64,000 nucleotides of DNA from contig LT827128.1 of assembly GCA_900170005.1 (NCBI GenBank), positions 744,001-808,000 of the forward strand, read 5' to 3'. The stretch is from Gordonibacter massiliensis (ex Traore et al. 2017). Its GTDB lineage: Bacteria; Actinomycetota; Coriobacteriia; Coriobacteriales; Eggerthellaceae. Position 1 is the stretch's first letter. Each line of letters begins with the position of its first letter. The notes below the pieces were generated by a model, which saw only the letters and a list, made by a program, of their open reading frames with translations, made no database searches and was not told where the DNA came from. Shown here piece by piece: positions 1 through 64,000 of this stretch. A program made the translations under genes and the position numbers.

Positions 1-356
1 GGTCTGCTGCGGAAGGGCTCCTGCCGGAAGACGGCCTTCCTAGCGCCGAAAACCTCGGCCAATAACCCTGGAACCCCGAATCCTCGATATATGAATTCTG
101 CCCACTACATGGCAGGTTGCAGCAGCTTCTGAGGGAGGGCCGATAGGCGGTATGAAAACGCCTGCTCGCGGTTGCGGAGCCAAGGCCGCCTGAAAAACTC
201 ATCGTACGTTCCGATTCCGTTCCGCACTGCTTGCAACCAGGGGGCAGGTTCGTAGTGGGGACGGTGCTTTCGGCAAGCCCAGGGTTCGAATGCGGCCGCT
301 ATGCGGCCGGAACGTATAGAATAGGGACAGTTGCTGGAAGGGGAACAGGGGACACG
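1..356. other. left-edge region without a confident gene
   Basis: No convincing gene is seen here. Frame 3 is open from the window edge to a TAA at 63-65 and would give a 20-residue C-terminus ending in NLGQ, so it may be the end of a gene that starts outside the window. This cannot be confirmed from so short a piece. A TAGAAT box at 317-322 lies just upstream of the MFS gene and could be its -10, but no matching -35 is visible. Confidence 0.3.
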
Positions 357-1637
357 ATGGGTGCTTCAGACGAAGGGGCGTCGCGCGGGGACGTGTCGGC
401 CGGTCGCGTGCGAGCCACCGCTGCTCGCGGGGCGGGGCGTAAGGCGGCACGCGGGGGCTCGACGTTGATGGGCGTGCTGGCTATTGCGGCGGGCATCGTC
501 ATCGTCATGAACCTTTTCAAGGTGTCGGCGTCTATGAGTTTGCTGACGGCCGATTTGGGCATCGATCCGAGCGCGGGCAGCTGGCTCATCACCATCTGCA
601 CCGTGGTGGCGGTGGTGCTCGTGCTGCCGGCGGGAGGGCTGGCCGACCGTTTCGGGCCGAAGCGCATCGGGCTGCTTGGCCTGGTTTGCGCGGCGCTCGG
701 CAGCGCGGCGGGGGCCCTGTGCGTCGACATCGGGCCGCTTTTGGCCACCCGCGCGCTCGAGGGCGTGGGTTACGGGCTCACGGGGGTTGTTTCGCCGGCC
801 ATCATCGCCGAGGCGTTCCCGCCCGAGAAGCGCGGGTTTCCCATGGCCGTGTGGTCGTGCTGGATGGACCTGGGAATGCTGGCCGTGCTCAACGTGGCGA
901 ACCTGTTCATCGACCCGTCTGTGGTTGGCAGCTGGACGAACCTCTGGTGGCTGTGCTCGGCGCTCATCGTTGTCGTGGCGGTGGTCTACGCGCTTGCGGT
1001 CAGAGAGGCGCCTCGGCTACCGGCTGGGGAAGGCGCGCGCCGGCCTTCGTTGGCCCAAGGGCTGCGCACGCCTGCGACATGGGTGGTGGCGCTGGTGTTT
1101 CTGCTGTACAACATTGGCGTGCTCTCGCTGCTCACCTTGGCGCCGCTCTACTGCCAGGCGCAGCTTGGCCTGGGCGTGGCGGAGGCCAATTCCTACACGA
1201 GCCTGCTCACCGTGGGCATGATAACGGGTGCGTTCGCCATGGGCTTCGTGCTCTCGCGGGTGCGGACGCTGCGTGCGCGCATTGTGCTGCTCGCGGCGAG
1301 CATGGTGCTCGCCGCGGCCGTTCTCGGCTGGGCTTACGTGTACACGCTCGACCAGATCGTTGCCTTCATGCTGCTGACCGGGCTCTGCTTGTCCATCATG
1401 CCGGCCGTAGGGTTCACCATCGTGCCCGAGACGGCGGCGTCGCCCGCGTTCGTCGGCGCGGCTATCGGCCTGTTCATGCTCATGGGAAATCTGGCCGGCT
1501 TCGGCACGCCGCTCGTAGGATCGCTGATGGAAGGCTCGGCCCCCGCGCTCTCGGCGGCCCTCGTCGGCGTCAACCTCGTCGGCGCGGCGCTGTCTTTGGT
1601 GCTGCTGAGGCTGATGAAGATATCCCGTACTTTCTAA
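357..1637 (+). CDS. MFS transporter
   Basis: This 426-residue protein is a major facilitator superfamily permease of the inner membrane; the substrate is unknown. It has about 12 hydrophobic segments and, between the second and third, the MFS motif A (GGLADRFGPKRIG). A 35-40 residue Arg/Ala-rich cytoplasmic N-terminus precedes the first segment. I chose the ATG at 357 because it follows a purine-rich stretch (GGAAGGGGAACAGGGGA) and because the reading frame upstream of it has no membrane character. The gene stands alone. A bidirectional hairpin follows it and separates it from the convergent tRNA gene. It resembles drug or metabolite exporters, but nothing in the neighbourhood names a substrate. 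Confidence 0.85.
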   Translation: MGASDEGASRGDVSAGRVRATAARGAGRKAARGGSTLMGVLAIAAGIVIVMNLFKVSASMSLLTADLGIDPSAGSWLITICTVVAVVLVLPAGGLADRFGPKRIGLLGLVCAALGSAAGALCVDIGPLLATRALEGVGYGLTGVVSPAIIAEAFPPEKRGFPMAVWSCWMDLGMLAVLNVANLFIDPSVVGSWTNLWWLCSALIVVVAVVYALAVREAPRLPAGEGARRPSLAQGLRTPATWVVALVFLLYNIGVLSLLTLAPLYCQAQLGLGVAEANSYTSLLTVGMITGAFAMGFVLSRVRTLRARIVLLAASMVLAAAVLGWAYVYTLDQIVAFMLLTGLCLSIMPAVGFTIVPETAASPAFVGAAIGLFMLMGNLAGFGTPLVGSLMEGSAPALSAALVGVNLVGAALSLVLLRLMKISRTF

Positions 1638-1655
1638 GGGTGTCGCAAGACGCAA

Positions 1656-1681
1656 AACGGGGAAACGATAGTTTCCCCGTT
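1656..1681 (-). terminator. intrinsic terminator of the tRNA(CAT) gene
   Basis: Eleven-bp perfect stem (AACGGGGAAAC / GTTTCCCCGTT) with a GATA loop. On the minus strand it is followed by TTTTGCG, the better T-run, so it most likely ends the tRNA transcript. It may also stop the MFS transcript from the other side. Confidence 0.75.
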
Positions 1682-1692
1682 CGTTGATTCTA

Positions 1693-1767
1693 TGGTGGGC
1701 CCAGCAGGACTCGAACCTGCAACCAAGGGATTATGAGTCCCCTGCTCCGCCATTGAGCTATAGGCCC
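1693..1767 (-). tRNA. tRNA with CAT anticodon, probably tRNA-Ile2 (lysidine type)
   Basis: A full cloverleaf of 75 nt includes an encoded CCA. The acceptor stem is GGGCCTA/TGGGCCC, the anticodon stem GGGGA/TCCCT and the loop CTCATAA, so the anticodon is CAT. The loop, with the TCCCTTGG that follows it, looks more like the minor isoleucine tRNA modified by TilS than an elongator methionine tRNA. Sequence alone does not fully decide between the two. Confidence 0.9.
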
Positions 1768-1786
1768 GCGCGAAAAGCGCCCAGCT

Positions 1787-1816
1787 ATTCTATCTCAAAA
1801 CAAGGCGTTGTGCCAA
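1787..1816 (-). promoter_or_regulatory. promoter of the tRNA(CAT) gene
   Basis: On the minus strand, TTGGCA at 1816-1811 (5 of 6 to consensus) and TAGAAT at 1792-1787 are separated by 18 bp, and the -10 lies about 20 nt before the mature tRNA 5' end. The same TAGAAT form recurs before other genes in the window. Confidence 0.6.
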
Positions 1817-1900
1817 GGTTTCGCGATTCTGATGCGAAAAATGCGCGAGGGGCAGGGCGGGTCGAAAAGGCCACGCCACGTTGCGTCCGCGCCTCGCCGC

Positions 1901-2947
1901 CTAGTACACCATGCCCATGGTCTCGCGCACCTCGTCGAGGGTGGCGTTCGCGATCTCGTTGGCCGCGCGGTTGCCCTCGTGCAGCACGTCCTCGATGTAG
2001 TCCATGTCGGCCAGCAGCTCCTCGCGGCGCGCGCGGATGGGGGCCAGGTAGGCGTTCACGCTCTCGGTGACGTACTTCTTGAGCGTGCCCGAGCCGCCGT
2101 CGCCGATCTCGGCAGCGATGTCGGCCTCGGTGCGGCCGGTACAGAGCGCGGCCGTGGTCAGCAGCGCCGACACGCCGGGGCGCCCTTCGGGGTCGTAGGT
2201 GATGTTCCGATCGGCGTCGGTCTGGGACTTCTTGATGAGCTTCGCCGTCTCGGCGTCGGTGGCGGACAGGCTGATGGCGTTGCCGTAGCTCTTCGACATC
2301 TTGCGCCCGTCGAGGCCCGGGATGGCCGGGGCGTCGTTCAGCAGGCCGTCAGGCTCGGGGAACACGTGGCCGTAGCGCTCGTTGAAGCGGCGGGCTATCT
2401 GGCGCGTCTGCTCGATGTGGGGCATCTGGTCCTTGCCCACGGGCACGATGTTGCCCTTGCAGAACAGGATGTCGCACGCCTGGTGCACGGGATAGGTGAG
2501 CAGCAGGCCCGTGAGGGCGTGGCCCGAGGCGTCCTGCTCGGCCTTCACCGTGGGGTTGCGCAGAAGCTCGGACTCGGTCACGAGCGACAAGAACGGCAGC
2601 ATGAGCTGGTTGAGCGCCGGCACGGCCGAGTGCGTGAAGATGATGGTCTTGGCCGGGTCGATGCCGCAGGCCAGGTAGTCCACCACCATGTTGCGCACGT
2701 TGTCGGCGATGTTCGCGGTGGTGTCGCGGTCGGTGATGACCTGGTAGTCGGCGATGATGATGCGGGTGGAGATTCCCAGATCCTGCAGCGCCACGCGCTC
2801 GCGGATGGTGCCGAAGTAGTGTCCCAGGTGCAGCCGCCCGGTGGGTCGGTCGCCGGTCAGCATGGTGTACTTCTCGGGATGCTCGGGCAGATCGGCGCGG
2901 ATCTCGTCGGAGCGCTTGCGGCTGGCTTCGTAGCTGTCGATGCTCAT
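1901..2947 (-). CDS. trpS: tryptophan--tRNA ligase
   Basis: This cytoplasmic class Ic aminoacyl-tRNA synthetase charges tRNA-Trp with tryptophan using ATP. The 348 residues contain the HIGH-type signature as HLGH at residues 40-43 and an intact KMSKS at 216-220, and the length is normal for the family. The opening residues, with TGDRPTGRLHLGHY, are typical of the longer actinobacterial and clostridial TrpRS type. The ATG at 2947 follows AAAGAGACGAACCCC, a weak ribosome site. No T-box leader is recognised in the 250 bases upstream. The gene is transcribed alone, divergent from the PadR cassette. Confidence 0.95.
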   Translation of the reverse strand: MSIDSYEASRKRSDEIRADLPEHPEKYTMLTGDRPTGRLHLGHYFGTIRERVALQDLGISTRIIIADYQVITDRDTTANIADNVRNMVVDYLACGIDPAKTIIFTHSAVPALNQLMLPFLSLVTESELLRNPTVKAEQDASGHALTGLLLTYPVHQACDILFCKGNIVPVGKDQMPHIEQTRQIARRFNERYGHVFPEPDGLLNDAPAIPGLDGRKMSKSYGNAISLSATDAETAKLIKKSQTDADRNITYDPEGRPGVSALLTTAALCTGRTEADIAAEIGDGGSGTLKKYVTESVNAYLAPIRARREELLADMDYIEDVLHEGNRAANEIANATLDEVRETMGMVY

Positions 2948-3137
2948 GGGGTTCGTCTCTTTCGTGGTCTTAAGGGCAAAACGTCGCCCACCAGTATAGC
3001 GTTTCTTTTTCGCGCCGACTCACGCGTTTGAGCGCGAACGCATGGTTTTTGCGCCCCGATCTCGCGTTGAAGGGTTGAAGGGCCGCGTACGGCGCAAACG
3101 CGGCCATGTTGGAGGCGCCGTTCGGCCTTTTCCCTTA

Positions 3138-3178
3138 TTGCGCGGTAAGGCCAGATCATCTATACTTAGTATTGCTAA
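3138..3178 (+). promoter_or_regulatory. promoter and candidate PadR operator
   Basis: TTGCGC at 3138-3143 and TATACT at 3161-3166 are 17 bp apart. Overlapping the downstream edge is the inverted repeat TTAGTATTGCTAA (3166-3178), placed where bound PadR would block initiation. Autoregulation is inferred from position; the repeat differs from the best-known PadR sites. Confidence 0.5.
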
Positions 3179-3200
3179 ATAACAGAAACGAGGACGTTCG

Positions 3201-3542
3201 ATGCAGCAAAGGTTCGCTCAGCAGATGAAGAAGGGCGCGCTTGACATGCTGGTTCTGAAGCTCTTGGAGCGCGAGGAGAAGTACGGCTACCAGCTTATCA
3301 GCGAGCTGCGCGAACGGTCGGGCGGTGCCGTGTCGCTCAAAGAGGGCACGCTGTACCCCTTGCTGTACCGGCTGGAGGACGGCGGCCTGGTGACCAGCCG
3401 CACGGCGGCCAAGACGGCGAAGGAGCCGGCGCGCAAGTACTACGCCATCACGGAGCAGGGTCGCACGGCCTTGGGCGAGATGTTCGAGGTTTGGAGCGAG
3501 TTCAACGGTTGCGTGGAGTCGATCATGGAGGAGGAGCGATGA
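3201..3542 (+). CDS. PadR-family transcriptional regulator
   Basis: This 113-residue DNA-binding protein has the compact winged-helix layout of PadR subfamily 2. The N-terminal LDMLVLKLLEREEKYGYQL helix is followed by the diagnostic LKEGTLYPLLYRLEDGGLV recognition region and a short C-terminal dimer helix. Such proteins usually repress a neighbouring transporter or membrane-protein cassette and often themselves. The ATG at 3201 follows AACGAGGACG. The last four bases (ATGA) overlap the start of the next gene, so the two are translationally coupled. This tandem of PadR plus a protein with a HAAS/DUF1700-like N-terminus is a common Gram-positive arrangement. Confidence 0.9.
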   Translation: MQQRFAQQMKKGALDMLVLKLLEREEKYGYQLISELRERSGGAVSLKEGTLYPLLYRLEDGGLVTSRTAAKTAKEPARKYYAITEQGRTALGEMFEVWSEFNGCVESIMEEER

Positions 3543-4198
3543 ATCAGCGGTCCTATGTGAAGGCGGTGGCGAAGCGCCTGACGTGCTCGAAGGCGCGCCG
3601 CGACGAGTTCGTGCGCGACCTGGAGTCGGACATCGCCGCCGCGCTCGCCGAGGGCGAGACGTGGGAGCAAGTCGAGCGCCGCATGGGCTACCCTCGCGAC
3701 GTCGCGCGCGAGTTCAACGAGGACCTGTCCGACCGCGAGCTCGCCGCCGGCAAGAAGCGCAGGCGGCTGAAGATGGTCGGGGTCATCGCCGCCGCCGTGG
3801 TCGTGGCGGCAGCTGTGCTTGTGGCGGCTGCTTGGTGGATGCTTCCTAAGGCGGCGCCGGTTGGTGCAACGACGGGACTTGACGAGCAAGTCGCCGTGGA
3901 ACGCGCTAAAGAGATCGTGACGTTGCTCGATGCGGACGACTTCGAAGCTCTACATGCGCTGTCGGACGACACGATGGCGAAGGGGATGACCAAGGAAAAG
4001 ATCGATCAAGCTCGTGCGGCTGTAGGAGAGAACTGGGGAGCGTTTGTGTCGTTCGGCACTGCTTATGCAACCGATCTCACTCAAGGGGGCGTGACTGGCA
4101 CCGTGGTGAGCATGGCGGCCGTCTATGAAAACGCTACGGTCGTTTACCAGATTTCACTGAACGCGGATTCGCAACTCATCGGCATATATTTTGGTTGA
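3539..4198 (+). CDS. membrane protein with DUF1700/HAAS-like N-terminus and DUF3887-like extracellular domain
   Basis: The 219 residues fall in three parts. Residues 1-70 form a charged helical segment (KRLTCSKARRDEFVRDLESD) like the HAAS domain that partners PadR regulators. One transmembrane helix lies near 80-100. The outside C-terminal domain (from about 115) has the VERAKEIVTLLDADDFEALHALSDD pattern typical of DUF3887. The start is the ATG overlapping the padR stop; a longer frame upstream has no ribosome site. It is probably a membrane-anchored sensor or anti-regulator for the adjacent PadR, but that role is inference. Two lipoproteins at 39.2-40.1 kb carry a related C-terminal domain. 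Confidence 0.7.
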   Translation: MNQRSYVKAVAKRLTCSKARRDEFVRDLESDIAAALAEGETWEQVERRMGYPRDVAREFNEDLSDRELAAGKKRRRLKMVGVIAAAVVVAAAVLVAAAWWMLPKAAPVGATTGLDEQVAVERAKEIVTLLDADDFEALHALSDDTMAKGMTKEKIDQARAAVGENWGAFVSFGTAYATDLTQGGVTGTVVSMAAVYENATVVYQISLNADSQLIGIYFG

Positions 4199-4243
4199 TC
4201 GCTAGAGGATCATTGCGCGGTCGCGGTAAAAGAAGGTTTGGCT

Positions 4244-4624
4244 ATGACGCTTTTCTCTATCGGGGAGGCGGCGCTCCTTTCCGCCGCCCTCGTGATCCTC
4301 GTCTTGTTCGGCGCTTTCGTGTTCCAGGGCAATGAACGATGCTTTCGCCTGCTGGCGGGCTCCCGTGATTTCCTGAGCCTCGATCCGACCGAGCAGGAGT
4401 ACCGAAGGACGGCTCGAGAATCGGGGGTGGCGGTGTTCTTGATCGCCCTCCTTCTGCTGTGCGCATGGGGCGGAAACCTCGTTGGCCGTCTGTGCGCGGG
4501 AACCGCTGCGGCGGCTTTGGTCGAAGCTGCGGTTCCTTTGGTGGTTGCTCTGTCTATGGTCGGTCTTTTCGTTATAGTGGTCCTACAGATGAGGCGGCAT
4601 GTGCGTTTGCTGAACCGCAAGTAA
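4244..4624 (+). CDS. small three-helix membrane protein
   Basis: This 126-residue protein of unknown function has three strongly hydrophobic helices: residues 7-27, about 65-85 and about 93-115. A soluble loop after the first helix contains SRDFLSLDPTEQEYRRTARESG, and the tail is short and basic (MRRHVRLLNRK). I chose the ATG at 4244 over a TTG six bases earlier because AGAAGG is well spaced from it. It lies 45 bases after the PadR-linked gene and probably belongs to the same transcript. It resembles DUF3784-type proteins of PadR cassettes only in size and topology. Confidence 0.6.
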   Translation: MTLFSIGEAALLSAALVILVLFGAFVFQGNERCFRLLAGSRDFLSLDPTEQEYRRTARESGVAVFLIALLLLCAWGGNLVGRLCAGTAAAALVEAAVPLVVALSMVGLFVIVVLQMRRHVRLLNRK

Positions 4625-4643
4625 GCGAATCGAGGGGCATTCT

Positions 4644-5156
4644 ATGAACGAGTCGATAGAGAACCTGTCGCGCGAGCAGTTGGCGGCGCTGGTCGAGGCG
4701 TACGCCAAGAACGCCATCGCGCTCGACGGCGTGTGGTTCCAGGCGGCGGAGCGCGACGCCGGCATGGACGCGGCCATGCGCTACGACTGCGAGGCGTGGG
4801 AGCGTTTCGGCCTCACCGAGGCGCGGCGCTTGAAGAAGCTGCTGGGCCTGGGGGCGCGGCCGGGGCTCGACGGTTTGGCCGCCGCTCTGCCGCTGCGCTT
4901 CCAGTCGGTGGCGAACGAATGCGCCGTGTGCCGTGAGGACGACGCCGTGATCTACCGCATCGAGACGTGCCGCGTGCAGCAGGCGCGCAAGGACAAAGGG
5001 CTCGGCTACCACCCTTGCAAGCAGGTGGGAGAGGTGGAGCATCCGTCGTTCGCCCGCGGCATCGACGAACGCCTGGCCTGCGCATGCCTGAGCTGCCACC
5101 CCGACGTGACCGACGACACCTGCAGCTGCGCCTGGCGGTTCACGCTGAAGGCGTAG
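4644..5156 (+). CDS. DUF6125-like cysteine-rich protein
   Basis: A soluble 170-residue protein without a recognised catalytic motif. The N-terminal half (LSREQLAALVEAYAKN, then ALDGVWFQAAERDAGMDAA) and the C-terminal half, with cysteines in CRVQQARKDKG, HPCKQVGE, CACLSCHPDVTDDTCSCAW, match my recollection of the DUF6125 family, common in anaerobes. The clustered Cys residues (ACACLSC and TCSC) could bind a metal or a cofactor, but no function is established. It follows the membrane protein by 19 bases and ends the PadR-led run. ATG at 4644 follows CGAGGGGC. Confidence 0.6.
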   Translation: MNESIENLSREQLAALVEAYAKNAIALDGVWFQAAERDAGMDAAMRYDCEAWERFGLTEARRLKKLLGLGARPGLDGLAAALPLRFQSVANECAVCREDDAVIYRIETCRVQQARKDKGLGYHPCKQVGEVEHPSFARGIDERLACACLSCHPDVTDDTCSCAWRFTLKA

Positions 5157-5181
5157 GCGGTTCCAAGCCCCGAGGGCGGCC

Positions 5182-6522
5182 CTAACGCGTGCGGCGGCCT
5201 TCCAGACTCTCGCGGTACCTTCGTTTCTCGGCGTACATGAGCTTGTCGGCGCGGTTCACCAGGATGCTCGCCGCTTCGCCGGCGTCGCTCCATACCGCGC
5301 CGATCGAGGCGCTGGCCACGTCGTCGTTCGCCGCGCGCTCCCTGAGCGAGGCCGTGCGGGCCTCGAACTCCTCCCGCTCCAGGTTCGCGGCCAAAACGAC
5401 GAACTCGTCGCCGCCTATGCGGTAGACGTCATCGGGGAAAAGATCGCATACCAGGCCGCTCATGCGGCGTATCATGAGGTCGCCGTACGAGTGCCCCTGC
5501 GTGTCGTTTGCCAGCTTCAGGTCGTTGATGTCGACGAACACCACGCCGAACGAAGCGGGCGGGCGCTCGTCGAACTCGTCCAGCACCTCGAGGTACCGGT
5601 TGCGGTTCCCCACGCCGGTCAGGCTGTCCACGCGCGAAAGCTCGCCCAGCCTGTCCAGCAGCTTCCGCTTCTCCAGCTCGTTTTGGATGAAGTACGTCAG
5701 CGAGCGCAGCAGCATGAACTCCTCGGTGTTGCGCCGCGGGTTGTCCACGCCCAGAAAGGCGATCATCTCGCCCGCGGCGTCGTGCACGGGCACGGCTATC
5801 AGCGAGTCGATGCCCTGCGGAGCGAGCGTCTTGTACTCTTGGGAGTCGTGGTCGAGCGTGCGCTCCGCATCGATGATGTGCACCATGCCCACAGCGTCGA
5901 AGCTCTCCATCCAGCTTCCGAAGTCGTCGAAGGATATCTCCTGCAGGTTGTCGATTTCGGGCGAGACGCCCGCGGCGCACCACTCGTAGGTGTTGCTCAC
6001 GTTGTTGCCCGTCGTCGATTCGAACAGGTAGGCGCGGTCGGCGTCGTAGAACTCGCCGAGCACGCAAAGCAGCTCGTCGATGCCCGTGCCGCCCTCCGTG
6101 TCGCCCGAAAGCGTCCGCGCGCAGCGCACGAGCGTGCGCTCCACGTCGAGACGCGCCTGCAGGTTGCTGCGCTGCTCCATCTCCTCGGTCGAATCGCTCG
6201 CCACTTCGAGGCGCAGGGTCTCGCCCTCGACCTCGATGAGCTTGTCTTGGCAGGTGTAGTAGCGCCCGACTCTTTCGTTGTACGTTTCGAAGCGGCAGCG
6301 GCCCTCGCGCAGGAGCCGCCTGTTCGTGCAGCTGGGGCACGGTTTGTCCCGGCCCTGCAAAACGGCGTAGCACTTCTTTCCCAGGTACTCGCGCTCAGAC
6401 ACGCCCAGGACGGTGCGCCCGGCCTCGTTGAGGTACAGCAGCTCGTTCGTGTCGATGGTGCAGACGTATATGATGTTGTCGCTGGCTTCGGTGACGATGC
6501 CGGCGATGTTGGTTCTGTCCAC
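5182..6522 (-). CDS. PAS-GAF-GGDEF diguanylate cyclase
   Basis: This 446-residue signalling enzyme should make cyclic di-GMP from two GTP. No transmembrane segment is seen, so it is probably cytoplasmic. Residues 1-110 form a PAS domain, with a CPSC motif (GRDKPCPSCTNRRL) often seen where a cofactor or zinc is bound. Residues 125-270 form a GAF domain, and the GGDEF domain follows. Its active site is intact (YRIGGDEF, about residue 365). The usual RxxD product-inhibition site upstream is LFPD, so feedback by c-di-GMP is probably absent. The start is GTG at 6522, with AAGGAG eight bases before it. It diverges from the GGDEF-EAL gene. Confidence 0.9.
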   Translation of the reverse strand: MDRTNIAGIVTEASDNIIYVCTIDTNELLYLNEAGRTVLGVSEREYLGKKCYAVLQGRDKPCPSCTNRRLLREGRCRFETYNERVGRYYTCQDKLIEVEGETLRLEVASDSTEEMEQRSNLQARLDVERTLVRCARTLSGDTEGGTGIDELLCVLGEFYDADRAYLFESTTGNNVSNTYEWCAAGVSPEIDNLQEISFDDFGSWMESFDAVGMVHIIDAERTLDHDSQEYKTLAPQGIDSLIAVPVHDAAGEMIAFLGVDNPRRNTEEFMLLRSLTYFIQNELEKRKLLDRLGELSRVDSLTGVGNRNRYLEVLDEFDERPPASFGVVFVDINDLKLANDTQGHSYGDLMIRRMSGLVCDLFPDDVYRIGGDEFVVLAANLEREEFEARTASLRERAANDDVASASIGAVWSDAGEAASILVNRADKLMYAEKRRYRESLEGRRTR

Positions 6523-6632
6523 GGCCGCGCTCCTTGTCGTTGCTCGATCGAACCATTATAGCCCCTTTCGACAGGAGGGCCCATCGGCACGACGTTCTCT
6601 TCCTGCAATTCGCCGACCAGCACAAATAGCAT

Positions 6633-6661
6633 ATGGCAATCGAGCTTGCTGGGGATATAAT
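6633..6661 (+). promoter_or_regulatory. candidate promoter of the GGDEF-EAL gene
   Basis: A perfect TATAAT at 6656-6661 stands 17 bp after ATGGCA (6633-6638, 4 of 6 to consensus). This gives an untranslated leader of about 95 nt before the ATG at 6763. I looked for a c-di-GMP (GEMM) riboswitch in that leader and did not recognise one. Confidence 0.5.
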
Positions 6662-6762
6662 GGTCGTAATGTCGCGTTCGCCCGTCAGCGAAAGGGCGTG
6701 CGCACGAGCGGCCGGCGCCGTTTTTCGGCCGCGGTCTTGGTTTCGCTCATGGAAGGAACGCC

Positions 6763-8604
6763 ATGCGGGATGCTTCGGTGGGGGGGGGGGTCTCTGAGAG
6801 AGGTCCCGGAGGTTCCGCGCGCTCGCGTGCGGGCGTGACGGCAGCCTGCGTCGTCGTCTGGATCATCGGCGCGGCGCTGCTCATCTCGAGCCTCGCGCAG
6901 ATGCAGAACTACGCGTCCATCATCAACAACGCCGGCGTGGTGCGCGGCGGCACGCAGATGGCCGTCAAGCTCGAGATGGCCGGCGTCCATGCGGACGCCA
7001 TCGCCGAGCGCGTCGACGGGCTGCTCGTGCAATTGATCGGCAACGAACGGGTGCGCCTGTTCAAAACGTCTGCCTCCGACGCCGTCTTGGACGATTTGCG
7101 TGCCGTGCAGGACAAGTGGCGCGTCATTAGGGACGAGGTCGAGGACGTGCGGTCCGGCGCGCCAAGCGGGGCTCTGCTGCAGGCGAGCCAAGAGCACTGG
7201 GAGCTCGCCGACAAGGCCGTCAAGGCCGCCGAGGTGCGCGCGAACTCCGAATCCCGCCTCATGCTGTTCGTGAGCGCCTTCCTCGTGCTGTTCACCACCG
7301 CGATCATCGTGCTGCGCGAGCGCGACAGCATGAAAAGGCAGCGAAGGATCTTTTACACGGATCCTTTGACCGGCGGAAGCAACCTGGAGGGCTTCTGCCG
7401 TCAGGCCGCCAAGGAGATAGCCGCCGCCCCGCCCTCCACGTATTTGGTGGTCTACACCAACATCGTCCACTTCCGGTTCATCAACGACTCGTTCGGCCGC
7501 ACCGCCGGCGACGAGCTCATCGTGCGCCTGTACGAGATATACCGCGAATCCTGCGACGGCCTGTGCGCCCGGGCGGATTCGGACCATTTCGCGTTGCTGA
7601 TGAAAAACGATCCCGTGGCGCTCGAGGCGCTTTGCGCGAAGGTCGACGCCGACCTGCGCGCAGCGGAGGACCTGCATTTCACCGGCACGCTGTCGTGCAA
7701 CTACGGCGCGTACGTGGCCGACGACCCGAACGTCGGCGTTGCGTCCATGGTGAGCGACGCCGCGCACGTGCTCAAGGCGGGCGCCAAGGAACGGGGGATC
7801 GCCTACTACACCGAGGCGTTCCGCGCCAAGCTCAGCAGCGAGATGGAGATCGTGCAGGGCATGGCCGACGCGCTCGAACGCGAGGAGTTCCAGCTGTACT
7901 TCCAACCTCAGATCGACGTGCGCACAGGGATGCTGACGGGGGCCGAGTGCCTCTGCCGCTGGCAGTCGTGCGAGCTCGGCTTCATGCAGCCGAACGCGTT
8001 CATCCCCGCGTTCGAGCGCTCCGGGCTCATATCCGAGCTGGACTTCTACATGCTGGAGCGCGTGTGTCGGGCGTACCCTCTGCTCCTGCCGGGCGATCGG
8101 GGAGGGGCGCTGCCCGTGTCCATCAACTTCTCGCGGCCCACGGTGCTGCAGGACGGCTTCGTCGAGCGGTTCCTTGAGATCGTGCGGAGCCACGACCTTC
8201 CTTCCGAGGCCATCGAGGTGGAGATAACGGAAGGCGCGTTCATGGTCGACGAGGCCGTGGTCATCAACGCCATGGACACGCTGCGCGCAGAGGGCTTCCG
8301 CATAGCCATGGACGACTTCGGAACGGGGTTCTCGTCGCTCAACCTGCTGCGCAGGCTGCCGATCCAGGTGCTCAAGCTCGACAAGGAGTTCCTGCGCGAA
8401 GGCTACGAGACCGACCGCACCCAGTCCATCTTGAGCGACATCGTGGGCATGGCGCAGCATTTGGGCATCCGCACCGTTTGCGAAGGGGTCGAGACGCCCG
8501 AGCATCTGGAGCTGCTGCGCCGGATCGGCTGCGACACGGCCCAGGGCTTCTACTATTCCCGTCCCGTCGATTTGGAGTCGTTCAAGCGCACGTACCTGGG
8601 CTAG
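6763..8604 (+). CDS. membrane GGDEF-EAL protein, probable c-di-GMP phosphodiesterase
   Basis: This 613-residue protein has two transmembrane helices (about 25-46 and 165-184) around an extracytoplasmic sensor of about 115 residues, then a GGDEF domain (about 190-330) and an EAL domain (about 350-605). The GGDEF motif has decayed to DSDHF, so cyclase activity is unlikely. The EAL domain keeps most catalytic residues: E of GAECLCRW (EAL reads ECL), EVEITEG, MDDFGTGFSS, LKLDKEF and CEGVETPEH. It is thus probably an active phosphodiesterase opposing the neighbouring cyclase. Codons 6-10 lie in an 11-G run, so the frame may vary. The start follows ATGGAAGGAACGCC. Confidence 0.88.
   Translation: MRDASVGGGVSERGPGGSARSRAGVTAACVVVWIIGAALLISSLAQMQNYASIINNAGVVRGGTQMAVKLEMAGVHADAIAERVDGLLVQLIGNERVRLFKTSASDAVLDDLRAVQDKWRVIRDEVEDVRSGAPSGALLQASQEHWELADKAVKAAEVRANSESRLMLFVSAFLVLFTTAIIVLRERDSMKRQRRIFYTDPLTGGSNLEGFCRQAAKEIAAAPPSTYLVVYTNIVHFRFINDSFGRTAGDELIVRLYEIYRESCDGLCARADSDHFALLMKNDPVALEALCAKVDADLRAAEDLHFTGTLSCNYGAYVADDPNVGVASMVSDAAHVLKAGAKERGIAYYTEAFRAKLSSEMEIVQGMADALEREEFQLYFQPQIDVRTGMLTGAECLCRWQSCELGFMQPNAFIPAFERSGLISELDFYMLERVCRAYPLLLPGDRGGALPVSINFSRPTVLQDGFVERFLEIVRSHDLPSEAIEVEITEGAFMVDEAVVINAMDTLRAEGFRIAMDDFGTGFSSLNLLRRLPIQVLKLDKEFLREGYETDRTQSILSDIVGMAQHLGIRTVCEGVETPEHLELLRRIGCDTAQGFYYSRPVDLESFKRTYLG
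6780..6790 (+). repeat. 11-G homopolymer at the start of the GGDEF-EAL gene
   Basis: Eleven consecutive G begin in the sixth codon of the gene at 6763. Tracts of this length slip easily during replication, and a gain or loss of one base would shift the frame immediately after the start. An ATG at 6750 in another frame reads into the same tract. Confidence 0.9.
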
Positions 8605-8637
8605 AATGGTGGGGAACGGAACCGGGGAGGTGCGAGC

Positions 8638-8937
8638 ATGGTCGAGTGGATGGGGCTGGAGTTGGACGGCTTTTGGTTGTCGCTGCTGTTCGGGAGTCCG
8701 TTGGGGCTGTTCGTCTTCTCGTTCCCCATCATGTTCTTCCTCGCTTTCGTGGTCTCGGAATCGGCGGAGCCGCTGGAGCGCTTGGCCAGGAGAAGCGAGG
8801 GGCTCGGGCGGTTCATAGACAAGGCGCGGGAGAAGGGCCCCCGCGAGGGCTGGTCGGGCTACGTGATCGGCGCGATCACGGTGGCGTTCCTCTTCGCCTG
8901 CGCAGCCTGGGTGTACCTGAGCGTCAGCGGTTCGTGA
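8638..8937 (+). CDS. small membrane protein, unknown function
   Basis: A 99-residue protein with two hydrophobic helices (about residues 10-40 and 76-95) joined by a charged cytoplasmic or external loop containing RRSEGLGRFIDKAREKGPREG. I recognise no family. It begins with a strong ribosome site (GGGGAGGTG, seven bases from the ATG), which makes it a credible gene. It starts 33 bases after the GGDEF-EAL gene. A TAGAAT box at 8602-8607 overlaps the upstream stop and could give it its own promoter. Confidence 0.55.
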   Translation: MVEWMGLELDGFWLSLLFGSPLGLFVFSFPIMFFLAFVVSESAEPLERLARRSEGLGRFIDKAREKGPREGWSGYVIGAITVAFLFACAAWVYLSVSGS

Positions 8938-9020
8938 GGATCGGAGAGCCGCCGATTCGGTGCTGCGCGGTCGGCTCGTGCAGGAATTGAGAATTAGGCA
9001 GAATTAGCCAAAATCAGCCC

Positions 9021-9049
9021 TTGCGCACCTTGCCGCCAACCGCTAGAAT
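9021..9049 (+). promoter_or_regulatory. promoter of tRNA-Val
   Basis: TTGCGC at 9021-9026 and TAGAAT at 9044-9049 with exactly 17 bp between them, 32 nt before the mature tRNA. The -35 is identical to that of the PadR cassette. Confidence 0.65.
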
Positions 9050-9081
9050 ACTTTAGCACGTTGAAACGACAACGTACCCAC

Positions 9082-9156
9082 GGTCGCTTGGCTCAGCGGG
9101 AGAGCATCGCCTTCACACGGCGGGGGTCACAGGTTCAAATCCTGTAGCGACCACCA
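9082..9156 (+). tRNA. tRNA-Val (CAC)
   Basis: A 75-nt cloverleaf with encoded CCA. The acceptor stem is GGTCGCT/AGCGACC and the T arm ACAGG-TTCAAAT-CCTGT. The anticodon loop TTCACAC gives anticodon CAC, which reads GUG valine codons. Confidence 0.95.
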
Positions 9157-9164
9157 GAAACTTC

Positions 9165-9192
9165 AAAGCCCTCGGATCCCCGAGGGCTTTTT
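9165..9192 (+). terminator. intrinsic terminator after tRNA-Val
   Basis: Eleven-bp stem AAAGCCCTCGG / CCGAGGGCTTT with a four-base loop, followed by T residues, eight bases after the tRNA CCA. Confidence 0.85.
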
Positions 9193-9396
9193 GATTCTCC
9201 GATAGGCTCCGGGGGAGCCGACCTCGTTCACCTCTCCACGCCCATGCGAAAACGCGACATTCTACGCGTCGGTGTCGTCGCGCTCGGCGGCGATCCTTGC
9301 GATACTGGCGCAAGGAGGGGAAGGCCCTATCTTCCTCTCAGATTTCCAAGTGCACTGGGAATGCCGTAAAGAACCTTTCGAGGAGGGGGATTCGCC

Positions 9397-10005
9397 ATGC
9401 CTTCTAAATCAACCATCGTCAAAATTGGGGCCGTCGCCGGCCTGGGAACCGGCATCGTGTGCTTGGTCGACGGCCTTTTGTGGGATCTCGTTCCCATAAA
9501 CCAGTACCAGGGCATGTTCTGGCTGTCGTTCATGCCGCTCATCCTGTTCTTCATGCGGGAGCCGCAGGAACGCAAGTATCTGGGCAACATGCTCGTCTCG
9601 TTCGTCGCCGGCCTGCTGTGGGGGCTGGTCGCCTTGGCGGCCATCATGGTCCTCGCGCCGCTCGGCGTCGTGCCGCTCGACATCGTCATCGACCTCGTGA
9701 TCTGCGGGCTTATCGTGCTCGTCCACAAAGGGCTGCTCGGCGGCACGCCGTTCAACGCGGTGGCCTGCGTGTTCCTCGGCTTCGCCGAAACGCTCGGCTG
9801 CATGACGACCTCGTTTCCCCTCGCCGGCCAGCTGGTGGCGCCGGGGACGTTGAACGGCCTCGACCTGCTCGTCGTATTCGCTTGGGGCACCGCGGTGACG
9901 TTCGCCCTGTCGTGGCTGTGCGACGTGCTGATAGGCAAACTCGTGTTCAAGGGGAAGGCTCCCCAGGATACGCCGCCCGCAGGCGGCGGCAACGGCCCGC
10001 AGTAG
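9397..10005 (+). CDS. DUF1097-family membrane protein
   Basis: This 202-residue integral membrane protein has about five or six hydrophobic helices and a Pro/Gly-rich cytoplasmic tail (TPPAGGGNGPQ). The pattern, with VHKGLLGGTPFNAVACVFLG and FPLAGQLVAPGTLNGLDLLV, fits DUF1097, the family of E. coli YcdZ, whose function is unknown. The ATG at 9397 has a strong ribosome site (CGAGGAGGGGG). It lies 33 bases before the CocE-type hydrolase and is almost surely co-transcribed with it. It may move or sense the hydrolase substrate or product, but this is only inferred from pairing. Confidence 0.7.
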   Translation: MPSKSTIVKIGAVAGLGTGIVCLVDGLLWDLVPINQYQGMFWLSFMPLILFFMREPQERKYLGNMLVSFVAGLLWGLVALAAIMVLAPLGVVPLDIVIDLVICGLIVLVHKGLLGGTPFNAVACVFLGFAETLGCMTTSFPLAGQLVAPGTLNGLDLLVVFAWGTAVTFALSWLCDVLIGKLVFKGKAPQDTPPAGGGNGPQ

Positions 10006-10038
10006 GGCGAGGGAAACAAGGAGAGAGAGGAGAGCGCC

Positions 10039-11832
10039 ATGCCGATGGAAAGGGAGCGGTTCGTCGTGCCGACCGAGATGGGCGGCGAGACGATCGGAAA
10101 AGTGTACGCGAAGGAGCTCAGACCGGTGCCCATGGACGAGTACCGCCGGCTTTCGGAGGACGAGCGGCTGCTCTGCAAGCCGTACCCGTTCGACCAGCGC
10201 GCGTACGAGGCGGCACCGGGCATCCTGTGCGAGCAGGACGTGGGCGTTGAGATGCGCGACGGGACGGTGCTGTACGCCGACGTCTTCCGTCCGAGCAACG
10301 CCGACGAGCGGGTGCCCGCCATCCTTGCTTGGAGCAATTACGGCAAGCGCTGCAACGAGTACCGCGAGGGCGACGACGTGGCCTACACCCCCGGCGTGCC
10401 GCAGGGCTCCGTGTCCGCGTTGGCCAAGTTCGAGGCGGCCGATCCGGAGTACTGGTGCCGCGAAGGCTACGCCGTCGTCAACGTGGACATCCGGGGCATC
10501 GGCTACTCGGGCGGCTACCACGAGCAGTTCGGCAAGCAGGACGCCGAAGACGGCTACGACTTCGTCGAGTGGACGGCGCAGCAACCGTGGTGCAACGGCA
10601 AGGTGGCCATGGCCGGGTCATCGGCGCTCGCCATCAGCCAATGGCACATCGCCGCCGAGCAGCCGCCGCACCTGGCCTGCATCGCGCCGTGGGAAGGCAT
10701 GAGCGACATGTACCGCGAATCGCTGTACGAGGGCGGCATCCCCTGCATACAGTTCACCAACTTCGCCACGGCGGGAGCCTGCGGGCAGGGCGGCATCGAC
10801 GACCAGGGCGCCATGGCCGAGAAGTACCCGCTCATGAACGCCTACTGGGAGGACAAGATTCCCGACTTCTCGAAGATCGAGGTGCCCGCCTACGTGTGCG
10901 CCGGATGGAACCACTTCCATTTGCGGGGGTCGGTCATCGGCTGGCGCAAGATGGCGTCGAAGCGGAAGTGGCTGCGCACCCATCGCGAGTTCGAGTGGCC
11001 CGACTTCTACTCGCGCGAGGGCGTCGCCGAGCTGAAGGCGTTCTTCGACCGCTATTGCAAGGGCGTTCGAAACGGCTGGGAGTCCACGCCGCGCGTGCGC
11101 ATCGCCGTGCAGGACCGCTTCGATGAGGACTGGTGCGCCGCCCGTCCGGAGAAGGAGTTCCCGCTCGCGCGGACGCGCTACGAGCGGCTCCACCTCGACG
11201 CCGCGACGATGGGCATGGCGGACGAGTCGCTGGGCGCGGAAGCCCACGTGCGCTACGACGGGCAAACGGGGCAGGCCGAGTTCGACTACGTGTTCGCGGA
11301 AGAAACCGAGCTGACCGGCTATCCGATGCTGCGCCTGTGGGTCGAGGCCGAAGGGCACGACGACATGGATTTGTTCGTCACCCTCAAGAAGCTGTCGACG
11401 GCGGGCGTCGAGCAGCCCGTCACCGTGTTCGGCGGTACGGCCCCGCACCCCGGCGCGTGGGGCAAGATGCGCGTGTCGCACCGCGAGCTCGACCCCGAGC
11501 TTTCGAGCGACTTCCAACCCGTGCAGGCGCACCGCCGCGAGCAGAAGCTCGCGCCGGGCGAGATCGTGCCGGTCGACATCGAGATCAATCCGACGAGCCG
11601 CATCTGGCATGCGGGCGAGACGCTGCGCGTGCAGGTGGCGGGGCGCTACCTGCGCGATCCGCATTGGATAGAGCCCTTGGTATGGGAGGCCGACAACAAG
11701 GGCGACCACATCATCCATACGGGCGGCCGCTACGACTCGTATCTGCAGATTCCGGTGGTACCGCCGAAATACGACGAGCGCACCGTGTTCGTGGTCAACG
11801 AAGACGAGCATCCGACGCATCCGATTTTCTAG
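10039..11832 (+). CDS. CocE/NonD family hydrolase (S15-type acyl peptidase or esterase)
   Basis: This 597-residue alpha/beta hydrolase belongs to the X-Pro dipeptidyl-peptidase/cocaine esterase superfamily. Its N-terminal catalytic domain holds VEMRDGTVLYADVFRPS and VVNVDIRGIGYSGG, and the likely nucleophile serine is in MAGSSALAISQW. The C-terminal third is the jelly-roll typical of the family (WHAGETLRVQVAGRYLRDPH). No signal peptide is seen, so it acts in the cytoplasm. Substrate may be a peptide, ester or acylated amine; sequence does not say. It starts at ATG 10039 after AGAGAGGAGAG. It is paired with DUF1097 and followed by a terminator and a TetR regulator. Confidence 0.85.
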   Translation: MPMERERFVVPTEMGGETIGKVYAKELRPVPMDEYRRLSEDERLLCKPYPFDQRAYEAAPGILCEQDVGVEMRDGTVLYADVFRPSNADERVPAILAWSNYGKRCNEYREGDDVAYTPGVPQGSVSALAKFEAADPEYWCREGYAVVNVDIRGIGYSGGYHEQFGKQDAEDGYDFVEWTAQQPWCNGKVAMAGSSALAISQWHIAAEQPPHLACIAPWEGMSDMYRESLYEGGIPCIQFTNFATAGACGQGGIDDQGAMAEKYPLMNAYWEDKIPDFSKIEVPAYVCAGWNHFHLRGSVIGWRKMASKRKWLRTHREFEWPDFYSREGVAELKAFFDRYCKGVRNGWESTPRVRIAVQDRFDEDWCAARPEKEFPLARTRYERLHLDAATMGMADESLGAEAHVRYDGQTGQAEFDYVFAEETELTGYPMLRLWVEAEGHDDMDLFVTLKKLSTAGVEQPVTVFGGTAPHPGAWGKMRVSHRELDPELSSDFQPVQAHRREQKLAPGEIVPVDIEINPTSRIWHAGETLRVQVAGRYLRDPHWIEPLVWEADNKGDHIIHTGGRYDSYLQIPVVPPKYDERTVFVVNEDEHPTHPIF

Positions 11833-11840
11833 TGCAGCGC

Positions 11841-11875
11841 GCCCTCCTGTCTGCTATAACGACAGGAGGGCTTTT
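11841..11875 (+). terminator. intrinsic terminator after the CocE-type gene
   Basis: Eleven-bp perfect stem GCCCTCCTGTC / GACAGGAGGGC with a nine-base loop, then TTTT. It separates the hydrolase operon from the tetR gene 20 bases further on. Confidence 0.9.
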
Positions 11876-11895
11876 CGCGTGTGAGGAGGTTGTGC

Positions 11896-12513
11896 ATGGA
11901 TGCCCTGCAAACGTTCAACGACACCGAGCGGGCCATAGCGGACGCTTTTCTCGGCCTCATGGGTACCAAGCCCTACGAGAAGGTGACGGTCAAGGAGCTG
12001 ACCGGCCGGTGCAACGTAGCCCGCACGACGTTCTACCGCTACTTCGAGGACACGTACGATCTGCTCGAACAGATCGAACGACGCCTGCTCGACCGCTTGA
12101 GCCTCTATCGCGTGCGGAAGGCGTCCTCGAGCGACGAGCGCGCCGGCAAGCCCTTCGAGAGCATGGAGAACTGGTTCGAAACCGGAATCGGCCTGCGTCC
12201 CGTGCTCGGGCCGCTCATGGGCGAGAACGGGGACGTGTACTTCAAGGACCGCCTCCAGGCGCAGGTGCGCCGGGAGCTGAACGCCATGATGGACGACGAC
12301 CGCGCGCCCAAGGACCGCCTGCGCCCGTACTACGTCGCCTTGCTCGCCTCCGCCCACATAGGGCTCTTGGCGTACGTTGTGAGCGTCGAGGACGGCTCCC
12401 AGCTCATCAGCGCCCACGACATGGCCGTCATCGCGAACTCAGGGCGGGCGGCCTATTACCGTTGCACGGAGGGCGCGCCTCCCATTTCGGACGAGCAGCT
12501 GTTCGGAAAGTGA
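11896..12513 (+). CDS. TetR/AcrR-family transcriptional regulator
   Basis: This 205-residue regulator has an N-terminal HTH of TetR type: KVTVKELTGRCNVARTTFYRYFEDTYDLL, residues about 27-55. A helical ligand domain follows, carrying no conserved signature I can read. The start is ATG 11896, seven bases after GAGGAGG; a GTG 15 bases earlier would lie on top of that ribosome site. The gene follows the CocE/DUF1097 operon beyond a terminator and is the most likely local regulator of it, but no operator was identified. Confidence 0.85.
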   Translation: MDALQTFNDTERAIADAFLGLMGTKPYEKVTVKELTGRCNVARTTFYRYFEDTYDLLEQIERRLLDRLSLYRVRKASSSDERAGKPFESMENWFETGIGLRPVLGPLMGENGDVYFKDRLQAQVRRELNAMMDDDRAPKDRLRPYYVALLASAHIGLLAYVVSVEDGSQLISAHDMAVIANSGRAAYYRCTEGAPPISDEQLFGK

Positions 12514-12631
12514 GCGGCGCGCGCTTGCGACGGGGGACCGCTTCCTTCGCGGGGATCCCGCTATTTGCCGCAAGCCGCCGGCTGGCGCCGAGGCGACGTC
12601 GAGCGGTCTGGCGCGCCGTGGCTCATGCGCG

Positions 12632-13009
12632 CTACTCGCCGCGTATCTCGCGCTCCGTGGCGAGGATGTCCTCGTAGTTGGCTATCTTGCCGTTCAGGCG
12701 GTCGAGGCCGGCCTGCATGTCGGCGATGCGCTTCTCCACCAGCTCGCGCTGCTCCTCCAGAAGCGCCTTGCGCGCGGCAGCCGTCTGCTCGCCCTGCTCG
12801 AACAGCTGCATGTACTCGATGAGCGCCTCGATGGACACACCGGCCCCGCGCATGCACTTCACGAACTGCACGCGCGCGCAGTCCTGCTCGCTGTAGTCGC
12901 GCACCCCGCTCGCGTTGCGCGTGACGCCCGGCAAAAGGCCGATGCGCTCGTAGTAGCGCAGCGTGTCGGCGCTCATCCCGTATTGCTTGCTCACTTCGGC
13001 TATCTTCAT
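12632..13009 (-). CDS. MerR-family transcriptional regulator
   Basis: This 125-residue regulator has the MerR N-terminal winged helix ([20 protein letters not shown], then ERIGLLP), a region ending [24 protein letters not shown], and a long dimerisation coiled coil from about residue 75. There are no C-terminal metal-binding cysteines, so it is not a CueR/ZntR type. It looks like the small MerR class that controls dehydrogenase or reductase genes. The start is ATG 13009, six bases after AGGAG. Its own promoter has the expected 19-bp spacer with a dyad. It converges on the tetR gene. Confidence 0.9.
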
Positions 13010-13034
13010 CGAAGGCTCCTTCCCGTGTATGCGT

Positions 13035-13065
13035 ATTGAAGCACATGGAGCGCACTCCAAGTCAA
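13035..13065 (-). promoter_or_regulatory. MerR-type promoter with operator in a 19-bp spacer
   Basis: On the minus strand: TTGACT (-35, 13065-13060), 19 bp, then TTCAAT (-10, 13040-13035). The spacer holds the dyad TGGAGTGCGCTCCA. A long spacer with a central dyad is the hallmark of MerR-activated promoters, so the regulator very probably controls itself. Confidence 0.75.
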
Positions 13066-13343
13066 GGGGTTCGACGATCCGCCCTCACGCAGTGCGCATC
13101 GCGGACACGGCGAAGCGCCGCCGCTCCCGCCAACGGCCGTTCGCGTTCGACCGGCGCCGCCGCAACCGCATCATTGTAGTCGCTTTCTGGGATCGGCGAA
13201 GACGCTTCGCCGCAAGGGCGTTCTTCCGCTATCATAGACAAGTTGCGCCCGACCGGACGCCGCATGCCGTCGGTGACGGGCAGCGGCTCGTACGATGCCG
13301 AGGGCGCCCTGGAAAACCCACGCACGGAAAGCGCGCACGCACC
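13066..13343. other. intergenic leader before the ABC-F gene
   Basis: No gene is seen in this 278-base stretch. A possible -10 (TATCAT, 13230-13235) would leave a leader of about 105 nt before the ABC-F start; no good -35 accompanies it. ABC-F genes often have attenuator leaders, but no clear peptide-plus-hairpin arrangement was recognised here. Confidence 0.35.
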
Positions 13344-15440
<2,097 letters not shown>

Positions 15441-15490
15441 GCGGCAACGGCCGTCATCTTGAGCGGAGCGCGAAGGTCGTGCCCTCCTCT

Positions 15491-15615
15491 TGTCATCCTG
15501 AGCGGAGCGCGAAGCGCGGAGTCGAAGGATCCCGCGCGGTGCCAACCGTAAACCTTGCTGCTGACGCCGACCGTCATCCTTCGACCCAGGCGCCATGCGC
15601 CTGCGCTCAGGACGA
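15491..15615. repeat. TCATCCTGAGCG-type dispersed repeat, two inverted copies
   Basis: One copy runs forward (from TGTCATCCTGAGCGGAGCG to AGTCGAAGGATCC, 15491-15532) and an inverted partial copy (CATCCTTCGACCCAGG to CTCAGGACGAC) ends two bases before the trmL start. A weaker forward copy begins near 15461. The same unit occurs near 24.1, 54.2 and 61.6 kb. Confidence 0.75.
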
Positions 15616-15616
15616 C

Positions 15617-16081
15617 ATGAGGTTGAACGTCGTGCTGGTGGAGCCGGAGATTCCGCAGAACACGGGCAACATCGCGCGGACGTGCGCCTGCACGGGAGCG
15701 CGGCTGCACGTGGTGGAGCCCTTGGGCTTCCGTCTGACGCAGAAGCAGCTCGCCCGTGCGGGCTGCGACTATTGGGACGAGGTGGACCTCGTGCGCTGGC
15801 CGTGCGCCGACGCGTTCTTCGAGGCGCACGGAGCCGACGAGCTGCGCCTGTTCACGGGGCGTGCCGAGCGCTCCTTCGCCGACGTGCGCTACGGTACGGG
15901 CGCCTTCCTCGTGTTCGGCCGCGAGAGCCGCGGGCTCGACGCCGCCGTCATCGACCGCTTCGCCGAGCGCTGCGTGCGCATCCCCATGCGCGAGGGCCTG
16001 CGCAGCCTGAACCTCTCCAACGCCGTAGCCGTGGCCGCCTACGAGGCCCTGCGCCAACAGGGCTGGCCGGGGCTGGGGTAG
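15617..16081 (+). CDS. trmL: tRNA (cytidine(34)-2'-O)-methyltransferase, TrmL family
   Basis: A SPOUT (SpoU class) methyltransferase of 154 residues, the normal size of TrmL. It uses S-adenosylmethionine to methylate the wobble ribose of certain leucine tRNAs. Family motifs are clear: VVLVEPEIPQNTGNIARTC at the N-terminus, then LVFGRESRGL, and the knot strand IPMREGLRSLNLSNAVAVAAYE. The ATG at 15617 is the only start that gives the standard N-terminus. An inverted dispersed repeat lies directly before it, with CAGGA inside the repeat acting as the likely ribosome site. Confidence 0.92.
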   Translation: MRLNVVLVEPEIPQNTGNIARTCACTGARLHVVEPLGFRLTQKQLARAGCDYWDEVDLVRWPCADAFFEAHGADELRLFTGRAERSFADVRYGTGAFLVFGRESRGLDAAVIDRFAERCVRIPMREGLRSLNLSNAVAVAAYEALRQQGWPGLG

Positions 16082-16107
16082 CGCAACGTCGCACAGGGGC
16101 TTGAACG

Positions 16108-16144
16108 CGAAACGGCCGTCTGTTGGGGAGAGGCGGCCGTTTCG
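16108..16144. terminator. bidirectional hairpin between trmL and SDR gene
   Basis: Perfect 11-bp stem CGAAACGGCCG / CGGCCGTTTCG with a 15-base loop between two convergent genes. The T-run is poor on both sides, so it may be an inefficient terminator. Confidence 0.55.
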
Positions 16145-16177
16145 TTGGGATCGAGGCGAGGGCGCCGGGTCTGCGTC

Positions 16178-16960
16178 CTAGTACGCGCTCCAGCCGCCGT
16201 CGATGGTGAGCGTTTCGCCGTTGATGAAGCCGGCCTGGTCGGAGGCCAGGAACAGAGCGGCGGCCGATATCTCCTCGGGGGTGCCGGAACGGGTGGCGCC
16301 AGCGTAGCCGGTGGTGGCCTTCGCCATGCCGCGCTCGCTCGGCTGGCGCATGCCCACGCCGATGTTCGTCTGCGTGTTGCCGGGGCAGATGGCGTTGCAG
16401 CGGATGCCGGTGTCGGCGTACATGAACGCCACGTTCTTCGTCAGGCCTACGACGGCGAACTTCGAGGCGGTGTAGGCGCAGCCGCCGCGCCCGGCGCACA
16501 GGCCCGACAGCGAGGCCGTGTTGATGATGACGCCGGCGATCTCGTGTTCCAGGAAGTAGCGCACGGCCTTGCGCGTGCCGTACATGACGCTGTTCAGGTT
16601 CACTTTCATCAGACGCTCCCACACGTCGTCGTCCATCTCGGCGATGGGCAGCAGGTTGTCCATGATGCCGGCGTTGTTCACGATGATGTCCATCTGCCCG
16701 TACGTGTCCACGGCGCGGTCGACCATAGCCTCCACATCCTCGCGCCTCGACACGTCCACCTTGACGGTGTCCAGCTTGTCGCCGTACTCGGCGAACTCCT
16801 GCTTGAGCGCGTCCAAGGCCTCCTCGTTGAGGTCGGCGGCCAGGCAGTTCGCGCCCGCCTCCAGGAAGCGTTGCACGATGCTCTTGCCGATGCCGGATGC
16901 GCCTCCGGTGATGACGGCGGTCTGGCCTGCGAGGATGGGGTTGGTTCGTGCGTCTGACAT
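16178..16960 (-). CDS. short-chain dehydrogenase/reductase (SDR)
   Basis: A classical SDR oxidoreductase of 260 residues. The cofactor motif TGGASGIG is at about 18-25, then NNAGIM, the catalytic serine in INTASLSG, YTASK (Tyr and Lys), and the C-terminal GINGETLTIDGGW pattern (here FINGETLTIDGGW). An Asp at the end of the second strand (AADLNEEAL) points to NAD rather than NADP. The start is ATG 16960, eight bases after AAAGGAG. Gut Eggerthellaceae use such enzymes as hydroxysteroid dehydrogenases, but sequence alone cannot assign this substrate. Upstream on the minus strand is a short dyad (GCGGTT-N4-AACCGC, 17036-17051) that may be an operator. Confidence 0.85.
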   Translation of the reverse strand: MSDARTNPILAGQTAVITGGASGIGKSIVQRFLEAGANCLAADLNEEALDALKQEFAEYGDKLDTVKVDVSRREDVEAMVDRAVDTYGQMDIIVNNAGIMDNLLPIAEMDDDVWERLMKVNLNSVMYGTRKAVRYFLEHEIAGVIINTASLSGLCAGRGGCAYTASKFAVVGLTKNVAFMYADTGIRCNAICPGNTQTNIGVGMRQPSERGMAKATTGYAGATRSGTPEEISAAALFLASDQAGFINGETLTIDGGWSAY

Positions 16961-17301
16961 GGCGACGACTCCTTTTCTTCTTGCGTTGCTGGCCTGCTGG
17001 GACGGAGGATCGGGAAACGGGCCTCCGGGCTCTTCGCGGTTTTGGAACCGCACGCGAAGCGTATCATGGGGCCGATCCCGCCGATCGTCGTCGGCGGCGG
17101 AAGGCGCTCTGAGCACCCGCTGCGGAAAAGCCCCCGATGCGAGCGGCAGAAGAACGGTCTTCAGCGGCGAGGGCGGCGCTTTCGATGCAGCTCCCTACGG
17201 TTCCGACGAGGCGGTGCCTTTGATGCCCCCCTGCGGGAGTTTGTGAAGTTTCCCCGGCTGGGACGGCGCGTGCGGCCCGTTGCGCTAGACTGATTGGCAT
17301 T
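16961..17301. other. divergent intergenic region, SDR / site-2 protease
   Basis: No gene is seen. The region holds the dyad GCGGTT-N4-AACCGC at 17036-17051, flanked by CTTCGCG and CGCGAAG. A TAGACT box at 17285-17290 stands close to the site-2 protease start at 17302, which would leave a very short leader. Confidence 0.4.
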
Positions 17302-17979
17302 ATGATTTCGATACCCTACCTTGTCTGTTCCATACTCAGCTTCATTCCCGCCATCGTGTGCCACGAGGCGTGCCATGGTTTCGCCGCCTACAAGCTGGGC
17401 GACCCCACGGCCAAGCGCGCGGGGCGGCTGTCATTCAACCCGCTCAAGCACATCGACCCGTTCGGCACCGTCATCATGCCGCTTCTGCTCATGGCCATGA
17501 ACATGCCGGTGTTCGGCTACGCGAAGCCGGTGCCGTACAACCCGGCCTACTTCAAGGACCCACGCAAGGGCGACCTCATCGTGGGGCTCGCCGGTCCGGC
17601 GGCCAACCTGGTGCTGGCCATAGTGGGCGCGGTCGTGTTCACCGCGGTCTCGCTTGTGCTGCCGGTGAACGTGCTGGCGCAAAACGACTTCTTCTACTAT
17701 TTCTACGCCATGTTCCTGCCCATGTTCTCGCTCATCAACCTGTACCTCATGTTCTTCAACCTGCTGCCCATTCCGCCGCTGGACGGCTCGTCCATCTTCG
17801 CGTTCTTCCTGCCGAAGAAGTACCTGCCCACCTACTACAAGGTGCAGCGCTACGCGTTCCCCATCTTCATGATCGCCGTCATCCTGGTGCCCTACGTGCT
17901 GCATTTCAACCCCATCGGCATATACCTGGACGTCACGGCCGGCAACGTGTTCGACCTGCTGTTCTCGTTCGGCGGATAG
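17302..17979 (+). CDS. site-2 protease family membrane metalloprotease (M50)
   Basis: An integral membrane zinc protease of 225 residues in the M50/rhomboid-like S2P group. The zinc-binding HExxH reads CHEACHG (about residue 21), and the third metal ligand and partner motif is NLLPIPPLDGS (about residue 154). There are five or six hydrophobic helices and no PDZ domain, so it is the small stand-alone type. Its substrate is unknown. It sits 12 bases before scpA, an arrangement conserved in many Gram-positives, which suggests co-transcription with chromosome segregation genes. The start is ATG 17302; no strong ribosome site is seen. Confidence 0.88.
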   Translation: MISIPYLVCSILSFIPAIVCHEACHGFAAYKLGDPTAKRAGRLSFNPLKHIDPFGTVIMPLLLMAMNMPVFGYAKPVPYNPAYFKDPRKGDLIVGLAGPAANLVLAIVGAVVFTAVSLVLPVNVLAQNDFFYYFYAMFLPMFSLINLYLMFFNLLPIPPLDGSSIFAFFLPKKYLPTYYKVQRYAFPIFMIAVILVPYVLHFNPIGIYLDVTAGNVFDLLFSFGG

Positions 17980-17991
17980 CGGGGCGCGGGC

Positions 17992-18783
17992 ATGTCGTAC
18001 AAGGTTCGCATAGACAGCTTCGAAGGGCCGTTCGACCTGCTGCTCTACCTGGTCAGCCGCCAGAAGGTGGATATCGGCGCCATCTCCATCACCCAGATCG
18101 CCGACCAGTACCTGGCCGAGGTGAGCCGCATGGACAACCTCGACCTGGACGTGGCGAGCGACTTTTTGCTCGTGGCATCGACGCTTTTGGAGATCAAGGC
18201 GGAAAGCCTCATCCCGCGCGAGCGCGACGCCGTGGACGACGACATAGCCGAGCTCGCCCCCAGCGAGGCGCGCGACATGCTGGTGGAGCGCCTGCTCACG
18301 TACAAGCAGTTCAAGAACGCGGCCTCCACGCTGCTCGCCCGTTTCGTGTCCGAGGGCCGTATGCACGCGCGCCCGTTCGGGCCGGACGCGTGCTTTTTGA
18401 ACCTCATGCCCGACTACCTGAAGGACGTGACGCTCGACGGCCTGGCGCTCTTGGCCGCGAACGCCTACGCGCGCCGCGAGGTGTTCCTGCTGGAATCGGA
18501 GCACATCGCCGCGAAGCCCATCCCCGTGGAGGTGCACGTGCGGGCCATCCACCAGCGCATCCAGAACAAGAAGCGGCTGCGGTTCTCGGAGCTCGTGGAC
18601 GAACGCACGCCGCTGCCGGTGGTGGTGGTAACGTTTTTGGCGGTGCTGGAGCTGTACAAGCGCGCCATGGTGAAGATCGAGCAGCAGGAGCAGTTCGGCG
18701 ACATCGACATCCGCTACATCGAGGGGTCGGGCGAGCTCGTGCTCACGGGCGACGACGCCCTGACGTCGGTGGGGGAGGAATAG
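17992..18783 (+). CDS. scpA: segregation and condensation protein A
   Basis: ScpA is the kleisin subunit that bridges the two heads of the SMC complex during chromosome condensation and origin segregation. The N-terminal signature YKVRIDSFEGPFDLLLYLV is followed by DLDVASDFLLVASTLLEIKAE, and the C-terminal winged helix (VVVVTFLAVLELYKRAMVKIEQQ) contacts the SMC head. The 263 residues match the family length. It is followed ten bases later by scpB, its direct partner. The ATG lies 12 bases after the site-2 protease stop. Confidence 0.95.
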   Translation: MSYKVRIDSFEGPFDLLLYLVSRQKVDIGAISITQIADQYLAEVSRMDNLDLDVASDFLLVASTLLEIKAESLIPRERDAVDDDIAELAPSEARDMLVERLLTYKQFKNAASTLLARFVSEGRMHARPFGPDACFLNLMPDYLKDVTLDGLALLAANAYARREVFLLESEHIAAKPIPVEVHVRAIHQRIQNKKRLRFSELVDERTPLPVVVVTFLAVLELYKRAMVKIEQQEQFGDIDIRYIEGSGELVLTGDDALTSVGEE

Positions 18784-18792
18784 GAAGGTTCC

Positions 18793-19674
18793 ATGTTCCA
18801 AGGTTTGCAGGAAAGCCAGTTGCCGGGCGCCCTCGAGGCGCTCCTGTTCGTGACCGACGAGCCGGTGGGCACCATCGCGCTCGCCGACATGTTGGAGGTG
18901 GAGCCCGCCGACGTGGAGCGGGCGCTCGTGGACTTGCGCGCGCGGTTCGAGGACGAGGAGCGCGGCGTGCAGCTGCGCGAGGTGGCCGGCGGGTGGCGGC
19001 TCTACACGCATCCGGTGTACCACGAGCTCGTGGAGAAGTACGTGCTGTCGTGGGACACGCGCAAGCTCTCGCAGGCGGCCATGGAGACGCTCGCCATCGT
19101 GGCGTACTCGCAGCCCGTCACGCGCGCCGGCGTGGCCAGCGTGCGCGGCGTGAACTCGGACAGCTCCATCAACTCGCTCGTGGAGAAGGGCCTGGTGCGC
19201 GAAGCGGGCACGGCCGACGCGCCGGGCAACCCGGTGCTCTACGCCACGACGCGCGCCTTCCTGGAGAAGTTCGGCCTGCGGTCGGTGGCCGACCTACCCG
19301 ACCTGGACCAGTTCGCCCCCGACGACGACACGCGCGCGTTCATCCGCGAGCGCCTGAGCGCCACGCGGGAGCCCGTGCACGTGTCCAACGAGGCGCGCAT
19401 GGACGGCGCGGGCGTCGGAGAGGGCGACGGGTTCGACGGCGTGGAGTTCGACTTCGACGGCGAGGGCGAGGCGGCGGTGACGCTGGGCGAGCAGCTGGGC
19501 GGCGCGCAGGCCGACGGAGCCGAGCGGCCGCTGTTCGCCCGCGTGGACGAGGCGGCCGAGGACGCCGCGTCGGCGTCCGCGCAGAGCCTGCTCGCCGAGG
19601 CCATGGCGTCGGGCCTCGGCCTGGTTGAGAAGATCGACTTCGACAGCCTGACGTTCGAGACGGACGATGAGTAG
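18793..19674 (+). CDS. scpB: segregation and condensation protein B, with acidic tail
   Basis: ScpB forms a winged-helix dimer that binds ScpA in the SMC condensin complex. Residues 1-190 match the family: LEALLFVTDEPV at the start, then LREVAGGWRLYTHP and TLAIVAYSQPVTRAGVASVRGVNSDSSI. The protein is long at 293 residues; ScpB is usually about 180-200. The extra C-terminal 100 residues are Asp/Glu/Ala-rich, low in complexity and probably disordered. Whether this tail matters is unknown. The ATG is at 18793, after GGAAGG. Confidence 0.93.
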   Translation: MFQGLQESQLPGALEALLFVTDEPVGTIALADMLEVEPADVERALVDLRARFEDEERGVQLREVAGGWRLYTHPVYHELVEKYVLSWDTRKLSQAAMETLAIVAYSQPVTRAGVASVRGVNSDSSINSLVEKGLVREAGTADAPGNPVLYATTRAFLEKFGLRSVADLPDLDQFAPDDDTRAFIRERLSATREPVHVSNEARMDGAGVGEGDGFDGVEFDFDGEGEAAVTLGEQLGGAQADGAERPLFARVDEAAEDAASASAQSLLAEAMASGLGLVEKIDFDSLTFETDDE

Positions 19675-19826
19675 CGGCGGAGAGAGGCGAGGGCGGCACC
19701 CAGTCGCTCAAACAGTCCTCGCTGCGCTGCGGAACTCGCTTGGTGGGCACCGCCCTCGCCTCTCTCCGCTGCCGCGCGGTTGCCGTTTCTGCGGGAAGCG
19801 TCGATGCCCGAGAGGAGGGGGAGGGA

Positions 19827-20684
19827 ATGGAGCCATCCCGAACAGCGCCGCAGCCTGAGCGCATCGTTCCCATGCGCCTGCAGAAGTTCTTGGCGCGGGC
19901 CGGGGCGGCCAGCCGCCGGGGGTCGGAGAACCTCATGACGGCCGGGCGCGTCACCGTGAACGGGATCGTGGTCACGGAGCTGGGCAGCAAGGTCGACCCG
20001 CTCGTGGACGAGGTGGCCGTGGACGGCAAGGTCGTGCGCCTGGCCGACGGCCCCGTCACGCTCATGCTGCACAAGCCGGCCGGCTACGTCACCACCATGT
20101 CCGACCCGCAGGGCCGACCCACGGTGGCCGAGCTCGTCCCCGCCGCCGACCATCCGGGGCTGTTCCCCATCGGGCGGCTCGACCGCGACACCACGGGGCT
20201 CTTGCTGTTCTCCACGGACGGCGAGCTGGGGCACGCGCTTTTGCGCCCCCGCGGCCATGTGGAGAAGGCGTACACGGCGCTCGTGGAGGGGCGTCCCTCC
20301 GCCGAGCAGCTCGCGCACCTGCGCGAAGGCATCGAGCTCGACGACGGTCCCACGCTGCCGGCCCGGGTGGAGCTTCTGGAGGGCGACGCCGCACGCGCGG
20401 CGCTGGCGGCGCTCGACGTGCCGCCGGAGGCGCCGGAGGGGGCCTCGCACCAGTACGCGCGCGCGTGCTCCGCGCGCGCCGCGCACCGCTCGGTCGTGCG
20501 CGTGGGCCTGCACGAAGGCAGGAAGAGGCAGGTCAGGCGCATGTTGGCCGCCATCGGGCATCCGGTGCTGGCGTTGCACCGCGACACGTTCGGCCCCGTG
20601 GGGCTGGACGGCCTGCCGCGCGGCGCGTGGCGCGAGCTGGAACCGGCCGAGGTGCGCGCGCTCGAGCGCGCCGTGAACAGGTAA
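19827..20684 (+). CDS. rluB: pseudouridine synthase, RluB/RsuA family
   Basis: A 285-residue enzyme that converts a uridine of 23S (or 16S) rRNA to pseudouridine. An N-terminal S4 RNA-binding domain (MRLQKFLARAGAASRRGSE) precedes the catalytic domain with the aspartate motif GRLDRDTTGLLLFSTDGEL. The motif KPAGYVTT and the C-terminal EGRKRQVRRMLAAIGHPV also fit RluB/RsuA. A stretch near residues 190-215 (PPEAPEGASHQYARACSAR) looks like a lineage insertion. The start is ATG 19827 after GAGGAGGGGGAGGGA. The gene follows scpB, as in many Firmicutes and Actinobacteria. Confidence 0.92.
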   Translation: MEPSRTAPQPERIVPMRLQKFLARAGAASRRGSENLMTAGRVTVNGIVVTELGSKVDPLVDEVAVDGKVVRLADGPVTLMLHKPAGYVTTMSDPQGRPTVAELVPAADHPGLFPIGRLDRDTTGLLLFSTDGELGHALLRPRGHVEKAYTALVEGRPSAEQLAHLREGIELDDGPTLPARVELLEGDAARAALAALDVPPEAPEGASHQYARACSARAAHRSVVRVGLHEGRKRQVRRMLAAIGHPVLALHRDTFGPVGLDGLPRGAWRELEPAEVRALERAVNR

Positions 20685-20790
20685 AGGGCCACTTCCGAAC
20701 GGTCTGCCATTAATGCTAGAATGAAGCGGCCGGGAGGCGGCGCAAGTCGCGTCCCCGGCGCACGACACGACGAAAGGGCGGCATCGTCCC

Positions 20791-21966
20791 ATGACTGAAT
20801 CGCATACCGAACATTCCGGCCAGCCTGCGTTCGCGCGCATCGCCGTCGTGGGCTTGGGGCTGGTGGGCGCGTCGTTCGCCGCAGCCGCGCGCGCCGCGCA
20901 GCCGGATGCGGAGATCGCGGGCGTGGACGTGGACGCGCGCACGCGCGACATCGCGCGGGAGCGCGGTTGGGTCGACGCCGCGTGGACGCCGGACGACCCC
21001 GGCTTCGAGCGCTTCGTGCGCGAGGGCTGCGACCTGGTGGTGCTGGCCGCGCCCGTGGACGTGGTGGAGGGGTATTTCGAACTCCTGGCCGCCTGGGACT
21101 TCGGTGGCATCGTCACGGACACCGCCTCCACGAAAACGCGCATCGCGGCCGTCGCCGCGGCCGTGCTGCCGCACCCCGAGAACTACGTGCCCGGCCACCC
21201 CATGGCCGGCTCCGAGAAAAACGGCATCGACGGCGCGCGCGCCGACCTGTTCCAGGGCGCGCATTGGATCCTCTGCCCCGACGCGTCGACGCCGGCCGAG
21301 CACTTCCCGCGCCTGCACGAGCTGGTCACGTCGCTGGGCGCGCGCGTCATCGCGCTGCCGCGCGAGGACCACGACGAGGCGGTGGCCGTGGTGAGCCACG
21401 TGCCGCACATCGTGGCCTCGTCGCTCGTGCAGATGGCGTGCCGCCACGCCGACGACCAGCAGGCGCTCATGCGCCTGGCCGCCGGCGGCTTCAAGGACTC
21501 CACCCGCATCGCCGCCGGCTCGCCGGAGCTGTGGTGCGGCATCTCGTTCGACAACGCCGAGGCGCTGTCCGCCGGGCTCGCGGAGATGCAGGGCATCATC
21601 GGCTCGTTCGCCGACGCCCTCGCCGCCGGCGACCGCGCGCGCATGACCGCGCTTCTGTCCGAGGCCGCCGAGGCCCGCCGCGCGCTGCCGGCGGCGTGGG
21701 TGCCCTCCACCGAGAAGCTCTTGGAGGTGCGCATCCCCATGGAGGACCGCACCGGCGTCGTGGCCGAGGTCACCACCATCGCCAGCTCCGTGGGCTGCAA
21801 CATCCAGTCCATCGAGATCGACCACATCACGGCCGACAGCGCGGTCTTGAGCCTCGTGCTCACCGACGAGGGCGACGTCGGCCAGCTTTCCGCCCAGCTC
21901 ATCAACGCCGGTTTCTCGGTATCGTTCAGTCCGCTTTCGGCCAAGGAGCACACCCATGTCGCATGA
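20791..21966 (+). CDS. tyrA: prephenate dehydrogenase with C-terminal ACT domain
   Basis: This 391-residue enzyme oxidatively decarboxylates prephenate to 4-hydroxyphenylpyruvate in tyrosine synthesis. The NAD-binding motif is VVGLGLVGASFA at about residues 18-29. The catalytic helix region carries GHPMAGSEKNGIDGA and VVSHVPHIVASSL. From about residue 305 an ACT domain (RIPMEDRTGVVAEVTTIASS) suggests allosteric control by an amino acid. A TAGAAT box at 20717-20722 is a possible -10 of the operon. The 3' end overlaps aroA by 11 bases. This gene opens the run tyrA-aroA-cmk-plsC-ispH. Confidence 0.93.
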   Translation: MTESHTEHSGQPAFARIAVVGLGLVGASFAAAARAAQPDAEIAGVDVDARTRDIARERGWVDAAWTPDDPGFERFVREGCDLVVLAAPVDVVEGYFELLAAWDFGGIVTDTASTKTRIAAVAAAVLPHPENYVPGHPMAGSEKNGIDGARADLFQGAHWILCPDASTPAEHFPRLHELVTSLGARVIALPREDHDEAVAVVSHVPHIVASSLVQMACRHADDQQALMRLAAGGFKDSTRIAAGSPELWCGISFDNAEALSAGLAEMQGIIGSFADALAAGDRARMTALLSEAAEARRALPAAWVPSTEKLLEVRIPMEDRTGVVAEVTTIASSVGCNIQSIEIDHITADSAVLSLVLTDEGDVGQLSAQLINAGFSVSFSPLSAKEHTHVA

Positions 21967-23314
21967 ACCAGCCCCCGCATCCGCCCCGTCCGCCGCATCC
22001 GGCCATGCGGTGATCGAACCGCTGCCCGCGCCGTTGCACGGCGCCGCCACCGTGCCGGGCGACAAGTCCATCTCGCATCGGGCCGTGCTGTTCTCGGCCA
22101 TGGCCGAGGGCACCTCGCGCGTGTCGGGCGTGCTCGATTCCGAGGACGTGCGCTCGTCCATCGCGGCCGTGAGCAAGCTGGGCGCGCACGTGTCGTTGGA
22201 GAAGCGGCCCGACGGCAGCCTGGCCGGCGGCATCACGGGCTGGGGGGCGGCCGGCCCGAAGCAGCCCGACGGCCCGATCGACTGCGGCAACTCGGGCACC
22301 ACGGCGCGCCTGCTCATGGGCGTGCTCGCGCCGTGGGACGTTCCCGTGGAGATCACGGGCGACGAGTCGCTGCAGCGCCGCCCCATGCGGCGCATCACCG
22401 CGCCGCTCATGAAGATGGGCGCGCGCTTCGAGCCGGGCGGCCGCGAGACGCTGCCCGTCACCGAGGTGGGCACGCGCGAACTGCGCGCCATCACCTACGA
22501 TGCCCCTATGGCTTCGGCCCAGCTCAAAACGGCTGTTCTGCTGGCCGGCGTCTACGCGCGCGGCACGACGACCCTGAACGAGCCCTCGCCGTCGCGCAAC
22601 CACACCGAGCTCATGCTGCCCGAATTCGGCGTGCCCACCTTGTCCGCCGACCGCACGGCCAGCGTCACCGGCCCCCGCACGCTCCAGGCGGCCGAGGTGC
22701 GCGTGCCAGGCGACCCGTCCTCGGCGGCTTTCCTCGTGTGCGCCGCGGTGCTCAAGGCGGGCAGCTCCATCCAGGTGGAGAACGTGAGCCTGAACACGGC
22801 CCGCATCGGATTCACCCGCACGCTCGAGCGCATGGGCGCCGACGTGTCGGTGCGCCACGCGGGCGCGGCGGGCAAGGAGCCCTACGGCATCATCTCGGCG
22901 TGCCACACCCCGAACCTTCACGGCTGCGAGGTTCCGGCCGACAAGATAGCCACCATCGTCGACGAGGTGCCGGTGCTCGCGCTCGTGGCGGCGCACGCCC
23001 GCGGCGTGACGGTGTTTCGCGAGGTGGGAGAGCTGCGCGTCAAGGAAACCGACCGTCTGGCGGCCGTCGTCGAGGGCCTCGGGCTCATGGGGGTGGAAGC
23101 CTACATCGACGGCAACGACCTCTACGTGGAAGGGCAGCCCGGCCTGCGCGCGCCCGAGGGCGTGACGTTCGACTCGAAGGGCGACCACCGCCTGGCCATG
23201 ACGTGGGCGCTCGCGGGGCTCACCGGCTCCGTCCCCGTCACCGTGGAGAACTTCGACTCCGTCAAGATCAGCTATCCCCGTTTCCTGAACGACATCGAAA
23301 GGTTGGCTCGATGA
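21956..23314 (+). CDS. aroA: 3-phosphoshikimate 1-carboxyvinyltransferase (EPSP synthase)
   Basis: AroA joins shikimate-3-phosphate and phosphoenolpyruvate to give EPSP, the sixth step of the shikimate pathway. Of its 452 residues, the substrate site VPGDKSISHRAVLFSAMAEG lies near the N-terminus, then DCGNSGTTARLLMG and the C-terminal RVKETDRL pattern (here LRVKETDRLAAVV). The active-site Asp region VDEVPVLALVAAHARG is present. The NSGTTARL form (Gly followed by Thr-Thr) needs experiment to judge glyphosate response. The ATG starts inside tyrA and the end overlaps cmk by four bases, so translation is coupled. Confidence 0.95.
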   Translation: MSHEPAPASAPSAASGHAVIEPLPAPLHGAATVPGDKSISHRAVLFSAMAEGTSRVSGVLDSEDVRSSIAAVSKLGAHVSLEKRPDGSLAGGITGWGAAGPKQPDGPIDCGNSGTTARLLMGVLAPWDVPVEITGDESLQRRPMRRITAPLMKMGARFEPGGRETLPVTEVGTRELRAITYDAPMASAQLKTAVLLAGVYARGTTTLNEPSPSRNHTELMLPEFGVPTLSADRTASVTGPRTLQAAEVRVPGDPSSAAFLVCAAVLKAGSSIQVENVSLNTARIGFTRTLERMGADVSVRHAGAAGKEPYGIISACHTPNLHGCEVPADKIATIVDEVPVLALVAAHARGVTVFREVGELRVKETDRLAAVVEGLGLMGVEAYIDGNDLYVEGQPGLRAPEGVTFDSKGDHRLAMTWALAGLTGSVPVTVENFDSVKISYPRFLNDIERLAR

Positions 23315-24192
23315 TCATCGCCATAGACGGCCCCTCCGGGGCCGGCAAGTCCACGGTCGCCAAGGCCGTGGCGAAGAAGCTCGGCTTCTCCTGCCTCGAC
23401 ACCGGGGCCATGTACCGCGCCGTGGCGTGGCGTGCGCTGCAAGACGGCGTGGCGCTCGACGACGACGCGGCCCTCGGGCGGCTGGCCCGCACCCACGACA
23501 TCGCGTTCGGCCACGAGCCGGGCGACCCAGCCCCCAAGCGCGTGTCCATAGGCGGCGAGGACGTTACGGACGCCATCCGCACGGCGGAGATCGACCGTGC
23601 GGTGAGCCCGGTGTCGGCCGCGCCCTCCGTGCGCGAGGCGCTCGTCGCCCAGCAGCAGCGCATCGGGCGCGCGGGCGACTACGTGGTGGAGGGGCGCGAC
23701 ATCGGCACGGTGGTGTTCCCCGAGGCCGCGGTGAAGGTGTTCCTCACCGCGTCGGCCGAGGAGCGTGCGCACCGCCGCGTGCGGCAGAACGTTGACCGCA
23801 GCGTGGGCTCCATCGACTACGACGAGGTGCTCGCCGACATCCGCCGCCGCGACGACTACGACTCCTCGCGCGCCACGTCGCCCCTCAAGCCCGCCGACGA
23901 CGCCGTGCATCTCGATTCCACGGGCCGCTACATCGAGGAGGTCATCGACGACATCTGCGCGATGGCGCGCGAACGCGGCGCGCAGGAACCTTCTTGCCCT
24001 TCCGAGCAAGCGGAAGCCCCCTCCTGCCACCCCGAGCGAGTGGAAGCCCCTGCTTGTCATCCTGAGCGAGAAGGAGCCCCCCCACGCCCCTCCGAGCGAG
24101 CAGAGGTTCCCGCTTGTCATCCTGAACGGAGGCCGCAGGCCGGAGTCGAAGGATCCCCTGCGGCGTCAGCCGGAGGTGTCGAGTCCCGATGA
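23311..24192 (+). CDS. cmk: (d)CMP kinase with repeat-derived C-terminal tail
   Basis: Cytidylate kinase transfers phosphate from ATP to CMP or dCMP. Residues 1-227 are a complete enzyme: P-loop GPSGAGKS, DTGAMYRAVAWRAL, VVEGRDIGTVVFPEA and RRRDDYDSSRATSPL. The usual family length is about 220-230. Here a further 66 residues follow, made of five near-copies of a 10-residue unit (such as SCHPERVEAP and ACHPEREGAP) and then a low-complexity end. This tail is the translation of the dispersed TCATCCTGAGCG repeat. It is probably dispensable. The start overlaps the aroA stop (ATGA) and the end overlaps plsC. Confidence 0.93.
   Translation: MIIAIDGPSGAGKSTVAKAVAKKLGFSCLDTGAMYRAVAWRALQDGVALDDDAALGRLARTHDIAFGHEPGDPAPKRVSIGGEDVTDAIRTAEIDRAVSPVSAAPSVREALVAQQQRIGRAGDYVVEGRDIGTVVFPEAAVKVFLTASAEERAHRRVRQNVDRSVGSIDYDEVLADIRRRDDYDSSRATSPLKPADDAVHLDSTGRYIEEVIDDICAMARERGAQEPSCPSEQAEAPSCHPERVEAPACHPEREGAPPRPSERAEVPACHPERRPQAGVEGSPAASAGGVESR
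23992..24157 (+). repeat. 30-bp tandem repeat and TCATCCTGAGCG unit inside cmk
   Basis: Five imperfect 30-bp units (23992-24141) of the type GAGCGAGYGGAAGCCCCT, ending in a copy of the dispersed unit (TGTCATCCTGAACGGAGG ... AGTCGAAGGATCC, to 24157). The array is in frame with cmk and encodes its C-terminal tail. Confidence 0.8.
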
Positions 24193-25028
24193 GCCTGTTC
24201 CTTCCCTACGAGAAGATGTGGGACATGCCGCTCGGCGGGGTGTCCGAGGATAAGCAGGTGCCGCACTGGGCCGGCAACCTCATCTGGGGATTTCTCGCGT
24301 TCGTGTTCAAGATCTGCTTCCGCTACCGCGTCGACAACCGCCAGAGCATCCGCGGGTTCTACCGCAAGAGCGGCGTGGTGGTGGTGGCGAACCACACGTC
24401 GTTTCTCGACGTGGCGTTCATGTACCTGGTCACGCGCCCGAAGCAGTGGCTGCGCTTCATGGGGCGCGAGAGTCTGTTCGACAACGCGCACGGCCTGGTG
24501 GGCCAGATACTCTCGCGCGTGGGCGCGTTCCCCGTCAAGCGCGACGCGGCCGACCGCACGTCCATCAAGCGCGCCGCGCGCATGTTGAAGAACGACGAGA
24601 TCGTGGGCATCCTGCCCGAGGGTACGCGCCGCGGCAAGGGCACGAAGACCCCCGAGATCCACTCCGGCGCCGCGTTCGTGGCGAAGATGGGGAAGGCGCC
24701 CATCCTGCCCATGACCGTGCGCAACGCCGAGCTGGTGAAGCAGAAGGGCCAGCGCTTCCATTTCCCGAAGATCACCATCGAGTACGGCAACCCCATCCTG
24801 CTCGCCGACTTCGACTTCCTGCCGAAGGAGGACCGTCTGGACGGCTGCACGTGGTACGCCATGCGCGAGTGCTTCGCGCTGTCCCAGCGCGTGCCGCGCG
24901 ACCAGGTGGACATGCGCGCGCTGTTCCCGGGGGGCCGCGACTTCACGGACGTGTTCGCGGAGCATCCCGTGCCCGAGCACACGACCGAGGAGGTCGTGGC
25001 CGGCATCGACGCGAAGGACGCCTCGTGA
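24189..25028 (+). CDS. plsC: 1-acyl-sn-glycerol-3-phosphate acyltransferase
   Basis: PlsC adds the second fatty acyl chain to lysophosphatidic acid, giving phosphatidic acid at the inner membrane. The HX4D catalytic motif reads NHTSFLD (about residue 63), and the acceptor-binding motif is PEGTRRGKG (about 142). A hydrophobic segment near residues 28-45 (LIWGFLAFVFKICFRY) can anchor it. Length, 279 residues, is slightly above many PlsC proteins because of a C-terminal extension. The ATG overlaps the cmk stop, and ispH starts within its last codons. cmk-plsC-ispH is a conserved actinobacterial and clostridial order. Confidence 0.93.
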   Translation: MSLFLPYEKMWDMPLGGVSEDKQVPHWAGNLIWGFLAFVFKICFRYRVDNRQSIRGFYRKSGVVVVANHTSFLDVAFMYLVTRPKQWLRFMGRESLFDNAHGLVGQILSRVGAFPVKRDAADRTSIKRAARMLKNDEIVGILPEGTRRGKGTKTPEIHSGAAFVAKMGKAPILPMTVRNAELVKQKGQRFHFPKITIEYGNPILLADFDFLPKEDRLDGCTWYAMRECFALSQRVPRDQVDMRALFPGGRDFTDVFAEHPVPEHTTEEVVAGIDAKDAS

Positions 25029-26041
25029 AGGTGGTCCGCGCTGCGTACGCCGGCGCCTGCTACGGGGTGCAGCGGGCGCTCGACCTGGCGCTCAAGGCCG
25101 TCGAGGACGGCGGGGCCGCCTACACGCTGGGACCGCTCATCCACAACCCGCAGGTCGTGCGCCAGCTGGAGGAGCGCGGCGTGCGCGCCGTCGACGGCGC
25201 CGACGACGTGCGGGACGGCGACACGGTGATCATCCGCAGCCACGGCGTGACGCCCGAGGTCAAGCGCATGGCGCAGGCCCGCAACCTGCCGCTCGTGGAC
25301 GCCACGTGCCCGCACGTGGCCCGGGCGCAGAAGGCGGCGGCGCAGCTCGCCGAGCAGGGCCGCCACGTGGTCGTGGTGGGGGAGGCCGGCCACCCCGAGG
25401 TGGAGGGGCTGGTGGCGTACGCGCGCGAGGCCGGAGCCCCGGTGAGCGTGGCGGCCGGACCGGACTAACTGCCTGATGAGGGGAGGGAGAAAAAGATGAG
25501 AGCACACGAGACAAGAGGCAATCTCGTATGACGTCATCTGCTTGAAAAAAACAAAAAACAATAACAACATCATCAGCACTATACCAATCAGTAAACAAAC
25601 AGAATAATCGAAGCCCCGGTGAGCGTGGCGGCCGGACCGGACGACCTGCCGGATGCGCTCGAAGGCCCCGTGGGCGTCGTCGTGCAAACGACGCAGACGT
25701 CCGAGGCTTTGGACGCCGTCGTGGCCGCGCTCGAGGAGCGCGGCGTGGAACCGCTGGTGAAGAACACCGTCTGCTTCGCCACGCGCCAGCGCCAGGAGGC
25801 GGCTGCCGCGCTCGCCGGCGAGGTGGACGCCATCGTGGTCATCGGGGGGCGCAACTCGTCGAACACGACGCGCCTCGCGGACATTTGCGCCGCCGCCTGC
25901 CCGCGCACGCATCACGTGGAGACGCCCGGCGAGATCGACCCCGCCTGGTTCGAAGGCTGCGATACGGTGGGCGTCACCGCCGGAGCCTCCACCCCCGAAG
26001 AGCAGATCGACGCCGTGACGTCCTTGCTTGAGGGGCTGTAG
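25025..26041 (+). CDS. ispH: 4-hydroxy-3-methylbut-2-enyl diphosphate reductase, interrupted by adapter-like sequence
   Basis: IspH makes IPP and DMAPP from HMBPP in the non-mevalonate pathway using a [4Fe-4S] cluster. The gene starts at GTG 25025, overlapping plsC. It is broken at 25466 by an in-frame stop inside a 177-bp insert. Joining 25025-25465 to 25643-26041 restores a 279-residue protein of normal length with all hallmarks: GACYGVQRAL, SHGV, ATCPHV, GHPEVEG, NTVCFATRQRQ, GGRNSSNT and VTAGASTPE. The insert is flanked by a 31-bp exact duplication and contains Illumina Nextera adapter sequence, so the break is almost certainly an assembly artefact and the real gene intact. Confidence 0.93.
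25466..25642. other. probable sequencing-adapter insert plus 31-bp duplicated ispH segment
   Basis: From about 25500 the sequence reads CACACGAGAC, AAGAGGCA, ATCTCGTATGACGTCATCTG, CTTG and a run of A. Nextera i7 adapters read CCCACGAGAC, an 8-base index, then ATCTCGTATGCCGTCTTCTG and CTTG; AAGAGGCA is the N711 index as I remember it. The rest is AT-rich and unlike the genome. The last 31 bases (25612-25642) duplicate 25435-25465. The block looks like a low-quality adapter read-through joined into the contig. Confidence 0.9.
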
Positions 26042-26320
26042 GGCGGTCTCTCATGTCGGGCGAGCCTCGTCGCTTTCCGGACATTTTACCGATCGCCGTC
26101 CCGGGCGCACGCGATCGGCTCGCGCCGCTTCCGCTCAGGATGACAACCTGCCGGGTGCACGTCAATGCGGATTTGAAGCAGAAACTAGTGTTTTTGCTTC
26201 AAAAAGACGTTTGTGCATGATCTTATTGGAGGACAATAGAAGACATGATCTTCTCATCTGGACTTTTATATAATGATATTTTAACTTATATAAAAACCAG
26301 TCGAAAAAATCGTTCACAAA
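26042..26320. other. AT-rich region between ispH and the IS element
   Basis: No gene is seen. The first 120 bases hold a fragment of the dispersed repeat in reverse (CGCTCAGGATGACAACC, near 26139). Then comes an unusually AT-rich stretch with a strong hairpin at 26172-26203 (14-nt arms, one G-T pair) and the inverted repeat TTTTATATA / TATATAAAA near 26265-26297. Composition changes sharply near 26170. Confidence 0.6.
26172..26203. repeat. 14-bp stem hairpin downstream of ispH
   Basis: Arms TTTGAAGCAGAAAC and GTTTTTGCTTCAAA pair at all positions, with one G-T wobble, around a TAGT loop. It is not followed by a T-run on the plus strand. It could be a terminator for the ispH operon or part of the inverted-repeat module that begins at 26194. 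Confidence 0.6.
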
Positions 26321-27809
26321 GGGGGTGCGGACGATTTCTTGGACCGGCTAGACCGCCAGCCCGAGGCTGCGTCGGAACTCGTCGGGGCTCATCCACCCGA
26401 GCGACTCCTTGACGCGGTCCGAATTGTACCATCCGACGTAGGCGGCGAGCTCCGCTGAGAACGACTCGAAGGTCGCGCCCGCCCAGGAGCGGTGGTGGAA
26501 GAACTCGTTCTTGAGCCTGCCGAAGAAGCCCTCGCACGCCGAGTTGTCCGGGCTGCAGCCCTTGGCCGACATCGAGCGGGTCAGCCCCGCCGCCTCGCAC
26601 CTCGCTATCCAGCCCGGCCAGCGGTAGTGCCCGCCCCGGTCCGAATGGACGACGGGGCGCTCGCCGGGGGCGAGGGAGGCGACCGCGTCGTCGAGCGAGG
26701 AGTTCGCGAGCGCGGCGTCGGGGCGCTCGGAGACCCGCCAGCCCGCCACCCGCCCGTCGAAGCAGTCCACGACGGCGGAGAGGTAGCACTTGAACGAGGG
26801 GAGCCCGAACTCGGTCACGTCCGTGAGCCACAGGAAGTTCGGCAGCCCCGCGCGGAAGTCCCGGCCCACCAGGTTGGGAGGGGCCCAGGACGCCTCCCCG
26901 GCGTAGGAGCTCCACCTCTTGCGCTTGGGCTCGTAGCGCACGACCAGGCCCTCCTCGCGCATGACCCTGCGCACGACCTTCTCCGAGACGCGCCTTCCCT
27001 CCCGGCGCAGCAGCGCCCATATGCGGCGGTAGCCGTAGCGGGCGCGGCTCGCGCAGAACAGCTCCCGCACGCGCGCCCTCGTCGCCGCGAGGGGGTCAGG
27101 GGCCGAGAGGCGGGCGCGGCAGTACTCGTAGGAGCTCTTCGATATCCCCAAGAAACGGGTGATCTCTCGGAGGGGCCGGCCGGTCTCCCGCCTCAATCTC
27201 TCGCCGAGCTCGCACTTCCTCCTGTTCGAGATCGAAGCCGGGTCCCAGCCTCCCGCTTTTAAATCGGCCAACACCGCCCTCAGGCACGCGTTCTCCAGCT
27301 CCGCCTCCGAGAGCGCGGCGACCTCGGGCGGGACCTCCCTCTTCCTCTTCGCGGCCACGGCGGGGGCCTCCCTTCCGCCCGCGGGGGGCTTCGGCTCGAA
27401 CGGGTCCCCCGCAAGCCTACCAGACTCCCGCGCCCTCTTCCACCACGTCCGCACGCTCGCGCCGCAGTCGATCCCGAGCAGGCGCGCGATCTCGGCGGGG
27501 CGGCGGCCCCGCTCGTAGAGCGCGACCGCGCGCGCCCTCGTCCCGTCGGGGTAGCGCTCGTGGCGCTTGCGCGCGCCCGCATGGCCCCTCGGAACCGCCG
27601 CGGAGACGGGGAGCTCCCCGCGGCGGGCCTCCTCCGCCCACCTCGACAGCGTGGCCCTGGCGGGCCAGCCCGGCCTGCGGCCGGCCTCGGCCATGGTCAG
27701 GCCGCTCGCGAGGAACGCCTCCACGATCTCGACCTTCTCTTCCCTCGAGTACACGATGCGGACTCCCTTCCGGACCGGAAACCGGTCCAACTTTTTGTCC
27801 GCACCCCCA
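26321..27809 (-). mobile_element. IS3-family insertion sequence, 1489 bp
   Basis: Terminal inverted repeats GGGGGTGCGGAC...TTGGACCGG bound the element: left end 26321-26346, right end 27783-27809 in reverse. They match at both ends except for a short A/T-rich middle. AAA at 26318-26320 and 27810-27812 is a 3-bp target duplication, normal for IS3. Removing the IS and one AAA restores an exact inverted repeat in the host DNA, which confirms the boundaries. It carries one transposase gene. Confidence 0.88.
26348..27754 (-). CDS. IS3-family transposase, single-frame form
   Basis: This 468-residue DDE transposase catalyses excision and insertion of the IS. Two N-terminal helix-turn-helix blocks (YSREEKVEIVEAFLASGLTM and RAVALYERGRRPAEIARLLG) correspond to the OrfA part. 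The C-terminal integrase core keeps the catalytic residues in TDVTEFGLP, HSDRGGHYRW and DNSACEGFFGRLKNEFF. Unlike many IS3 elements, the two parts are in one continuous frame and need no programmed frameshift. The start is GTG 27754, seven bases after GGAAGGGAG; the longer open frame runs past the IS end into host DNA. The gene appears intact. Confidence 0.9.
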   Translation of the reverse strand: MYSREEKVEIVEAFLASGLTMAEAGRRPGWPARATLSRWAEEARRGELPVSAAVPRGHAGARKRHERYPDGTRARAVALYERGRRPAEIARLLGIDCGASVRTWWKRARESGRLAGDPFEPKPPAGGREAPAVAAKRKREVPPEVAALSEAELENACLRAVLADLKAGGWDPASISNRRKCELGERLRRETGRPLREITRFLGISKSSYEYCRARLSAPDPLAATRARVRELFCASRARYGYRRIWALLRREGRRVSEKVVRRVMREEGLVVRYEPKRKRWSSYAGEASWAPPNLVGRDFRAGLPNFLWLTDVTEFGLPSFKCYLSAVVDCFDGRVAGWRVSERPDAALANSSLDDAVASLAPGERPVVHSDRGGHYRWPGWIARCEAAGLTRSMSAKGCSPDNSACEGFFGRLKNEFFHHRSWAGATFESFSAELAAYVGWYNSDRVKESLGWMSPDEFRRSLGLAV

Positions 27810-28355
27810 AACGTCTTTTTGTAGCAAGAGCGACTGTTTTTTAGAGAATTGTGCGAGCGGTCCGCGCTGTAACAGAGCCGAGCGGCGACGAATGTCTTCG
27901 AAAAACGACTGCGACTCAACGTTTTATCGGCGCTGCCGGACGGGCGCGGTCCGAGACGGGGCGGGGTGCGGAACTCGGCATTGTGCAGCGAGCCGATGGA
28001 ACGACGCGCCCGTTTCGCCATTTCGCTATTGCTGGGTAGGCGACCTGCTATTTTCCGGACAGGCGACAGGACGGGAGCTTGCGGGCGCTTGTTGCGGGCG
28101 CTCCCGTTTGATATGATCACCCTCGAGGCGATGGGCGCTTTGACCGATCACGAACCCGGGTGCCGTCCCTCATGGCTCGGCGCTCGACAGGATCCGCCTC
28201 TTTGCTTCCGGTTCCGAGCTTTTGGTTCCGTTGCCCATCGCGCCACCGAGCTCGGTGGCATTGGTTTGGTCATCGACTCCGTGAAGGGAGTCGGCCGAAG
28301 ACGCGCTTCGCACGACATGCAAGTCGTCAAGCGCCCCCCGTGGATCGGAGGATCT
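27810..28355. other. intergenic region right of the IS
   Basis: No gene is seen in 546 bases. A hairpin with ACGGGAGC (28071-28078) and GCTCCCGT (28100-28107) followed by TTT may be a weak terminator. An 18-bp perfect palindrome lies at 28242-28259. The small open frames here lack ribosome sites. Confidence 0.5.
28242..28259. promoter_or_regulatory. 18-bp perfect palindrome
   Basis: GCCACCGAGCTCGGTGGC is a perfect dyad, about 97 bases before the start of the small secreted protein gene. It has no T-run, so it reads more like a protein-binding site than a terminator. No binder is known. Confidence 0.4.
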
Positions 28356-28607
28356 ATGAAAGGCAGCGTCGGCAAAGTCATCGCAGCAACGGCGGCGGCA
28401 TCATTGGTGTGCGAAGTGCCGCTTCCGGCACTGGCTCAAGAGTACATCTCCGCAGATCGGGCTGATTCCATGACGCCCGAGGAGATCGCGCTCGAATCCG
28501 CCCTCCGAGATCTACCCCAGACGTTCGTGCACGAGGGCTTTCTGCCTGAAGCCGCAGATGCCCATGCGCAGGCTTATCGCCGACCGGAACGCGAATACCC
28601 TCTCTAG
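28356..28607 (+). CDS. small secreted protein, possibly truncated
   Basis: An 83-residue product with a clear Sec signal peptide: MKGSVGK, then a hydrophobic core, then LPALAQ-EY as a likely signal peptidase I site near residue 28. The mature part is only about 55 residues (YISADRADSMTPEEIALESA region) and belongs to no family I recognise. CGGAGG stands five bases before the ATG at 28356. It may be a genuine small exported protein or the remaining N-terminus of a longer decayed gene; the adjacent IS and odd repeats make decay plausible. Confidence 0.5.
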   Translation: MKGSVGKVIAATAAASLVCEVPLPALAQEYISADRADSMTPEEIALESALRDLPQTFVHEGFLPEAADAHAQAYRRPEREYPL

Positions 28608-28812
28608 CCGCCGCATTCGACTTTCGAAACCGTAGGCGTTCGGGTGTGGGGCGGGCCTCTTAATCTTGAGTGCAGGCTGTAGATGGGAATCGAGAATAAC
28701 CGAGAGAACGTTGTGCGGAAGCCGGGGGCTTCGAGTTGCCCTGCTCGTTCGGGATGGCGTGGAGCGAACGACAGCCGCCTGCCTCCTGCAAGCGAAATAA
28801 CGCTGCAGCTAC

Positions 28813-28854
28813 TTGACAGCTCTTTACTTCGGTGGCAGAATTAAAATAGTTCGA
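28813..28854 (+). promoter_or_regulatory. promoter and candidate operator of marR
   Basis: A perfect TTGACA at 28813-28818 is followed after 17 bp by CAGAAT (28836-28841). Just downstream is AATAGTTCGA (28845-28854), a 10-mer that recurs at 29448-29457 before the first ATPase gene. The position suits autorepression by MarR; this is inferred. Confidence 0.55.
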
Positions 28855-28869
28855 GAAAGGAAGTAATTG

Positions 28870-29376
28870 ATGGCGAAGCCCGAAGCTCCGGCTTTCGTTT
28901 TCGAGGATATGTTCTGGGAGTTCCTCGACGCCGCGAAGGACCTGCTCGCGGCGGAGCGGTGGCAGGGCGCTCTCATGGACTGCTCGAAAAACGAGCTGTT
29001 GGCCCTCGTGCACGTGTATCGCACGGGCGAGAGCACGATGTCGGCCTTGGCCGAGTACGTGGGCGTGCCGCTCAACACGGCCACGGGCATCGCGAACCGG
29101 CTTGAGCGCCGAGGCCTTGTGGAACGCTGGCGCAGCGAGCAGGACAAGCGCGTGGTGGAGGTCCGCATCACCGAGCAGGGGAGGACCCAGTTCGCGGACG
29201 TCGTGAAGAACGTCGGCGACATGGTGGAGGGCCTGGTGGGAGACCTCGACGCCGACGAGCGCCGCGTGCTGCTGGGCATCGTGGGCAAGGCGCCCCGGCT
29301 GCTCGCGAACGCGGCGGCGCCCGAACGGAACGAGGGCCGGCGGAAGGCGGGCATGCGCCGCATTGCCGTCGAATGA
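28870..29376 (+). CDS. MarR-family transcriptional regulator
   Basis: A 168-residue winged-helix regulator. The DNA-binding part reads CSKNELLALVHVYRTGEST, MSALAEYVGVPLNTATGIANRLERRGLVER and SEQDKRVVEVRITEQGR, the typical MarR recognition helix and beta-wing. The C-terminal helices form the dimer, and the last 20 residues are basic. The start is ATG 28870 after GAAAGGAAG; a TTG three bases earlier is possible. It heads the ArsA-like ATPase operon, 119 bases upstream, and probably represses it, releasing when a small phenolic or other ligand binds. The ligand is unknown. Confidence 0.9.
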   Translation: MAKPEAPAFVFEDMFWEFLDAAKDLLAAERWQGALMDCSKNELLALVHVYRTGESTMSALAEYVGVPLNTATGIANRLERRGLVERWRSEQDKRVVEVRITEQGRTQFADVVKNVGDMVEGLVGDLDADERRVLLGIVGKAPRLLANAAAPERNEGRRKAGMRRIAVE

Positions 29377-29447
29377 GCGCAGCGGCCTTGGAGGCCGAAA
29401 GAAAGGGCGTTGCCGGAACGCGGCCGCAGGGCCGCATTCTTCGCACT

Positions 29448-29475
29448 AATAGTTCGAAAGAAGAACAATTCGAGA
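29448..29475 (+). promoter_or_regulatory. repeated AATAGTTCGA motif before the ATPase operon
   Basis: AATAGTTCGA (29448-29457) matches the site downstream of the marR promoter. It is followed by AAGAAGAACAATTCGA, so GTTC-N7-GAAC and a second TTCGA half-site lie close together. It is a candidate operator shared with marR. No separate promoter was recognised. Confidence 0.4.
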
Positions 29476-29495
29476 CAAGAAGTAAAGGAGCGGAG

Positions 29496-30680
29496 ATGAC
29501 GCGCATACGGGTGTTCACGGGCAAGGGAGGCGTCGGTAAGACGAGCGTTGCGGCGGCCTGCGCCTGGAGATTGGCGGAAGGCGGCGAGCGCACGATCCTC
29601 GCGAGCACCGACGCCGCGCACAGCATCGGCGACGTGCTCGACCGGCGCATCGGCCCCGACGTCGTGCGGGTGGCGGATAACCTGGACGCCGTGGAGCTCG
29701 ACGCCGACCGCATCATGGAGGGGGAGTACGGGGGCCTGGTGCGCAGCGCGACGGCCATGATGGGCGGCATGGCGATGGGGAGCGACGCTTCGGGCGAAGG
29801 CGACGCGCCGCTTTCGATGCCGGGCTTCGACGGCCTGTTCTCGCTGCTCAAGCTGCTCGACCTCGCCGAGAGCGGCGACTACGACTCCGTCGTGGTGGAC
29901 TGCGCGCCCACGGGCGAGACGCTCGCTTTGCTCAAGTTCCCCGAGCTTTTGGGCTGGTACGTGGAGAAGTGGCTGCCGCTGGGCAAGGCGGCCATGCGGG
30001 TGCTCTCGCCGGTGTCGAAGAAGGTGCTCAAGGTGGAGCTGCCCGACAAGCACGCGATGTCGGACGTCGAGCGCCTGTACGCGCGCCTCATCGACCTGCA
30101 GGAGCTGCTGAAGGACGGCGAGCGCACCACGGTGCGCATCGTCACGCTGCCGGAGAAGATGGTGGTGGAGGAGACGAAGCGCAACTACCTCTACCTCAAC
30201 CTGTTCGGCTACCGCGTGGACGGCGTCGTCGTGAACCGCGTCCTGCCGAGCGAGGCGGCGCACGGCTTCTTCGCCGAATGGGCCGACGTCCAACATCGCT
30301 GCATGGGCGAGCTCGAGGACGTGTTCGCCGACGTGCCGATGGCGCGCGTTCCCTGGTACGGCACCGACGTCTGCGGCGTCGAGGGCGTGCGCCGTCTGGC
30401 GGACGCGCTGCCGGACGAGAAGGCGTTCGGCGCCGCGCCGCGCGTCGAGCATGAGCGTTACACGAAAACGGAGGACGGCTGGAGGCTCGAGCTGTTCCTG
30501 CCGCTCGCGCAGAAGGGGGCCTTGGAGCTGTTCCGCACGGGAGCCGATCTCGTGGTGCGCATAGGGGGGTTCACCCGCTGCATCCCCTTGCCGAACGTGC
30601 TGGCCGGCCTGGAGGTGGGTCGGGCGAGGCTCGAAGACGGGCTGCTCGCCGTCGACTTCGAAAAGGAGGCTTCCGAATGA
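29496..30680 (+). CDS. ArsA/Get3-like ATPase, first of a pair
   Basis: A 394-residue cytoplasmic SIMIBI-class ATPase. The deviant Walker A GKGGVGKTS is at residues 9-17, switch I reads STDAAHS, and switch II reads VVDCAPTGETLALL, close to the DTAPTGHT of ArsA/Get3 but with Glu for His. The C-terminal 65 residues (WRLELFLPLAQKGALELFR onward) resemble the HSP20-like domain seen on bacterial ArsA-like proteins. There is no ArsA metalloid-binding cysteine triad and no arsB, arsC or arsD nearby, so arsenite efflux is unlikely. The start is ATG 29496 after AAAGGAGCGGAG. It overlaps the next gene by four bases. Confidence 0.85.
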   Translation: MTRIRVFTGKGGVGKTSVAAACAWRLAEGGERTILASTDAAHSIGDVLDRRIGPDVVRVADNLDAVELDADRIMEGEYGGLVRSATAMMGGMAMGSDASGEGDAPLSMPGFDGLFSLLKLLDLAESGDYDSVVVDCAPTGETLALLKFPELLGWYVEKWLPLGKAAMRVLSPVSKKVLKVELPDKHAMSDVERLYARLIDLQELLKDGERTTVRIVTLPEKMVVEETKRNYLYLNLFGYRVDGVVVNRVLPSEAAHGFFAEWADVQHRCMGELEDVFADVPMARVPWYGTDVCGVEGVRRLADALPDEKAFGAAPRVEHERYTKTEDGWRLELFLPLAQKGALELFRTGADLVVRIGGFTRCIPLPNVLAGLEVGRARLEDGLLAVDFEKEASE

Positions 30681-30919
30681 ACGCTGAATTCATCCAGACG
30701 ATGTTGCAGGCGAAGCGCCTCGAGGCGCAAGCGTTTGCGCTGCTCGTGCCGGTCGGCGCCCGGCAGGCCGTCGCAGGGGCCGTCCGCGCCTGCTCGGCGG
30801 CCGCGCTCGACGTGCTCGAGGAACCGCCGACGGCAACGGGCGAGGCAGGGGCCGGGAAGTCCCCCGCCGCGTCGCGGCCGGCGAAACGGTCAGGCATGCG
30901 TCCCATCGTCATCGAGTAG
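30677..30919 (+). CDS. 80-residue protein between two ArsA-like ATPases
   Basis: No family is recognised. The first 45 residues (MNAEFIQTMLQAKRLEAQAF onward) are predicted helical and amphipathic. The rest is Pro/Ala/Gly-rich, probably disordered, and ends with RPIVIE. The start overlaps the upstream ATPase stop (ATGA), and the next ATPase begins 12 bases after its end, so it is tightly embedded in the operon and likely a real partner or adaptor of the ATPases. That role is inference from position. Confidence 0.65.
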   Translation: MNAEFIQTMLQAKRLEAQAFALLVPVGARQAVAGAVRACSAAALDVLEEPPTATGEAGAGKSPAASRPAKRSGMRPIVIE

Positions 30920-30931
30920 AAGGAGCTGGCA

Positions 30932-32110
30932 ATGAGGGTTGTTCTCTACACGGGCAAGGGCGGCGTGGGCAAGACCTGCGTCGCCGCCGCCACGGCGCTC
31001 CGTTTGGCGGAGCAGGGCAGGCGCGTGCTCGTTGCGAGCACCGACGCCGCGCACAGCTTGGGCGACGCCTTCGACCGGGACATCGGCAGCGAGGCGCAGA
31101 AGGTCGCCGACAACCTGTGGGCGCTCGAGATCGACCCGGTGGTGGTCGGCCGGGCCGCGTGGGGCGGTCTGCAAGACTACCTGCGCACGCTCATGACGAG
31201 CCACGCCGAAAGCGGCATCGAGGCCGACGAGCTGCTGGTGTTTCCCGGCCTCGAGGAGCTGTTCGCGTTGCTGGCCCTGCTCGACATCGAGGAGGGCGGC
31301 GCCTACGACGTGCTCGTGGTGGACTGCGCTCCCACGGGCGAGACGCTCGCGCTGCTCAAGTACCCCGAGCGCTTCGGCGACTTCATCGAGCGCGCGCTGC
31401 CGTTCAAGCGCAAGGCCCTCAAGGTGGGCCGCCCCGTCATCGAGGGCGTCATGAGGATACCCCTGCCGCAGGACGCCCTGTTCGACGAGCTTTCGGGTTT
31501 GGTCGACCGCCTTGAGCGCCTGCGCGCCCTGCTCACGGACACCGAGCGCGTCAGCCTGCGCATCGTCACCACGGCGGAGCGCATCGTGGTGAAGGAGGCG
31601 AAGCGGGCCTACGCGTGGCTCGGCCTCTACGGCTACCACGTGGACGCGGTGATCGTGAACCGTCTGTATCCGGAAGACGCGCTGGCGGGGTACTTCGACC
31701 GTTGGACCGAGCTGCAGCGCACGTCGCTTTCCGAGATAGGCGACGCGTTCGCGGACACGGCCGTCCTGCGCCTCATGCTGCGCCAGGGCGAGCTGCACGG
31801 CGAGCCCGCCCTGCGCGAGGCCGCGGCGGAGCTGTACGTCGAGGTCGACCCGGAGGCCGTGCTCTCGCCCGCAGGCGGGCTGGGGCTGCGCGCGTCGGCC
31901 GACGGCTGCGAGCTCTCGCTCGTCGCGCCGTTCTTCGACAAGCGCGACCTCGACCTGCGCCAGGACGGCGACGACCTCGTCGTGTCGCTTGCGAACCAGA
32001 CCCGCCGCCTCCCGCTGCCCGGGCACCTGCGCGGCCGCGACGTGGTCGGCGCCCGCTACGAGGACGGCACGCTGGTGGTGACGTTCGAACCAGAACCGAG
32101 CGCGCGGTAG
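30932..32110 (+). CDS. ArsA/Get3-like ATPase, second of a pair
   Basis: A 392-residue paralogue of the upstream ATPase. Walker A is GKGGVGKTC (residues 8-16), switch I STDAAHSLGD and switch II VVDCAPTGETLALL. The tail (LPLPGHLRGRDVV, YEDGTLVVTFEPE) is again an HSP20-like domain. The two may form a heterodimer, as proposed for paired ArsA-like proteins of mycobacteria (Rv3679-Rv3680, Bag proteins). No metalloid-binding cysteines are seen. Start ATG 30932 after AGAAGGAGCTGGCA. It ends the operon, 100 bases before inverted-repeat module A. Confidence 0.85.
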   Translation: MRVVLYTGKGGVGKTCVAAATALRLAEQGRRVLVASTDAAHSLGDAFDRDIGSEAQKVADNLWALEIDPVVVGRAAWGGLQDYLRTLMTSHAESGIEADELLVFPGLEELFALLALLDIEEGGAYDVLVVDCAPTGETLALLKYPERFGDFIERALPFKRKALKVGRPVIEGVMRIPLPQDALFDELSGLVDRLERLRALLTDTERVSLRIVTTAERIVVKEAKRAYAWLGLYGYHVDAVIVNRLYPEDALAGYFDRWTELQRTSLSEIGDAFADTAVLRLMLRQGELHGEPALREAAAELYVEVDPEAVLSPAGGLGLRASADGCELSLVAPFFDKRDLDLRQDGDDLVVSLANQTRRLPLPGHLRGRDVVGARYEDGTLVVTFEPEPSAR

Positions 32111-32211
32111 GGTTCGGGCGGCTTCGCGGTTCGCTTTCGGAAAACACCGTGCGGCATTCTGCGCTGTGCCTCGAGGGCCTGCTTCCTGTCGCGAATCCGG
32201 GTTCGCATGCT

Positions 32212-32375
32212 CGAAAATCACCGCCGTGAAGCCCTTTGAGCGGGTTTGAGCGCCTTGCCGTGAATGCGGCCTTCGGTTTCCGAAAGCGCTTGTCGTGTTC
32301 ACCAGGGGTTTCTTGGCGTTGAAAGAAAGGGATTGGACGGCCCTAGCGAAAATCGCTTCACAGCGGTGATTTTCG
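32212..32375. repeat. inverted-repeat module A, 164 bp
   Basis: Arms of 21 nt, CGAAAATCACCGCCGTGAAGC split as CGAAAATCACC and GCCGTGAAGC (32212-32232) and its complement (32355-32375), differ at one position. Between them are 122 bases without a gene. The right end (TCGCTTCACAGCGGTGATTT) is the same as that of module B. It fills the 411-base gap between the ATPase operon and the DUF512 gene. Confidence 0.75.
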
Positions 32376-32521
32376 TGATATAGGGGACCGTAATCGCGCA
32401 TGAAGGCCTTCCGCGTTCCCCTTGAGCCAATCGCTCGATAGGCGCGCTCGTGATACACTGAATCGTCTGATCGGAGCTATGCGGCGCACGACGCCGCGCA
32501 CGGCGAGCTTGGGAGGAACGC

Positions 32522-33982
32522 GTGGGCATCTACCCACCGGAAGACATAGACCGCGAGGCGGCGGCGAAGCAGCGGGGTGGATGCGGGCGCGGCGAGGCGC
32601 CGCGGGCGCTCGTGCGCGCCGTCGCGCCCGAGAGCCCGGCCGACGATGCGGGGTTCGAGCCCGGCTGCTACGTCACGGCGGTGGACGGGTGTCCGGTGCG
32701 CGACGTCATCGACTGGCGCTGGCTTGCGGCCGACGACGTCATGGAGCTCGGCTACGTCGACCTCGACGGCGACGAGGGCGTCGTGGAGCTCGAGCGCGAG
32801 CCGGGCGAGGACTGGGGCTTCGAGTTCGAGGGCGTGGTGTTCGACGGGGTGAGGCAGTGCCGCAACGCCTGCACGTTCTGCTTCATGCGCCAGCTGCCCG
32901 ACGACATGCGCTCCTCGCTCACCCTGCGCGACGACGACTTCCGCCTGAGCTTCCTCGCCGGCACGTTCGTCACGTTCACCAACCTGAAGCCCGAAGACGA
33001 GCAGCGCATCGTCGAGCAGCGCATCTCGCCCTTGCGCCTGTCGCTGCACGCGGCCGACCCGGAGGTGCGCCGCCGCATGATCGGCCGCCATGCGCAGCAC
33101 GGCATCGACGTGCTGGAGCGGCTGCTGGCGGCCGGCATCGAGTTCCACGCGCAGATCGTGCTTGTGCCCGACCAGAACGACGGCGACGTGCTGGAAGACA
33201 CGCTGGCCTGGGCCTACGCGCGCCCTGGCATCCTGGACGTGTGCATCGTGCCGCTGGGGTTCACGAAGCACCAGAGCGTGTTCGACCGCAGCTTCAACAA
33301 CCCCGAGGCCTCGCGCGCCGTCATGGACCTCGTTGTGCCGTTCCAGCGCCGCGCGCTGGCCGAGCGCGGGAGCATGTGGGCCTTCCCGGCCGACGAGTTC
33401 TACCACAACGCCTACGGGCCCGCGCTGCTAAAGAACCTGCCGCCGGCGGAGCATTACGGCGACTTCGGCATGTTCGAGGACGGCGTGGGCATCATCCGCT
33501 CGTTCGTGGACGACTGGCGTGCGGCCGAGCGCGCGGGCCTCGTCGAGCGGTGCGCCGCGGCCCTGCGCGCGGCCGACAGGCGAGCGTACTACGTGGCCGG
33601 CTGCGCCACGCGCCACTTCCTGGGCCCGCTCATCGAGAACGGCCCGCTGAACGGGCTGCTGGTGCCGCTGTTCGTGGAGAACGACTTCTTCGGCGGCAAC
33701 GTGGACGTGACGGGCCTCCTGTGCGGCTGCGACATGGCCGACGCGGTGCGGGAGCTGCGCCGTCCTGATCGGATCGCGACGGACGGCGGCGACCTCTTCC
33801 TCGTTCCGCGCGTCGTGTTCAACGACAACGCGGTAACGCTCGATGACATGAGTTTGGAGGATATGGAAAAGCGGGCGGGGGTGCGCATGTCCGTGGTATC
33901 CTGTAACGCGTCTGATTATCTCCCGGAGATCATCGACCTGGTCGGGCGCAGCGGCCCGACCCCTGACCAAACCAACCAGTGA
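32522..33982 (+). CDS. DUF512 radical-SAM protein with PDZ-like N-terminus
   Basis: A 486-residue iron-sulfur protein. Residues 30-75 resemble a PDZ domain (VRAVAPESPADDAGFEPGCY). The radical-SAM-type cluster motif CRNACTFC lies near residue 117. The C-terminal half is DUF512, with AYYVAGCATRHFLGPLIEN and a conserved DVTGLLCGCDM. The family is widespread in Gram-positives and cyanobacteria, usually beside der, but has no agreed function. Start is GTG 32522 after GGGAGG. It lies nine bases before der, so they are co-transcribed, probably with plsY and gpsA. Confidence 0.88.
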   Translation: MGIYPPEDIDREAAAKQRGGCGRGEAPRALVRAVAPESPADDAGFEPGCYVTAVDGCPVRDVIDWRWLAADDVMELGYVDLDGDEGVVELEREPGEDWGFEFEGVVFDGVRQCRNACTFCFMRQLPDDMRSSLTLRDDDFRLSFLAGTFVTFTNLKPEDEQRIVEQRISPLRLSLHAADPEVRRRMIGRHAQHGIDVLERLLAAGIEFHAQIVLVPDQNDGDVLEDTLAWAYARPGILDVCIVPLGFTKHQSVFDRSFNNPEASRAVMDLVVPFQRRALAERGSMWAFPADEFYHNAYGPALLKNLPPAEHYGDFGMFEDGVGIIRSFVDDWRAAERAGLVERCAAALRAADRRAYYVAGCATRHFLGPLIENGPLNGLLVPLFVENDFFGGNVDVTGLLCGCDMADAVRELRRPDRIATDGGDLFLVPRVVFNDNAVTLDDMSLEDMEKRAGVRMSVVSCNASDYLPEIIDLVGRSGPTPDQTNQ

Positions 33983-33991
33983 GGTGCCATC

Positions 33992-35305
33992 ATGCCCCTG
34001 CCACTCGTCGCGGTGGTCGGACGGCCGAACGTCGGCAAGTCCACCTTCGTGAACCGCATAGCACAGGCCGACGAGGCCATCGTCCACGAGATGCGCGGCG
34101 TCACGCGCGACCGCTCGTACCATGAAGCCGATTGGAACGGCGTCGAGTTCAAGCTCGTCGACACCGGCGGCATCGAGATGGGCGACGACGACGCCTTCCA
34201 AGGCTCCATCCGCGCGCAGGCCATCGCCGGCGCGAACGAGGCCGACGTCGTCGTTTTCTTGGTTGATGGCAAGACGGGCATCAACGCCGACGACGAGGCC
34301 GTGGCCCGCATCCTGCGCAAGACGAACAAGCCGGTGTTCTTGGTGGTGAACAAGATGGACACCCCGAACCGCACCGACGAGCTGTGGGAGTTCTACCAGC
34401 TGGGCCTGGGCGATCCGTGGCCCGTCTCGTCGCTGCACGGCCACGGCACGGGCGATTTGCTCGACGCGGTGGTGAACGAGCTGCGCGCGGTCGAGCTGCC
34501 CGAGGAAGACGACGAGCCCTCCATCAACGTGGCCATCATCGGCCGTCCGAACGCGGGCAAGTCGTCGCTCACGAACAAGATGACGAACAACGACCGCTCT
34601 ATCGTGTCCGACGTGGCCGGCACCACGCGCGACGCCATCGACACCACCGTGGAGCACGACGGCACCCGCTACACCATCGTGGACACGGCGGGCCTGCGCC
34701 GCAAGAGCCAGATCGACCAGGACGTGGAGTACTACGGCTTCGTGCGCGCCATGCGCGCCATCGACCGCGCCGACGTGGCGCTGCTCGTCATCGACTCCAC
34801 GCTGGGGCTCACCGACCAGGACCAGCGCGTGGCCGGCTACGCCGCCGAGCGCGGCTGCGCCATGGTCATCGTGCTGAACAAGTGGGACCTCGTGGAGGGC
34901 CCCGAGGCCAAGGCCGACATCCGCGAGCGCATCGCCGACCGCATGACGTTCGTGGGATACGCGCCGGTCATCGCCATCTCGGCGCTCACCGGCAAGAAGG
35001 TGGACCGCATCTGGGAGGCCATCGACAAGGCGTACGAGAACTTCAGCCAGACCATCCCCACGAACAAGCTGAACACGTGGCTTTCGGGTATCCGCGAGTC
35101 GGGCCACACGGTGAGCAACGGCAAGGCCGTGCTGCGCATGAAGTACGTCACGCAGACGGGCACGAAGCCGCCGTACTTCACGTTCTTCGTGAACCGCCCC
35201 GACGTGGTGACGGACAACTACGAGCGCTTTTTGGAGAACCGCCTGCGCGAGGCGTTCGATCTCGAGGGCACGCCGGTGAAGCTGAAGTTCAAGAAGAAAG
35301 ACTAG
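33992..35305 (+). CDS. der: ribosome biogenesis GTPase Der (EngA)
   Basis: Der is an essential GTPase for 50S subunit assembly. The 437 residues contain two tandem G domains, each with its own P-loop (GRPNVGKS near residue 9 and GRPNAGKS near 184), DTGG/DTAG G3 motifs and NKMD/NKWD G4 motifs. A C-terminal KH-like domain (TKPPYFTFFVNRPDVVTDNY) follows. Length and layout are canonical. The ATG is nine bases after the DUF512 stop, and plsY follows nine bases later. Confidence 0.97.
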   Translation: MPLPLVAVVGRPNVGKSTFVNRIAQADEAIVHEMRGVTRDRSYHEADWNGVEFKLVDTGGIEMGDDDAFQGSIRAQAIAGANEADVVVFLVDGKTGINADDEAVARILRKTNKPVFLVVNKMDTPNRTDELWEFYQLGLGDPWPVSSLHGHGTGDLLDAVVNELRAVELPEEDDEPSINVAIIGRPNAGKSSLTNKMTNNDRSIVSDVAGTTRDAIDTTVEHDGTRYTIVDTAGLRRKSQIDQDVEYYGFVRAMRAIDRADVALLVIDSTLGLTDQDQRVAGYAAERGCAMVIVLNKWDLVEGPEAKADIRERIADRMTFVGYAPVIAISALTGKKVDRIWEAIDKAYENFSQTIPTNKLNTWLSGIRESGHTVSNGKAVLRMKYVTQTGTKPPYFTFFVNRPDVVTDNYERFLENRLREAFDLEGTPVKLKFKKKD

Positions 35306-35314
35306 GGAGAGGCG

Positions 35315-35995
35315 ATGCAAGATCTGCTGGTTGCCGCCGGGCTGTTCGCGGCGGCGTTCCTCCTGGGCTCCGTGCCGTGGGGCCTCATCATCTCGAAGGT
35401 GTTCTACCACACCGATATCCGCGAGCACGGCTCGGGCAACATCGGCACCACGAACGCCATCCGCACGATGGGCAAGGTGGGCGGCTACGCCGTGTTCGTG
35501 CTCGACTTCAGCAAAGGCCTGCTGTCGGGCTTCCTCGCGTGGGTGTTCGCATGGAACTTCCTGCCGGGCGGCGGGTTCGCGCCCGGCGCGCTCATCAACT
35601 ACGACACCATGCTCGCCGCCGCGTTCCTCGGCTGCGTGTGGGGGCACATCTTCAGCCCGTGGCTGAAGTTCAAGGGCGGCAAGGGCATCGCCGTGGCCGT
35701 GGGCTGCCTGTTCGTGACGTTCGGCTGGGTGGGCGCCTGCTTGGAACTGCTCATATTCATCGTGCTCGTGGTCGCCACGAAGCGCGTGTCCATCGGCTCG
35801 ATCGCCGCGGCGGTGGCGTGCCCGTTCTTCGCGGCCTACTACTTCCTCATCGTCACGTTCGCGCCGCTCGCCTGGTTGTTCTGCACGATCGCGGGCCTGA
35901 CCGTGGTGTGGGCGCACCGCGAGAACATCAAGCGCCTGCGCGCCGGCACCGAGAGCAGGATAGGCGACAAGAAGAAGAAAGAGCACGCTGGTTGA
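35315..35995 (+). CDS. plsY: acyl-phosphate:glycerol-3-phosphate acyltransferase
   Basis: PlsY transfers an acyl chain from acyl-phosphate to glycerol-3-phosphate, the first step of phospholipid synthesis in most Gram-positives. The 226-residue integral membrane protein has five to seven helices and the three loop motifs: GSVPWGLIISK, GSGNIGTTNAIRTMG and FKGGKGIAVAVG, plus AHRENIKRL near the end. It lies between der and gpsA, which makes its substrate. It is slightly longer than many PlsY because of a charged C-terminus (IGDKKKKEHAG). Confidence 0.95.
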   Translation: MQDLLVAAGLFAAAFLLGSVPWGLIISKVFYHTDIREHGSGNIGTTNAIRTMGKVGGYAVFVLDFSKGLLSGFLAWVFAWNFLPGGGFAPGALINYDTMLAAAFLGCVWGHIFSPWLKFKGGKGIAVAVGCLFVTFGWVGACLELLIFIVLVVATKRVSIGSIAAAVACPFFAAYYFLIVTFAPLAWLFCTIAGLTVVWAHRENIKRLRAGTESRIGDKKKKEHAG

Positions 35996-36030
35996 CGCCC
36001 CGCCTGCCGGCGTGGCGCGGACGGGGGGCA

Positions 36031-36133
36031 TAGGGGCGATCTCCTGATCGCCCGTTCCGGCGAAGCCGGAAAAGCAGCCGGGGCTCGCGTTCTCGCGCTG
36101 TGCGCGAGCGGGCGCTCTGGAGAGCGCCCCTAC
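36031..36133. repeat. TAGGGGCGATC-type dispersed repeat, complete copy
   Basis: Begins TAGGGGCGATCTCCTGATCG, continues CCGTTCCGGCGAAGCCGGAAAAGC and ends GGGCGCTCTGGAGAGCGCCC-CTAC. It contains two hairpins and fills most of the 330-base gap between plsY and gpsA. Other copies lie at 43.5, 44.3 and 45.7 kb. Confidence 0.8.
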
Positions 36134-36325
36134 GGAGGTTGCCTTCGTTGCGACGGTGTTGGCGGGTGAGGAATTTCGTTTGCGTTGCGGTGACGTGCGG
36201 TGGGCGAAGGCCTCGCCCGCGATGCGGCGATGCAGGGCGGGTTCTTTCGGGTACCGCCACGACGTGGCGGAGCAAGGGTTTCGCACGTGCCCTGCGGGGC
36301 GATCGACGAGAAGGGACGTGGCGTT

Positions 36326-37327
36326 TTGAAGGTAGCGGTCATCGGAGCGGGATCGTGGGGCACCGCGCTTGCGCAGGTGCTCGCCGGCAACGGGCACGAC
36401 GTGGGGTTGTGGGCGCGCAAGCCGGAGGTGGCGGCTGCGATCAACGCCGAGCACCGCAACCCGCGCTATCTGAGCGACGTCGCGTTGTCCGAGGGCGTCG
36501 CGGCCGCCTCGTCGTACGAGGACGTTTTGCGAGGCGCCCAGGCCGCCGTCATCGTCACCCCGTCGTCCGTCATGCGCGAGGTCGCCGCCACGCTGGCCGA
36601 CGCGGTGGACGCGGACTTCCCGGTGATCGTCTGCTCGAAGGGCGTCGAGGAGGGAAGCGGCCTTCTGCCCGTGGAGGTGTTCGAGGCCGAGATGGGCAAC
36701 GCCGCGCGCCTAGCCGTGCTGTCGGGGCCGAACTTCGCCTCCGAGGTGATCCGGGGCATCCCCACGGGCACCGTGGTGGCCAGCCCCGACGAGGGCACCG
36801 CGACGTTCTTCCAAGAGCTCTTCGCCACCGAGGCCTTCCGCACCTACGCGAGCGACGACGTGATCGGCGTGGAGCTGTGCGCGGCCTTCAAGAACGTCAT
36901 CGCCATCGCGGTGGGCGTGTCCTACGGCATCGGGTACGGCGACAACACGGCGGCCATGCTCATGACGCGCGGCTTGGCCGAGATGAGCCGCCTCGTGGTG
37001 CGCTGCGGCGGCCAGGCCCTCACCTGCATGGGGCTGGCCGGCACGGGCGACCTCGTGGCCACCTGCACCTCCGAGCATTCGCGCAACCGGCGCTTCGGCA
37101 AGATGATCGCCGAGGGCGGCACGCTCGACGATTTCGTCGAGCGGACGCACATGGTGGTGGAGGGGGCGCTCGCTTGCAAGACGCTCGAGACGCTCGCCGA
37201 CGCCTACGGCGTGGAGCTGCCCATCACCGACGTGGTGCGCAGCGTGGTGTGGGAGGGCGCCGACCCGCGCGACGTGGCCAAGACGCTCACGAGCAGGCCC
37301 TTGACCACGGAATTCTACGGGTTGTAG
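36326..37327 (+). CDS. gpsA: NAD(P)H-dependent glycerol-3-phosphate dehydrogenase
   Basis: GpsA reduces dihydroxyacetone phosphate to glycerol-3-phosphate for phospholipids, the substrate of PlsY encoded just upstream. The 333 residues start LKVAVIGAGSWGTALAQVLA, with the nucleotide-binding GAGSWG, then VLSGPNFASEVIRGIPT, CAAFKNVIAIAVGVSYG with the catalytic Lys, and GLAGTGDLVATCTSEHSRNR. I chose TTG 36326, which gives the normal N-terminus and follows GAGAAGGGA; the frame upstream is repeat-derived. A dispersed hairpin repeat separates it from plsY and may affect expression. Confidence 0.92.
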   Translation: MKVAVIGAGSWGTALAQVLAGNGHDVGLWARKPEVAAAINAEHRNPRYLSDVALSEGVAAASSYEDVLRGAQAAVIVTPSSVMREVAATLADAVDADFPVIVCSKGVEEGSGLLPVEVFEAEMGNAARLAVLSGPNFASEVIRGIPTGTVVASPDEGTATFFQELFATEAFRTYASDDVIGVELCAAFKNVIAIAVGVSYGIGYGDNTAAMLMTRGLAEMSRLVVRCGGQALTCMGLAGTGDLVATCTSEHSRNRRFGKMIAEGGTLDDFVERTHMVVEGALACKTLETLADAYGVELPITDVVRSVVWEGADPRDVAKTLTSRPLTTEFYGL

Positions 37328-37357
37328 CGTTCTGCGGGCCTGCTCGACCGCGCCCCG

Positions 37358-38182
37358 CTACGATCCCAGCACGCTCAGCTGGTCCATGCCGCCGGCGCCG
37401 CGGACGGAGCGCACCTTGCGGGCGGTGAAGCGCAGGCGGCGGTAGTCGGCGACCCAGCAGGCGGCCTCGGCGTCCCACAGGTCGGGCTCGCAGGCCTGCT
37501 CGAAATCGTCCAAGATGGCCGCGCGCTCGGCGTCGCGGTACAGGGCCAGGCTCTTCGCGAAGAACTGCTCCGCGAAGCGGCGCAAGCCGGCGCGCCCGCC
37601 CGCGAGCGGGGTGGGGCGGTCGAAGGCATCCATCCGCTCGACTTCGAACCCGGCGATGCCCAACAAGCGGCGGTACGCCGGCTCCTTCGGGAAGCAGAAG
37701 CGTCCCGCGTAGTCGCCGCTGTGCTTGCGCAGCGCCTGCGCGTAGCCTTCCTCGATACGGGCGATGTTGCCGTGCGCGCCCATCTCCGCCACGAGCAGGC
37801 CGCCGTCGGCGAGCGCTCCGGCCACGCTCTTGAGCAGGGCGACCTGGTCGGGCACCCAGTGGAACACGGCGTTCGAGAACGCCACGTCGAACGCGCCCTC
37901 GAACGGCAGCGCGCAGGCGTCGGCCTCGACGAGCCGGGCGTCCGGGTGCGCGCGGCGGGCCTTCTCCAGCATGGCTGCCGAGGAGTCGGCTCCCGTGACG
38001 GCGCCTATCTCGCCGAGCGCGTCCAGGTGCGCCCCCGTGCCGCAGCCCACGTCGAGGATGCGCAGCGGCTCGGCCCCCTCGCCGCGCGCGGCGGCCTCTT
38101 CGCGCACCAGCTGCACCAGCTCCTCGCCGTACGCTCCCACGTAGCCGTGCTGCCCGTTGTAGAGCTCCGCGTCCCATTCCAT
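37358..38182 (-). CDS. class I SAM-dependent methyltransferase
   Basis: A 274-residue methyltransferase with the Rossmann fold of class I enzymes: SAM-binding LRILDVGCGTGAHLDAL near residue 42, an acidic residue at the end of strand 2 (GADSS), and VAFSNAVFHWVPDQVALL as the motif IV-V region. The layout resembles trans-aconitate methyltransferase and ubiquinone/menaquinone-type enzymes, but the substrate cannot be named. Start is ATG 38182, with GAGAGGGG upstream; a longer frame exists but looks non-coding. It is convergent with gpsA, 31 bases apart, and not part of an evident operon. Confidence 0.85.
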   Translation of the reverse strand: MEWDAELYNGQHGYVGAYGEELVQLVREEAAARGEGAEPLRILDVGCGTGAHLDALGEIGAVTGADSSAAMLEKARRAHPDARLVEADACALPFEGAFDVAFSNAVFHWVPDQVALLKSVAGALADGGLLVAEMGAHGNIARIEEGYAQALRKHSGDYAGRFCFPKEPAYRRLLGIAGFEVERMDAFDRPTPLAGGRAGLRRFAEQFFAKSLALYRDAERAAILDDFEQACEPDLWDAEAACWVADYRRLRFTARKVRSVRGAGGMDQLSVLGS

Positions 38183-38510
38183 TGCCGTCCAACCCCTCTC
38201 GTCGCAGCTTCTCGTCTCCGCACCAGTATAGCGCAGGCGCCGGCTTCGGTCGCCGCCGCCGCGCTCCCCGGCCTTCGCCCCGGCCGCTTGCCGGCGGGGC
38301 TCTTTCGCCGGCGGACGGGTGGCACCGCAGACCCGCGTCGAAAGAAAGGCCTGCTCTCCAACGCCCCGGTGACAACGCGATGACCGGGGCCTTACCGAAA
38401 CGGGAATCGCATTGCGCCGCGTCGCCGGGTGGCTTAAGGTACATCTCGTCCCGAAACGACGACCCCCTCCGCCCCGGATGCCGGCGGACCGCAACAGGAA
38501 GGAGCGCGCC

Positions 38511-38900
38511 ATGCCCGAGCTAGCGAACCCGTTCGTCGCGAACGTTCCGCGCACGATGACGAAGCAGGAACTCGTGCAGGCCGTGCGCGTCGAGCTGACC
38601 GGCGAGCTGGAGGCCCAGATGCTCTACGAGGCGCATGCTGCGGCCACCGACGACGAAGTGGCGCGCAAGGTGTTCCTCGACATCGCCGACGAGGAGAAGG
38701 AGCACATGGGCGAGCTGCTCGCGCTGCTCCAGTACCTTGACCCGGCCGAGGCCGGGCACCTGGCGGAAGGCGTGGGCGAAGTCGAGGGCATGATGGCCGA
38801 ACTCGGCATCGACAAGCACGTGGCCGACGACCTCATGGGGTCGTCCATCCGCAATGACACCGGCACCCAGGAGGAGCTGGAGTCGGGAAGGAACGGCTGA
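38511..38900 (+). CDS. ferritin-like protein of the encapsulated-ferritin (EncFtn) type
   Basis: A 129-residue protein whose core (VRVELTGELEAQMLYEAHAA, then VFLDIADEEKEHMGELLALL) has the short two-helix, ExxH-bearing pattern of EncFtn-like and rubrerythrin-type ferroxidases that form iron sites at a subunit interface. The C-terminal 45 residues are acidic and Gly-rich. No encapsulin shell gene and no clear cargo-loading peptide (LTVGSL-like) are in this window, though NDTGTQEELESG could be a degenerate tail. It probably oxidises or stores iron. Start is ATG 38511 after AGGAAGGAG, and the gene stands alone with a strong terminator. Confidence 0.75.
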   Translation: MPELANPFVANVPRTMTKQELVQAVRVELTGELEAQMLYEAHAAATDDEVARKVFLDIADEEKEHMGELLALLQYLDPAEAGHLAEGVGEVEGMMAELGIDKHVADDLMGSSIRNDTGTQEELESGRNG

Positions 38901-39026
38901 CACCCTCCAACCTATTCGAGTGACCCGTCGTCTCGTCTCTCGTGTGAACCCCCCCCTCTCTCTCAAACCTTTCGACGGGCACGTGAGCATGCGCACCTTC
39001 CCCTTCTCCTCAGTGCGCACTGCATG

Positions 39027-39066
39027 GCCCCCCTTCGGACCCCCCATCCGAAGGGGGGCTCTTTTT
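39027..39066 (+). terminator. strong intrinsic terminator after the ferritin-like gene
   Basis: Thirteen-bp perfect stem, GCCCCCCTTCGGA / TCCGAAGGGGGGC, with a seven-base loop, followed by TCTTTTT. Confidence 0.92.
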
Positions 39067-39195
39067 GCGCGCCGCCCACCCCCGTGCGTCGCCGGAAGGC
39101 GTTTCTGATATCCTGTGCGAAGAGATCGGGTGGAGAACGCGCACGGCGGGGACGCGGTCGGCGAATCCGACAGGGCTCGGAGGAGGAGGGTGCTC

Positions 39196-39636
39196 ATGAG
39201 GAAAAGGCTTTTGCTCGTCGCCATGCTGGCCGCGGCGGTGCTGGCGCTTTGCTTGGCAGGTTGCAGCTCGGGAGTCGCGGAGGATCGGGAGGCACCGAAG
39301 GACGTCGAGGGCCTGCCCGCCTGGGCCGACGAGGCCGCCGTCACCGCGCAGGCGCGCGATGCGATCGACCTGTTCGTCGCGGGCGATTACGAGGGTTTGG
39401 CGGCGTTGTTCGGCGATCCCGTGCCGGCTGCCTCCGATTTCGAGAAAGCAGCCCGTGCGGCCCAGGACATCGGCGCGTTCGAGTCGTACGGCGACGTGTC
39501 CTTCGCGCACTACGACGGAGGAGCGAGCGGCGCGGCGGCCATCGTGGTTCAGCTGGCGCATTGCGAGAACGACGACCTGGTCTACTCCGTCGGCATCGCC
39601 GAGGACGGCAAGCTCGTCGGGTTCCGTATCAGCTAA
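39196..39636 (+). CDS. lipoprotein with DUF3887-like domain (first of tandem pair)
   Basis: A 146-residue exported lipoprotein. The signal peptide ends in the lipobox LCLAGC, so Cys near residue 22 is lipidated and holds the protein on the outer face of the membrane. The mature part begins with a flexible linker, then EGLPAWADEAAVTAQARDAI and a compact domain like DUF3887, which is also seen in the next gene and in the PadR-linked membrane protein at 3.5 kb. No enzyme motif is visible. Start is ATG 39196 after AGGAGGAGG. It is 28 bases from its paralogue. Confidence 0.75.
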   Translation: MRKRLLLVAMLAAAVLALCLAGCSSGVAEDREAPKDVEGLPAWADEAAVTAQARDAIDLFVAGDYEGLAALFGDPVPAASDFEKAARAAQDIGAFESYGDVSFAHYDGGASGAAAIVVQLAHCENDDLVYSVGIAEDGKLVGFRIS

Positions 39637-39664
39637 TGGTTCTGGTCAGAGAAGGAGCGGTTTC

Positions 39665-40105
39665 ATGAGGAAGAGGATGCTTGCGGCGGTTGTGCTGGTG
39701 GCGGCGCTGGCGATGCTGGGCTTGGCGGGCTGCGGGTCGAGCTCGTCGGACGAGAATTTCCAGGAGGGCTTGCCCGCCTGGGCCGACGAGGCCGCCATCA
39801 CCGAGCAGGCGCGCGAGATCGTCGACCTGGTGAACGCGCGCGATTTCGGCGAGGTGGCCGCTCGCTGGGACGACGAGAACGTGAGCGCCGAGAAGCTGGA
39901 GCAGAGCCTGGGCGCCGCGCTCGACCAATTCGGCGCGTTCGAGGGCTTCGCGGACGCGAAGTACGGCCAGAGCGAGCCCGACGGGCGCTCGGCCGCCACC
40001 GTCATCCAGCGCGTGGACTACGAGAAACAGAAAGCCCAGTTCAATGTAAGCTTCTACGAGGACGGCTCCCTTGCCGGCCTGTACGTGTACCGGCTGCAAG
40101 ACTGA
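39665..40105 (+). CDS. lipoprotein with DUF3887-like domain (second of tandem pair)
   Basis: A 146-residue paralogue of the preceding gene, with lipobox LGLAGC and nearly the same motif GLPAWADEAAITEQAREIVD directly after the linker. The C-terminal part (VDYEKQKAQFNVSFYEDGSL) is the last strand-rich region of the domain. The pair looks like a recent tandem duplication followed by divergence. Function is unknown. The ATG at 39665 follows GAGAAGGAGCGG. The two probably share a transcript. Confidence 0.75.
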   Translation: MRKRMLAAVVLVAALAMLGLAGCGSSSSDENFQEGLPAWADEAAITEQAREIVDLVNARDFGEVAARWDDENVSAEKLEQSLGAALDQFGAFEGFADAKYGQSEPDGRSAATVIQRVDYEKQKAQFNVSFYEDGSLAGLYVYRLQD

Positions 40106-40216
40106 ATGCCCCCGGCTCGCCACGACTGAACGTCCGGATGTTACTACGCGTTGCTTGCGGCAACGGGCAATTCCCTGCACCATGGCGGCAACGACCGAAG
40201 GAGGGAGCTTGCCCTG

Positions 40217-40726
40217 ATGCTCAGCGAGAACATTAAAGCGATCAGAAAATCGAAAGGCCTCTCGCAAGAGGAGCTTGCCGTCAAGCTGAACGTGGTGCGG
40301 CAGACGGTCTCCAAATGGGAGCAGGGTTTGTCGGTTCCCGATTCCGACCTGCTGATCTCCCTATCGGAGGCGCTTGGAACACCCGCGAGCGCGCTGCTGG
40401 GAGAAACCGCAGCGCCCACGAAAGCCGACGACGTAAAAGCGATTGCCGAGAAACTGGAGACGGTGAGCTTGCAGCTTGCGCGAAGGAGGCTTGCGGTGCG
40501 AAAGGCGCTTCGCTGGCTGCTGATCGCGTCGTGCACGCTCGTCGTGGCGATGTTCGCGATCTTGGTTGTGTTGAACAGCCCTTACTTGGGTTGGAACTAC
40601 CACGATCCTGAAACCGCCGTGGCGGGAGCGGCCTTCCACGCGTTCGAATGGCTGTTCGTGAGGTCGGCGCCGATCGCCCTCGCGGGGGCGATCGTTGGGA
40701 TTATCCTGACGCGAAAAAGGGCATGA
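40217..40726 (+). CDS. XRE-family HTH regulator with membrane C-terminus (40.2 kb)
   Basis: A 169-residue regulator. The N-terminal Cro/C1-type HTH (NIKAIRKSKGLSQEELAVKL, VRQTVSKWEQGLSVPDSDLL) is followed by a coiled-coil linker and two transmembrane helices (about 100-120 and 143-162). Membrane-tethered XRE regulators of this kind are common in Firmicutes and Coriobacteria and often sense envelope signals, but no target is seen here. Start is ATG 40217, ten bases after GGAGGGAG. The gene is convergent with the VanZ-RDD-NnrE gene. Confidence 0.85.
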   Translation: MLSENIKAIRKSKGLSQEELAVKLNVVRQTVSKWEQGLSVPDSDLLISLSEALGTPASALLGETAAPTKADDVKAIAEKLETVSLQLARRRLAVRKALRWLLIASCTLVVAMFAILVVLNSPYLGWNYHDPETAVAGAAFHAFEWLFVRSAPIALAGAIVGIILTRKRA

Positions 40727-40748
40727 GGCCGTTCCGGGTCGTTCGCTT

Positions 40749-42776
40749 CTAGGACGCCTCGCCCTCGTGCAGCTCGCCGCGCAGCGCGGGAACGTCGACG
40801 CCGAGCTTCGCCAGCTTCACGGCGCCCGTCCAGCGTGCCGCCGCGGGAACCGTCAGTCCGGGCTTGAAGGCCAGCATGGTCACGGTCATGTCCGCCGCGA
40901 ACGTCGGCCGGGCCGCAACGCCGTCTTGGGCCGCAAGGCCGCTCGGCACGTCCACGGACACGGCGAAGGGGGCGCTTTTGACCTTCGGGGGCAGCGCGCG
41001 GCGTCCGCGCTCGTGCTCGCCGCGCTCGTGCGTGCGCTTGCGGTGCCGCCCGCGGCCCTTGCCCCGGGCTCCTTCGAAGCGGCGGCGGTTGGCGGCGCGG
41101 ATCCAGCTCGCGTACGGCTCGCGCACCTCGTCGCCGGAAAAGCCGGTGCCCAGAAGCGCGTCCACCACGGCCTCCGCCTTGTCCACGGCGTCGGCGAGCA
41201 CGTCGGCGTCGGGCGCGATGAGCACGGAGAGGGGCAGGTTCCGCACCGATGCGTCGGAGAACGCCTCCATCGCCGTGGAACGCGCCGGCTCGGCATGCAG
41301 CCGCTCGGCCAGATCGGGCGCCACGAGCGTGACGGGATAGCCCGCCTCGGCCAGCTTTCGCGCCACGACCCACCCGTCGCCGCCGTTGTTGCCCGATCCG
41401 GCGAGCACCACCACGGGCGCCGGATCGGGCACCCAGGCGCGCACCTCGTCGGCCACGGCCCCGCCCGCGCGCTCCATGAGCTCCGCAAGCGGCGTGCCGT
41501 CCTCGGCGATCCTGCGCTCGAGCGCGGCCACCTCGGCCACGTCGAGCACCGCCCGCCGCTCGCGCACCAGCCGGGCGCCCGCCTCCGTCATCACGCGGGT
41601 GTTCGACATCAGGCCGTTGAGCATGACGAACGGCTTCTTCTTCACGGCCGACCGCACGCCCCGCACGACGAGCGTGACGGCCCACGTCGCCATGAACGCG
41701 AGCCATGCCCAGATGATGCCCGCCTGATGCTGCGCGGCGATGGCCGCGAGCGCGTTCGTCTCGCCCGCCTGGGAGGGGTCGAGGTCGACCACGCCCAACA
41801 GCAACGCGAACGGCGCCCAGGCCAGCAGGAACAACAGGCCGTAGCGGGCGGCTATCTGGTACCAGCGCGCGGGCGAGGCGTCCGGCCGCACGATGCGCAG
41901 CTTCAGCAGCCTCTGCCCGAGCGTCCGCCCGTGCGAGAGCGCGGGGATCACCGCGAAGAACACCGCGAGCGCGGCGAACTCCACCGCCTGCACCGCCAAG
42001 CCCCAGCCCGCGCCCGCGCTTTCGACGGCCGCCTGCGCGCCCAAGGCCTCCGCCACGTCGACCACAACGCCGGCCGCGATCTGCGCCGCGGCCAGGTCTA
42101 TGAAGAACGACAGGCCGCGCCGGGTCGCGCTCGCGCGCACACCGTCCTCGCGGGCCTCTTCGTTCACCAGGCGCATGTCGGGAAGCACGCGCAGGGCCGG
42201 CCCCATCATCCAGAAGCCCACCATGGCGCCCAGCGTGTTCAGCATGAGGTCGTCCACGTCGAACAGGCGGTACGGATGCTCGTAGACGCCCCAGAGGCCC
42301 GTGAGCTGTGACGTTTCATAGAACAGCGTGACGCAGAACCCGATGATCAGCGTCTGCCACCAGGTGCGCCTGAAGTAGTAGCGCAGGTACATGCCGAGCG
42401 GCACCAGCAAGAGCACGTTGAAGAGGGCCTCGTAGACGTTCGGGTCGCGCACAAGGCCCGGCCAGGTGGACGGGTTGCCGAGCGACGCCGTCGTGTTGTC
42501 CAGGAACAGCTTCACGAAGTTGAACGGGACGAGCTGCGGGTGCGCCGCGTAGGGCACGACGGCCGTGCGATCTTCCGGCAACGGCAGGATGACCATGAAG
42601 TAGGCCACCAGCATGTAGAACACAAACGAGTAGACGATGAGCGTGCGCAACCAGGGGATGGAGCCGACCTTGCGGTATTGGTAGACCATGTAGGGTAGGG
42701 TGATGACGGCGGCGATCAGCGGGAACAGCAAAAGCCCGGTCACGATGTTCGAAGCGTACCCGCTCATGTTACCCAC
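40749..42776 (-). CDS. VanZ - RDD - NAD(P)H-hydrate epimerase fusion protein
   Basis: A 675-residue three-part protein. Residues 1-200 have the VanZ-like membrane fold (VPFNFVKLFLDN, then NVLLLVPLGMYLRYYF). Residues 215-385 form an RDD-type membrane domain (RRGLSFFIDLAAAQIAAGVV, GRTLGQRLLKLRIV). Residues 415-675 form a YjeF_N/NnrE epimerase with GSGNNGGDGWVVARKL and VSVDVPSGLAAQDG, the residues that bind NAD(P)HX. Epimerases repair hydrated NAD(P)H and are normally soluble, often fused to the NnrD dehydratase, which is absent here. The fused frame is continuous with no internal ribosome site that I can see. Start is GTG 42776 or ATG 42767. Confidence 0.8.
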   Translation of the reverse strand: MGNMSGYASNIVTGLLLFPLIAAVITLPYMVYQYRKVGSIPWLRTLIVYSFVFYMLVAYFMVILPLPEDRTAVVPYAAHPQLVPFNFVKLFLDNTTASLGNPSTWPGLVRDPNVYEALFNVLLLVPLGMYLRYYFRRTWWQTLIIGFCVTLFYETSQLTGLWGVYEHPYRLFDVDDLMLNTLGAMVGFWMMGPALRVLPDMRLVNEEAREDGVRASATRRGLSFFIDLAAAQIAAGVVVDVAEALGAQAAVESAGAGWGLAVQAVEFAALAVFFAVIPALSHGRTLGQRLLKLRIVRPDASPARWYQIAARYGLLFLLAWAPFALLLGVVDLDPSQAGETNALAAIAAQHQAGIIWAWLAFMATWAVTLVVRGVRSAVKKKPFVMLNGLMSNTRVMTEAGARLVRERRAVLDVAEVAALERRIAEDGTPLAELMERAGGAVADEVRAWVPDPAPVVVLAGSGNNGGDGWVVARKLAEAGYPVTLVAPDLAERLHAEPARSTAMEAFSDASVRNLPLSVLIAPDADVLADAVDKAEAVVDALLGTGFSGDEVREPYASWIRAANRRRFEGARGKGRGRHRKRTHERGEHERGRRALPPKVKSAPFAVSVDVPSGLAAQDGVAARPTFAADMTVTMLAFKPGLTVPAAARWTGAVKLAKLGVDVPALRGELHEGEAS

Positions 42777-42905
42777 AGTGCCCGACCTTTCCTCGATTCC
42801 GTCATGGCGCGCCGCGCCGCGCCGCGCTGACGATTATAAGCGATGCGCGCCCGCGTGCGGCGCGCGGTTCGGCCTGCACTAAAGGTTCCGTTGAAGCGCG
42901 CTCGC

Positions 42906-43391
42906 TCAGCTTCGCCCTTCCGCGGCGCGGCGCTCCATGTCCAGCAGAAACGCCTTGGCCTTCGCGTCGTTGCCGCTTCCCGCAGGCGACCCGTTGGCCC
43001 CGACGATGCGGTGGCAGGGGATGAGGATGGGCAGGGGGTTCTTGTTGCTGGCGGCTCCGACGGCCCGGCACGACCGGGGGCTGCCGATGGCCGCCGCCAC
43101 GTCGCTGTACGTGCGCGTCTCGCCGTAGGGCACGTCGGCGACGGCCTTCCACACGCGCTTCTGGAAATCCGTTCCGGCGGGGGCGAGCGGAAGGTCGAAG
43201 GCGCGGCGCTTGCCGGCGAAGTACTCCTGCAGCTGGTTCGCGGCGCGGTTCGTGAGCTCGGTGGCGCGCGCCGCTCCCGGCAGCGTCTGCTCCCCGAAGG
43301 CCAGTGCGGTGACGGCCTGTCCGTCCGAGGCGATGGTCACGCGCCCGAGCGGGGTGCGATAGGCGAAGTGCGTGGGAGTCGAGCCGGGCAC
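42906..43391 (-). CDS. ogt: methylated-DNA--[protein]-cysteine S-methyltransferase
   Basis: Ogt removes methyl or larger alkyl groups from O6-guanine in DNA by suicide transfer to its own cysteine. The motif LPILIPCHRIVG holds the acceptor Cys and the family signature. The helix-turn-helix region (FQKRVWKAVADVPYGETRTY) and RAVGAASNKN fit the minor-groove binding fold. I prefer GTG 43391: AGAGAAGG stands six bases upstream, giving 161 residues. The next ATG (43424) overlaps a TATAAT box, which would instead be a -10 for this start. Upstream is the repeat island. Confidence 0.9.
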   Translation of the reverse strand: MPGSTPTHFAYRTPLGRVTIASDGQAVTALAFGEQTLPGAARATELTNRAANQLQEYFAGKRRAFDLPLAPAGTDFQKRVWKAVADVPYGETRTYSDVAAAIGSPRSCRAVGAASNKNPLPILIPCHRIVGANGSPAGSGNDAKAKAFLLDMERRAAEGRS

Positions 43392-43543
43392 GGTGCACCT
43401 TCTCTCGGTCGAGGACAGTGCCATTATAATGCGTCCGCTGCGCTCGCGGGCACCCTCCGCCCCTATCTGCATCAAGGCGTCACCTTTGGACGGGCGGCGG
43501 TCGCGCGCACCCGCTGACCGGGCGGCGGTCCCCCCGCATCGCT

Positions 43544-43590
43544 CCGCAGGGGCGATCTCGGGATCGCCCGTCTCGTCGCAGCCGGAAAAG
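43544..43590. repeat. TAGGGGCGATC-type dispersed repeat, partial
   Basis: GCAGGGGCGATCTCGGGATC, then GCCCGTCTCGTCGCAGCCGG and AAAAGC. It is the left half of the unit and stops where the MITE-like element begins at 43597, so the second element may have inserted into it. Confidence 0.65.
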
Positions 43591-43596
43591 CGGCCG

Positions 43597-43706
43597 ATGG
43601 GGCTGTATCGAAAGTCGTCAAAATACGCGTTTCGCATAGTCGCCCCGTAGGGCAGAGCCCTTGCCCTACACGACGAGCGAAAACGGCGCTTTTTATACAG
43701 CCCCAT
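43597..43706. repeat. 110-bp MITE-like element
   Basis: Terminal inverted repeats ATGGGGCTGTAT are perfect over 12 bp (43597-43608 and 43695-43706) and continue imperfectly inward as CGAAAG / AAAAAG. An internal hairpin pairs GTAGGGCA with TGCCCTAC. There is no gene. The terminal sequence looks like an insertion-sequence end, so this may be a non-autonomous transposon. Confidence 0.6.
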
Positions 43707-43737
43707 GCGCTCGCTTGGGCGCAGAGCCGGGAAGGCC

Positions 43738-43826
43738 GCATGGAAAGCCCCTGCATGGAAAGCCCCTGCATGGAAAGCCCCTGCATGGAAAGCCCCTGCA
43801 TGGAAAGCCCCTGCATGGAAAGCCCC
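43738..43826. repeat. 15-bp tandem repeat, about 5.9 copies
   Basis: Five identical copies of GCATGGAAAGCCCCT and a sixth of 14 bases. Copies are exact, which suggests recent expansion. It lies between ogt and the XRE gene in non-coding DNA. Units are 15 bp with no unique spacers, so it is a minisatellite and not a CRISPR array. Confidence 0.93.
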
Positions 43827-43969
43827 GTGCAATTGAATGCTCGTGCGAGAACCGCCGCTTAACTAGGATCGGTGCGAGTCCGCCCAAAGCCGTGCGACGC
43901 TAGACCGCTATCGGCCGCTGTTGCAGGGGGCCGCGTCCGTCGACGGCGGTTTGATGCGGCGGATCGTTC

Positions 43970-44143
43970 CCGAAACGCACGGAAATCACCGCTGTGAAGC
44001 CCGTTTCCCGGGCAGCCGGCAAGCGCCCGTTTCGCGAGCTGGGGAAACAGGCGTGGCGTGCAGGACAGGGATGGACGAGGTCCCTTCGAGGGCGCCCCGG
44101 GGCCGCCGAATCGCTTCACAGCGGTGATTTCCGTGCGTTTCGG
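43970..44143. repeat. inverted-repeat module B, 174 bp
   Basis: A perfect 31-bp inverted repeat: 43970-44000 begins CCGAAACGCACGGAAATCAC and continues CGCTGTGAAGC; its exact complement is 44113-44143. The 112 bases inside carry a smaller GTTTCCC/GGGAAAC pairing and no gene. Its outer ten bases match the outer end of module D, and its inner part matches module A. Confidence 0.85.
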
Positions 44144-44313
44144 ACGCCTGTTTCTGCCGCAAACCCGTCTTGGCATGCGTTCGCAGCCCATTTTGACAAC
44201 CCGCTCGTCGGCGCGGTCGGAAAGGGAGCGTTGTTCCCCGGCTTGACGGCGGAGCGCGAGGAAGAGAAGAGCGACCGGCGTCGCGTAAGGGGCGGTGGCT
44301 TTTTTGAGCGGCA

Positions 44314-44383
44314 TAGCCGGAAAGCACTACCAACCTGCGTTTTCGCGCTGTGCGCGAACGGGCGCTCTGGAGAGCGCCCCTAC
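44314..44383. repeat. TAGGGGCGATC-type dispersed repeat, right half
   Basis: From TAGCCGGAAAGCAC to GGGCGCTCTGGAGAGCGCCC-CTAC, the right half of the dispersed unit, with its terminal hairpin intact. Between this repeat and the XRE gene start at 44682 no gene is seen. A TATACT box at 44495-44500 lacks a good -35. Confidence 0.65.
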
Positions 44384-44681
44384 GGCAGCAATTGCTGCAA
44401 AGTCGCTGACGACCGAGGAATACCGTATGTTTCCATCGGGCATCCAAAGACGCCTCACCTTCCCGGCCTTCGGGAACAATTCGTCTTCCTGCGATATACT
44501 GTGCCTCTGACCTGCGATTCGATACCGGAGGTTGCCGCGAGCTGCTCGAAAAAGAAACCGCAAGTTGGTTGCGCGGAGGCCGGCGCGCCCACAGTATGGA
44601 GGCATCGGCGGCACGCCGGGCGAACGGAACCGGCGCACCGACCGTTCGAGCAACCGATCACGACGAACGAAGGACGAACGT

Positions 44682-45644
44682 ATGAGCTTTCGCGACAACC
44701 TGCAGCACCTGCGCTCAACGCGCAACATGACGCAAGAGCAGCTGGCCATGCTGCTGGGAGTGAGCCGCCAGTCGGTTTCCAAGTGGGAGGCGGAGCGCGC
44801 CTATCCGGAGATGGACAAGCTGCTGCGCTTGTGCGATATGTTCGACTGCACGCTCGACGAGCTGGTGTGCGGAGACATGACCGACCGCGCGGCCGACGAG
44901 GCCGCGCGCATGCCGGATGCGTTGGCTCCGCAGGACGTGTGCGGCTACGACGAGGCCATGCGCTCTTTCGCGGGGAAAGCCTCCCTCGGGATGTTCGCGG
45001 TTTTGGCGGGGGCCGCGCTGGCGCTGCTGTTGTCGGACCCCTTCCTGGTGCACGAGGCCGCTTTGCGCACCTACATGGTTGCTTTGGTGTTCGTGGGCGT
45101 GGCGGTGGGGGCGGCCATCGTCGTTCCCGCGTTGTTCGAGCGCCGCGCGTTCCGCAAGGCCCATCCGTTCGTGGAGGATTTCTACACGCCCGAGCAGAAA
45201 AGCCAGGCCCGCACGACCATGGTGACGGGGCTCGTCGCGGGTGTCTGCCTTCTCATGGCCGCGATTGTTGCGGCTATCGTGCTGCAGGGCGACGTCTGGC
45301 TTGCGAGCGCGCTCTTCTTCGCGCTACTCGCGATCGGCGCCCCCTTGGTCGTCCGCGGATGCCTGCTATCGTCGCGCTGCGACGTGGAGCGGTACAACTT
45401 GAAATCGCTCGGCCGCATGGACGAAGCGCAGATCGAGGCCTTGGATGACGAAGGGCTTGCGGTGCGCGCCCGTCGTGCCAAGCGCGACCGCAGCGTGTAC
45501 ACGGCCGTCATGTGCGCGGCGACGGCGGTGGGTCTGGTGATGCTGTTCACGCCCGCGAGCAGGTGGTTCTTTCTCGCATGGCCCGTCGGCGGCCTCGCCT
45601 GCGCCGCGTACAAGGCGCTTCGCACGGCGCGGAGCGACGGCTAG
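44682..45644 (+). CDS. XRE-family HTH regulator with multi-helix membrane domain (44.7 kb)
   Basis: A 320-residue membrane-bound regulator. The Cro/C1-type HTH is at residues 1-65 (MSFRDNLQHLRSTRNMTQEQ, VSRQSVSKWEAERAYPEMDK). About six transmembrane helices follow from residue 107. A soluble loop near 245-275 contains RMDEAQIEALDDEGLAVRAR. The start is ATG 44682 after CGAAGGACG. It lies upstream of an ABC export module on the same strand, 267 bases away, and is the natural candidate to regulate it. Direct evidence is lacking. Confidence 0.82.
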   Translation: MSFRDNLQHLRSTRNMTQEQLAMLLGVSRQSVSKWEAERAYPEMDKLLRLCDMFDCTLDELVCGDMTDRAADEAARMPDALAPQDVCGYDEAMRSFAGKASLGMFAVLAGAALALLLSDPFLVHEAALRTYMVALVFVGVAVGAAIVVPALFERRAFRKAHPFVEDFYTPEQKSQARTTMVTGLVAGVCLLMAAIVAAIVLQGDVWLASALFFALLAIGAPLVVRGCLLSSRCDVERYNLKSLGRMDEAQIEALDDEGLAVRARRAKRDRSVYTAVMCAATAVGLVMLFTPASRWFFLAWPVGGLACAAYKALRTARSDG

Positions 45645-45682
45645 CGGGGCGTCCCCTCGCCGCTGAAACGAAGGCTGTCCCC

Positions 45683-45786
45683 GTAGGGGCGATCTCCAGA
45701 TCGCCCGTTCCGGCGAAGCCGGAAAAGCAACCGAGGGCCGCCTCTCGTACTTTGCGCGAGCGGGCGATCTGGAGATCGCCCCTACG
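45683..45786. repeat. TAGGGGCGATC-type dispersed repeat, complete copy
   Basis: Begins GTAGGGGCGATCTCCAGATC and ends GGGCGATCTGGAGATCGCCC-CTAC. The two outer hairpins are near mirror images, so the whole 104 bp could fold into one long structure. It lies directly before the 7-bp tandem array. Confidence 0.85.
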
Positions 45787-45812
45787 GGGATGGCCGGCGG
45801 TTGCAATCCAAA

Positions 45813-45861
45813 GCAAAAAGCAAAAAGCAAAAAGCAAAAAGCAAAAAGCAAAAAGCAAAAA
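45813..45861 (+). repeat. 7-bp tandem repeat GCAAAAA, seven copies
   Basis: Seven exact copies in the leader of the ABC ATPase gene, 51 bases before its ATG. Because seven is not a multiple of three, copy changes would alter spacing and shift any upstream frame. With one more copy, the ATG at 45790 would be in frame with the ATPase. Confidence 0.9.
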
Positions 45862-45911
45862 GCGCATCGGTTCGATGCGAAGGCGTCCCGTTGTCTTTTT
45901 TAGGAGGATTC

Positions 45912-46646
45912 ATGGGCTCCACGATAGTCGCATGCGAGGTCAGGAAGTCGTTTGGCACGGGGAGGGGGAGCAAGCGTCGCACCGTCGACGTCCTGCGCGG
46001 CGTGAGCCTTGCCGTCGAGGCGGGCGAGATGGTGGGCATCGTGGGGCCGAGCGGTTCGGGCAAGTCGACGCTTTTGCACTGCCTCTCGGGGTTGGAAAAG
46101 GCTGACTCCGGCTCCATCCAGCTGATGGGGCGGCAGCTGGTTCGCGCGCGCCGCAGCTCCCTGTTCAAGACGCGCCGCGAGCACGTGGGCTTCATCTTCC
46201 AGGCGTACAACCTCATCCCCTCGCTCTCGACCGGGGAGAACGTGGCGCTGCCCGCGCGCCTGGCGGGCCGCCCGCTCACGAAGGCGCAGGTGGGGGAAGC
46301 GCTGGAAAGCGTCGGATTGGGCGGGCGCGAGAAGAGCCGTCCCGGCGATATGTCGGGCGGCGAGCAGCAACGCGTGGCCGTGGCCCGTGTGCTCGCCAGC
46401 AGGCCGGACATCGTGTTCGCCGACGAGCCCACCGGCGCGCTCGACTCCAAGAACGGCCGCGAGGTGCTGGGCATGCTGCGCGGGATCGCCGACGGTCCGC
46501 GCCGCTCGGTGGTGATGGTGACCCACGACTTGGAGGCCGCTTCGCTGGCCGACCGCGTGCTGGTGCTTCGCGACGGTCTTATCGCGCGGGAGTTGGGGCG
46601 CTCGACGGCGGCCCAGATCCTCGAGGCGTTGGGGGAGGCGGCATGA
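45912..46646 (+). CDS. ABC transporter ATP-binding protein (MacB/LolD type)
   Basis: A 244-residue ATPase that drives a membrane export or MacB-type mechanotransmission module. It carries Walker A GPSGSGKS, Q-loop FIFQAYNLIPSL, signature MSGGEQQRVAVARVL, Walker B VFADEPTGALDSKNG and the H-loop VTHDLEAA, in the usual order. The ADEPTGALD form is typical of the MacB/LolD/BceA clade. Start is ATG 45912, seven bases after TAGGAGG. Its stop overlaps the permease gene by four bases. The frame is open through the upstream 7-bp array. Confidence 0.92.
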   Translation: MGSTIVACEVRKSFGTGRGSKRRTVDVLRGVSLAVEAGEMVGIVGPSGSGKSTLLHCLSGLEKADSGSIQLMGRQLVRARRSSLFKTRREHVGFIFQAYNLIPSLSTGENVALPARLAGRPLTKAQVGEALESVGLGGREKSRPGDMSGGEQQRVAVARVLASRPDIVFADEPTGALDSKNGREVLGMLRGIADGPRRSVVMVTHDLEAASLADRVLVLRDGLIARELGRSTAAQILEALGEAA

Positions 46647-47983
46647 TGCGCTTGGTGTTCTCGGATTTGCGCGACCATGCCGCCACGTGGATCGGGGCCC
46701 TCGCCGTGGCCGTGGCATGCGGCTACATCGGCGGATGGGTGGTGTCGCTGCAGGCAACGGCGGGTTTCAGCACGGGTGCGCTGCAGAAGTTCTTGCAGAA
46801 CGCGGCGTCCTCGGTGCTCCTGTTCTCGCTGATCGCGGCTGTGGCGGTGCTCGTGTCGGCCGCCAATCTGACGGTTTCCGCACAGCGGCGATCCTACGCG
46901 CTCTGGCAGCTGGCGAACGTAAGGCCGGCTCTGGTGAGCGCAGTGGTGCTCGTCCAGCTGGAGGTGGTCGCGGTGCTGGGCGCCGCGTGCGGCACGCTGC
47001 TCGCGGTGGCCACGTTCGAGCCCCTGTTTCCTTTGGTGCTCGGCTCGCGCGAGGCGCTCGCCCAGGCGGTGCCCGTTGCCGACATGGCGCGTATGCCTGC
47101 GGTTTGGATCGTGACGGCGGCGGTGTTTTTGTGCGGGGGGCTGAAAGGCGCTCGCAGCGCGGGGAGGACGCCGCCTTTGACCGCGCTGCGCGAGCCGGAG
47201 CCAAAGCGCGCGAGGGTGACGTGGATGCGCACCCTGCTGTTCGCGGGGATGCTCGCCTGTACCTGCTGGGCGTCCTTGGCCCTGACCGAATCGCCGGACG
47301 TCGCCATGAGCTGGTCGGTGTTCGTGCCCATCCTCATGGTGGCGACGCTGGTCCCCCTCGCTCCCCTCGTCTTCCCGGCGCTGCTGGGCGCTTGGACGTC
47401 GATGGTGTCGCAGGGCCGTGGGAGCGCCTGGTACCTCGCGAGGCGCATCGCGCGCAACGCCCTTTCCTCGAGCACGTCGATCGAGACCCCTCTCATGGTG
47501 GGCTTCGGGTTGGTCGCGGGCCTGTTCTCGGCTATGGCCTGCTCGGTCGACTATTTGGAACGCCAAGGCGTTGCCGACATCAGCACGATCGGCTGGGCCG
47601 AGTCCTTCATCATGCTGGGCGGCCCGGTGCTCTTGTGCGCTGTCGGCGCGGCAGTGAGCGTGGTGATGTCGTCGAGGTCGCGCACGCGCGACGTCGCCCT
47701 CCTCGTCGCGGCCGGTGCCAGGCCCGCGACGCTCATGGCCGCAGCCGGATGCGAGGCGCTCGTCCATGCGGTCACGGCGACTTTGGCGGGCATGGCGTGC
47801 GCGGTCGCCTCGACCGCGGTCGTCGCCAACGCGTTCGGCGTGCCGCTGCTCGGCAACCTGGCGTTCGGCGAGGGCCTCGTCGTCTCGCTCGCGGGTTTCG
47901 TGCTCGTGCTGGCCGCCACCCTCGTGCCCACGTGGGCCGCCCTCAACCGAGAGGCCGCGGTCGTCCTCTCGGCGGGGGAGTGA
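46643..47983 (+). CDS. FtsX/MacB-type ABC transporter permease
   Basis: A 446-residue permease, partner of the ATPase encoded just before (4-base overlap). About eight hydrophobic helices are arranged as two FtsX-like blocks, with the inner motif NLTVSAQRRSYALWQLANVR at residues 76-95, where the permease coupling helix contacts the ATPase, and SSRSRTRDVALLVAAGARPATL in the second block. The family exports peptides, lipoproteins or signals bacitracin-like stress; the substrate is not deducible here. No large MacB periplasmic domain is evident. Confidence 0.85.
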   Translation: MMRLVFSDLRDHAATWIGALAVAVACGYIGGWVVSLQATAGFSTGALQKFLQNAASSVLLFSLIAAVAVLVSAANLTVSAQRRSYALWQLANVRPALVSAVVLVQLEVVAVLGAACGTLLAVATFEPLFPLVLGSREALAQAVPVADMARMPAVWIVTAAVFLCGGLKGARSAGRTPPLTALREPEPKRARVTWMRTLLFAGMLACTCWASLALTESPDVAMSWSVFVPILMVATLVPLAPLVFPALLGAWTSMVSQGRGSAWYLARRIARNALSSSTSIETPLMVGFGLVAGLFSAMACSVDYLERQGVADISTIGWAESFIMLGGPVLLCAVGAAVSVVMSSRSRTRDVALLVAAGARPATLMAAAGCEALVHAVTATLAGMACAVASTAVVANAFGVPLLGNLAFGEGLVVSLAGFVLVLAATLVPTWAALNREAAVVLSAGE

Positions 47984-47988
47984 TCCCC

Positions 47989-48678
47989 GTGCAAGACACC
48001 CTCCCTTCGAGCATCGCCGCGAGCCAAGGTCGCTCCGCCGCCCTTTCGAGCGTTCGGGATACCCGCCCGCGAAGCCCCCTCGCCCTTCCAGGTGCCAGCG
48101 CGACGCGCCTCGGCCGTGCGGGCACATGGGCGTTCTGGCGCAACCTCGCCCTGTGCTTCTGCGTGTTCAGCGTGGTGGGACACTGGCTGGAGATAGGCTA
48201 CTGCACGCTCGTGCGCCTCGGCCTCCTCCCCGGCACCTGCGATCCCGCCTCGCAGGTGTGGGCCGGCTGGCTCGACCCCTTCTGCGTGTACGGCTTCGGC
48301 GCGGTGGCCTGCGTGCTGCTGCTCCGCCCCCTCAAGGCCCGCCTGCAACGGCGCCTTCCCGGCGGCGTCGCGCCTTTGGCGGCGAGCTTCGCGGTGAACA
48401 TGCTCGTGTGCGTGGGCATCGAGCTTGCCAACGGGCTTTTGTTCAACCAGCCGCTCGCCGACGGCTCGCTGCCCCTGTGGGACTACCGCGATCTGCCCTG
48501 CAACTTCCAGGGACAGGTCTGCCTGCAGACCGCGCTCGCGTTCGGCATCGTGTCCACGTTCATGACCTGGGTTGTCTGTCCGCGCCTCGAGACGCTTTTC
48601 GCCCGCGTGCCGCGCCGCGCGCTGGATGCCGCCTTCACGGCGGTCGTCGCAGGGTTCTGCCTCCTGCTCGCCTTGTAG
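47989..48678 (+). CDS. PF06541-like (putative ABC transporter permease) membrane protein
   Basis: A 229-residue membrane protein with about five helices. The first helix pattern (FCVFSVVGHWLEIGYCTLVR) and PASQVWAGWLDPFCVYGFG match the family named putative ABC-transporter type IV (PF06541, CmpB-like), common in Gram-positives and of unproved function. I chose GTG 47989, eight bases after GGGGGAG; an earlier GTG overlaps that ribosome site. It begins six bases after the FtsX-type permease stop, so it belongs to the same operon. The first 45 residues are Ser/Ala/Arg-rich and probably disordered. Confidence 0.72.
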   Translation: MQDTLPSSIAASQGRSAALSSVRDTRPRSPLALPGASATRLGRAGTWAFWRNLALCFCVFSVVGHWLEIGYCTLVRLGLLPGTCDPASQVWAGWLDPFCVYGFGAVACVLLLRPLKARLQRRLPGGVAPLAASFAVNMLVCVGIELANGLLFNQPLADGSLPLWDYRDLPCNFQGQVCLQTALAFGIVSTFMTWVVCPRLETLFARVPRRALDAAFTAVVAGFCLLLAL

Positions 48679-48829
48679 CGCTCGCCGAAGCCGTTTGCGC
48701 TGTCGAACGCTCGATTCGCTTCTCTCGCCGCCCCGGCAAGCCTCTGGAGCAAGTCAACGGGCATCCGGCCGCCCGCAGCGCACCCTCTCTCGAAGATCGA
48801 ACGACGGGGCGGCAACTCGGCTCGCCGCA

Positions 48830-48990
48830 GCACAAAAATCACCGATTCTCTGCAGGTGCGGGTGGGAAAGGGCCTCGAAAGCGCATGAGCGTCGGGTGTC
48901 CTTCGACATTTTCCCTGGTCGCAAAACAACGAGCGGGGCCCCGATCTTTCTCGAGGGCGATCCGATGCAAAGAATCGGTCATTATTGTGC
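48830..48990. repeat. inverted-repeat module C, 161 bp
   Basis: Left arm (48830-48853, GCACAAAAATCACCGATTCT-CTGC) pairs with 48967-48990 in 21 of 24 positions. Inside, GGGAAA and TTTCCC can pair. No gene lies in this 509-base gap (48679-49187). A TAGAAT box at 49135-49140 is a possible -10 for the rpe operon. Confidence 0.7.
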
Positions 48991-49187
48991 CGAACGCTCC
49001 CGTGCGGCACGCTCGGGGTTGCAAAGCCGGTGCGCCACGTTCGGGCTGGGGGTCGTCGTATCTCGGACGGGCCGTCCGCGTGTGGTTTTCTTCGCCTCCC
49101 CGCGCCGGGCGGGTAGGGGCGCGGGGCGTTGCGCTAGAATGGAGGTCTACCCGTACGACCAGCAGTGCCCGGATAAGGAGTGCCCCC

Positions 49188-49895
49188 ATGTTCGAACCGG
49201 TGAAGATAGCGCCGTCCATCCTGTCGGCCGATTTCATGAACCTCGGGCGCGACGTCGCCCTCATCGAGGAGGCGGGCGCCGGTTACGTGCACGTCGACGT
49301 CATGGACGGGCATTTCGTGCCGAACCTCACCATGGGCGTGCCCGTGGTGAAGCAGCTGAAGAAGACCACGTCGCTGCCGCTCGACGTGCATCTCATGATA
49401 TCCAACCCGCTCGAGCAGCTCCCCTGGTTCTTGGACGCGGGGGCCGATTCCGTCACCGTGCACGCCGAGGTGCTGGATGCCGACGGGCTCGCCCGCGCCG
49501 TGGCCTGCATCCACGCGGCCGGCGCCAAGGCCGCCGTGAGCCTCAAGCCGCGCACGCCGGCCGGAGTGCTGGCGCCCGTCATCGCCGATGTCGACATGGT
49601 GCTGGTCATGAGCGTCGAACCCGGCTTCTCCGGGCAGAGCTATATCGAGGGCAGCGAGGACAAGGTGGCGCGCGTGGTTGCCATGGCGGCCTCCGTGGGC
49701 GCGTCTCCGCTCGTCCAGGTCGACGGCGGCATCGGCGCGGCCACGGCTCCGTTCGTGGCTGCGGCCGGCGCCGACGTGCTCGTGTGCGGCAACGCCGTTT
49801 TCGCGGCCGACGATCCCGCCCGCGCCCTCGCCGAGGTCGCCGCGGCGGCCGACGAGGCCCGGCTGGCCGCGCTCGCCGCGCAGAAGGAGGCGTAA
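49188..49895 (+). CDS. rpe: ribulose-phosphate 3-epimerase
   Basis: Rpe interconverts ribulose-5-phosphate and xylulose-5-phosphate in the pentose phosphate pathway. The 235-residue TIM barrel has the family signatures IAPSILSADFMNLGRDVALI, HVDVMDGHFVPNLTMG (metal-binding His and Asp), DVHLMISNP, VMSVEPGFSGQSY and VDGGI. Start is ATG 49188 after AAGGAGTG. It opens a six-gene operon-like run with nifS, PHP phosphatase, nif3-like, zinc-ribbon and queD genes. Confidence 0.95.
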   Translation: MFEPVKIAPSILSADFMNLGRDVALIEEAGAGYVHVDVMDGHFVPNLTMGVPVVKQLKKTTSLPLDVHLMISNPLEQLPWFLDAGADSVTVHAEVLDADGLARAVACIHAAGAKAAVSLKPRTPAGVLAPVIADVDMVLVMSVEPGFSGQSYIEGSEDKVARVVAMAASVGASPLVQVDGGIGAATAPFVAAAGADVLVCGNAVFAADDPARALAEVAAAADEARLAALAAQKEA

Positions 49896-49900
49896 AAGGC

Positions 49901-51109
49901 ATGCCCGCTTCCGTCAGCGAAGACTACGTGTACTTGGACTGGGCCGCCACGGCGCCGCTCGCCGAGGAGGCGGCGTGCGCCATGGAACCCTACCAGGTTC
50001 CCGGCCGCGCCAACCTGGGCGTCGGAGGCAACGCGAACTCCCTGCACGCGCCCGGCAGGGCCGCGTTCGCCGCGCTCGAGGAGGCGCGCCGTTCCATCGC
50101 GCGCGATCTGGGCGCGTCGCGCCCCGACGAGATCGTGTTCACGTCGGGCGCGACCGAGGCCGACAACGAGGCGCTCTTCGGCATCGCGCATGCGGCCGCG
50201 GCCGAGCGCCGGCGGCGCGGCGCGGGCGACTTCGTCCCGCACGTCGTGACCACGGCCGTGGAGCACGACGCCGTGCTCGCGCCGGCCAAGCGTTTGGAGG
50301 CGCAGGGCTTCCGCGTGACCCGCCTGGCGCCGAACCGCCAGGGCTTCATCGAGGTGCGCGCGCTCGAGGACGCCGTGGGCCCGGATACGGTGCTCGTGTC
50401 GGTGCAGGCCGCGAACAGCGAGGTGGGGAGCGTCCAGCCCGTTGCCGAGCTCGCGCGCGTCGCGCACAGCGCGGGCGCGCTCTTCCACACCGACGCGGTG
50501 CAGGCGCTCGGCAAGGTGCCGATCGACCTGGGGGCGTGGGGCGTGGATGCTGCGTCGTTCTCGGCCCACAAGGTGGGCGGCCCCAAGGGCGCAGGCGCGC
50601 TGTACCTGAAGGCGCGCACCCCCTACGAGGCCTACCTTCTGGGCGGCGGCCAGGAGTCGGGACGGCGCAGCGGCACGCAGAACGTGGCCGGCGCCGTGGG
50701 CTTCGCGGCCGCGTGCCATGCCGCGTGCGAAATGCGGGAGTTCGAGGCGGCGCGCCAGCGCGCGCTGCGCGACAGGCTCTACGCCGGGCTGGCGGCGTTC
50801 GACGCCGTGGAGGCCACGGTGGAGGTGGAGGCCGGAAGCGAGGACTTCCTTCCGAACATCGTGCACGTCTTGGTGAGCGGGCTCGAGAGCGAGACGCTCA
50901 TCCTGCGCTTCGACATGCGGGGTTTCGGCGTGTCGGGCGGTTCGGCCTGCTCGTCGCATTCGCTCGAGCCAAGCCACGTGCTGCACGCGTTGGGCATCGA
51001 CGACGACCGCGCCCACGGCGCGCTGCGCATATCCATGGGGCGCTCTACGACCGAAGCCGCCGTCGACGCCTTCCTCGAGGCCGTCGCCGGCGTGCTGGAT
51101 TGGAGCTAG
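49901..51109 (+). CDS. cysteine desulfurase, NifS/IscS-like
   Basis: A PLP enzyme of 402 residues that takes sulfur from cysteine for iron-sulfur clusters or tRNA thiolation. The N-terminus YVYLDWAATAPL, FTSGATEADNEAL and VEHDAVL are typical. The PLP lysine is in FSAHKVGGPKG, and the active-site cysteine in SGGSACSSHS sits in a short loop. An HTDAVQALGK motif and GGGQESGRRSGTQN fit group I NifS-like enzymes. Start is ATG 49901, following GAAGGAGG. It lies five bases after rpe. No iscU or iscR is adjacent, so its acceptor is not clear. Confidence 0.9.
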   Translation: MPASVSEDYVYLDWAATAPLAEEAACAMEPYQVPGRANLGVGGNANSLHAPGRAAFAALEEARRSIARDLGASRPDEIVFTSGATEADNEALFGIAHAAAAERRRRGAGDFVPHVVTTAVEHDAVLAPAKRLEAQGFRVTRLAPNRQGFIEVRALEDAVGPDTVLVSVQAANSEVGSVQPVAELARVAHSAGALFHTDAVQALGKVPIDLGAWGVDAASFSAHKVGGPKGAGALYLKARTPYEAYLLGGGQESGRRSGTQNVAGAVGFAAACHAACEMREFEAARQRALRDRLYAGLAAFDAVEATVEVEAGSEDFLPNIVHVLVSGLESETLILRFDMRGFGVSGGSACSSHSLEPSHVLHALGIDDDRAHGALRISMGRSTTEAAVDAFLEAVAGVLDWS

Positions 51110-51113
51110 CAGT

Positions 51114-51929
51114 ATGGAATTGGTAACCACGCACACGCACACCTCGTTTTGCGGGCACGGCGAGGGGACGGTGGAGGAGCTGGTGTGCGCCGCCGAGGCG
51201 GCCGGCGTCACCACCATCGCCGTGACCGAGCACTACCCGCTTTCGAAGGCGTTCGACCCGCGCGCCTACCTGTCCATGCCGGCCGAGCGCATGGGGGAGT
51301 ACCTGGCCGCGCTCGACGAGGCGCGCGCGGGTCATCCCGGCATCGAGATCATCACGGGATGCGAGCTGGATTGGCTCGGCGCCGACGAGGACCGCTCCAT
51401 CGCCGCCGCCGACCTGGAGCCGTTCCAGCTCGTGCTCGGCTCGGTGCACTTCGTGGACGCGTGGCCCTTCGACGATCCCGGGCAGCGCGACCGCTGGGAC
51501 GAGTCGGGCGCCGCCGACGTCATCTGGACGCGCTACTTCGACCTGTGGTGCGACGCCGTGTCGTCGAGCCGCCCGTTCCACGTCATGTCCCATCCCGACC
51601 TGGCCAAGAAGTTCGCCTACTACCCGTCCTTCGACGTGCAGCCGCTCTACGAGCGCGCGGCCGAGGCGTGCGCCGCCTCGGGCCGCATGGTGGAGGTGAA
51701 CACCTCGGGATCGTACTACGCGTGTCGGGAGATGTTCCCCGCGCCGGCGCTGCTGCGGGAGTTCTGCCGCGCGGGCGTGCCGTGCACCGTGGGCACCGAC
51801 GCCCACACGCCCGCGCACGTCGTGCGCGACGTGGAGGCCGCGTACCGGCTCATGTACGAATGCGGTTATCGAACGGTAACGGTTCCGACGGCCGATGGCG
51901 ACCGCAGAGAGATTACCATCGAACCATAG
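51114..51929 (+). CDS. PHP-domain histidinol-phosphatase-like protein
   Basis: A 271-residue metal-dependent phosphoesterase of the PHP superfamily. HTHTSFCGHGEG at residues 7-18, VTEHYPLS, the GCELDWL pattern, GSVHFVDAWPF, HVMSHPDL and GTDAHTP supply the metal ligands found in HisK-type histidinol phosphatases. Its closest assignment is histidinol-phosphatase, the eighth step of histidine synthesis, though PHP phosphatases of unknown substrate are frequent. It begins four bases after nifS. A 40-base gap then leads to the Nif3-like gene. Confidence 0.82.
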   Translation: MELVTTHTHTSFCGHGEGTVEELVCAAEAAGVTTIAVTEHYPLSKAFDPRAYLSMPAERMGEYLAALDEARAGHPGIEIITGCELDWLGADEDRSIAAADLEPFQLVLGSVHFVDAWPFDDPGQRDRWDESGAADVIWTRYFDLWCDAVSSSRPFHVMSHPDLAKKFAYYPSFDVQPLYERAAEACAASGRMVEVNTSGSYYACREMFPAPALLREFCRAGVPCTVGTDAHTPAHVVRDVEAAYRLMYECGYRTVTVPTADGDRREITIEP

Positions 51930-51969
51930 GCGAAAAGCCCACCCGTTCGCAGGAAAGAGGTTGATCGAC

Positions 51970-52866
51970 ATGGCTGGAACGAAGAAAGAGAAAGCGAAGG
52001 GGGGCCTGGCGCAGCGCGCGTCGGGGCCGCTCTCCAAGCAGATAACCACCATCACCGTGGGCGCGCTGGAACGCGCGCTGCTCAAGGAGTTCCCGGCGGC
52101 CGACGCCGAGGCGTGGGACCGCACCGGTATGGTCGTGGGCGATCCGGCGCGCCTCGTGGAGGGCGTCGCCGTGGCGCTCGATCCCACGGTGGAGGCCGTG
52201 GAGGAGGCCGCGTCGATGGGTGCGAACGTGCTCGTCACGCACCATCCCGCCTTCCTGGAGCCGCCGGAGGCGTTCTCGCCGGCCTCGTCGGTGGCTGCGA
52301 ACCCCGGCGCGCTCGTGTGGGCGGCCGTGGCGCGCGGCGTGGCGCTGCTGTCCTACCACACGGCGCTCGACGTGAGCGCGAGCGCCCAGCGGGTGCTGCC
52401 GGGCATGCTCAACCTGCAGTTCAAGAGCGTGGCGGTTCCGTTGGCTTCCTCGAAGCGCAAAGGCTACGGCCAGCTCTGCGCCGTGAAGGCCGGCGACGGG
52501 CCGCTCACGCTGGGGCAGCTGGCCGCGCGCTGCACGTCGGTGTACGCGCGCCAGCCGCGCGTGTGGGGCGACTTCTCCCGCGAGCTCGACCGCGTGGTCA
52601 CCGCCACGGGCTCGGCGGGCGACGTGGCCCAAGCGGCCCTGTGCGACCAGGCGGACTGCCTGGTGTGCGGCGAGATAAAGTACCACGATGCGTTGGCGTT
52701 GTCCCAAGCGGGGCTCGCCGTCGTGGAGTTGGGACACGATACGAGCGAGCTTCCGCTGGCGGCCGTGCTGGCCGCGGCGGTCGAGGGCGCGGGGGTGCCC
52801 GGAGAGCTCGTCACCATGCTCGACCAGGGAGACAACTGGTCGTATCCGGAGACGACGCGCGTCTAG
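51970..52866 (+). CDS. Nif3-like dinuclear metal-centre protein
   Basis: A 298-residue protein of the Nif3/YbgI family, thought to be a GTP cyclohydrolase I type 2-like hydrolase with a two-metal centre. Metal-binding histidines appear in VTHHPAFL and SYHTALDV, and in VVELGHDTSE; AEAWDRTGMVVGDP is also typical. The first 25 residues are basic (KKEKAKGG) and unusual. Start is ATG 51970 after AAAGAGG. The following zinc-ribbon gene is a conserved neighbour: Nif3 and CT398-like proteins are paired in mycobacteria (Rv2230c-Rv2229c). The physiological substrate remains unclear. Confidence 0.88.
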   Translation: MAGTKKEKAKGGLAQRASGPLSKQITTITVGALERALLKEFPAADAEAWDRTGMVVGDPARLVEGVAVALDPTVEAVEEAASMGANVLVTHHPAFLEPPEAFSPASSVAANPGALVWAAVARGVALLSYHTALDVSASAQRVLPGMLNLQFKSVAVPLASSKRKGYGQLCAVKAGDGPLTLGQLAARCTSVYARQPRVWGDFSRELDRVVTATGSAGDVAQAALCDQADCLVCGEIKYHDALALSQAGLAVVELGHDTSELPLAAVLAAAVEGAGVPGELVTMLDQGDNWSYPETTRV

Positions 52867-52921
52867 GCGCGCGTCGAGGGGAAGGCGCGAAAGCGCGCGA
52901 GAGACTAAGAGAAGGAAGCAC

Positions 52922-53641
52922 ATGCGAGCAACCACCGATGACCTGACCAACCTGCTGAGGATGCAGCAGATCGACCTCGATCTCCTCAAAGCCAAGAAGA
53001 AGCTCGAGGAGCTGCCCCAGCGCGCGACCATCCTCGCCGCCCGCCAGAAGAAGCGCGCCATCGAGCAGAAGCGCGATCAGGTCGGCGAGTTGCGCGCGAA
53101 GGCCGAGGCCAAAGCGTCCAAGCTCGAGGGCGAGGACGCCGACCTGGCCGAGAAACAGCGGCGCGTGCAAGAGGCCATCGACGGCTCCCGCGGCGACTAC
53201 CGCAACGTGGAGGCCCACACCAAGGAGCTCAACGGCTTCGCCAAGCGACGCAACACGCTGGAGGAGGAGCTCACGAAGCTGGGCGAGGAGCTGGCGAAGA
53301 TACAGGGCGTGCAGGATCAGGTGTCGCGCGCGCTGGCCGAGATCGAGAAGCAGGAGAAGGCGGCCATCGCGTCGTTCCAACAGGAGGGCGGCGCGCTGCA
53401 GGCCGATATCGGCCGCATGACCGCGAACCGCGAGACCCTGTCCGCCGAGCTGTCCGACGAGCTGCGCGACGCCTACGACCGCACGGCCGCGCGCACGGGC
53501 GGCGTGGCCGTGGGCCTTCTCACCGAGGGCCGATGCGGCGTGTGCCGCACCGTCATCGACGGAGGCAGGCTCATCGACCTGAAGGCGGAGGCGCCGCTCG
53601 GCACGTGCCCGCACTGCAAGCGCCTGCTGGTGGTGATGTAG
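52922..53641 (+). CDS. coiled-coil protein with C4 zinc ribbon (CT398/DUF164-like)
   Basis: A 239-residue protein. Residues 5-180 form a long alpha-helical hairpin (KKLEELPQRA, EAKASKLEGEDADLAEKQRR), typical of CT398-like proteins. The C-terminus is a zinc ribbon with CGVC near residue 208 and CPHC near residue 230. It may act as a scaffold or nucleic-acid or nucleotide binder; no activity is agreed. It begins 55 bases after the Nif3-like gene and is followed directly by queD. The ATG is at 52922. Confidence 0.85.
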   Translation: MRATTDDLTNLLRMQQIDLDLLKAKKKLEELPQRATILAARQKKRAIEQKRDQVGELRAKAEAKASKLEGEDADLAEKQRRVQEAIDGSRGDYRNVEAHTKELNGFAKRRNTLEEELTKLGEELAKIQGVQDQVSRALAEIEKQEKAAIASFQQEGGALQADIGRMTANRETLSAELSDELRDAYDRTAARTGGVAVGLLTEGRCGVCRTVIDGGRLIDLKAEAPLGTCPHCKRLLVVM

Positions 53642-54142
53642 ATGAAAGGATCTGCGGTGGAAGGCGGAATCATGGACGGCGAGGACGCGGCCGACGAGCG
53701 CGCCGTGCGCAAGAACGTGCCCTACGAGGGTCCCGGAAAGCTTTCGGGCAGCATGCACCTGCACGTGGGCGGCGGCCATTACGAGCTCACGGTGAAGGAC
53801 CACTTCGACGCGGCCCACGCGCTGCCGGGCTACGACGGCCCGTGCCAGTACCTGCACGGACACACGTGGGATGTGGAGATCACCATCGCGGGCCAGCATC
53901 TGGACGAAGTGGGCATGCTCTACGACTTCAAGGACGTCAAGGGCGCCTTGCACGGCGTGCTGGAGAACTTCGACCACCGCTGCCTGAACGACGTGCCGCC
54001 CTTCGACGAGATCAACCCCACGGCCGAGCATCTGGCCCGCGTGGTGTTCTACGAGCTGGAGAAGACGTTCCCCGCGCATATCTCGCTGAAGGAAGTGGCG
54101 GTGTGGGAGAGCCCCATAGCGAAGGTGACGTACCGCCCGTAG
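53642..54142 (+). CDS. queD: 6-carboxy-5,6,7,8-tetrahydropterin synthase (QueD)
   Basis: A 166-residue member of the QueD/PTPS family that makes 6-carboxy-tetrahydropterin for queuosine (7-deazaguanine) synthesis. The zinc ligands are in FDAAHALPG and LHGHTW, the catalytic Cys in PCQYLHGH and DFKDVKGAL completes the active site. The Cys just before LHGH fits QueD rather than eukaryotic PTPS. The 40-residue N-terminal extension is unusual; a start at ATG 53672 (MDGED) after GGAAGGCGG is also possible. QueC and QueE are not in this window. It lies directly after the zinc-ribbon gene. Confidence 0.85.
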   Translation: MKGSAVEGGIMDGEDAADERAVRKNVPYEGPGKLSGSMHLHVGGGHYELTVKDHFDAAHALPGYDGPCQYLHGHTWDVEITIAGQHLDEVGMLYDFKDVKGALHGVLENFDHRCLNDVPPFDEINPTAEHLARVVFYELEKTFPAHISLKEVAVWESPIAKVTYRP

Positions 54143-54151
54143 GACCCCTTT

Positions 54152-54249
54152 TTGTCATCCTGAGCGGAGCGCCGAAGGCGCGGAGTCGAAGGATCTTCGA
54201 CGACGAACGCCTTCCGTTTGCCGTCGAAGATCCTTCGACTCGGCTTCGC
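54152..54249. repeat. TCATCCTGAGCG-type repeat forming a 19-bp stem hairpin
   Basis: A forward copy (GTCATCCTGAGCGGAGCG) runs into GAGTCGAAGGATCTTCGAC at 54183-54201. Its perfect complement lies at 54223-54241, across a 21-base loop. It sits in the 269-base gap between queD and rpmB, where no gene is seen. It could terminate or protect the queD transcript. Confidence 0.75.
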
Positions 54250-54360
54250 GGGAGCTTCCTGCGCCCGCCTCGCATGCTCGGAAGCTCGGCGGCCCAAAGG
54301 GCGCCGAGCGCTTCGTTTGCCCGCGCGCAAAAGACGGCTGACGCGCCGTCTCTCCAACGC

Positions 54361-54385
54361 AAAAAAGCCCGCGTTCGCGGGCTTT
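54361..54385 (-). terminator. intrinsic terminator of rpmB
   Basis: Ten-bp stem AAAGCCCGCG / CGCGGGCTTT with a two-base loop. On the minus strand it is followed by a T-run of six (54366-54361), 27 bases after the rpmB stop. Confidence 0.88.
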
Positions 54386-54411
54386 CGCTTGCAGGGTGGG
54401 AAACGAACCTG

Positions 54412-54603
54412 TTAGGCGCGCTCGACCTTGCCGGCCTTCATGCACTTCGTGCACACGTTGGCCTTGCGGACGTGGCCTTCCTTGTCCTTGATCGTGATCT
54501 TCTGCACGTTGGGACGGAACACGCGGTTCGTCACGCGGTGCGAGTGGCTGACGTTGCGCCCTGCGACCGGGTGCTTACCGCAAACTTCGCAAACTTTAGA
54601 CAT
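54412..54603 (-). CDS. rpmB: 50S ribosomal protein L28
   Basis: A 63-residue basic ribosomal protein, correctly sized for L28. It begins MSKVCEVCGKHPVAGRNVSH and has CTKCMKAGKV near the end, so the four cysteines (CEVC and CTKC) are the zinc-binding C+ form. The start is ATG 54603, preceded by GGAGTGATAACG. A GTG nine bases upstream is less likely because it would add three residues not found in L28. It stands alone, divergent from the Asp23/Gls24 gene. Confidence 0.95.
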   Translation of the reverse strand: MSKVCEVCGKHPVAGRNVSHSHRVTNRVFRPNVQKITIKDKEGHVRKANVCTKCMKAGKVERA

Positions 54604-54832
54604 CGTTATCACTCCAGGTTCGTTTGTTTCCGCACGGCTGAAAAACCGTTGATGACAAAAAAGCCCTCATACTATAGCACATAAAACGAATGCCTTACAA
54701 GAATTTTTCGTGTAGTATGGACGGCGTTGCGAGCAGGTGCGACGCACACCGATTCGCCCTTGCGGTATACTTCGTCCATAGTCAGGCTCACATCCGCGCG
54801 AACCCGCGCTCGCGCTTCGAAAGGAAACAGCC

Positions 54833-55180
54833 ATGAGCACTACGATTCCCGGCAACTTGCACGTTGCCAACGACGTACTGGCCGATCTGGTCGGCAACGC
54901 GGCGCTCGAATGCTACGGCGTCGTCGGCATGGCCGCGCCGTCCGCGGCGGACGGCATCGCTAAGATCCTGCCCGCCTCGCGCTTGCGTCGCGGCGTCGTG
55001 GTCGACACGACGGACGCGGGCGTGCACGTGCAGCTCTACGTGGTGATAGAGTACGGAACGAACATCAACACCGTGTCCCAGAACCTGGTGGACCAGGTGA
55101 CGTTCGCCTTGAAGGAGTACGCGCGCGTTCCCATCGACGGGGTCGAGGTGCACGTGCAGGGCGTCAAGGTGCGCAAGTAG
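54833..55180 (+). CDS. Asp23/Gls24-family envelope stress protein
   Basis: A 115-residue cytoplasmic protein of the Asp23/Gls24 family, associated with the inner face of the envelope in Gram-positive bacteria. Family features are IHVANDVLADLVGNAALECY-type N-terminus (here NLHVANDVLADLVGNAALEC), YGVVGMAAP, VHVQLYVVIEYGTNI and the final VDGVEVHVQGVKV-like segment (IDGVEVHVQGVKV). It precedes fakA and recG, the same order as in Bacillus (yloU-yloV-recG). Start is ATG 54833 after GAAAGGAAACAGCC. Confidence 0.9.
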   Translation: MSTTIPGNLHVANDVLADLVGNAALECYGVVGMAAPSAADGIAKILPASRLRRGVVVDTTDAGVHVQLYVVIEYGTNINTVSQNLVDQVTFALKEYARVPIDGVEVHVQGVKVRK

Positions 55181-55204
55181 GCGCGAAGAGAAGCGAAAAA
55201 GACG

Positions 55205-55258
55205 AGCCCCGCGCTCCGCGGGCGGACCGCCAAGGCGGCGGCTGCGCGGCGCGGGGCT
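55205..55258. other. large hairpin between the Asp23/Gls24 gene and fakA
   Basis: Outer stem AGCCCCGCGC / GCGCGGGGCT (10 bp, perfect) encloses an inner GGCGG/CCGCC pairing. No T-run follows on the plus strand; on the minus strand it is followed by CGTCTTTTTCGC. It may be an attenuator or a processing site. Confidence 0.5.
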
Positions 55259-55285
55259 TACCGCCGAGAGAGAGACAGACCCACC

Positions 55286-56917
55286 ATGCCAGAATCCTAT
55301 ACCGCGAACGACCTGCTCAACGCCATAGCCGCCGCGAGCAAGACGCTGAGCGAGCGCAAGGACGAGATCAACCGCCTGAACGTGTTCCCCGTGCCCGACG
55401 GCGACACGGGCACCAACATGTCGCTCACGTTGGAAACCGTCGTCGAGAACCTGGCGCAGCTGCCCATCGGCGCCGCCGGCGCCGACATCCGCCGCGCCAT
55501 CACCACGGGCGCCCTCATGGGCGCGCGCGGCAACTCGGGCGTCATCACCTCGCAGATCCTGCGCGGATTGTGCGAGGGCAGCGTCGGGCACGAGGCCGTG
55601 GACGCCGACAGCATCGACTCCGCGTTCTCCCACGCCGTCGACGTGGCGTTCCAGGCCGTGCGCAAGCCGGTCGAGGGCACCATCCTCACCGTGCTCAAGG
55701 ACAGCGCCGCCGCCGCGAAGCACGCGCGCAAGAAGAAGTTCACCACCGACGAGGCGCTCGAGGCCGTGGTGGCCGAGGCCTACGCCTCGGTGCAGCGCAC
55801 GCCCGATTTGCTGCCCGTGCTCAAGGACAACGGCGTGGTGGACGCGGGCGGTTACGGCCTGGCCATCTTCTTCGATGCGTTCGCCGCGGCGCTCACCGGC
55901 AAGGAGGGCCCGCTGGGAGACGAGCTGGCCTTCGCGCGCGGAACGGCCCCGAAGGTGGAGATCGAGCAGATCAACGACTGGGAAGGCTCGGCCTTCCGCT
56001 ACTGCACCGAGTTTTTGGTGAGCTCCGACACGCTGGACGCGGAGGAGGGCCTGGACTTCCTGGGCACCATGGGCGACTGCGAGCTGCTCGTGGGCCAGAA
56101 CCCCAACTTCAAGGTGCACGTGCACACGAACACGCCCGACAAGGTGCTGGCCTACATGCTGGAGCGCGGCCAGATAGCCGAGGTGCACATCCACAACATG
56201 CAGCTGCAGAGCGCCGCGCGCACCGACGCGCTGGCGGCCGAGGAGGAGGCGGCGCGCAAGCCCATCGGGTTCGTGGCCGTGGCCGCGGGCGAGGGCAACG
56301 CGAAGATCCTCAAGAGCCTGGGCGTGGACGTGGTGGTGTCGGGCGGGCAGACCATGAACCCGTCGACGAAGGACCTGCTGGACGCCGTGAACGAGGTGAA
56401 CGCGGACGCCGTCGTCATCCTGCCCAACAACAAGAACATCATCATGGCCGCGCAGAGCGCGTGCGAGCTGTCCGAGAAGCCGTGCGCCGTCGTGCCCACC
56501 ACGAGCGTGCCGCAGGCGTTTTCCGCGCTGTTCGGATTCGACGAGGACGCGAGCCTCGAGGAGAACGTGGAGGCCATGACCGAGGCTTACGCCGACGTGC
56601 GCACCGGCGAGGTGACGCGCGCCATCAAGGACGCGAAGGACGCGCACGACAACCCCATACGCGAAGGCGACGTCATCGGCATCGCCGACGGATCCATCGA
56701 GGCCGTGGGATCGGGCGTGGAAGACGTGGTCATGGACCTGCTCGCGCGCATGGACGCCGAGGATGCCGACACGCTCACGCTGCTGGCGGGCGAGGATCTG
56801 GACGACGCGGCCCTCGACGCCCTCGTGGCGCGCATCGAGGAGGCGTACGACGAGCTGGAGATCGACGCCCACCGCGGCGACCAGCCCCTGTACCCCGTGG
56901 TCATGTCGGTTGAATAG
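55286..56917 (+). CDS. fakA: fatty acid kinase catalytic subunit FakA (DAK2 domain)
   Basis: A 543-residue DhaK-L-type kinase that phosphorylates fatty acids held by a FakB (DegV) partner; acyl-phosphate then feeds PlsX/PlsY. The N-terminal Dak2 domain reads NRLNVFPVPDGDTGTNMSLT, with Asp ligands for Mg-ATP, then GARGNSGVITSQILRGL. The middle segment and the C-terminal domain (ILPNNKNIIMAAQSACEL, CAVVPTTSVPQAF) are typical of the YloV family. Start ATG 55286. It links functionally to plsY and plsC in this window. Its end overlaps the likely recG start. Confidence 0.93.
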   Translation: MPESYTANDLLNAIAAASKTLSERKDEINRLNVFPVPDGDTGTNMSLTLETVVENLAQLPIGAAGADIRRAITTGALMGARGNSGVITSQILRGLCEGSVGHEAVDADSIDSAFSHAVDVAFQAVRKPVEGTILTVLKDSAAAAKHARKKKFTTDEALEAVVAEAYASVQRTPDLLPVLKDNGVVDAGGYGLAIFFDAFAAALTGKEGPLGDELAFARGTAPKVEIEQINDWEGSAFRYCTEFLVSSDTLDAEEGLDFLGTMGDCELLVGQNPNFKVHVHTNTPDKVLAYMLERGQIAEVHIHNMQLQSAARTDALAAEEEAARKPIGFVAVAAGEGNAKILKSLGVDVVVSGGQTMNPSTKDLLDAVNEVNADAVVILPNNKNIIMAAQSACELSEKPCAVVPTTSVPQAFSALFGFDEDASLEENVEAMTEAYADVRTGEVTRAIKDAKDAHDNPIREGDVIGIADGSIEAVGSGVEDVVMDLLARMDAEDADTLTLLAGEDLDDAALDALVARIEEAYDELEIDAHRGDQPLYPVVMSVE

Positions 56918-59105
56918 CGACGCACCTGACAGACTGGCAGCCACGCTCGCGCTCGACGAATCTGTCGGGCGCGTCCGTTTGGTGAGCCCGGCGCGGGCCC
57001 GCGCGCTCGAGGCGCTGGGCGTGCGCACGGTGCGCGACCTGGTGACGCACTTCCCGCGGCGCTACATCGACCTGTCGCGGCGCGAGACGGTGGCCTCGGC
57101 GGTCATCGGCGAGCAGTGCACCATCGAGGGCTCCGTGCACGAGATCAAGCTCAAGCGCCCCAAGCCGAAGCTGCCGCTCGTGGAGATCACGCTCGTGGAC
57201 GGCACGGGCACGCTCATGGTCACGGCGTTTCGCCAACCATGGCTCATGGACCAGCTGAAGGTCGGCATGCGCGTGGCCGTGGCGGGGAAGCTGGAGTTCA
57301 ACTACGGGTTCAAACGCATGACGAACCCGTTCATCGAGGCGATCGACGGGGGCGACGGCCAAGCCGCCGGCATGGTCATACCCGTGCATCCCGCCACCGA
57401 GAAGCTCTCGTGCGCGTGGATGCGCCGCCTTGTGGGCAACGGCCTGACCCACGTGGCGGGCCTGTACGATCCGCTGCCGCTCGAGCTGCGCGCGAAGTAC
57501 CGCCTCATGAGCCGCGGGGCGGCGCTTTCCGCCATCCACTTCCCCCGCAGCATGGACGAGGCGGCCGAGGCGCGTCGGCGCCTGGTGTACGAGGAGCTGC
57601 TGTTTCTGGAGCTCATGCTCATGGAGGAGGGGCGGGCGCGCGCGGAAGGGCGGGAACCCGTGCGCCACGTGACGGACGGCCCCCACCTGGCCGCGTTCGC
57701 CGCGGCGCTGCCCTACGAGCTCACGGGCGAGCAGCAGGCGGCCCGCGACGACATCCTGGCGGCGCTGGCCGCCCCCTCCACGGCGAACCACCTGCTTCTG
57801 GGCGACGTGGGCACGGGCAAGACCGTCGTGGCCGCCCACGCGCTGGCCGCCGCCGCCGATTCGGGCGGGCAGGCGCTGCTCATGGCGCCCACCGAGGTTC
57901 TCGCGCGCCAGCACGGACAGAACCTGGGCCCCCTGTTCGACGCGGCCGGCGTCACCTGGGAGGTGCTCACCGGATCCACGCCCGCGGCCGAGCGCGAGGC
58001 GGTGCTCGCGCGCGTGGCGGGCGGCACGGTGGACGTGCTCATCGGCACGCACGCGCTGCTCGAGGACGACGTGCGCCCGGCCCGCTGCACGCTCGCGGTC
58101 ATCGACGAGCAGCAGCGCTTCGGCGTGGACCAGCGCGCGAAGCTGCTGGCGAAGGGCGACGCTCCCGACGCGCTCTACCTCACGGCCACGCCCATTCCGC
58201 GCTCGTTGGCGTTGGCGCTGTTCGGCAACCTTACGCTCTCCTACATCAAGCACCGTCCGCACGACACGTCGGCGCGCACCACCAAGGTGCTGTCGAAGCA
58301 GGATCGCGGCCGCGCCTACGACGCCGCGCTCGCGGCGCTGGCGCGCGGCGAGCAGGTGTACGTGGTGTGCCCGCTCGTGGGCGCGAGCGCGGAGGACCGC
58401 GACGCGAAGGCGGGCAAGCGCGCGAGCCGCGAGGGCGACGAGGACGAGTACGCCTACGCCGCCATCAGCATCGAGGACGATGCCGACCTGGACGGCGACA
58501 ACGTGGCCGCCGCCGAGCGGGAGGCCGCCTTCCTGCAGCAGAAGACGTTCGTCGATTATCGGGTGGAGCTGCTGCACGGCCGGTTGCCCTCCGCCGAGAA
58601 GCAGGACGTCATGCAGCGGTTCCGCGCGGGTGAGACGCAGGTGCTCGTGGCCACGACGGTCATCGAGGTGGGCGTGGACGTGCCGAACGCCACGATCATG
58701 ATCGTGGAGGACGCCGACCGCTTCGGCCTCTCGCAGCTCCACCAGCTGCGCGGGCGCGTGGGGCGCGGCGAGAAGCCCGGCGAGGTGTATCTGGTGAGCG
58801 CGTCGAAGACCGACGCCGCGCTGCGCCGCCTGGCGGCCATGGAGACCACCGACGACGGCTACGAGCTGGCGGCTTACGACCTGTCGCTGCGCCGCGAGGG
58901 CGACATCCTGGGCAACCGCCAGCACGGCGCATCGGCGCTCAAGCTGGTGAACGTGGTGCGCGACGGCAAGGTCATCGAGGCCGCGCACGCCGACGCGCGG
59001 GCGCTGCTGGAGGAGGACCCGCGGCTCGAGGCGCCCGAGCATCGCGCGCTCGCACGGGAGGCGCGGCTCGCGTTCAAGCGGGCCGGAGAGGTGCAGGGAG
59101 GCTGA
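56910..59105 (+). CDS. recG: ATP-dependent DNA helicase RecG
   Basis: RecG remodels stalled replication forks and Holliday junctions. The 731 residues hold an N-terminal wedge/OB domain (TLVDGTGTLMVTAFRQPWL), then helicase motifs I (GDVGTGKT), II (VIDEQQRFGV), III (TATPIPRSLAL), V (ATTVIEVGVDVPNA) and VI (HQLRGRVGRG). Motif II usually reads DEQH; here the last residue is Gln. An acidic insertion of about 40 residues (GKRASREGDEDEYAYAAISI region) sits before LLHGRLPSAEK. I chose TTG 56910, overlapping fakA by eight bases; no ATG fits. Confidence 0.92.
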   Translation: MNSDAPDRLAATLALDESVGRVRLVSPARARALEALGVRTVRDLVTHFPRRYIDLSRRETVASAVIGEQCTIEGSVHEIKLKRPKPKLPLVEITLVDGTGTLMVTAFRQPWLMDQLKVGMRVAVAGKLEFNYGFKRMTNPFIEAIDGGDGQAAGMVIPVHPATEKLSCAWMRRLVGNGLTHVAGLYDPLPLELRAKYRLMSRGAALSAIHFPRSMDEAAEARRRLVYEELLFLELMLMEEGRARAEGREPVRHVTDGPHLAAFAAALPYELTGEQQAARDDILAALAAPSTANHLLLGDVGTGKTVVAAHALAAAADSGGQALLMAPTEVLARQHGQNLGPLFDAAGVTWEVLTGSTPAAEREAVLARVAGGTVDVLIGTHALLEDDVRPARCTLAVIDEQQRFGVDQRAKLLAKGDAPDALYLTATPIPRSLALALFGNLTLSYIKHRPHDTSARTTKVLSKQDRGRAYDAALAALARGEQVYVVCPLVGASAEDRDAKAGKRASREGDEDEYAYAAISIEDDADLDGDNVAAAEREAAFLQQKTFVDYRVELLHGRLPSAEKQDVMQRFRAGETQVLVATTVIEVGVDVPNATIMIVEDADRFGLSQLHQLRGRVGRGEKPGEVYLVSASKTDAALRRLAAMETTDDGYELAAYDLSLRREGDILGNRQHGASALKLVNVVRDGKVIEAAHADARALLEEDPRLEAPEHRALAREARLAFKRAGEVQGG

Positions 59106-59106
59106 C

Positions 59107-59727
59107 ATGCGCATCATCGCTGGCGAGTTCAGGGGGCGCACCGTCAAGGCGCCGAAGGGGGAGGGCACGCGCCCCACGACCGACCGCGTGCGGGAGTCGC
59201 TTATGAGCGCCGTGAACAGCGCGCGCGGCGGCTTCGACGGCGCCGTGGCGCTCGACGCGTTCGCCGGATCGGGCGCGCTCGGGCTCGAGGCGCTCTCGCG
59301 CGGGGCCGCGTGCGCGCACTTCTACGAGCGCGACGGCGCGGCGGCGCGCGTGGCGGACGGCAACGCGAAGGCGCTCGGCCTGGATGCGCGGCGGGCCCGC
59401 GTCCATCGCGCCGACGTGCTCAAGGACCCGCCCGTTCGCGCCCACCCGCCCTTCGACCTCGTGTTCCTGGACCCGCCCTAGAGACAGCCCTTCGACCTCG
59501 TGTTCCTGGACCCGCCCTACGCGCTCGAGGCGGCCGACGTGCTGGGCATGGTGGGCCGCCTCGCCGATGCCGGCGCGCTGGCTCCGGGCGCGCTCGTGGT
59601 GTACGAGCACGGGGCCGCCGCGTGCTCGCAGGCGGACGACGCGGCGGCCGCCTGCGGGTTCGCGCTTGCCTCGCGCAAGAAGTACGGCGATACTGTCGTG
59701 GACATACTCAGACCGAAGGAGCTTTGA
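59107..59727 (+). CDS. rsmD: 16S rRNA (guanine(966)-N(2))-methyltransferase, interrupted by a 39-bp duplication
   Basis: RsmD methylates G966 of 16S rRNA using SAM. MRIIAGEFRGRTVKAPKGEG, TRPTTDRVRESLMS and ALDAFAGSGALGLEALSRGA are typical. The catalytic region FDLVFLDPPY is copied twice: 59448-59480 and 59487-59519 are identical, and the join creates an in-frame TAG at 59480-59482. Removing 39 bp (59481-59519) gives one open frame of 193 residues, the normal RsmD length. The joint carries AGAGACAG, the last bases of the Nextera mosaic end, so an assembly artefact is likely. It is followed by coaD. Confidence 0.88.
59448..59519. repeat. 33-bp tandem duplication inside rsmD, probable artefact
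   Basis: Two exact 33-bp copies (59448-59480 and 59487-59519) are separated by AGACA-type bases; together with the flanking A and G the joint reads AGAGACAG. The repeat adds a stop codon to rsmD. Confidence 0.85.
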
Positions 59728-59733
59728 CCCGTT

Positions 59734-60213
59734 ATGAAACGTGCACTCACGCCCGGAACGTTCGATCCCATCACCAGCGGGCACCTCGACGTCATCACGC
59801 GCGCGGCGCAGCTGGTGGACGAGGTCGTGGTGGCGGTGGCCGCCTCGCCCAAGAAGAACCCGCTGTTCACGCTGGAGGAGCGCGCGGAGCTCGTGCGCCA
59901 GGCCACGAGCCACCTTCCCAACGTGCGCGTGGAGCCCTTCGACGAGCTGCTCGTGGACTTCGCCGCCCGCATGGAGGCCACCGTCGTGGTGAAGGGCCTG
60001 CGCGCCATCACCGACTTCGAGTACGAGTTCCAGATGACGGCGCTCAATTACCAGTTGAACCAGGAGCTCGAGACGCTGTTCATCATGTCGCCCCCGCAGT
60101 ACATGTACCTGTCGTCGTCCATCGTGCGCGAGATAGCCAGCCTGCGCGGCGACGTGAACGGCTTCGTGCCTGATTGCGTGAAGGGCGCGCTCGAGGCGAA
60201 ATTCGCCCGATAG
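59734..60213 (+). CDS. coaD: phosphopantetheine adenylyltransferase
   Basis: CoaD transfers an adenylyl group from ATP to 4'-phosphopantetheine, the fourth step of CoA synthesis. The 159-residue nucleotidyltransferase has the HIGH-type motif in TPGTFDPITSGHLDVI, KNPLFTLEERAELV, VVKGLRAITDFEYEFQM and the second site YLSSSIVREIASLRGDV. Length is typical. It lies six bases after rsmD, a pairing conserved in most bacteria. The following gene has its own likely promoter. Confidence 0.96.
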   Translation: MKRALTPGTFDPITSGHLDVITRAAQLVDEVVVAVAASPKKNPLFTLEERAELVRQATSHLPNVRVEPFDELLVDFAARMEATVVVKGLRAITDFEYEFQMTALNYQLNQELETLFIMSPPQYMYLSSSIVREIASLRGDVNGFVPDCVKGALEAKFAR

Positions 60214-60309
60214 GGCCGGCGGTTCTACCCGCTTTAGATGTCGAAGCGGCAACGAAAAGCATCGGGAGGCTTCCGACCGGGTAAAATGTGCACGCTTTGT
60301 GCATTGGCG

Positions 60310-60338
60310 TTGGGGAATCCGATCAAACCTGTTAGAAT
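60310..60338 (+). promoter_or_regulatory. candidate promoter upstream of the SepIVA-like gene
   Basis: TTGGGG (60310-60315) and TAGAAT (60333-60338) with a 17-bp spacer, about 80 bases before the gene start at 60420. The -35 matches consensus only at TTG. Confidence 0.45.
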
Positions 60339-60419
60339 ACTTTGACGCATGCGCGCAGGAAGACGATCGCGAAGCGCCTACGCACTTGAAACGCAGCACG
60401 CTTGGGTGGAAGGACAATC

Positions 60420-60893
60420 ATGGACGAAACAGGAGTCTTGGGGCTGCTTGAGGAGCTCTCGATTCTTCTCGAGGACTCGAAGCCGGTCTTCGGCAAAAGC
60501 AATTTGCGCCAAGTCGACATAGCCGCGGCGTTCGAGATCATGGACGAGATCCGCGACACGTTCCCGAGCGAGTTCGCGCAAGCGCGCCAGATCGTGCGCG
60601 AGCGCCAGAGCCTTCTCGACGATGCCGAGGCTGAGGCCAACCGCATGATCGAGGACGCGCGCAGCCAGGCCATGACCATCGCCAGCGAGCAGGAGATCGT
60701 CCGCATCTCCCAGCAGCAGGCCGACCAGATTCTGGCCGACGCCCGCGAGCTGGAACGCCAGACGCGCGCCGGTGCCGAGGATTACGCCGACGAGGTGTTC
60801 GGTCACGTGGAGACGAGCCTCGACACGCTGCTCAACAACGTGCGCCGCTGCCGCGACCGCCTCAACGCCAACTCCCTTGCCGCAGGTCGCTGA
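60420..60893 (+). CDS. SepIVA/DivIVA-like coiled-coil protein
   Basis: A 157-residue, mostly helical protein. Residues 1-50 are a short globular start (ELSILLEDSKPVFGKSNLRQ), and 60-135 form one long coiled coil (ERQSLLDDAEAEANRMIEDA, SQQQADQILADARELERQTR). In mycobacteria a similar coiled-coil division protein, SepIVA (Rv2927c), lies beside a DUF177 gene (Rv2926c); the same pair is seen here. A role in cell division or envelope growth is inferred from this order. Start is ATG 60420 after TGGAAGGAC. It overlaps the DUF177 gene. Confidence 0.72.
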   Translation: MDETGVLGLLEELSILLEDSKPVFGKSNLRQVDIAAAFEIMDEIRDTFPSEFAQARQIVRERQSLLDDAEAEANRMIEDARSQAMTIASEQEIVRISQQQADQILADARELERQTRAGAEDYADEVFGHVETSLDTLLNNVRRCRDRLNANSLAAGR

Positions 60894-61444
60894 TGGAAGC
60901 GACGCGCATCCATATACCTTCCGAGCTCTTCGCGCCTGCGGAGAGCTCTCATTTTGAGGGAACGTTCTCCGTGCCCGTCATGAAGGCGGGGCCCGACCTG
61001 TACGACTTCGAGGGCCCGCTGGCCTGGCAGGTCGACGTCACGAACACGGGCGACGCCCTGCTGGTGACCGGCACCGTGGAGGGGGAGGCGAAGACGTCCT
61101 GCGCCCGCTGCGTCGACGAGTTCTCGTTCTCCGTGACGGGCGAGATCGAGGGCTACTTCCTGATCGACTCCGAGAAGGAAGCCCCCGAGGACATGGACGA
61201 CGACGAGTTCGACGTGCTGCCCGAGGACAACGTTATCGACCTGGAGCCGCTCATCCGCGCGGCGCTGCTGCTGGAGTTCCCGCTCGTGCCGCTGTGCGAC
61301 GACGGCTGCTTGGGCCTGTGCCCCACGTGCGGCGCGAACCTGAACGAGGGCCCCTGCGCCTGCGAGCCGGCCGCCGAGGCCGACGACGACGTGCCGCCCA
61401 ACCCGTTCGCCGTGTTGAAGGACTTCCCGTTCGACCAGAACTGA
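60893..61444 (+). CDS. DUF177 (YceD-like) protein
   Basis: A 183-residue protein of the YceD/DUF177 family, linked to 23S rRNA accumulation or ribosome assembly in plants and bacteria. CARCVDEFSFSVTGEIEGYF, EDNVIDLEPLIRAALLLEFP and the Cys cluster LCDDGCLGLCPTCGANLN are characteristic. DUF177 is nearly always followed by rpmF (L32), but rpmF is absent here: a terminator comes 43 bases downstream. The start overlaps the upstream coiled-coil gene (ATGA). The final acidic tail (AAEADDDVPPN) ends FPFDQN. Confidence 0.9.
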   Translation: MEATRIHIPSELFAPAESSHFEGTFSVPVMKAGPDLYDFEGPLAWQVDVTNTGDALLVTGTVEGEAKTSCARCVDEFSFSVTGEIEGYFLIDSEKEAPEDMDDDEFDVLPEDNVIDLEPLIRAALLLEFPLVPLCDDGCLGLCPTCGANLNEGPCACEPAAEADDDVPPNPFAVLKDFPFDQN

Positions 61445-61486
61445 GCGGCGAAGCCGAGCGTAACCGCGCAGAGCACCGATTCCCGA

Positions 61487-61516
61487 GCCCGCCTATCACG
61501 GCGGGCATTTTCTTTT
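61487..61516 (+). terminator. intrinsic terminator after DUF177
   Basis: Seven-bp GC stem GCCCGCC / GGCGGGC with a six-base loop, followed by ATTTTCTTTT. Confidence 0.85.
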
Positions 61517-61585
61517 CCGGGGGCCGCCCCGTCAGCGGAGCGAGAAAAGCAGAGATGCGTTGCAAGCGATTCTGGTTCGACGGTC

Positions 61586-61625
61586 CGCCGGACTGTCGAA
61601 TGCTCCGCTCGCTCAGGATGACAAC
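61586..61625. repeat. TCATCCTGAGCG-type dispersed repeat, reverse fragment
   Basis: On the minus strand it reads GTTGTCATCCTGAGCGAGCG, then GAGCATTCGACAGTCC. It lies in the 696-base gap between DUF177 and tetR, which holds no gene. Confidence 0.6.
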
Positions 61626-61675
61626 GCGCTGGCTTGCGGAATGTCGATGGCAGTTTAACAGCGGAGCGCGCCCCC

Positions 61676-61830
61676 AACGCACGGTTTTCGCCGCAATGTT
61701 GCGTTTTGGGGGCTCCTTGCTGGCCCGGTTACGCTGGATGCGGCGCCCTGTTCGTGTTTTCCCAGCTCAAGTTCTGGTGAAAAAAGCTGGCACGCGACCA
61801 GACGCAACATTGCGGCGAAAACCGTGCGTT
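61676..61830. repeat. inverted-repeat module D, 155 bp
   Basis: A perfect 29-bp inverted repeat: 61676-61704 begins AACGCACGGTTTTCGCCGCA and continues ATGTTGCGT, and its exact complement is 61802-61830. The 97 bases between have no gene. Outer bases AACGCACGG match module B. The left arm also pairs with itself (ACGCA / TGCGT). Confidence 0.85.
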
Positions 61831-62077
61831 TCGAACAGTCATGGAGGGAGAATCGAATTGGTCCTCCCTTTTCTATGCAGACCCTCTCGGCGAAGGGTGG
61901 AAAGCGAGCGGCAAGGCTCTGAGATTTTCGGGAATCATCATGCAAGAAGCACGTTCGGAAGACGTTGGGGCCGTATGCCTTAAATGGAAACCGGAGCAAG
62001 CGTTTTCCATGGGGCATCCTTGCGAGCAAGGCGCTTTTGCGCGGTTCGCCCGTGCTACGTGGAGCCTGCATTCATCC

Positions 62078-62122
62078 TTGCATCCCTTTTCCGGTATGCT
62101 ATTATGTTGAATAAATATTCAA
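62078..62122 (+). promoter_or_regulatory. tetR promoter and operator
   Basis: TTGCAT (62078-62083), 16 bp, TATTAT (62100-62105), then the dyad TTGAATAAATATTCAA (62107-62122) with 7-bp arms across the start site, 19 bases before the tetR ATG. It is a good candidate for TetR autorepression. Confidence 0.6.
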
Positions 62123-62140
62123 TGAAGGGAAATTCAGCGA

Positions 62141-62719
62141 ATGGTGACGCGACAGGAGCAACGGGAGCAGCGGCGGGAGGATATCCTTCGGGCGGCGCTG
62201 CGGCTGTTCGTGCGCAAGGGGTACGCGGGCACGAAGGTGGGGGACATCGCGGAGGCGGTGGGTATGAGCACGGGGCTCATGTTCCATTACTTCGAGTCGA
62301 AGGAGGCCCTCTACGAGGAGCTGGTCGGCTTCGGCGTGGAAGGGCCGATGGCGATGATGGAAGGTGGGGCCGAAGGCGACGCGCTCGCGTTCTTCGAGGA
62401 GGCTGCCGAGAGCATCCTGGCCTTCCTGCGTGAGGATCCCTTCATGGCGGACATGTTCGTGCTCATGGGCAACGCGCTGTTGGACGAGGCGATCCCCCCG
62501 CGCGCCAAGGAGATGCTCGCAGGTTTCGACGTGAACACGCCCACGGCCGAGGTCGTGCGCCGGGGGCAGCGCGAGGGCACCATTCGCGCGGGCGATCCGA
62601 CGGCGCTGTCCATCGCGTTCTGGGCCGCCATCCAAGGCATCGCCGAGGAGCTGGCCCTGTGTCCGGACATGCCGTGCCCAGAACCGGAATGGATCGTCGA
62701 CATCGTGAGGAAGAGGTAG
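62141..62719 (+). CDS. TetR/AcrR-family regulator of the adjacent oxidoreductase
   Basis: A 192-residue repressor. The HTH reads ILRAALRLFVRKGYAGTKVG, DIAEAVGMSTGLMFHYFESK, and a Met/Glu-rich ligand-binding domain follows. Start is ATG 62141, with GAAGGG upstream and an AT-rich dyad just before. The oxidoreductase starts four bases after its stop, so they form one transcript, and the regulator most likely controls both. Confidence 0.88.
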   Translation: MVTRQEQREQRREDILRAALRLFVRKGYAGTKVGDIAEAVGMSTGLMFHYFESKEALYEELVGFGVEGPMAMMEGGAEGDALAFFEEAAESILAFLREDPFMADMFVLMGNALLDEAIPPRAKEMLAGFDVNTPTAEVVRRGQREGTIRAGDPTALSIAFWAAIQGIAEELALCPDMPCPEPEWIVDIVRKR

Positions 62720-62723
62720 GGGC

Positions 62724-64000
62724 ATGACGGGGAACGAGAACAAGAAACGAACGAATGTTTCATGTGAAACATTGGGAGGGGAAATGGCGGCTGCGTCGGC
62801 GGTGCGCCGGGCGGAAGCGGCGAGCATCGCGGGCGCTGCGGGTATCGCGGGCGCTTCGCCGAAGCGCGTCGCCATCGTGGGGGCGGGCATCGCGGGGCTT
62901 GCGGCGGGCGTGTACGCGCGCCAGAGCGGCTTCGACGCGACCATATTCGAGTCGCACGTCATCCCCGGTGGGGCCTCCACCAGCTGGATCCGTAAAGGGT
63001 ACCTCTTCGAGGGCGGCATGCACTGGCTGACGGGCTCGTCGCCCGAGACGGCGCTCAACGCGGTGTGGAACGAGATCGGCGCGCTCAACCCGGATGTGCC
63101 CGTCTATGTGCGCGATCCCTTCCTCGTTTTCGAGTTCGAGGGGCAGACGGTTTGCCTGTACCGCGATATCGACCGGCTCGAGGCGCACTTGCTGGACATC
63201 GCCCCCAAAGATGAGCGGGAGATAAAGAGCCTGATCAAGGACGTGCGGAAGTTCATGAAAGTGAGCATGCCCATCAGCGACGTCAAGGGCGTGAAAGTGG
63301 CCGTCAAGCGCAAGACGGGCCTGCTCGACCTGTTGGCCATGATGCCGTCGATGACGCGCATGCCTTTCTACGCGGGGCAGACAACCCGCACGTTCGCCGA
63401 GCGGTTCTCGAGCCCGCTTCTGCGCACCCTGTTCTCGAGCATGGTGGACGAGGAGATGAGCGCGATGGGGCTTGCATTCACTCTTGCGACGCTCCTGTCG
63501 GGCGACGGCGGGTACCCGCTCGGCGGCTCGCTCGCCATGGCCGCGCGCATTGCCGAGACCTTCGAGGGGCTTGGGGGCGCGATCGAGTACCGTCGCCTCG
63601 TCGAGCAGGTGGCGGTGCGGGACGGACGGGCCGTCGGCGTCGTTTTGGGCGGCGAGCTGCATCCCTTCGATGCGGTGATCGTGACGCAGGACACCCGCGT
63701 CGCCATCGATACGCTGTTTGATCCTCCGATACGTGAGGGGTGGGCGGAGAGGCTGCGGGAGAACGTCGATCCGATCCTCGACACGTTCGTGAGCCTGGGC
63801 ATTCGCGCCGACCTCTCCGATGTGCCCGAGAGCGTCGGGTTCCCCCTCGACGAGCCGATCTTTTGCGGCGGGCAGCGGCACGATACCCTTGCCTTCAACA
63901 ACTACGCCGCCTACGAGGGGTACGCGCCCGAAGGTTGCACGTCCCTTACGCTGTTCATGGACGGCGACACGTACGACTGGTGGGCTGCACGCAAAGCCGA
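62724..64000 (+). CDS. phytoene-dehydrogenase-like NAD(P)/FAD oxidoreductase (partial, runs off the window)
   Basis: The frame is open from ATG 62724 to the window end (425 codons), so the C-terminus is missing. After about 50 Ala-rich residues comes the FAD-binding motif VAIVGAGIAGLAAGVYARQS, then the GG doublet of VIPGGAST, SSPLLRTLFSS and a region like the phytoene dehydrogenase/CrtI-type amine oxidases (GGYPLGGSLAMAARI). The substrate is unknown; carotenoid or steroid-like and other lipids are possible. The 5' end contains a parS-like site in frame. The start has GAGGAAGAGG upstream; ATG 62784 is a second choice. Confidence 0.85.
   Translation, partial: MTGNENKKRTNVSCETLGGEMAAASAVRRAEAASIAGAAGIAGASPKRVAIVGAGIAGLAAGVYARQSGFDATIFESHVIPGGASTSWIRKGYLFEGGMHWLTGSSPETALNAVWNEIGALNPDVPVYVRDPFLVFEFEGQTVCLYRDIDRLEAHLLDIAPKDEREIKSLIKDVRKFMKVSMPISDVKGVKVAVKRKTGLLDLLAMMPSMTRMPFYAGQTTRTFAERFSSPLLRTLFSSMVDEEMSAMGLAFTLATLLSGDGGYPLGGSLAMAARIAETFEGLGGAIEYRRLVEQVAVRDGRAVGVVLGGELHPFDAVIVTQDTRVAIDTLFDPPIREGWAERLRENVDPILDTFVSLGIRADLSDVPESVGFPLDEPIFCGGQRHDTLAFNNYAAYEGYAPEGCTSLTLFMDGDTYDWWAARKA
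62756..62771. promoter_or_regulatory. parS-like ParB binding site
   Basis: TGTTTCATGTGAAACA matches the bacterial parS consensus TGTTTCACGTGAAACA at 15 of 16 positions. It is embedded in the 5' coding part of the oxidoreductase gene. Flanking AA and TT extend the dyad to 20 bp, with one off-centre mismatch. Confidence 0.7.

Follow-up and report, generated by a model that had tools for sequence, protein, structure and literature searches.

A poly-G tract in the first codons of a GGDEF-EAL gene as a probable slippage switch of a c-di-GMP phosphodiesterase

The locus and its reading frames

The window analysed here is a 64-kb stretch (bases 744001-808000) of the complete 3.95-Mb genome G000, a single-contig assembly of 99.8% completeness, and the gene under study in it carries a run of eleven Gs (G11) in its first codons (Table 1). 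Its 613-residue product has a membrane-anchored N-terminal region and matches two Pfam domains, GGDEF (E = 4e-10) and EAL (E = 1.2e-67). In an alignment with solved EAL enzymes the motifs ECL, INFS, EITE, DDFGTG, KLD, EGVE and QGF are intact, with the metal-binding and catalytic residues of an EAL phosphodiesterase in place, and the GGDEF motif is degenerate (RADSDHF replaces RxGGDEF) and does not qualify as that of a diguanylate cyclase. The combination of intact EAL motifs with a degenerate GGDEF motif leads us to read the product as a phosphodiesterase and not as a cyclase, and it should be a c-di-GMP phosphodiesterase, as a preliminary description of this DNA had taken it to be. That description also gave the divergent neighbour as a cyclase gene free of such a tract, and this gene indeed has an intact GGDEF motif and no G run.

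Table 1. Features of the locus (positions counted from the first base of the window)
Feature	Position	Strand	Basis or remark
G11 tract (proposed slippage switch)	6780..6790	+	sequence; codons 6-9 of GGDEF-EAL gene
GGDEF-EAL gene, 613 aa	6763..8604	+	ORF, Pfam, alignment with solved EAL phosphodiesterases
Divergent PAS-GAF-GGDEF gene, probable diguanylate cyclase	5182..6522	-	GGDEF motif intact; without tract
Shine-Dalgarno GGAAGGA	6751..6757	+	5 nt before ATG 6763; duplex energy -5.5 kcal/mol
Promoter-like ATGGCA-17-TATAAT, 10/12	6633..6661	+	promoter score; shuffles mean 0.0
Alternative ATG	6749..6751	+	weak Shine-Dalgarno; in frame with gene only at tract G9 or G12
Second alternative ATG	6770..6772	+	frame as 6749 (gene in frame at G9/G12); Shine-Dalgarno 12 nt upstream
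TGA	6795..6797	+	stops ATG 6763 frame immediately if tract is G12
TGA	6836..6838	+	stops ATG 6763 frame if tract is G10

The tract begins at codon 6 on the plus strand and lies where it was first reported, at 6780-6790. We took a run of at least nine identical bases in a 5' coding region or promoter as one mark of a contingency locus, and a break of the reading frame by a one-unit change of length as another; this tract has both. There is no excess of 8-G words in the window as a whole (5 against 4.2 expected), and the only other G/C run of at least eight bases in it is a C8 at 38949-38956, between the end of a gene and a likely terminator. ATG 6763 sits 102 nt 3' of the TATAAT of the promoter-like sequence, which puts the tract in the transcribed region rather than in the promoter, and a role for it as a promoter-spacing element is ruled out, since the TATAAT lies about 120 nt upstream of it. 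Two other starts were considered and rejected: GTG 6778 would still include the tract, and GTG 6835, the sole in-frame start 3' of the tract, has almost no Shine-Dalgarno sequence (-1.7 against -5.5 kcal/mol for ATG 6763). The tract would belong to the transcript and, with the best start in use, to the translated region; the earlier placing of the start upstream of it fits ATG 6763, which has both a Shine-Dalgarno sequence and a promoter.

With eleven Gs, and equally with eight or fourteen, the frame of ATG 6763 runs through the whole protein. At G10 this frame ends at TGA 6836, and none of the ATGs reads the gene; at G12 only the weaker-placed ATGs at 6749 and 6770 read it. Thus, depending on the length of the tract, the coding frame joins ATG 6763, ATGs 6749 and 6770, or no start at all, an anatomy that would allow three levels of expression (high, low and off). 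The preliminary description had proposed that slippage by one base ends synthesis of the phosphodiesterase and that an upstream out-of-frame ATG at 6750 might rescue a shifted frame. Such an ATG exists, at 6749-6751 and not at 6750; frame analysis finds the rescue possible at G9 and G12 but not at G10 or G13.

The ortholog and the sibling locus

Comparisons were made with one genome per species, and a single clear ortholog of the window gene was found within the genus, in G066 (78% identical). At the same offset as the window's G11 it carries G9, a difference in tract length between related genomes, although G066 is an assembly of 82% completeness in one contig, so that its homopolymer counts are less trustworthy and may contain sequencing errors. 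The DNA upstream of the two starts is unrelated. Three ATGs, one per frame, lie before or at the tract of the ortholog; the one with the best Shine-Dalgarno sequence would read through at G11, and with the actual G9 only an ATG overlapping the tract reads the gene, which is how an attenuated phase would look. A protein search for close relatives was uninformative on the tract, since its GGDEF-EAL matches were only about 30% identical and came from other phyla. In two homologs from different species of the genus of E. lenta (L122 and L123) a G10 follows ...KFAT at the gene's 3' end; such a tract might switch the C-terminus in place of the start. Codons 3-6 of a 44% identical homolog (L125, G054:C67) contain a run of ten Cs (ATGAGTACCCCCCCCCC). 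One more G066 GGDEF-EAL gene (L230) has a tract, which was not counted, as no clear start codon precedes it.

The strongest single piece of evidence found is a sibling locus in the same genome, a GGDEF-EAL-PAS-GGDEF gene (G000:C1:2316740) whose tract occupies the same position in 11 species from four genera, with lengths from 7 to 14. The leader is conserved in nine of these species, five from the genus of the window, three from that of E. lenta and one from a third; two more, including one from a fourth genus, carry a G9 at that position, and a twelfth homolog, in G086, is without a tract. (The loci recorded are L189, which is the G000 gene, and L190, L191, L192, L232, L233, L235, L236 and L238.) In the nine species the tract lies about 57-65 bases after the start, and the leader, GGCGATGCGTCCTGCATGG, contains two ATGs in different frames that are both open up to the tract, frame A reading MRPAWELG... 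and frame B MGTWNRKRL.... With tract lengths of 7, 9, 9, 10, 12, 12, 12, 13 and 14, three of the nine have the gene in frame with ATG-A, two with ATG-B and four with neither (OFF); the pair of starts that a three-state arrangement needs is present in all nine. Substitutions in the leader are few. The leaders of G053, which we take to be the Eggerthella lenta type strain, and G055 differ at 1 of 60 bases, and their tracts are G14 (ON-A) and G12 (OFF); those of G000 and G067 are identical, with tracts of G9 and G12. On this comparison the sibling locus bears the signature of a putative contingency locus that is retained by selection as its tract drifts in length, and the window tract is, as far as its sequence tells, the same arrangement in a sibling gene.

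A candidate switch and competing explanations

We propose, as the probable explanation of these arrangements, that G11 serves as a contingency switch: the tract, in the 5' coding region of the gene for a c-di-GMP phosphodiesterase, would change length by slipped-strand mispairing. At G11 (or G8 or G14) ribosomes starting at ATG 6763 would make the whole enzyme; after loss of one G they would stop at 6836, and for want of any other in-frame start this would be the OFF state, and after gain of one they would stop at 6795, but ATGs 6749 and 6770 would be in frame and would probably give low expression. The dose of phosphodiesterase would then differ among the cells of one population, and the window locus would be one of a set of poly-G tracts at c-di-GMP genes. 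We infer slippage in living cells, with its effects on expression, c-di-GMP and behaviour, from these arrangements. The form of a contingency locus had been recognized in the preliminary description, and it gains support from the different tract length of the ortholog (G9) and from a sibling tract whose length changes among 11 species.

The competing explanation that survives best, though we think it unlikely, is neutral homopolymer growth: without MutS and NucS, runs past about eight bases would expand wherever they are tolerated, and the window tract would lie in a dispensable 5' extension of a gene that starts at GTG 6835, its length being without effect. The genome offers some support for such growth. 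G000 has 46 G runs of at least nine bases against 11 of exactly eight, a bimodal distribution of lengths; the corresponding counts in its four congeners are 45-56 and 2-21. In about 1.05 Mb of sequence, a sample chosen for long runs whose counts are unbiased only up to length 8, runs of five, six and seven Gs number 1,209, 117 and 6, after which the long class rises; this steep fall up to length 7-8 means that the long runs are not the tail of base composition. Searches of the genome for MutS_I and NucS gave no match, and both searches matched in control genomes. A distinct class of long runs together with the lack of a MutS_I or NucS match fits growth by slippage without mismatch repair, and nearly all of the 46 long runs are intergenic, a picture that alone would favour the neutral reading. 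The strand of the G runs in G000 is mostly plus at 0-1.35 Mb, minus at 1.36-2.32 Mb and plus at 2.55-3.88 Mb, a pattern that resembles replication strands, but with unequal arms.

At the window gene itself, neutral growth finds support in GTG 6835, which is conserved in the ortholog, and in the closest paralogs (about 44% identical), most of which start just before the membrane helix, near the position of this GTG, with no G tract there; the stretch from tract to helix is only moderately conserved. Against it, the Shine-Dalgarno sequence of the GTG is almost nil in the ortholog as in the window gene (-2.7 against -10.7 kcal/mol for the ortholog's best ATG), and the codons after the tract stay open and are partly conserved in the ortholog (SExGP...SR). 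In addition, coding DNA has hardly any long runs, which makes a G11 in the first codons unusual.

The distribution of the tracts among genes also bears on this question. Counting as 5'-end tracts those on the sense strand within 150 bp of a start or in the first codons, we found 11 in G000, and five of them belong to c-di-GMP genes: the window gene, the sibling GGDEF-EAL-PAS-GGDEF gene, a GAF-GGDEF-EAL gene, a dCache-GGDEF cyclase gene and another GGDEF gene. Poly-G runs sit at c-di-GMP genes of this genome much more often than chance allows, by a post hoc test (P~1e-7 against about 40 genes with c-di-GMP domains in about 3,300) that used a home-made gene caller trained on GC3 and purine bias and an estimated gene total; even so, the departure from chance is a strong one. 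This gathering argues against neutrality, as does the keeping of one of the tracts across four genera. Of the four c-di-GMP tracts outside the window, two are located in coding starts or immediately ahead of them, and two at the promoters of cyclase genes. At the dCache-GGDEF cyclase gene (G000:C1:908142, L156; L221 in G067) the tract is G12, and G10 in G067, directly 5' of a conserved TACAAT -10 element, so that a change of length would alter promoter spacing, a possible promoter-spacing switch; at the other GGDEF gene a G10 (G12 in G066) lies just 5' of a conserved TTGACA/TATGCTAG stretch. The preliminary description had supposed that slippage would switch only the breakdown of c-di-GMP, which is too narrow in view of these two cyclase genes with poly-G in or near their promoters. 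The tract at G000:2802433 was counted as a 5'-end tract only, since its orthologs suggest a start 3' of it. Outside c-di-GMP signalling the set includes genes for a bacterial sugar transferase, a Big_2 protein and a LysR regulator; the G10-G12 tracts at G000:C1:1539099 (L160), 3814333 (L176), 1362829 (L158) and 3262177 (L174) are those at these 5' ends and one that joins hexapeptide-repeat and nucleotidyltransferase ORFs in frame. Most long G runs look like neutral growth without mismatch repair, and some of the tracts at 5' ends may be there by accident.

Transcriptional slippage can occur on G runs of such length, and a tract might accordingly tune expression through slippage of RNA polymerase or of the ribosome, giving each cell a fixed mixture of frames with no heritable switching of DNA length. 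In the window gene, in its ortholog and in the sibling gene alike, the tract follows starts in at least two frames, as would suit such tuning, but a tuner would be expected to hold one length, whereas behind near-identical leaders the genomic tracts differ in length by frame-changing amounts; we consider this explanation very improbable. Least credible is that the lengths are errors of sequencing or assembly and the true tract is fixed, for although long-read and 454 assemblies err most often in homopolymers and G066 combines low completeness with a single contig, the window genome is nearly complete in one contig with the gene in frame, the presumed E. lenta type strain has its G14 at the sibling locus, and runs of at least nine recur in all five congeners.

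Proposed slippage switching in a c-di-GMP network and known systems

Beyond the slippage switch proposed for the window gene, we give an even chance to a wider picture in which Eggerthellaceae without MutS and NucS would have a c-di-GMP poly-G phasome, its phosphodiesterases switched by frame and its cyclases by promoter spacing, together with an old three-state switch, kept in three or more genera, whose single tract picks either of two N-termini or no protein. E. lenta and its relatives are common gut actinobacteria noted for metabolizing drugs and dietary compounds. If such switches operate, cells of these bacteria would differ at random in c-di-GMP level while their surroundings stay the same, perhaps varying surface and biofilm behaviour through it, and slippage switching would be placed inside a second-messenger network. 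The kind of device, a simple-sequence contingency locus, is known. Our literature search on Eggerthella, Gordonibacter and Coriobacteriia found no report of slippage switching, one paper on phase variation in E. lenta describing inversions, and neither the concentration on c-di-GMP genes in Coriobacteriia nor the three-state form was found in the papers searched. What would be new here, and is worth testing, is the target network, the lineage and a three-state form kept across genera.

Several known systems resemble parts of this arrangement. In lic1A and lic2A of Haemophilus influenzae, starts in different frames before a tetranucleotide repeat give more than two expression levels. The multi-frame starts are alike; the repeat there is of tetranucleotides, whereas the two frames at the sibling locus here would give two different N-termini, both kept in nine species. 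Homopolymeric-tract contingency loci of Neisseria, Campylobacter and Helicobacter have been surveyed (PMC6321876, PMC5084427, PMC2823697), and they share with the present loci a long G or C run in the 5' coding region, one-base changes that lead to early stops, and several genes per genome. Those loci act mostly on surface structures, unlike the c-di-GMP enzymes of a high-GC gut actinobacterium in which mismatch repair was not detected by our searches. Repeat length alters the spacing of promoter elements at nadA of Neisseria meningitidis (PMC2791445), as may occur at the dCache-GGDEF cyclase tract, although the repeat and the regulator are different. In Vibrio, 9C and 9T homopolymers in putative diguanylate cyclase genes mutate often in mutS-deleted lines (PMC5854121); these too are homopolymers in putative cyclase genes, but the lines are mutators, and 5'-end multi-frame tracts kept across genera are not described there. 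Finally, PdcB and PdcC of Clostridioides difficile are phase-variable c-di-GMP phosphodiesterases (PMC9286219), with which the window gene would share the random, reversible switching of such an enzyme in a gut bacterium, but PdcB is switched by promoter inversion and not by slippage in a coding region.
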